A stretch of DNA of 22,314 nucleotides from a virus, in IMG/VR virus record IMGVR_UViG_3300049726_000133, positions 1-22,314 of that record; one strand, given 5' to 3'. A program made the translations under genes and the position numbers. Below the pieces are notes generated by a model. That model was not told the DNA's origin. It saw nothing but the letters and a program-made list of their open reading frames with translations, and searched no databases. Below are positions 1 through 22,314 of this stretch, in pieces. Position 1 is the stretch's first letter. Every line of letters begins with the position of its first letter.

Positions 1-1539
1 GAGTTTGCCTGGCGCGATTTAGCTCGCGATTACCTGGCAGACTTTGGCGAATATACGCTGCTGGACTGGAAAGCTTACCCTGCCCACCGACTGGTATGTG
101 ACGAGCTGCAAAAGGTGCGGGATTATATTGACAGTAAAGGTGAAAGTGGGACCGGTGCGTTGATCATCGAAATGCCGCCGCAAGCCGGTAAGACCACGAT
201 GGCGATTAAGTTATTTATTGCCTGGATGCTGGGTAAGGCGCCGGATACCCGCTCGCTGATTGCAACCTACGGCGCAGATCTGAGCAAGCTCCATTCTGAA
301 GACACCCAGGATATTGTTAAATCCGAGCGCTACCAGGCGCTTTTTGGGGAACGGGCATACAGCGCGCACACGGTTGAGATCGATGTGGATACCAGTTCCA
401 AATCCTACTGGAGGATCGAAGGCTATAAGGGTAGCGTGACCGCCGTGGGCGTGGGCGGTGGCGGTGTGGGGCGCTCTTTCGAACTCGTGATCGTGGATGA
501 TCCCTATAAAAATCAACAGGAAGCGAAAAATCCCGAGATCCGCAAAAAGGTATCAAAATGGTTCGATAACGTGGTCATGTCCCGGCGTAAAAAAGGGACG
601 GCGATAGTTCTGGTCCACACCCGCTGGGATCGGGATGACCTGATTGGGGAACAGGAACGCCTGATGGTGACCGATGCGAAATCCCTGCAATGGCGCATTG
701 TAAGCATCCCGGCTTACCCACTGGAAGCGCATGAATATGCATTGGATGAGGGATTGCAGAAAGAAGCGATGAAGGACGGGGTTTATAAGCCGATGGCAGA
801 CCCGCTGGAAAGGGAAGCGGGAAGCAAACAAAGCTTCTGCCCACAATTATTTCCAGATGATCACCTGGAAACGACCCGCATCCGCCTGGAGGCCAAAGGT
901 GAAAGCATGGTCTGGTTTGCGACCTATATGCAGCAGCCAAGGCCGGAGATGGGCGAATTTTTCGGGCGGGGCGGGATCAAGATCGTTGATGAAGCCCCGG
1001 AAGGGTTGCGCTGGTACCGTTATATTGACCTAGCGCTGGGAAAAAGCAAGCGCTCGGATTTAAATACCTGCGCGGCAGTGGCTGTGGATGGGGTTGCCAA
1101 CATTTACGCGCGGGATATGATCCGCATCCGGCAGTATGCCAATTTCTTGAAGGTCATCAAAGAAGTGATGCTCTTCGAAAAGGGTACGATCTGGGGCGTG
1201 GAAAGCAACCTCTTCCAGGAACTGGCCTTCCTGGAATTGATCAACGATCCTGAATTAATCGGGATCCCGATTTTCCCAATCATCGCCAGCGACGATAAAG
1301 AAAGTGATGCCAGGGTTTTACAGGCCCGGGCTTCAGTTGGAAAACTATTTTTCGTGCGTGGGGACTGGAACGAAGAAGCGGTAAATGAATTTATTGAGTT
1401 CCCGGATGGGGCGCATGATGACCAGGTGGATACCATTGCCCGCGGAGTTAAGTTATCAGTGGTTCTGGCAAATGTATTGAATGGACCTCCTGTAGGAACT
1501 TTGGTTATTGATGATCGGGTTGAAATAAGCCCTTATTAA
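1..1539 (+). CDS. terL: Terminase large subunit (partial, 5' end outside window)
   Basis: This is the DNA-packaging motor: an ATPase plus nuclease that docks on the portal, pumps DNA into the procapsid and cuts the concatemer. The frame is open from base 1, so the true start lies upstream and 512 residues are visible. Counting from the first visible codon, a Walker A-like PPQAGKTT is at about 59-66, Walker B VIVDDP at about 163-168 and a coupling-type segment HTRWDRDDL at about 207-215. The RNase H-like nuclease half has YIDLALG with Asp at about 343, an acidic WGVES near 401 and HDDQVD at about 472-477. The linker QQPRPEMGEFF between the halves is typical of the family. A GTG at 115 is an unlikely start because it sits just before the ATPase core and the upstream codons read as normal TerL N-terminus. 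The portal gene follows 11 bases after the stop. Confidence 0.95.
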   Translation, partial: EFAWRDLARDYLADFGEYTLLDWKAYPAHRLVCDELQKVRDYIDSKGESGTGALIIEMPPQAGKTTMAIKLFIAWMLGKAPDTRSLIATYGADLSKLHSEDTQDIVKSERYQALFGERAYSAHTVEIDVDTSSKSYWRIEGYKGSVTAVGVGGGGVGRSFELVIVDDPYKNQQEAKNPEIRKKVSKWFDNVVMSRRKKGTAIVLVHTRWDRDDLIGEQERLMVTDAKSLQWRIVSIPAYPLEAHEYALDEGLQKEAMKDGVYKPMADPLEREAGSKQSFCPQLFPDDHLETTRIRLEAKGESMVWFATYMQQPRPEMGEFFGRGGIKIVDEAPEGLRWYRYIDLALGKSKRSDLNTCAAVAVDGVANIYARDMIRIRQYANFLKVIKEVMLFEKGTIWGVESNLFQELAFLELINDPELIGIPIFPIIASDDKESDARVLQARASVGKLFFVRGDWNEEAVNEFIEFPDGAHDDQVDTIARGVKLSVVLANVLNGPPVGTLVIDDRVEISPY

Positions 1540-1550
1540 AAGGATTTTGT

Positions 1551-3203
1551 ATGCCCAGAAAATTGACCGCAGAACGAAAAATAAAAGAGCTTCAAAATCA
1601 AGATCCGACCGCTCTCTTGCAAAAAGAAGTGAGCAGCCTTAAAGGTTTGGCTGAAACTGCCCAATTCAAAAACGAGGTCTTGCTGGAAAGGCTGGCTGAG
1701 CTCGAACTGACAATGGAAGACCGTGGCTGGATGCGCATGGCTGGCCAGTCTTCGCTTGAATTCTCGCGGGAAGGTTTGAAACTGATCAATCGGCTGGCCA
1801 GGATAATGTATTTGAAAAACCCGCTTATCCAACGCGGGGTGAATGTGCAGGCCTATTATGTATTTGGTCAGGGCATGTATATCTCTGCACCGGACGATGC
1901 GATTAATAAGGTCATTCAGGACTTCCTGGATGATCCTAAAAATAGGGCCGAGTTAACCGGGCAGCAGGCTATGACCATGAAGGAAAAGGAATTACAGCTG
2001 TTCGGAAATATTTACCTGGTTTTCTTTTCCAACATTGCGACCGGTAAAGTGCTGATGCGCTCCATTCCTCCGGATGAGGTAGATGACATCATCACCAACC
2101 CCGAAGACCGCAAAGATCCCTGGTATTACAAACGCTCCTGGACCCAGGATGATTTTGATATGGAAACCGGTACAACCAGCCAGAATACAAAAATAGCCTA
2201 TTATCCCGACTGGCGGCATGACCCCGTTGATAAATCGCAAAAAATTGGCGGAATCGATATCCAATGGGACCAGCCTGTTTACCATGTCAAGGTAGGCGGC
2301 CTTTCAGATATGAAATTCGGCATGTCCGAGGTTTATGCAGCGCTGGACTGGGCCAAAGCCTATAAAGAATTCCTGGAGGATTGGGCTACCATCACGCGGG
2401 CCTATACGCGCTTTGCTTTCCAGGTAACAGCCAAGGGTGGCGCTGTAGGCCGGGCCGCTGCCAAAGCCAAATTGAATACGACCCAATCCGACACCAACCA
2501 GGAAACAAATCCACCACCGGCTGCCGGTGCCTATTTTATTTCGGATCCGGATCAGAGCATTTCACCGATCCGCACGGCCGGGGCGACCGTAAGCCCAGCC
2601 GATGGACGCCGGATGTTATTGATGGTCGCTGCTGTGGCAGGTCTGCCAGAAACGTTTTATGGGGATGCCACAGCTGGGACATTGGCGACGGCCAAGTCGC
2701 TGGATCGACCCACAGAGCTGAAAATGAAGGACCGCCAGACCTTATGGTCGGATATTTTCATTAATATTCTTTTGTATGTGATCAGCAAATCCGCCCGGGC
2801 TGTTGATAGCGAATTATTCAACCAGGTGCAGGTTGCAGATGCCGGGGAAGGTGTTTTCAAACTGACACAGAAGAACGGCTCTGATATTTCGGTAAAAGCG
2901 GAATTCCCTCCAATTCTTGAACATGACGTGACTTCATCGGTCAATGCGATTGTTCAGGCAGCCACATTAAACAGCTATACACCTGCTGGGACAATGGATC
3001 CCCAGACCACATCCAGATTGTTATTAAATGCACTGGGCGTACCGGATGTGGATGGGGTGATGAAAGTTCTGTTTCCTGAAGGGATCGACACCAAAACAGC
3101 GGTGACCACGACGCAGGAAGCCGCCATGTTGGAAGTGGTAAGGGATTTCAAAACAGTTTTGGCAACGTTTATGGAGAAATACAATGTTCCTGCCGCTGTC
3201 TAA
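1551..3203 (+). CDS. Portal protein
   Basis: This 550-residue protein should form the dodecameric ring at the head vertex through which DNA enters and leaves, and on which TerL and the connectors dock. An AAAGGA site lies before the ATG. The first ~60 residues are a charged helix. Then come portal-like segments: RGVNVQAYYVFGQGMYI, a central KELQLFGNIYLVFF strand-rich part with IPPDEVDDI, and GLPETFYGD at about 364-372 followed by the ATAKSLDRPTELKMKDRQ helix, which resembles the portal stem/crown region in many siphoviruses. Length and position directly after TerL fit the family. The 3' end overlaps the minor head gene by 20 bases. I recognise it by pattern and context, not by a catalytic motif. 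Confidence 0.92.
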   Translation: MPRKLTAERKIKELQNQDPTALLQKEVSSLKGLAETAQFKNEVLLERLAELELTMEDRGWMRMAGQSSLEFSREGLKLINRLARIMYLKNPLIQRGVNVQAYYVFGQGMYISAPDDAINKVIQDFLDDPKNRAELTGQQAMTMKEKELQLFGNIYLVFFSNIATGKVLMRSIPPDEVDDIITNPEDRKDPWYYKRSWTQDDFDMETGTTSQNTKIAYYPDWRHDPVDKSQKIGGIDIQWDQPVYHVKVGGLSDMKFGMSEVYAALDWAKAYKEFLEDWATITRAYTRFAFQVTAKGGAVGRAAAKAKLNTTQSDTNQETNPPPAAGAYFISDPDQSISPIRTAGATVSPADGRRMLLMVAAVAGLPETFYGDATAGTLATAKSLDRPTELKMKDRQTLWSDIFINILLYVISKSARAVDSELFNQVQVADAGEGVFKLTQKNGSDISVKAEFPPILEHDVTSSVNAIVQAATLNSYTPAGTMDPQTTSRLLLNALGVPDVDGVMKVLFPEGIDTKTAVTTTQEAAMLEVVRDFKTVLATFMEKYNVPAAV

Positions 3204-3978
3204 TTCGCTGAACCTTTTGGAGGCAACGATCCGCCATAACCGCAAGCGTCGTATTTTGACGCCCGCCGAAATATTGCTTGAACGGCAGTTGAAAGGCGCT
3301 TTTAAATCGCAGGGGAAAATTCTGGTAAAACGCCTGGCCAAGTTGAAAGGTCACTTCCAGGAAGCTTCCGGTGATTTCATGGATCCGTTGATGGATGATG
3401 TTTTTGGCGATACCGGCAATCTGTTCTTGGAGCCGTTATCGGCTGCGGTTAAGGCCATGCTCCTCTCCGGAGCCAAGGTCATGATCGGAGATTTGAAGCT
3501 GGACTTTTCTTTCTCGCTGAAGAACCCACGGGCTGTAGATTACTTGAAGGCGCACGGCGCCGACCTGGTGGCTTCGATTGACGATACGACCCGGGAACGG
3601 GTCAAGACACTGGTTACCCAGGCGGTTGATGAAGGCTGGAGTTACGGCGACACCGCCCGGCAAATGGTCCAGTTATATGATGAATTTGCTGAAGGACGCC
3701 CACAGGATAATATAGCCAGCCGGGCCCACATGATTGCAGTCACAGAAGCAGGCAATTCTTACGAAGAAGGTAATTATGAAGTTATTTCCGGACTGAAGGA
3801 TGATGGCATTGATGCTGAGAAGTCCTGGGATACATCCAGCAGCGCCAGCATATGTGATGAATGCCAGGCCAATGCCGATGAAGGTTGGATCCCAGCTGAG
3901 GATGTGCATCAATCAGGCGATGATCATCCACTTGCTCATCCCGGATGTGAATGTGATGAAGAGTATAGAGTAGTTTAG
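3184..3978 (+). CDS. SPP1 gp7/Mu gpF-like minor head (head morphogenesis) protein
   Basis: This 264-residue minor capsid protein probably sits inside the head at the portal vertex. Members of the SPP1 gp7/Mu F family bind the portal and affect assembly and genome exit. The C-terminal third carries the family hallmark: SRAHMIAVTEAGNSYEEGN, then KSWDT, then a cysteine/histidine set CDEC (224-227), H248, H252 and CEC (255-257), which look like a metal-binding cluster in the order CxxC...HxxxHPxCxC. The N-terminal half is basic and helical. The start overlaps the portal end by 20 bases, but a GGAGA six bases or so upstream supports the ATG at 3184. It is the last gene before the accessory block. 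Confidence 0.9.
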   Translation: MFLPLSNSLNLLEATIRHNRKRRILTPAEILLERQLKGAFKSQGKILVKRLAKLKGHFQEASGDFMDPLMDDVFGDTGNLFLEPLSAAVKAMLLSGAKVMIGDLKLDFSFSLKNPRAVDYLKAHGADLVASIDDTTRERVKTLVTQAVDEGWSYGDTARQMVQLYDEFAEGRPQDNIASRAHMIAVTEAGNSYEEGNYEVISGLKDDGIDAEKSWDTSSSASICDECQANADEGWIPAEDVHQSGDDHPLAHPGCECDEEYRVV

Positions 3979-3989
3979 GAGAATATGAG

Positions 3990-4451
3990 ATGACAGTATC
4001 AGCGAAGTGGTTTGGACAGGCTATTATGCAAGCGTTCGGTTCAGGTTCTGCGGGTAATAACCCCAATATTGATTATTTGAGTGACACAATCAATGTAATG
4101 TTGTGCACCAATGCTTACACACCGAACCAGGATACACATGTTTTCAAGTCGGATGTAACCAATGAAGTTGCCAGCGGTGGTGGTTACACCACTGGCGGTA
4201 AAGCCCTGACCACTAAAACATTAGGTTATACCGGCGCCACCAATGTAATTATGTTTGATGCCGATGATGTTTCCTGGGCCGCTTCAACGATCACAGCCAG
4301 GTATGCAGTAATTTACGATAATACACCTGCTACGGACGCAACCAGGCCATTATTGGGATATGTCGATTTTGGTGCTGATGTTTCCACCACCAATGGCACT
4401 TTCACAATTACCTGGGATGCAGCTGGACTGTTTACTATAACTCCTGCATAA
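3990..4451 (+). CDS. Conserved phage virion protein, function unknown
   Basis: This 153-residue protein is recurrent in siphovirus head regions but has no assigned function that I know of. It starts at an ATG preceded by TAGGAGA. Recognisable signature stretches are DTINVMLCTNAYTPNQDTH, GGGYTTGGKAL, MFDADDVSWAASTITARYAVIYD and the closing TFTITWDAAGLF. The alternating hydrophobic/polar pattern with many Gly, Thr and Asp suggests an all-beta sandwich. No signal peptide or membrane segment is visible. It opens the five-gene block between the minor head protein and the capsid protease, so a capsid-surface or head-fibre role is an inference from position. Confidence 0.8.
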   Translation: MTVSAKWFGQAIMQAFGSGSAGNNPNIDYLSDTINVMLCTNAYTPNQDTHVFKSDVTNEVASGGGYTTGGKALTTKTLGYTGATNVIMFDADDVSWAASTITARYAVIYDNTPATDATRPLLGYVDFGADVSTTNGTFTITWDAAGLFTITPA

Positions 4452-4465
4452 AAGGATGATTTGTT

Positions 4466-5128
4466 ATGCCAGATAATACAACTCTCCCGGGAACGGGCGA
4501 TGTAATAGCTGATGAAGCTGTGACCATAAACTCTCAATCCGTAAAGGTGCAGTTGGTCAAAATTGCATTAGGTGCTTTCGATGCCTATGACATGGATTTG
4601 GACAGTGGTCAACAAACCAAAGCCAACTCCTTACCTGTCGTTTTACCTTCTGACCAAACCGTACCCGTTTCGGGAGTTGGAACCAATTCGGTTACCGCTA
4701 CTCTCACTGTTACAAATGGAGCCTACTCAATAGCGGATGTGGCTGGTGGATTGATCACCTTTGCCAATGCTGTAAGCGCGAATGGTAAAAGTTCGATTAT
4801 CAATTCCATAAAACTTGCGGGTGTGGCGGCAATACCTTACGAGTTGTGGTTCTTCTCTTCGGATATTGCCACACCTCGGGCAGATAATGCCGTATTCGGC
4901 TTAGCGGCAGCAGACGGTTTGATCTTTCTTGGCGCCGTCCCTATCAATGTTGCCGATTACAACGCGGCTCAAACTGCCTTCAATAATGCAACGATCCGCG
5001 CCGCAGGTTTACAGGTCAAGGCCGGTGCAGGCACCACAACAATTTATGCTTACCTGAAATGTTTGGCCGCAACTTCACCGGCTACTACAACCATCTATTT
5101 GACAGTGGATTTTGAATACATAAACTAA
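4466..5128 (+). CDS. Conserved phage structural protein, probably beta-rich and surface-exposed
   Basis: This 220-residue protein has the N-terminal pattern TLPGTGDVIADEAVTINSQ followed by VQLVKIALGAFDAYD and LPVVLPSDQTVPV, an arrangement common in phage structural proteins of unknown function. After a Thr/Val-rich segment, a C-terminal domain of about 130 residues (from the SANGKSSIINSIKL segment) looks like a beta-sandwich ending in TIYLTVDFEYIN. An AAAGGA precedes the ATG. Its TAA shares one base with the ATG of the LamG gene (TAATG), so the two are probably translationally coupled. A role as a head-surface or fibre-base protein is inferred from neighbours; nothing in the sequence proves it. 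Confidence 0.75.
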   Translation: MPDNTTLPGTGDVIADEAVTINSQSVKVQLVKIALGAFDAYDMDLDSGQQTKANSLPVVLPSDQTVPVSGVGTNSVTATLTVTNGAYSIADVAGGLITFANAVSANGKSSIINSIKLAGVAAIPYELWFFSSDIATPRADNAVFGLAAADGLIFLGAVPINVADYNAAQTAFNNATIRAAGLQVKAGAGTTTIYAYLKCLAATSPATTTIYLTVDFEYIN

Positions 5129-5907
5129 TGGTCTACATAATTCGGTCCCACGCATCCAGGCGGTATGAAGGTGAAACTTACGAGCGAAAACTCGTAAGGA
5201 TGTTTGGGACCACCATTGTAGGTTATTGGCCATGCGATGAACCTTCTGGGACGATCCTTTATAACCATGCCGGGATAGGGAACAGCAATGCTCTGAATGG
5301 AGTTATCTCTTCCTCTCGTTTTGTTTATCCCGGGATCGGTGACCGCCGAAATGCATTAAATTTAAACGTCACAACAGGCTTCCTAAATATATATACAGCA
5401 GATTTAAATTCCGCCTTTAGTAAAACTGAAGGAGCTGTATCTATTTGGGTTGGAACAACCTCTACCAATGTGTGGACAGATGGTCTTGCTCATTTCATTT
5501 TCTCCCTGGCCACTGCAAGCGCCTTAGATACTATTGTTTTGCAAAAAACAGCCACTAATGGAACCTTATCCATTACCGTAACCGGAAACAGTACTGCCCG
5601 AACCAAAACTTATTCTATAGGAACTACTCTCATAGGATGGTTCCACTTTGGACTTACATGGAGTTCGTCCGGTGGATATATTCATGCTTATGTAAACGGA
5701 GTGGAATTTACAGGCGCTACTGAATTGGCCTATCCTGCTTTTTCAGCAGGGGCTCTGCTCAGTACTCAATGTGTGATTGGTAACCAAACCACATCGGCAA
5801 GCGTTGCATGGCAAGGTTCCCTTGCTCATTGCCTATTGTTGAATAGGGCCATCTCTGCCAATGAAATGCTGGATGTTTATAACTATCCCATAAGGTTGAA
5901 GAGATGA
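5128..5907 (+). CDS. LamG/concanavalin A-like lectin-fold protein
   Basis: This 259-residue protein carries one laminin G-like (concanavalin-fold) domain, which usually binds glycans or proteins; on a virion it would act as an adhesin. Diagnostic parts are GYWPCDEPSG (32-41), the usual opening strand of phage LamG domains, the central GWFHFGLTWSS...HAYVNGVEF strand pair (about 170-195) and the closing GSLAHCLLLNRAISANEMLDVYN (about 231-253). The ATG at 5128 overlaps the upstream stop by one base. A second in-frame ATG at 5200 lies directly after an AAGGA with no spacing, so it is less likely. The stop overlaps the next ATG by four bases. The gene is visibly AT-richer than the TerL and capsid genes. 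Confidence 0.85.
   Translation: MVYIIRSHASRRYEGETYERKLVRMFGTTIVGYWPCDEPSGTILYNHAGIGNSNALNGVISSSRFVYPGIGDRRNALNLNVTTGFLNIYTADLNSAFSKTEGAVSIWVGTTSTNVWTDGLAHFIFSLATASALDTIVLQKTATNGTLSITVTGNSTARTKTYSIGTTLIGWFHFGLTWSSSGGYIHAYVNGVEFTGATELAYPAFSAGALLSTQCVIGNQTTSASVAWQGSLAHCLLLNRAISANEMLDVYNYPIRLKR
5177..5198 (+). repeat. 8-bp inverted repeat near the start of the LamG gene
   Basis: CTTACGAG and CTCGTAAG form a perfect eight-base stem with a six-base CGAAAA loop, about 50 bases into the LamG coding region. The second arm runs into AAGGATG at the alternative Met25. It might affect translation of this gene; chance is also likely. Confidence 0.35.
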
Positions 5908-7073
5908 GCCTATTATTACTTTTCAATCAAGGAGGAGGATCGGTACCGCAAACCGTGACAGTACCCGGGCCCGCTACGTGTTCAGCTTCTGGGATTGTAC
6001 CTTCCATAACAGCATCTTCAAATATTACATCATCGGTTGCTTCATGCCCCGCGGTTGAAGTTGCACCCTCTTTAACTGCATCTTCAAATGTTGTTTCCTC
6101 CGCGGCTTCCTCCCCGGCAAGTGAAGTTTCTCCTGCAATCGCAGCAACCGCTAACGTTGTTTCATCCGCTGCCGCATGCCCGGCAAATGGAATAACTCCA
6201 ACAATTTCAGCAGGCTCTAATCTTACAGAAGTCGCGGGAACAGCTTCAGCAGGCGCGGTAGTTCCAATTCTGACAGCAACATCCAATGTTGTAAGTCCAT
6301 ATGCTGCATCCACCGCATTGATGGTTGCACCGTCCGTTTCAGTAGGATCAAGCGCGTCAGTTACATCAACGGTTGCTACATCCGGAGCTTCTGAAATTGT
6401 TCCGGCCATAACTGCATCCAGCCAGGTTACCACTACAGCAGGAACAGCGAATGCGGCATTAATCGCGCCTTCAATTTCTATCCCTTATACCGTTTTATGC
6501 GTTGCTGGAACCGTCGCCGCATCAGCCCCCACACCCTTATTGAGTGGCGGAACGGGAGTTACTTCAGTGGCGGCCAATGCTAATGCCCAAAGTATTACTC
6601 CAACTTTAGTCTGGTCTTCTCAAATAACGTCCCTTGCTGGAATTTCTACCGCAAACATAAATGCTCCTGTAATTGTCGCTGGTTCTTTACTTACAACGAT
6701 TGCCGGGCCTGCCAATTCTCAAAGTTTTTCACCTTCCATTTCAGTGGGTGCAATAAGATTGGTTCCCGTGGCAACAAGTTTGGCAAATATAAATATTCCA
6801 TCTGTTTCATGTAATTCCTTGATGGTTATTCCTGTCAGTGTCGCCATTGCAAATATATGGCCTCCTATTATTTCAGGATCATTATTAGTTCAAATTCTTA
6901 TTTCTACTATAGCCAGGATTAAGGTTATGGAATTCAACCAGGCAGAAATTAATAAAAAAAGTGCCAGTCAACATTTCATTATGGTAAATGACTTATCTGA
7001 TGGATTTATTTTGAAATCTTACAAAAATACTACTCACATTCTCCAGGAAGTAGAAGGAGACCAGGAATTATGA
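5904..7073 (+). CDS. Tandem-repeat surface protein of unknown function
   Basis: I do not recognise this 389-residue protein as a named family. After MSLLLLFNQGGG, about fourteen degenerate copies of a ~22-residue unit fill residues 23-341. The approximate consensus is P-x-[IL]-x-A-x-S-x-[VI]-x-S-x-A-A-x-x-A-x-x-x-[IV]-x: a Pro after a short strand, then Ser/Thr and Ala-rich turns. The early copies are also similar at DNA level, with GCATCTTCAAAT recurring at 6012 and 6078, exactly 66 bases apart. Copies diverge towards the C-terminus. The last ~48 residues are non-repetitive and charged (MEFNQAEINKKSASQHF onward). It overlaps both neighbours by ATGA. A repetitive beta fibre or spacer on the head surface is inferred. 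Confidence 0.75.
   Translation: MSLLLLFNQGGGSVPQTVTVPGPATCSASGIVPSITASSNITSSVASCPAVEVAPSLTASSNVVSSAASSPASEVSPAIAATANVVSSAAACPANGITPTISAGSNLTEVAGTASAGAVVPILTATSNVVSPYAASTALMVAPSVSVGSSASVTSTVATSGASEIVPAITASSQVTTTAGTANAALIAPSISIPYTVLCVAGTVAASAPTPLLSGGTGVTSVAANANAQSITPTLVWSSQITSLAGISTANINAPVIVAGSLLTTIAGPANSQSFSPSISVGAIRLVPVATSLANINIPSVSCNSLMVIPVSVAIANIWPPIISGSLLVQILISTIARIKVMEFNQAEINKKSASQHFIMVNDLSDGFILKSYKNTTHILQEVEGDQEL
5970..6926 (+). repeat. Coding tandem repeat, ~66-bp period, about 14 degenerate units
   Basis: The protein-level period is 20-24 residues, mostly 22. The first three or four units keep clear DNA similarity, including ACTGCATCTTCAAATGTTGT-type blocks and CCGGCAA near unit ends. 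Later units conserve only the Pro and Ala/Ser pattern. This suggests growth by unequal duplication at the 5' end, with older units drifting. Confidence 0.75.
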
Positions 7074-7390
7074 CTATTTCCATTGTTGCTGAAGCTCACA
7101 TTGGAGATACCGTCCAATTTGAATTAACCATCAAGGATCAGGATGGAAATGTAGTGAATATTTCTACTGCATCAACCATCCAGATTATTTTCAAGGATCC
7201 TTCTGGTACTGTTTTAACCAAAACAGCCACTTTAGTTGATGGTGGTGTTTATGGAAAAATGCAATATACAACTTTACCCACCGATTTGAACCAATCGGGC
7301 GAATGGACTTATCAAGGTTTTGTGATTATCGGGACCGGACAATGGCATACGGATGAAGCGATCATTCCGGTAAGGTCTAATTTAGTTTAA
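7070..7390 (+). CDS. BppU N-terminal-like Ig-fold protein
   Basis: This single-domain 106-residue protein has the pattern of the Ig-like domain at the N-terminus of phage baseplate upper proteins (BppU family): GDTVQFELTIKDQDGNVVNIS near 12-32, IQIIFKDPSGTVL, then a GGVYGKMQYTTL turn and SGEWTYQGFVI, ending with a strand-like IIPVRSNLV. In known phages such domains attach host-binding parts to the particle. It overlaps the repeat protein by ATGA (7070-7073) and has a GAAGGAGA site about 12 bases upstream. It could display or anchor the repeat and LamG proteins, but its place among the head genes is unusual for a baseplate-type domain. Confidence 0.75.
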   Translation: MTISIVAEAHIGDTVQFELTIKDQDGNVVNISTASTIQIIFKDPSGTVLTKTATLVDGGVYGKMQYTTLPTDLNQSGEWTYQGFVIIGTGQWHTDEAIIPVRSNLV

Positions 7391-7403
7391 TCGGAGGTTA
7401 AGC

Positions 7404-8825
7404 ATGTCGAAGATAATAACAGAAGCTGCAACGCTTAAAGCAAAGGCAAGAGGTCTTATCCGTGATCTGGATACCATGCTCGGTGAAAAAGAAGTACCTA
7501 AAGGTTTACGGGATCAAATCCAAAACCTGAAGGATAACTTAAATAAAACATGGGCTGATTTAGCAGACCAGGCGGCCAATGAATCTCTGCAAGAAGCATC
7601 CTCGGTTGGCAGCACCCTGGAAAGCAATATCCATTCAAATGCTACCTATTCGTTCGATTCTTTCTTTTCTCAGGGCGTCATTACTCGTGAGGAATGGAAG
7701 ATCCTACAAAATGCCGCTATGGTAGCTACGGATGCTTTCAGTGTGGCTGTAATGCAAGCAGCCCCGAAACTTTATGAGCGTTTACCCTGGGGAACTCCGG
7801 ATGTTGCAGACAGTTCCATGATGGAAGATAAACCTGCCACAGAAAGTATATTGAGTGATCAGGAGTTCCAGGGTGATGTTGTCCCTCTCTCTGAGGCGGC
7901 TATAGATCGTACTGGAGTATCAAAAATAAAAATCATCGCTCCTGGTTGGGGTTCATCTGGTTATTATTCTCCTGAAGTTCTTCAAAGAGATGGCCCGAAA
8001 GTTTTCACTAAAGGCCTAAAAATGTATTGGGATCATCCTACAACTACAGAGGAAGCCCAACGTCCCGAACGCTCCCTAAAAGATTTAGCCGGAGAATTTA
8101 TTTCAGATGCCACTTATCAAGAGAACGGCAAGTCAGGCCCGGGTCTGTATGGGGATGCAAAGATTTTTGAAAGCTATCAGAAGCCGGTAAATGAATTGGC
8201 TCCTCATATTGGAGTATCAATCAGGGCACTCGGTAAAGCTGAAAATGGCCAGGCCGATGGTAAGAAAGGCCCTATTATTTCAGAGATTTCCGCCGCTCGG
8301 TCTGTGGACTTTGTAACTACAGCCGGTGCGGGCGGTAAAGTACTCGGTTTATTTGAATCAGCTCGCCAACAGCGGGCAACTAACCCTGCTACGGAGGAAA
8401 ATATGCCAGCAGAAAAAACAGATGAAATGAAGGCCGTAGAGGCCCAGCTTGCCGAGGCACAGAAACAATTGGCGACTTTCCAAGAGGCGAAAGTCCTCAC
8501 GGAAGGGCGAGCTGTAATCGTATCCACCTTGAGCGAAGTTAAGGACCTGCCCGAAATGTCCCGTTCCCGTTTGACCGAAAGCGTAAAGCCTGTTGTCAAA
8601 GACGGCGCACTGGATGCTGAGGCAACCAAGATCCATGCCCAGGAAGCGGCGAAAGCCGAAATGAGCTATTTAGCTGGATTGATGAAATCCGGCGTCATTA
8701 CCGGGATGGGTGGGGCTGAACCCCAAGGCCCTAAACCCGAGGTCATTCAGGCCCAACTTGAGGAAGGTTTCAAGGAGATGGGTATGAGTGAAAAAGCCGC
8801 AAAAGTTGCGGCACAAGGAAGGTAA
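7404..8825 (+). CDS. Capsid maturation protease with C-terminal scaffold domain
   Basis: This 473-residue prohead protease-scaffold polyprotein belongs to a U35-like serine protease group that cuts scaffold out of the procapsid. An N-terminal helical part of about 165 residues precedes the protease. The likely catalytic His is in YWDHP (H211) and the likely catalytic Ser in GVSIRA (S272), followed by the family's SVDFVTTAGAGGKVL (300-314). The context PERSLKDLAGEF between them is also typical. From about residue 335 the protein turns into a helical scaffold with a coiled-coil-like KAVEAQLAEAQKQL and a C-terminal EEGFKEMGMSEKAAKVAAQ helix. GGAGG precedes the ATG. A second in-frame start at 8403 is listed separately. 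The major capsid gene lies one gene downstream. Confidence 0.88.
   Translation: MSKIITEAATLKAKARGLIRDLDTMLGEKEVPKGLRDQIQNLKDNLNKTWADLADQAANESLQEASSVGSTLESNIHSNATYSFDSFFSQGVITREEWKILQNAAMVATDAFSVAVMQAAPKLYERLPWGTPDVADSSMMEDKPATESILSDQEFQGDVVPLSEAAIDRTGVSKIKIIAPGWGSSGYYSPEVLQRDGPKVFTKGLKMYWDHPTTTEEAQRPERSLKDLAGEFISDATYQENGKSGPGLYGDAKIFESYQKPVNELAPHIGVSIRALGKAENGQADGKKGPIISEISAARSVDFVTTAGAGGKVLGLFESARQQRATNPATEENMPAEKTDEMKAVEAQLAEAQKQLATFQEAKVLTEGRAVIVSTLSEVKDLPEMSRSRLTESVKPVVKDGALDAEATKIHAQEAAKAEMSYLAGLMKSGVITGMGGAEPQGPKPEVIQAQLEEGFKEMGMSEKAAKVAAQGR
8393..8397 (+). promoter_or_regulatory. Internal ribosome binding site for nested scaffold
   Basis: GGAGG lies five bases before an in-frame ATG at 8403, inside the protease gene. 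Its quality equals that of the real gene starts in this window (compare GGAGG before 7404 and GGAGA before 9709). It sits at the boundary between the protease domain and the scaffold domain. Confidence 0.65.
8403..8825 (+). CDS. Nested capsid scaffold protein (internal start in protease gene)
   Basis: This reads in the protease frame from Met334 and gives a 140-residue product consisting only of the scaffold part. It begins MPAEKTDEMKAVEAQLAEAQ, is strongly helical and rich in Ala, Glu and Lys, and contains a likely coiled coil near its start. The same arrangement is known from lambda, where Nu3 scaffold starts inside the C protease gene. Here the perfect GGAGG at 8393-8397 makes separate synthesis likely and would supply the excess of scaffold over protease that assembly needs. 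The start is predicted from sequence only. Confidence 0.65.
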   Translation: MPAEKTDEMKAVEAQLAEAQKQLATFQEAKVLTEGRAVIVSTLSEVKDLPEMSRSRLTESVKPVVKDGALDAEATKIHAQEAAKAEMSYLAGLMKSGVITGMGGAEPQGPKPEVIQAQLEEGFKEMGMSEKAAKVAAQGR

Positions 8826-8828
8826 ATT

Positions 8829-9695
8829 ATGTCTACTAATCTTGTCAAAAAGCCTGGTTATCGGTTGAGCCTTGCTTGCACCTATCCCGCTTCAGCTATC
8901 GCGTCCGGTATGCCGGTTCGTTATGGAACGCTTACGGGCGTTGCTATGACAAATGGTGATGCAAATAATGTTGCGGTGGTGGACTTAGGTCCCGGTGTAT
9001 ATAACCTCAGCTGCCAGGGCACGGACGGCGGCAATGCTGCAATCGCCGTGGGTGATGGTCTATGGTTTGCGGATTCCGCTGAACCTCGGATTAATAAGGT
9101 CACGTCCGGATATTTCTTCGGCATTGCTCTTGGGGCAGTTGGATCTGGTCTTACAGCTACCATTCCAGTTTTGCACATACCTTCTCCCGGTTCTGGTAAC
9201 CTTGCAGCCGGATCAATCGGCGCAACTCAGTTGGCCTCGAATGCCGTCACAACTGCAAAGATTGCTGCGTTGAATGTCACCGCTGCAAAAATGGCAGCGG
9301 GTGCAGCCGCTGAAGGCGTGGACGGTTCAAAGACCCGCTTTATGGCCAATGCAATGACCACACCTGTTCCAATGCTGATTTACCGCATAGACCAGGCTGC
9401 TGGCGCCAATGCTGATACTGATATTGTCCTGGATCAGAAAATCCGTGTAGTGGATGTATGGGTTGTATTGACTGGGGCAGGCGTTGCGTCGTCCGTTTGT
9501 ACGCTTAAATCAACCGCTAATCCAATTAGCGACGCCATGGCTACAGCGGGGTCACAGAAAGCCGTTGTCCGTTGCGCAACCATTGATGCCACTTATCATG
9601 AGATTGCCGCTGGCGGCAGATTACGGATCACCGGTTCTGCCGGGGCATCTCAGCCCGCACTGACCGCCTATGTTTTGGCAGTACCCATAGCCTAA
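8829..9695 (+). CDS. Capsid cement (DUF2190-like) protein fused to a stalk and outer domain
   Basis: This 288-residue protein has three parts. Residues 1 to about 117 look like a DUF2190 capsid cement/decoration protein: VKKPGYRLSLACTYPASAI near the start, then the IAVGDGLWFAD and FFGIALGAV segments. Residues about 125-155 form a stalk with the register SIGATQLASNAVTTAKIAAL, an Ile/Val-Ala-Lys heptad pattern common in trimeric phage fibre stalks. Residues about 165-288 form a beta-rich outer domain with IRVVDVWVVLTGAGVA and GGRLRITGSAG. Cement proteins of this family are usually only ~110 residues, so the rest is an extension. AAGGAAGG lies shortly before the ATG. It should sit on the shell made by the next gene's product. 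Confidence 0.75.
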   Translation: MSTNLVKKPGYRLSLACTYPASAIASGMPVRYGTLTGVAMTNGDANNVAVVDLGPGVYNLSCQGTDGGNAAIAVGDGLWFADSAEPRINKVTSGYFFGIALGAVGSGLTATIPVLHIPSPGSGNLAAGSIGATQLASNAVTTAKIAALNVTAAKMAAGAAAEGVDGSKTRFMANAMTTPVPMLIYRIDQAAGANADTDIVLDQKIRVVDVWVVLTGAGVASSVCTLKSTANPISDAMATAGSQKAVVRCATIDATYHEIAAGGRLRITGSAGASQPALTAYVLAVPIA

Positions 9696-9708
9696 GGAGA
9701 TATATAAC

Positions 9709-10899
9709 ATGGCTGAATTTTTGAATTTACTTGAAACGATCCGGGGTGAAGAGGCATCCATCCAAAAGTTATTTGGTGGGGAAGGTAAAAATGTCTCCCA
9801 GATGCCGAAAGGCAAAAGCCCGGAATATCTGAAAAAGCTGGCCGAAACTGTCCAGTTCATGAATGATATTTTCACCGGTCGCCGTCCCTCTCACCAACTC
9901 CGGGAAGCGCTTTCCACCTCGGATTTCCCGATGTTGTTTGGGGATGTGATTGACCGCCAGGTTCTGGCAAATTACTACGCGGAACCCGGATGCTGGCCTT
10001 CTTACTGCCACCGGTCGACCGTGCCCGATTTCCGCCTGGTCAACCGCTTTGCAATTAATGGCGGCGAGGCTGTTTTGAGCAGCGTTGCCCAGGGTGAAGA
10101 ATATCCTAACTCTGCCGTTGCCGAGGCCCGCTATCAATACAGCGTGTTGAAATACGGACGCAAGATGCCATTTAACTGGGAAACCCTGATTAATGACGAT
10201 CTGGACGCGTTGAAGGATATCCCCGCCCGGTTTGGCAAAGCGGCACGCCGCAGTGAGGAAAAATTTGCCACCCAGTTGCATGTGCAGGCCGGTGGACCTC
10301 ACGCCACAGTTTACAGCGCAGCTCATCGTAACATCGTCAACCCGACTTATGCCGGAACAGCGTTTACGGTTGTAAATCCCCCTTTGAATATCTTGGGGTT
10401 GCAGGAAGCAATGGCGGTATTTGGGAACATGTTGGACTCGGACGGTGAACCCATCTTGATTGAGTCCTTCGTTTTGGAAGTACCTCCATCTTTGGAAATT
10501 ACAGCCAAAAACATAATGAACGCAGAATCCATCTGGATTGATATGAATGCGGTAGTTCCAGGTCAGGGTTATCTTTCCAGTAACTGGATGAAACAACAGA
10601 TTCAACTGGTTGTCAATCCTTACCTGGCCATTGTGAATACCACCAATGGCGGGACTGCATGGTATCTGCACGCCAATCCCGGTGTGGGACGCCCGGCTTT
10701 TGAAATGGGTTTTCTGCGCGGGTACGAGACGCCTCAGATTTTCATGAAGATGCCGAACCAGTCTACAGTTGGCGGCGGGCCTTCTCCGATGGATGGCGAC
10801 TTTGATACCGATTCGATTGAGTATAAGGTTCGTCATATTTTCGGTGGCGTGGCCGAAGATTTCAAAATGACCGTTGCTTCAACCGGCGCGGGCGTTTAA
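9709..10899 (+). CDS. Major capsid protein (HK97 fold)
   Basis: This 396-residue main shell protein follows scaffold and cement genes in standard order. The first ~65 residues are helical and charged and may be trimmed by the protease as a delta-like domain. Then FPMLFGDVIDRQVLANYYAE (about 73-92) opens the HK97-fold body; the E-loop-like stretch with VAQGEEYPNSAVAEARYQYSV and KYGRKMPFNWETLINDD resembles Mu gpT-type and related siphovirus capsid proteins. The C-terminal part includes GFLRGYETPQIFMK and an IEYKVRHIFGG strand, typical of the A-domain/P-domain end. A TAAGGAGA site precedes the ATG. GC content is high, like TerL. The stop shares a base with the next ATG. Confidence 0.93.
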   Translation: MAEFLNLLETIRGEEASIQKLFGGEGKNVSQMPKGKSPEYLKKLAETVQFMNDIFTGRRPSHQLREALSTSDFPMLFGDVIDRQVLANYYAEPGCWPSYCHRSTVPDFRLVNRFAINGGEAVLSSVAQGEEYPNSAVAEARYQYSVLKYGRKMPFNWETLINDDLDALKDIPARFGKAARRSEEKFATQLHVQAGGPHATVYSAAHRNIVNPTYAGTAFTVVNPPLNILGLQEAMAVFGNMLDSDGEPILIESFVLEVPPSLEITAKNIMNAESIWIDMNAVVPGQGYLSSNWMKQQIQLVVNPYLAIVNTTNGGTAWYLHANPGVGRPAFEMGFLRGYETPQIFMKMPNQSTVGGGPSPMDGDFDTDSIEYKVRHIFGGVAEDFKMTVASTGAGV

Positions 10900-11081
10900 T
10901 GAATAATCAGTTACCTCCGCCTGCGACGGTAACTGAACTGTACCTGGCGGCTATCCTGGTCGAATTACGGAAATTAAATACTCCCAAAATAGACCAGGAT
11001 AGCAAGCCGGTATTGTCTCAGATTAAGCCGGAGGAAGTTATCAAACCTGTAGTAACCATGCGAAAGAAGATAAGAAAATGA
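10899..11081 (+). CDS. Small hypothetical protein after the capsid gene
   Basis: This 60-residue protein lies between the major capsid and the first connector. The ATG overlaps the capsid stop (TAATG) and the stop overlaps the next ATG (ATGA), so it is translated as part of a coupled chain. It has a short helix, TELYLAAILVELRKLN, then a Lys/Pro-rich tail ending MRKKIRK. No known domain is visible. Small proteins at this spot are common in siphoviruses. A role in head completion is only positional inference. Confidence 0.7.
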   Translation: MNNQLPPPATVTELYLAAILVELRKLNTPKIDQDSKPVLSQIKPEEVIKPVVTMRKKIRK

Positions 11082-11464
11082 CCTATTCTTTCAACCTATC
11101 AACAGATGTTGGAAAAGTGCGCTTGATGATCCCGGATAGGGATGAGGCTAATCGTTTCTTTGAAGACGATGAATTGAGCACATTCTTAACCTTGGAGGTT
11201 AATAACATCCGGCGCGCGGCTGCCCTTTCTCTGGAAACAATGGCCTCGGATCAGGCGATGGTGCTGAAAGTAACAAAAATCCTTGATCTCTCTGTTGATG
11301 GAACTCGCGTTGCAACTTCCCTTATGGAACGCGCAAAATTACTGCGTGATCAGGCGACATTCATCGAAGAGCAAGGGGATGCCGGATTTGATGTTGCCGA
11401 AACCGTCGGTAATGATTTTGCCTACCGGGATGTGCTTTATAAGGATTGGCTCAGAAATGGGTAA
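11078..11464 (+). CDS. Head-tail connector (adaptor, HK97 gp6/SPP1 gp15-like)
   Basis: This 128-residue protein probably forms the first ring under the portal. The pattern VGKVRLMIPDRDEANRFFED, then ELSTFLTLEVNNIRRAAALSLETMA, is that of gp6/gp15-type adaptors: a helix bundle that begins with a short DxxxVR.LIPD motif. It ends with a YRDVLYKDWLRNG segment typical of the C-terminal arm. The start overlaps the previous stop by four bases and the end overlaps the next gene by eight. Confidence 0.8.
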   Translation: MTYSFNLSTDVGKVRLMIPDRDEANRFFEDDELSTFLTLEVNNIRRAAALSLETMASDQAMVLKVTKILDLSVDGTRVATSLMERAKLLRDQATFIEEQGDAGFDVAETVGNDFAYRDVLYKDWLRNG

Positions 11465-11825
11465 ATTCATTCACCCCGCTCTGGCTGCGCGTTTGACAAA
11501 TTTTATGACCCGCCAGGTGTCTATTCAGATACCTTCTTCATATCGGGATAGTGTAAAGCAGCAAATAACGAACTACGATACCTTCCTGGATAATCATACT
11601 GAGTTGCCCTGTTTTATTGGGGTAACACAATCAGGCGGTGAAACACGCGGGATAAATGGATCCATAGTAACCACGGGGACAACCATCCAATTGGCGGGTT
11701 ATTACCCACTTATTACTGAAAAGATGCGGGCATTGTTGGACGATGATACAAGCCTGGACATAATCCGAGTAAGGCATGATTCAGCACTCAATATGACAGA
11801 GCTTTTCTGCCAGGTGGTGAAATGA
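11457..11825 (+). CDS. Head closure (SPP1 gp16-like) protein
   Basis: This 122-residue protein is likely the second connector ring, which closes the head and contacts the tail. I chose the ATG at 11457 because the longer reading from 11283 lies wholly inside the adaptor gene and gives an unnatural, Met- and Leu-rich leader. From MGKFIHPALAARLTN it shows the beta-barrel pattern of stopper proteins: ELPCFIGVT, a TTGTTIQLAGYYPLI strand pair, and a closing IIRVRHDSALNMTELFCQVV. It overlaps the adaptor by eight bases and the following small membrane gene by ATGA. Assignment rests on order and pattern, without a unique motif. Confidence 0.75.
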   Translation: MGKFIHPALAARLTNFMTRQVSIQIPSSYRDSVKQQITNYDTFLDNHTELPCFIGVTQSGGETRGINGSIVTTGTTIQLAGYYPLITEKMRALLDDDTSLDIIRVRHDSALNMTELFCQVVK

Positions 11826-11950
11826 GTATCGGTGATATTTATGCCTGGTCACAAATTATAGGGTGCTTGGTTTGTGGGCCGCTCGGGATCATCTTTATAG
11901 CAGCTGTAAAAATTTATGACATGCACAAAAAGAAGGTAAACCGTGGGTGA
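11822..11950 (+). CDS. Small single-pass membrane protein (42 residues)
   Basis: This short gene sits in the head-tail joining block. It starts at an ATG overlapping the upstream stop (ATGA) and reads MSIGDIYAWSQ, then a hydrophobic span of about 20 residues (IIGCLVCGPLGIIFIAAVKI, about 12-31), then a basic tail IYDMHKKKVNRG. The positive charges after the span predict N-terminus out or in the membrane with the tail in the cytoplasm. Its end overlaps the GTG start of the next gene by eight bases, so it fills the only gap in a fully coupled run, which argues that it is real. It could be a small holin-like or assembly-related membrane protein; no function can be assigned. Confidence 0.65.
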   Translation: MSIGDIYAWSQIIGCLVCGPLGIIFIAAVKIYDMHKKKVNRG

Positions 11951-12503
11951 TTCAATTAACGCTAAATTTGTGGGTTTTCCTGAACTCATGAACGCTCTCA
12001 AATTAATGAGTGACGCGGTGGCTGAAAAGCACCTGAAGACGGCTGCCTTAGCCGGTGGATTGCCTATTCAAAATGCTGCCAAAGAAAAAGCGCCTCGCAA
12101 AACTGCCAATCTGGTACGGTCCATCCATGAAATGGTGGTAACAGCAGGCAAGGATTATGTACAGGTTGCCATTGGTACAGATCTAATTTATGCCGCAATC
12201 CATGAATATGGTGGAGAAATTGTTCCGAAACATGGAAAATTTTTAGCCATCCCTTTGACAAAAACCGCCGAAACTTACAAGCCGCGTGATTATCCCGAAC
12301 CGTTACACGTTGTAATCGGAAAGGGAAGCTCCAGCGGGGTACTCATGACCGCCGGTAATGAAGTTATTTATGCCCTGGTAAAGAAAGTGACTATTCCTGC
12401 GCATCCATACATGAGACCAGCCTTTGATGAACAGCAAGAAAAAGCCTTAGCCACAATGGGCGATGTGCTGGGTAAATTGATCGATGGAGCGTGGAAAAAA
12501 TGA
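11943..12503 (+). CDS. HK97 gp10-like tail completion protein
   Basis: This 186-residue protein belongs by pattern to the HK97 gp10 group involved in finishing the tail and joining it to the head. It begins at GTG (11943) with AAGAAGGT a few bases upstream. Family features are a helical N-terminal LKTAALAGGLPIQNAAKEKAP, NLVRSIH, the motif YAAIHEYGG (83-91) and, near the end, IPAHPYMRPAFDEQ at about 150-163, matching the family's usual ...PxxPFxRPA signature. A Lys/Thr-rich insertion lies between the last two motifs. The ATGA at 12500 couples it to the terminator gene. Confidence 0.85.
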   Translation: MGDSINAKFVGFPELMNALKLMSDAVAEKHLKTAALAGGLPIQNAAKEKAPRKTANLVRSIHEMVVTAGKDYVQVAIGTDLIYAAIHEYGGEIVPKHGKFLAIPLTKTAETYKPRDYPEPLHVVIGKGSSSGVLMTAGNEVIYALVKKVTIPAHPYMRPAFDEQQEKALATMGDVLGKLIDGAWKK

Positions 12504-12868
12504 CCCTCGTTCAGGAATCGTTTGTTACCCAGTTGGCTGGTTATGCGCCGTTGTTTTCTCTCATTGGAGAAAATATTTCTCCGTTGCAATTGGAAGAACA
12601 AAGCCCTCTTCCAGCGATAAGTTATTTAACTCTACCCGATGTTGGGGTATTCTCTCATAGTGGGCCGGGGGGATTATCTGCATATCACATGCAAGTAGAT
12701 TGTTATGCTGCAAGTTACATTGGCGCTTTGAACGTTGCTAAACAGGTCGCCGCAGCCCTGGCTAACTGGAATATCGGCGCTGAATATTCCATCCAGGATG
12801 ATCCAAGCGAGCCTGTAACCATGCCCGGACGATACCGGGTAATTGTCGATATATCTTTTATGCTTTAG
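12500..12868 (+). CDS. Tail terminator/completion protein (DUF3168-like)
   Basis: This 122-residue protein probably caps the tail tube and binds the head connector. The ATG at 12500 forms ATGA with the previous stop and has GGAG ten bases upstream; a GTG at 12491 is too close to that site. The pattern FVTQLAGYAPLFSLIGENISPLQ, then PAISYLTLPD, YHMQVDCYAASYIGALNVAKQVAAAL and a final GRYRVIVDISFML, matches the small alpha/beta tail terminators (gpU/gp17-like, DUF3168). In known phages this protein stops tail growth at the length set by the tape measure. It is the last gene in the coupled joining block. Confidence 0.8.
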   Translation: MTLVQESFVTQLAGYAPLFSLIGENISPLQLEEQSPLPAISYLTLPDVGVFSHSGPGGLSAYHMQVDCYAASYIGALNVAKQVAAALANWNIGAEYSIQDDPSEPVTMPGRYRVIVDISFML

Positions 12869-12883
12869 AAAAGGAGTAATATC

Positions 12884-13255
12884 ATGGCTGTTGTACCTAT
12901 TCCAGTTTTTCAAATGCCTGCTAAATATCCTGTTCTTCCCCCGGCTGCGTTAAGTTTGAATATCGGAACCGGGACTTCAATGACCGTTGTAACAGACGGT
13001 GTTAGTTTTCCCTGTACCGGGAATGAGATCATTCTTGTCAAAGGTGGAGCGGCATCCCATGTTCTCACTGTCGCATCAGTGATAGACCAGTTTAAACGGT
13101 CAGGGGATATTGTTTATACCCTGGGTATTGGTTTGATGGCTATCTTTCCACAGATCCAACCTGCTGGGTTTGCTCAACCGGATGGTACCGTGAAAATAAC
13201 AAGTGACGCAAGCGGTACCGATGTCCTTTTTTGGGTAATTCGGCTCACTCAGTAA
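12884..13255 (+). CDS. Small beta-rich phage protein, function unknown
   Basis: This 123-residue protein between the tail terminator and the tail tube is preceded by a good AAAGGAG. It has recurring phage-protein pieces: FPCTGNEIILVKGGAASHVLTV, DIVYTLGIGLMAIFP and DGTVKITSDASGTDVLFWVIRL, the last like the closing strand of a small beta-barrel. Similar proteins are found in other siphoviruses next to head or tail genes and are generally left unnamed. The N-terminal Pro-rich arm PIPVFQMPAKYPVLPP is unusual. A role as a minor virion or decoration protein is inferred from the fold pattern and place. Confidence 0.7.
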   Translation: MAVVPIPVFQMPAKYPVLPPAALSLNIGTGTSMTVVTDGVSFPCTGNEIILVKGGAASHVLTVASVIDQFKRSGDIVYTLGIGLMAIFPQIQPAGFAQPDGTVKITSDASGTDVLFWVIRLTQ

Positions 13256-13258
13256 TAA

Positions 13259-13275
13259 TGCGCATTTTTCGCGCA
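13259..13275 (+). repeat. Short intergenic hairpin upstream of the tail tube gene
   Basis: TGCGC and GCGCA form a perfect five-base stem around a seven-base loop, ending directly before the AAAAAGGA ribosome site of the tail tube gene. No T-run follows, so it is not a + strand terminator. It might protect or expose the ribosome site of a highly expressed gene, or be chance. Confidence 0.35.
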
Positions 13276-13289
13276 AAAAGGAATAAATT

Positions 13290-13718
13290 ATGCCTACACC
13301 TGCTTTAAGTTCATTTAGTACTTTCCTAAAACGGGGAGATGGTGGAGCGCCGGAAAACTTCACGCTTATTGCTGAAGTTGGTGACATCGCCGGGCCATCC
13401 ATGAAAGCCAATACTGACGATGCGACATCCCATTCGTCCTTTGGAGGTTTCCAGGAACAAATCCCCACGACCCTGGCGGTTGGAGATATAAAATTTCCGG
13501 TAAATTTTGTACCCTCTAATGCCACTCACAGTTATTCGGCTGGTCTGATCAAGGACTGGTACAACAAAACTTTGAGAAACTTTCAGATTGTTTTTCCTGA
13601 TTCAACCACCTGGGCCTTTTCGGCCTATGTGATCGGCGTGGATATGAAGGCTCCTGTCAAAGGAACTTTGACCGCTGATATTACATTGTCCGTGACTGGG
13701 GCTCCGACCCTGGCCTAA
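13290..13718 (+). CDS. Major tail tube protein
   Basis: This 142-residue protein is the likely building block of the tail tube, stacked in hexameric rings around the tape measure. It starts FSTFLKRGDGGAPENFTLIAEVGDIAGP, a very typical opening of one siphovirus tail-tube family, and continues with a hydrophobic/acidic TLAVGDIKFPVNFVPSNATHS segment and the closing ADITLSVTGAP strand. A strong AAAAAGGAA lies before the ATG. The gene stands directly before the two tail chaperone frames and the tape measure, the normal order for this part of siphovirus genomes. Confidence 0.9.
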   Translation: MPTPALSSFSTFLKRGDGGAPENFTLIAEVGDIAGPSMKANTDDATSHSSFGGFQEQIPTTLAVGDIKFPVNFVPSNATHSYSAGLIKDWYNKTLRNFQIVFPDSTTWAFSAYVIGVDMKAPVKGTLTADITLSVTGAPTLA

Positions 13719-13728
13719 AGGAATTTAT

Positions 13729-14136
13729 ATGCCACAAGGAAAATTTAAGACGCGAGAAGAAATTTTCGCCGTTGAAGATCTGAAAGCAGAAGAACTTTAT
13801 ATCCCGGAATGGGATACATCTGTTTATGTGCGCGGGTTGACCGGCAAAGAACGGGACGAATTTGAAACCGCCATGATCCAGATGAACGGTAAAAGGACCA
13901 TGTCGCTCAGCCTTGCAAATGTCCGGGCGCGGTTAGTTTCAATGGCCTGTATCCAGGCGGATGGTACGCGGTTATTTTCCCGTAAAGATATCGAAATCCT
14001 GGGTAAAAAATCAGCAGCTGCTTTAGATCGAATTGCTGCCCGTATTCAGGAATTATCTGGATTGCTGCCCGATGACATAAAAGAGTTAACCGAAAATTTT
14101 ACCGAAGGCCAGAGCGAAGATTCTATTTCCAATTAG
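13729..14136 (+). CDS. Tail assembly chaperone, upstream frame (gpG-like)
   Basis: This 135-residue protein is comparable to lambda gpG, which keeps the tape measure soluble and recruits tube protein. It has an acidic N-terminal part with VEDLKAEELYIPEWDTSVYVRGLTGKERDEFE, a stretch widely seen in this chaperone family, and a helical C-terminal half, ALDRIAARIQELSGLLPDDIKELTENF. AAAGGA precedes the ATG. A slippery AAATTTT at 14094-14100 lies twelve codons before the stop and can shift ribosomes to -1, giving the longer G-T product. The tape measure gene follows. Confidence 0.88.
   Translation: MPQGKFKTREEIFAVEDLKAEELYIPEWDTSVYVRGLTGKERDEFETAMIQMNGKRTMSLSLANVRARLVSMACIQADGTRLFSRKDIEILGKKSAAALDRIAARIQELSGLLPDDIKELTENFTEGQSEDSISN
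14094..14100 (+). other. Predicted -1 ribosomal frameshift site (A AAT TTT)
   Basis: In the chaperone reading frame the codons are GAA AAT TTT, giving the X XXY YYZ heptamer A-AAT-TTT. The -1 frame is open from just after a TGA at 14073-14075 to 14456, so slippage must happen in a window of about 60 bases, and this is the only fitting heptamer I see there. A small TGCCC/GGGCA hairpin at 14138-14154 is probably too distant to stimulate the shift. Confidence 0.8.
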
Positions 14137-14456
14137 CTGCCCACCTGGGGGGCATGACCGTAGAGGAAATGCTCCTCAGGATAAGCAGCCACGAACTTTC
14201 TGAATGGAAAGTATTTGCCTCGAAAGAACCAATCGGGCAAGATCGGGAAGATTTGAGGATGGCTACTCTGGCCTCTGTGATAGCAAATTGCAACCGCGAC
14301 CCGGAGAAACGTCCGGATCCATTTACGCCGGTTGATTTTCTGATTAATTTTTGGAAAGAAGAAGTTGAACCGACCATTGAAAGCTGGAAAGCTAATTTGC
14401 AAATGGCTGAAATTCTAACAGCGGCATTAGGCGGTAAAGACCTCAGAGGTCAATAA
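14100..14456 (+). CDS. Tail assembly chaperone, -1 frame extension (gpT-like part of G-T fusion)
   Basis: This is the downstream half of the frameshifted chaperone. Read in -1 from the slip site it continues YRRPERRFYFQLAAHLGGMT and then VEEMLLRISSHELSEWKVFASKEPIGQ, the classic sequence of the lambda-T-like part (LAAHLG.MTVEEML...W...EPIG). The FYFQLAAHLG portion lies before any ATG in this frame, so the domain is complete only through frameshifting. The fused product would be about 242 residues (124 from the first frame plus 118). An ATG at 14154 exists, but no good ribosome site precedes it. The TAA shares a base with the tape measure ATG. Confidence 0.85.
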   Translation, partial: YRRPERRFYFQLAAHLGGMTVEEMLLRISSHELSEWKVFASKEPIGQDREDLRMATLASVIANCNRDPEKRPDPFTPVDFLINFWKEEVEPTIESWKANLQMAEILTAALGGKDLRGQ

Positions 14457-16021
14457 TGACAACACTCCGAACCTTAGCTGTATATCTTGAAGCGAATATT
14501 AAGAATTACCAGACCAATATGAAAGCAGCCGGGGAGTCCACCCAAAAACTGCATGATGGATTAAATAAAATGTCTGAAGTTGCCGCCGGTGTGGTTGTGG
14601 CCGGAGTGGGTGCAGTAACCGGCGCTATTGCACTCAGTATCAAGCAAACCACAGATTGGGGCGAAACACTGGAGCACACCACTGAAATATTAGGCACAAC
14701 TTCCAGTGAATCTGCCGGTTTGGGTTATATGATGCAGACCATTGGCGGGGACGCTTCTCAGGTTACAGATGCAATGTCTAAAATGGCCAAGGGTGTTCTA
14801 ACCGCCAAGGGAACATTAGGACCAACTGGGTTAGAGATGCAAAAATTAGGTATAAACGCTCTGGATGCCCAGGGAAATATCCGACCCGCAGCGGGATTAT
14901 TTGAGGAAATTGCTACAAAAGTAAATGCAATGCCGGAAGGACTTGATAAAACATCAGCTATGATGGGTATTTTTGGAAAATCTGGCAAGGAGATGAGCGA
15001 TGTTTTAGCCGCAGCCGCCAATGGAGGACTGGATCAATATATTCAGAAAGCGAAAGATGTTGGGCTTGCTCTAACACCAGAACAAGTAGAGCAAACCAAA
15101 GCTAATGGCCGCGCTTGGAATGAACTTAATTTGGCCTTCCAGGGTATTTCCGTCACTATAGGAATGTCTTTCATGCCGGTACTTAAGGATTTGGCGGAGC
15201 AACTCAGATCAAAATTGGCAGACCCTGCGGTACAGGCGCGTATCAAAACCTTAGCGGAAGATTTAGGAAAGTTTGCCACTGATAATGCCCCCAAATTACT
15301 CAGTTTGGTTGATGGATTAATAAAATTGGTCGACTCGCTTACTAAAATTCCTGCTCCCGTGTATGGAGTGATTGGAGTTCTTACCGCTCTTGTTATTGCG
15401 ATTGGGCCGGTATGGACTGCAATTCAATCCATTATTTCCATTTGGGGAGTATTATCCGGGGTTATGGCCACTCTAACAAGTGTAACTCTCCCGGCTATTG
15501 GCGCGGCTCTTGCCGCCATTGGGTGGCCTGTAATCTTATTGGTAGCTGCTATCGGTTTATTAGTTTGGACAATTATTAATTTTGGTTCACAGGCCTGGAA
15601 TACGGTCACGATGATCGGCGCAATCATATCTACGGAATTCGGAAGGGCAGTTGACTGGGTAAATCATTTAGGGGATGCTTTTGGTGGCATAGGCCAGGCG
15701 ATTTCCAAAGCCTTGGGATGGCTTATGAAATTAGATGGGCTTTTGATAGGTTTGAAAATTCCTGATTGGCTTACTCCTGGCAGTCCAACACCTTTTGAAA
15801 TGGGCATAAGAGGAGTTTCTTCTGCCATGCAGGATGCTGTAAATCAATCTCTGCCCCAGTTCCAGGCTAAACTTTCGATGGTTGGGACTGCTTCCCCGGT
15901 ACAATCGGCTTCTCAAAATCAAACTCCTTCACTCAGTAATGCGGACGGGTTTGATTTTGATTACAACCGTCTTGCTCGGGCCATACGTGATGGTTTGCTC
16001 ACATCGGGAATGGCAAACTAA
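14456..16021 (+). CDS. Tape measure protein
   Basis: This 521-residue protein sets tail length and is ejected ahead of DNA. It begins with VYLEANIKNYQTNMKAAGEST, the usual helical opening of tape measures, followed by a hydrophobic EVAAGVVVAGVGAVTGAIAL. The region around 65-210 (ATEILGTTSSESAGL-like, then MGIFGKSGKEMSDVL) matches the conserved N-terminal core of phage tail tape measures. Strongly hydrophobic spans lie near residues 299-325 and 329-372 and probably enter the host membrane. No lysozyme or peptidase domain is visible. At about 0.15 nm per residue the tail would be near 80 nm, short for a siphovirus. The start is coupled to the chaperone by TAATG, and the stop to the hub by TAATG. 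Confidence 0.92.
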   Translation: MTTLRTLAVYLEANIKNYQTNMKAAGESTQKLHDGLNKMSEVAAGVVVAGVGAVTGAIALSIKQTTDWGETLEHTTEILGTTSSESAGLGYMMQTIGGDASQVTDAMSKMAKGVLTAKGTLGPTGLEMQKLGINALDAQGNIRPAAGLFEEIATKVNAMPEGLDKTSAMMGIFGKSGKEMSDVLAAAANGGLDQYIQKAKDVGLALTPEQVEQTKANGRAWNELNLAFQGISVTIGMSFMPVLKDLAEQLRSKLADPAVQARIKTLAEDLGKFATDNAPKLLSLVDGLIKLVDSLTKIPAPVYGVIGVLTALVIAIGPVWTAIQSIISIWGVLSGVMATLTSVTLPAIGAALAAIGWPVILLVAAIGLLVWTIINFGSQAWNTVTMIGAIISTEFGRAVDWVNHLGDAFGGIGQAISKALGWLMKLDGLLIGLKIPDWLTPGSPTPFEMGIRGVSSAMQDAVNQSLPQFQAKLSMVGTASPVQSASQNQTPSLSNADGFDFDYNRLARAIRDGLLTSGMAN

Positions 16022-17655
16022 TGGCCATAAATCCTGTCTACCCGACGCAAATTATCCATGAGGTTTATATTGGTAGTTCATGGGTTGATTTGACTCATGA
16101 TGTTATTGGCTCCCAATCCTGCAATTTTGGCATATCTGGGAATGGCCCATTGGACAGGATTGCTTCTACCGGTAATCTAAAAATAATTTTACGAAATGAC
16201 GCCGGGTGTATTGGTGGAAAAGATGGTTATTATTCTCCCAACCGGGTTGGATCATTGCCTGGATGGGATAAGGGATTAAACATTCGCCAAAAGTTTATCT
16301 ATGGCGGGATCACTTATATAAAATATTATGGTCATATTGTAAACATTCAACTTGGTTCTGGGTTTAACAAAATAGTTACTGTAGATGTCGCAGATTGGAT
16401 GGATTATGCTGCAACTCATCCTATATTTTCTCCGACAATGATTTTTGACAAAAGAATGAACGAAGTTGTATCAGCGGTTCTTGCCTTAATGCCGATACAA
16501 CCTCTGGAGACAAATTTGCAAGTCGGTGCAGACATTTTTCCGACCGTGTTTGATACAGTAAGGGCCCAAACAAAAGCCCTTACTGAGTTTTCAAAGGTCG
16601 CTTTATCAGAACTTGGTTATTTATATTTGAGGCGTGGAACAACTGGAGAGAAATTAATCTCGGAAGGTCGGCATGTTCGCCAGGGTGGGGATGTTGTATC
16701 TATTCCCACAGGCATGTTGGTTTATAACATAGCCTTGGAAGATGGATCAGGTGATCTTTTATTGGAGGATGGTAGCTACTTATTAAGTTATGCGATGAAT
16801 TATTACGATGCGATTTTCGATAATTCGATGATGGCAGCTGACGTGGGCTATGGAAGTCATTTGTTTAATCGGATTTCGGTAAAATCTTATCCACGATTAG
16901 TTGATATTGCTGCGACCACGGTTTTATTTTCTCTCTCTTCTCCTACGTCTTTGGCAGCTGGAGAAACTAAAACAGATTTACGGGGTACGTTCCGCGACCC
17001 GGTTGGGGGAGCCTCTAAGGTCGCAGGTATGAATATGGTTACTCCAGTTGCCACCACAGATTATCAGATGTTTGCAAACAGGGACGGAACAGGGACAAAC
17101 TTAACTGCAAATTTGATAGTTACTGCTGTTTATGGGGCGTCTGATGTGCTCTATACCCTGCATAATACCGGGGGCACTCCAGGATATGTTACAAAACTTC
17201 AGGCCCGAGGCAAGGGTATTTATATTTATGACCCGATTGAGTATGTCAACGAGGATACAGCCTCTAAAAACGAGTATGGCTATTTAGAATTATCTGTGGA
17301 TATGAAGTATCAGCAAAACACAGAAACTGCCGCGGCCCTTGCTGATGTGATGTTGTCCCAATTAAAAGATCCGAAAATATCGCTCAATAAAATTACTTAT
17401 CTTGCCAATTACAGTGATTTTGCAATGATGATGTTTTTCACCCTGGATATTGGCGACCTGATAAATATCAAAGAATCCCTAAACGGGGTAAATGCCAATT
17501 ATTACATCCAGGCTCTGGATTACAAAATTACCCCAGGCAAGATTATAAAATGCATCTACACCGTGGCTGAGGCAAGTAGTCTATCGTCCAATTACTGGCA
17601 ATTGGAAATGATTGGATTTAGCGAACTCGGAACCACTACCGTTTTGGGATATTAA
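16021..17655 (+). CDS. Tail-tip/hub minor tail protein
   Basis: This 544-residue protein directly follows the tape measure and probably forms the tail-tip hub, combining distal-tail and hub roles. Its N-terminal part has the pattern SSWVDLTHDVIGSQSCNFG, then LDRIASTGNLKIILRNDAGC and GYYSPNRVG, a combination typical of a common siphovirus minor tail protein family, followed by FIYGGITYIKYYGHIVNIQ and VTVDVADWMDYA. A mid-protein ALEDGSGDLLLEDGSYLL segment is a filler repeat seen in many phage tail proteins. The C-terminal LDIGDLINIKESLNGVNANYYI and YKITPGKIIKCIYTV are of hub/tail-spike attachment type. It is AT-rich compared with TerL. The fibre genes come next. Confidence 0.82.
   Translation: MAINPVYPTQIIHEVYIGSSWVDLTHDVIGSQSCNFGISGNGPLDRIASTGNLKIILRNDAGCIGGKDGYYSPNRVGSLPGWDKGLNIRQKFIYGGITYIKYYGHIVNIQLGSGFNKIVTVDVADWMDYAATHPIFSPTMIFDKRMNEVVSAVLALMPIQPLETNLQVGADIFPTVFDTVRAQTKALTEFSKVALSELGYLYLRRGTTGEKLISEGRHVRQGGDVVSIPTGMLVYNIALEDGSGDLLLEDGSYLLSYAMNYYDAIFDNSMMAADVGYGSHLFNRISVKSYPRLVDIAATTVLFSLSSPTSLAAGETKTDLRGTFRDPVGGASKVAGMNMVTPVATTDYQMFANRDGTGTNLTANLIVTAVYGASDVLYTLHNTGGTPGYVTKLQARGKGIYIYDPIEYVNEDTASKNEYGYLELSVDMKYQQNTETAAALADVMLSQLKDPKISLNKITYLANYSDFAMMMFFTLDIGDLINIKESLNGVNANYYIQALDYKITPGKIIKCIYTVAEASSLSSNYWQLEMIGFSELGTTTVLGY
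16556..16585 (+). repeat. Perfect 10-bp intragenic inverted repeat
   Basis: CAGTAAGGGC and GCCCTTACTG form a perfect 10-base stem around a 10-base A-rich loop, followed by AGTTTTC. It lies inside the tail-hub gene. It resembles a weak intrinsic terminator or mRNA stability element, but a repeat of this size could occur by chance in 22 kb. Confidence 0.4.
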
Positions 17656-17664
17656 GGAGCAATT

Positions 17665-18300
17665 ATGACAAGTCGAATAACACCACGCACCTGGGCATTA
17701 GGAGATTATATAACCGCCGCTCTGATGAATGCTCAGCTTCGGGATAATCTTAATGCCCTATGGCCATATACAACTAAAGGCGATTTAGCGGTTGCTCTTA
17801 GTTCTACTGGCCTGGATCGGCTGCCGGTTGGAGCAAATGGGCAGATTTTGACCCCTGATTCTAACCAGGCACTCGGTATAAAATGGGCAGGGGCGTCGTG
17901 TTGTAGTGCCAGCCGGTCAAATGCTTCTTCTGTCAATAACGGTGTTTCAACTCAACTTACTTTGGTTACAGAAGATTTTGATACCGATGGATTTTATCCG
18001 GGAGGTGGCAATGTAATTACCATTCCAACTGGGTTGGATGGAATTTACCTTGTTGGTGGGCAGGGGTATTGGCAAAGTTCCGCAACCCCAAATACTCAAA
18101 GAGCGATATGCCTATATATCAACACAACTTATTATTATTCATCGACCGTCCAGGATGCGGACGGAAGCGCGGTTTGGGTCAGTATATCCAGGCTTGTTTC
18201 CCTATCCGCTGGTAGCACCATAGATTTACGCGGTCTGCAAATGTCAGGTGGGGATTTGGGATTTTATGCGGCTCAACTCTGGTGCGCGAGGATGAGATAA
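17665..18300 (+). CDS. Tail fibre/receptor-binding-like protein, copy 1
   Basis: This 211-residue protein has a short virion-attachment N-terminus, RTWALGDYITAALMNAQLRD followed by NLNALWPYTTKGDLAVA, widely used by phage tail and fibre proteins. It then has a linker with GANGQILTPDSNQALGIKWAG, and a C-terminal domain of about 120 residues whose VITIPTGLDGIYLVGGQGYW and DLRGLQMSGGDLGFYAAQLWCARM pattern resembles the C1q/TNF-like jelly roll of receptor-binding tips. TAAGGAGC precedes the ATG. The next gene is a diverged copy with the same layout, and its start overlaps this stop by one base. Confidence 0.78.
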   Translation: MTSRITPRTWALGDYITAALMNAQLRDNLNALWPYTTKGDLAVALSSTGLDRLPVGANGQILTPDSNQALGIKWAGASCCSASRSNASSVNNGVSTQLTLVTEDFDTDGFYPGGGNVITIPTGLDGIYLVGGQGYWQSSATPNTQRAICLYINTTYYYSSTVQDADGSAVWVSISRLVSLSAGSTIDLRGLQMSGGDLGFYAAQLWCARMR

Positions 18301-18932
18301 TGACTGCTTTAGTCAATCCCAAAACTTGGTTGGTTGGAGAATTGGTAAATGCCGAAATGCTTAATGAGCAGCTCAGAGATAACCTAAATGTTCTCTGGCC
18401 TTATACAGCAAAGGGGGCATTGGCGTTAGCGGGGTTGACCAATAATACTCTTTTACAATTGGCAATCGGTGCCAACAAAACCTTCCTATCCGCTGATTCA
18501 ACCCAGGTTACAGGTACAAAATGGGTAACATCCGCACCGGCTGCCAGCATCAGCCAATCCGGGGCACAAAGCATTCCGAATAATTCAATTACTGTTTGTG
18601 CGATGGATACTGAAAATTATGACACCGGGACAATGGCAAATGGGAATTACATTACCATACCCACCGCCGGATATTATCTTTTACATGGTTCCTGTACGTG
18701 GAATGGGCATGCGACAGTTAACAAAATACGACAATTGGGTATTCAGCTTGGGGGAGGAAACCTAGTTTTCAACACAACTGCTCAGGCTTCAGGATCGGTA
18801 TTAACTTATATGGAACTTCATTACCTGGGATATTTTGCTCCCGGTGCAACGTTGAATTTATGCGCTCTCCAAATTTGTGGATCAGCTTTAACGATCTGGT
18901 ATTCAAATTTCACAGTTAGAAAATTGATTTAG
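18300..18932 (+). CDS. Tail fibre/receptor-binding-like protein, copy 2
   Basis: This 210-residue paralogue of the preceding gene shares the N-terminal frame TW..GE....AEMLNEQLRDNLNVLWPYTAKGALALA, the GANKTFLSADSTQVTGTKW linker and a C1q/TNF-like C-terminus with YITIPTAGYYLLHGSCTW and APGATLNLCALQICG. I prefer the ATG at 18300: it overlaps the stop of copy 1 (TAATG) and has GAGGA upstream at about 18285-18289. A GTG at 18282 would add six residues with no better site. The binding-domain sequences have drifted far more than the N-termini, as expected if the two recognise different receptors or form mixed tips. Confidence 0.77.
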   Translation: MTALVNPKTWLVGELVNAEMLNEQLRDNLNVLWPYTAKGALALAGLTNNTLLQLAIGANKTFLSADSTQVTGTKWVTSAPAASISQSGAQSIPNNSITVCAMDTENYDTGTMANGNYITIPTAGYYLLHGSCTWNGHATVNKIRQLGIQLGGGNLVFNTTAQASGSVLTYMELHYLGYFAPGATLNLCALQICGSALTIWYSNFTVRKLI

Positions 18933-18941
18933 GAGATAACA

Positions 18942-19628
18942 ATGGTCGATAAGAAAATTACTGATTTGGATGCCGCCACAACAATTGCCTCAACGGATAT
19001 TTTCCCGGTGGTGACTGGCGTTGGTGCAACTCCAGTCACTCAGAAAACAACGAAAGCCAATCTAGTTGCAAATTTGAAAGCTTCGGCTGCCCAGGTTACA
19101 ACCGGGACGGATGATACTGTTTTCGCCACCCCAAAAGCAATCAAAGATGCCGGAGTTGGGGCGATGACATTCGCAATTGCCGATGAAGTTAGCGCCGGTA
19201 CCGTAAACAACAAAGCAATAGCCCCAGATGCGTTTGCTAACAGTGTTATGGGATACCAGGTGGTTGAGGCTGCTATGAATGGCGCCGATCTTTTAACCAC
19301 CACCGCCAGGGCATATATCAGAGTGCCTGCAAAACTCGACGGTTGGAGGTTGGCAGGAGTATCAGCCCAATGTAGAGTTGCTTCAACTTCCGGAATTCCA
19401 ACTTTTTCGATTAAATATGGAACCGCCGGTGGTACATTGACATCCATGTTAACTACCAATTTAACAATAGATGCCAATGAATTTGATTCCAGTACCGCTG
19501 CCACACCAGCCGTTATAGATGGCGCTCATAATGTAGTTTATTTGGGACAACAGATTGAGATTGCCTGTTCTGTTGCGGGAACAGGAGTAACTTATGTCGT
19601 GATTGAATTAATCTTTATCAGGAATTAA
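18942..19628 (+). CDS. Tail fibre protein
   Basis: This 228-residue protein begins KITDLDAATTIASTDIFPVV followed by TQKTTKANLVANLKASAAQV, a standard phage-fibre N-terminus that attaches to the tail, then a short fibre part (TGTDDTVFATPKAIKDAGVG). The C-terminal domain of about 120 residues (YIRVPAKLDGWRLAGVSAQC, SMLTTNLTIDANEFDSSTAA, VVYLGQQIEIACSVAGTGVT) is a beta-sandwich found at the ends of many phage structural proteins. TAGGAGA precedes the ATG. It lies two bases before the next gene. Confidence 0.82.
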   Translation: MVDKKITDLDAATTIASTDIFPVVTGVGATPVTQKTTKANLVANLKASAAQVTTGTDDTVFATPKAIKDAGVGAMTFAIADEVSAGTVNNKAIAPDAFANSVMGYQVVEAAMNGADLLTTTARAYIRVPAKLDGWRLAGVSAQCRVASTSGIPTFSIKYGTAGGTLTSMLTTNLTIDANEFDSSTAATPAVIDGAHNVVYLGQQIEIACSVAGTGVTYVVIELIFIRN

Positions 19629-19629
19629 T

Positions 19630-20175
19630 ATGGCGATAAATATTATTACTTTCAGTGGCGGCAATGCAGGGCCATCTTATTATGACCCGAGGGTTGGTAT
19701 AACCAGCATGCTCAATCAATCCCTGTATAGTTATTCGGTCAATAACAATTTGGGATTTGCCACAGATCCGGAATATGCAGCTGCACCACCCAATAGCACA
19801 ACCACAGAAGCTTTAGCTGTTACCAATAATGCCTATGTCTATTTCACAATAACCCCAAATGCAGGGGTAACGATCAATTACACTGCATTCAAATTGTCCA
19901 CGGCGAAAGGGCAAGCCAGTACTCCACGGGGTTATGGAGTGAGGTCCAGCATAGATGCTTATGCAGCCGATTTATATACTGAGGATGTGACAGTTGTTTC
20001 TCCCAATTGGAATACCATGTCTATAGGGTTGGGGACAGCGTTCAAAGGCAAAATTGTTCCTGTGACGTTCAGAATTTATTTTTATTCCCCCAGCAATTCT
20101 CAGACCATGTTATTTGATGATGTCGCTGTCGATGGTGAGATTATCCAGGGTTACCCAAAAATCAGGTTCTTTTAA
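19630..20175 (+). CDS. Putative beta-sandwich (carbohydrate-binding-like) virion protein
   Basis: This 181-residue protein is one beta-sandwich by pattern. The arrangement ALAVTNNAYVYFTITPNAGVT, then FKLSTAKG, then GYGVRSSIDAYAADLYTEDV and the final RIYFYSPSNSQTMLFDDVAV, resembles secreted carbohydrate-binding-type modules and not the usual phage fibre motifs. No signal peptide is present, as expected for a virion part. AGGA lies about nine bases before the ATG. It stands between the fibre gene and the lysin, so a receptor- or wall-binding tip is a reasonable guess. No specific family can be named. Confidence 0.65.
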   Translation: MAINIITFSGGNAGPSYYDPRVGITSMLNQSLYSYSVNNNLGFATDPEYAAAPPNSTTTEALAVTNNAYVYFTITPNAGVTINYTAFKLSTAKGQASTPRGYGVRSSIDAYAADLYTEDVTVVSPNWNTMSIGLGTAFKGKIVPVTFRIYFYSPSNSQTMLFDDVAVDGEIIQGYPKIRFF

Positions 20176-20185
20176 AGGAGTAAAA

Positions 20186-21865
20186 ATGAAACCTTTGTTG
20201 ATCGATGTGTGGGAAGGCAATCCTAAAATAGACGTTGATACCCTTGTAACCAATGGGGTGATCGGCGGGTTTGTGCGGCTTAACAATATGCAGGGCGGCC
20301 ACCATATGGACAGCCAGTTCCCGGTATTGTGGAAGGCGTTCGAGAAATTTGCATGCAGAGGACTGTATTTTGTCTATAACCCCTGGGTAACCGGGTCGAC
20401 TAATTTCGATTGGATGAAAAACAACCTTCCGATTGATATTGGCACGCACAAAATTGCGATTGATTTGGAAGTTCGAAATGCAGGTTATTCGCCAGTGACT
20501 TATGGTCGGGAAGTTGCTGCATTTTTGGATCTTTGCAAAGGAAAATACAACACCGTCTGCTATACAGGTGGGGGATTTACCGACATTATGACGGAATGGC
20601 CAATCAGCGAATATTGGTGGGCGCGCTATCCATTCAATATGCCGGCTGGAGTGCAGAGCTGGGAGGTTTTGCACGCGGCGATTGATGCTCTACCCTGGAA
20701 CCCGGTTGTCGCAGGAACATCCGTGGGGGCTGGGCCTATCAAATTATGGCAGATTTGCGACCATACCATTGCACCAGGCTTTGGTAATTCTGCTGTGGAT
20801 TTGAATATTTTCAACGGTTCCCAGGCTGACGCGATTGCCTGGATTAATGGATCCAATTTAAACGCGGGGCAACCCGTGATAGTTCCATCAGGAGGTAATA
20901 TGGATAAAACAGCACCAAAACTTATTTATGTTTATGAGAAGCATACCGAAATTGACCTGGCAGGTTTGAACGGAAATATTGACGGTATCCTTGCTCTGGC
21001 TGTGGATCGAACTCGGGAAACCCCTTTTGACCAGAGCAATGGTTATATCAGCCCCATGTTTACCAAACAGCTGGATTGGGCGAATAACTTGCGTCCATCA
21101 GTCCCGGCAATTGCGGTTGTGGCGGTGGATCCCGGAGAATACATTCAGCCCCCACTCAACGATTTCAGCCGGTGGCCACCATTTGAGAAAGACCCGGTCA
21201 TGGTCGATGTGAAAAGGGCAATATGTTATCCGGATGGAACCACGCGTAAAGTGTCTGCGATCATTTTTGATATGCGCCATCTGAATGAAGGGCAAACCAC
21301 AAAAATAGTTCCGATTGGTAGGGTATTAAAAATTGCGGAACGATTGCAGCAATTGGCCTGGGATAACCTGAAAATATTTACCATGGTCCTGACCGATGAG
21401 CAAATTATGAAGCAGCCTGAATACCAGGATGCACAGAGTAAAAACGAAATCAGTGTATTCTTTATGGCTCATGATGACCAAAACCAATCGACAGTTGGTG
21501 AATGCATTTGCTGGACTGGATCTGTTTTAACGGATTCAGGAAATGCCATTCATTTTCCCCTGCCCTCCGATAATCCCAACCCTCACACTCCCTATGCTCC
21601 TACAGGAAATAGACTTTTACTTTGGTGGTTTTCTTCTGTAAAGGTCCAAGCGATCAAGAACAATGGCGTTCCCTACGCGGTAGCAGGTTTCACATCCCAA
21701 TGGACAACCAAAGAGCTTTATAAAATGTGGAACTTTACGCCGATCACCGGTACAGTTGTCACCCCTGAACCTGGCAACCCTCCGGCGCCTGATAATACGG
21801 ATATCCTGGTGATGGTAGATCAGATTGTGGAGCTGGCAGGGAAGATCAAACAGAAGTTACAATAA
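20186..21865 (+). CDS. Two-domain endolysin: GH25-type muramidase plus unknown domain
   Basis: This 559-residue peptidoglycan hydrolase starts at ATG 20186, with AAAGGAG upstream; the longer reading from 20114 lies inside the preceding gene. Domain 1 (about 1-215) fits a GH25 muramidase: LLIDVWEGNP with the first-strand Asp at 7, AIDLEV with the DxE acids at D93 and E95, CYTGGGF near 125-131, WWARYP at 144-149 and LWQICDH followed by AVDLNIF at 187-209. Domain 2 (about 240-525) is unrecognised; it looks like an alpha/beta barrel, with LALAVD, AIAVVAVDPGEY, AIIFDMRHLN, FTMVLTDEQ and AVAGFTSQW. A Pro-rich linker and a short C-terminal helix end it. An internal start lies exactly between the domains. 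The end overlaps the opposite-strand recombinase by 20 bases. Confidence 0.87.
   Translation: MKPLLIDVWEGNPKIDVDTLVTNGVIGGFVRLNNMQGGHHMDSQFPVLWKAFEKFACRGLYFVYNPWVTGSTNFDWMKNNLPIDIGTHKIAIDLEVRNAGYSPVTYGREVAAFLDLCKGKYNTVCYTGGGFTDIMTEWPISEYWWARYPFNMPAGVQSWEVLHAAIDALPWNPVVAGTSVGAGPIKLWQICDHTIAPGFGNSAVDLNIFNGSQADAIAWINGSNLNAGQPVIVPSGGNMDKTAPKLIYVYEKHTEIDLAGLNGNIDGILALAVDRTRETPFDQSNGYISPMFTKQLDWANNLRPSVPAIAVVAVDPGEYIQPPLNDFSRWPPFEKDPVMVDVKRAICYPDGTTRKVSAIIFDMRHLNEGQTTKIVPIGRVLKIAERLQQLAWDNLKIFTMVLTDEQIMKQPEYQDAQSKNEISVFFMAHDDQNQSTVGECICWTGSVLTDSGNAIHFPLPSDNPNPHTPYAPTGNRLLLWWFSSVKVQAIKNNGVPYAVAGFTSQWTTKELYKMWNFTPITGTVVTPEPGNPPAPDNTDILVMVDQIVELAGKIKQKLQ
20891..20895 (+). promoter_or_regulatory. Internal ribosome binding site at lysin domain junction
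   Basis: GGAGG sits four bases before an in-frame ATG at 20900 (context TCAGGAGGTAATATGG), inside the lysin gene. It is one of the strongest Shine-Dalgarno sites in the window and lies in the linker after the GH25 domain. Confidence 0.6.
20900..21865 (+). CDS. Possible separately translated C-terminal lysin subunit
   Basis: This is the same frame as the lysin, starting at Met239, and gives a 321-residue product with only the second domain and its C-terminal helix. Several characterised endolysins make a free C-terminal binding subunit from an internal start and assemble it with the full-length enzyme. The placement of GGAGG and ATG exactly at the domain boundary suggests the same here, or marks an older gene fusion whose start signal survived. 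Start use is predicted only. Confidence 0.5.
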   Translation: MDKTAPKLIYVYEKHTEIDLAGLNGNIDGILALAVDRTRETPFDQSNGYISPMFTKQLDWANNLRPSVPAIAVVAVDPGEYIQPPLNDFSRWPPFEKDPVMVDVKRAICYPDGTTRKVSAIIFDMRHLNEGQTTKIVPIGRVLKIAERLQQLAWDNLKIFTMVLTDEQIMKQPEYQDAQSKNEISVFFMAHDDQNQSTVGECICWTGSVLTDSGNAIHFPLPSDNPNPHTPYAPTGNRLLLWWFSSVKVQAIKNNGVPYAVAGFTSQWTTKELYKMWNFTPITGTVVTPEPGNPPAPDNTDILVMVDQIVELAGKIKQKLQ

Positions 21866-22314
21866 AATGATTGGTGTTAAAATGATTCCAAGCAAAGGGC
21901 AGTCTATGGATTGATGCTCCTCGGTGGCTCAGCCCTATAGCCATAAATCCTAAGTCCATAAAATCACCGGTCGGTAGATAATACCAGATGACGCCGGTGA
22001 TTTTATTATCCACAGCCTTAACATCAATGTGATCAACTAATGCACGCAGGCGATTGCGGAGTTTGTCAGGATCGTTTGTGTTGAGTGCAGTGCGCAAATT
22101 ATCAGCAGTAATGGTGACCTGGCTGGGGGAGGGAAGATTTTCGAGGACTGAAATACGATATTCGATGCTGGAGATGCGGGTTTGCAGATCTTGGAGGTTA
22201 GCTTCATTTTCCTTAAGAGCTGAAACCAGCGCTGGAGAGTGGCCAATGGCGCTAATGGTGGCAATAATATTTTTTATGGCAGATTGAATGGGTGGTTTCT
22301 GGACTTCAAGGGCA
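21846..22314 (-). CDS. Large serine recombinase, C-terminal part (partial, 5' end outside window)
   Basis: The - strand frame is open from the right edge to a TGA at 21846-21848, giving 155 visible residues. It begins AIKNIIATISAIGHSPALVS, then ALKENEANLQDLQTRISSIE, the coiled-coil part that follows the zinc ribbon in large serine recombinases. It ends with LRALVDHIDVKAVDNKITGV and IWYYLPTG, the usual closing helix and strand pair. The catalytic Ser domain and the zinc ribbon must lie beyond the window. A TTG at 22097 is not the start, because coding continues upstream. Next to a lysin it is most simply the phage integrase, but a transposon-type or invertase-type recombinase cannot be excluded. 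It converges on the lysin gene with a 20-base overlap. Confidence 0.75.
   Translation of the reverse strand, partial: ALEVQKPPIQSAIKNIIATISAIGHSPALVSALKENEANLQDLQTRISSIEYRISVLENLPSPSQVTITADNLRTALNTNDPDKLRNRLRALVDHIDVKAVDNKITGVIWYYLPTGDFMDLGFMAIGLSHRGASIHRLPFAWNHFNTNHFIVTSV
21958..22006 (+). terminator. Perfect 13-bp inverted repeat, likely (bidirectional) terminator of the late operon
   Basis: ATAAAATCACCGG and CCGGTGATTTTAT are exact reverse complements separated by 23 bases, and the loop itself holds a GGTA/TACC four-base stem. On the + strand the stem ends in GATTTTATTAT, which suits an intrinsic terminator 93 bases after the lysin stop. It lies wholly within the recombinase C-terminal codons. 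An alternative is a protein-binding or recombination site, since the whole element is 49 bases. Confidence 0.5.

Follow-up and report, generated by a model that had tools for sequence, protein, structure and literature searches.

Does the endolysin gene of an uncultured phage encode one protein or two? The question arises in the virus record IMGVR_UViG_3300049726_000133, whose 22,314 bases are referred to here as the window. Gene order in the window is usual, with terminase, capsid, and tail proteins, and the last complete gene, at 20186-21865 on the + strand, is that of the endolysin. The most likely start of this open reading frame (ORF) is the ATG at 20186, which follows the Shine-Dalgarno (SD) sequence AAAGGAG (AAGGAG at 20178-20183, + strand, -6.2 kcal/mol) and gives a full-length product of 559 amino acids and 62.1 kDa. 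Convergent with the lysin gene, an open frame on the - strand (21846-22313) runs off the window end. By eye it resembles the C-terminal part of a large serine recombinase, with a coiled coil and then '...LRNRLRALVDHIDVKAVDNKITGVIWYYLPTGDF', and a comparison of this frame with Pfam gave no significant family; if the recombinase reading is true, the phage would be temperate. Elsewhere in the window, 5904-7073 encodes a 389-residue protein built of repeating units rich in Ala/Ser/Thr/Val (...PSITASSNITSSVASCPAVEVAPSLTASSNVVSS...), which may be a fibre or decoration protein.

The two halves of the lysin differ in how readily they can be placed. Searched as a single sequence against Pfam, the lysin matched no family, including glycoside hydrolase family 25 (GH25). 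A tblastn search with the lysin matched a GH25 protein (E 8e-5), the N-terminal ~217 residues align with other GH25 domains over the full domain length, and a joint profile that included the window lysin reached solved GH25 structures with E-values down to 1.6e-38, among them 5a6s (the CTP1L endolysin). D7, D93-L-E95, and D205 occupy invariant columns of the GH25 alignment, and N207 is also kept; we take D7, D93, E95, and D205 to be the GH25 active-site acids (an Asp near the N-terminus, a DxE motif, and an Asp near the end). On the basis of alignment and profile, the N-terminal part (residues 1-217; 20186-20836, + strand) is assigned to GH25, a muramidase family. A GH25 lysin points to a peptidoglycan-bearing host, despite a major capsid protein (9709-10899) whose closest cultured viruses are the archaeal Methanoculleus viruses Blf4/L4768 (39.6% identity over 97%); genome contigs yielded no host assignment.

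The C-terminal part, which is also the predicted short isoform (20900-21865, + strand; 321 amino acids, 36.0 kDa), is an orphan. No relative of its 321 residues came up in Pfam, PHROGs, NCBIfam, PDB sequences, cultured phages, or viral contigs; a separate gene encoding the domain by itself was not found either, nor was any catalytic family in the short product. Queries with the lysin or with either domain found no full-length homologue in viral contigs, cultured phages, or genome contigs. AlphaFold run without an alignment returned unusable models (mean pLDDT 34 and 32); the domain has a Pro-rich stretch, and a C-terminal helix is predicted in a low-confidence model only. A faint likeness links residues 3-32 of the N-terminal part to residues 6-33 of the C-terminal part, but it is not significant (E=0.053; profile probability 0.4%; 9.6% of shuffles scoring as high), and a second GH25-like barrel in this half was rejected as unproven. 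A wall-binding role for this domain, which has no detectable relative, is putative.

The linker ...NLNAGQPVIVPSGGN (20837-20899, + strand) joins the last aligned GH25 residues to Met239, and it is here that the first-pass annotation had noted GGAGG (20891-20895) four bases before an in-frame ATG. The sequence, ...CCATC A GGAGG T AAT ATG GAT AAA..., confirms this: the start codon of Met239 (20900-20902, + strand) is in frame with the lysin ORF, it sits between the GH25 and C-terminal domains, and the SD element AGGAGGT (20890-20896, + strand) matches at seven of seven positions. Computed against the canonical anti-SD, which may not be the host's, the internal duplex has an energy of -10.3 kcal/mol, compared to -8.7 for the best of the 27 gene starts in the window. 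The register is common to the internal and proper lysin starts, each of which stands four bases after its SD. Ranked with the other in-frame internal NTG codons (397 in all), the site ties for first and is the top internal ATG; the codon that equals it, a TTG at 20669, has its SD-like stretch only two bases away. An out-of-frame ATG at 18011, inside the gene at 17665-18300, has the highest SD score in the window (-12.9 kcal/mol) although no evident gene begins there, and this strong pair that is not a start counts against the internal start. Local RNA folding is neutral and does not single out the internal site: its opening energy is 5.9 kcal/mol, where gene starts average 7.1 and internal ATGs 7.5.

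Related phages provide the comparison that decides between the readings. Using the tail protein at 16021-17652 as query, we obtained 77 loci from viral contigs and searched 49 records, a near-identical fragment (L003) among them, for lysins. A GH25 lysin above the Pfam cut-off was present in three of the 49 (L029, L070, and L016), and two of these three carry GGAGG-N4-ATG, encoding a GGSM linker, directly 5' of their C-terminal part. The L070 linker, ...NPPTTGGSM, is encoded as ACA GGA GGT AGT ATG directly 3' of the GH25 domain and has a full SD match (-10.3 kcal/mol). The L029 linker, ...NQNNNGGSM, is encoded as AAT GGA GGA AGC ATG (-7.0 kcal/mol) and is separated from GH25 by a NAGPA phosphodiester glycosidase domain; this lysin (16689-18647) thus consists of GH25, NAGPA (PF09992, E 2.6e-15), and a third, C-terminal part. 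A TTG inside the GH25 domain of L029 has a stronger SD-like match than the linker site, so SD strength alone is no marker of a start. The C-terminal parts of L070 and L029 have no significant Pfam match and no resemblance to that of the window, the GH25 domains that carry the element are only 18-31% identical, and the codons around the element differ between relatives.

No such internal site occurs in the GH25 lysin of L016 or in those of five cultured phages, and a search of viral contigs for more GH25 lysins related to those of L070 and L029 recovered only these two themselves. As controls, Amidase_2 and CHAP lysins were sought in the group; one Amidase_2 protein (L093) was found, without a GGAGG internal site, and no CHAP lysin. 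The first-pass annotation had looked to homologues for conservation of GGAGG and Met239, and the comparison that could be made speaks in its favour: the site is present in two of the three GH25 lysins from related phages, but no homologue sharing the C-terminal domain of the window, or both domains, was found.

Several counts indicate how unusual this recurrence is. In the proxy genes of the group (~255,000 residues), which are mechanical ORFs, GGAGG lies 4-8 bases before 20 of 4,148 internal ATGs, and three of these 20 are the lysin sites. The four lysins of the group contain 26 internal ATGs and three sites, where ~0.1 would be expected from the group's other genes (P about 2e-4, in a search that the window site itself had prompted). 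A post hoc comparison of 49 interior GGxM motifs gave GGAGG at the four-base spacing in all three lysin motifs; four further cases resemble true gene starts in over-extended frames, and none of the other 42 has GGAGG at this spacing (in two of the 42, GGAGG stands seven bases from the Met). Given the mechanical ORFs, the prompted search, and the post hoc motif, the recurrence figures are guides and not formal tests.

One interpretation of the site is that it arose by chance, a Gly-rich linker and a Met having happened to receive SD-like codons that are not used. When the protein is held fixed (linker SGGNM), GGAGG precedes Met239 in 27% of synonymous recodings, and 25-48% of recodings, depending on the strictness of the match, contain at least one such site anywhere in the lysin. 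The internal site taken alone is therefore weak evidence, suggestive but not compelling. The exact AGGAGGT is rarer, with a probability of about 1.4% for these codons, and it is mainly because two relatives repeat the element that the site exceeds chance; we regard coincidence as unlikely.

Alternatively, the C-terminal domain may once have been encoded by a separate gene whose ribosome-binding site and start codon survive, unused, in the linker of a fused gene. The element does have the complete form of a gene start and stands exactly at the domain boundary, and published work raises gene fusion as one way in which such sites arise (PMC12203907). An unused signal would be expected to decay, however, and this one is intact between diverged GH25 domains and unlike C-terminal parts, amid differing codons; nor did the searches for a stand-alone C-terminal-domain gene find one. 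We judge such a relic improbable. The recent fusion offered as an alternative in the first-pass annotation is likewise not supported, because the junction is shared by lysins whose GH25 domains have diverged and whose C-terminal parts are unlike. An old fusion that retained its start signal through continued use would be compatible with the production of two proteins.

A strong start at the domain boundary, together with the same signal in two distant relatives, leads us to conclude that this one gene probably makes two proteins, a full-length lysin and an internally started C-terminal domain. The C-terminal isoform suggested by the first-pass annotation is the best reading of the locus, and the ATG at 20900 is likely a functional start, as judged from the sequence. 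Ribosomes initiating at 20186 would make the full lysin, a GH25 muramidase joined to the C-terminal domain, and those initiating at AGGAGGT and the ATG at 20900 would make the C-terminal domain alone, of 321 amino acids. The GH25 part would cut peptidoglycan, and the extra C-terminal copies would most probably associate with the full-length protein at the cell wall or compete with it there. By analogy with other internal-start endolysins, they may tune binding and the timing of lysis. We infer use of the site, binding of the C-terminal domain to the wall or to a partner chain, and any stoichiometry between the products. More speculatively, the GGxM linker with GGAGG-N4-ATG may be a portable internal start that, in this phage group, allows each unlike C-terminal domain also to be made alone, with the 321-residue domain a novel type of second subunit; we hold this broader proposal as a tentative one that is more doubtful than the two-protein reading itself.

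The internal-start device is already known from other phage lysins, and both screens and tests of it have been made in cultured phages that infect Gram-positive hosts. Internal starts were predicted in 51.5% of 3,780 endolysins from phages of Gram-positive hosts compared to 15.2% of portal genes (PMC9430671). Here the predicted device stands in an uncultured phage lineage, with a large orphan C-terminal domain, and its signal recurs before unlike domains; this gives a way to tell function from fusion relic, a choice that the literature has not settled.

Among known systems, the Type II lysins CTP1L and CS74L of clostridial phages (PDB 5a6s; PMC4777826) match the arrangement predicted here: an N-terminal GH25 domain, a short SD-bearing linker, an internal start where the domains meet, and a C-terminal domain that is made alone. 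The linker SD of CTP1L-like lysins is mostly GGAGG, and the domain that CTP1L makes internally joins the full-length chain in a complex and modulates activity (PMC4777826). The extra product of CTP1L is an 80-residue binding domain translated from a GTG, and its complex with the full-length protein is known, whereas that of the window lysin is a predicted product of 321 residues with no recognisable family. Lys170, LysIME-EF1, and LysP7951 also give two in-frame overlapping products with a common C-terminus (PMC9430671, PMC7098653), but they have other architectures, small binding domains, and 1:3 or 1:5 complexes. In the Type I lysins Ply2638A, of the staphylococcal phage phi2638A, and Ms6 LysA, one gene gives two in-frame products (PMC12203907, PMC9430671). 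In phi2638A the short form (35.3 kDa) partners the full form (55.5 kDa), and lysis improves when the short form is co-expressed (PMC12203907). The first-pass annotation had thought the extra product larger than those described, which is accurate with respect to Type II binding domains and not with respect to the Type I short isoform of phi2638A, beside which the predicted 36.0 kDa isoform is not unusually large. The short isoforms of Ply2638A and Ms6 LysA combine a second recognised catalytic domain with a binding domain, whereas no catalytic family is recognised in the isoform predicted here.
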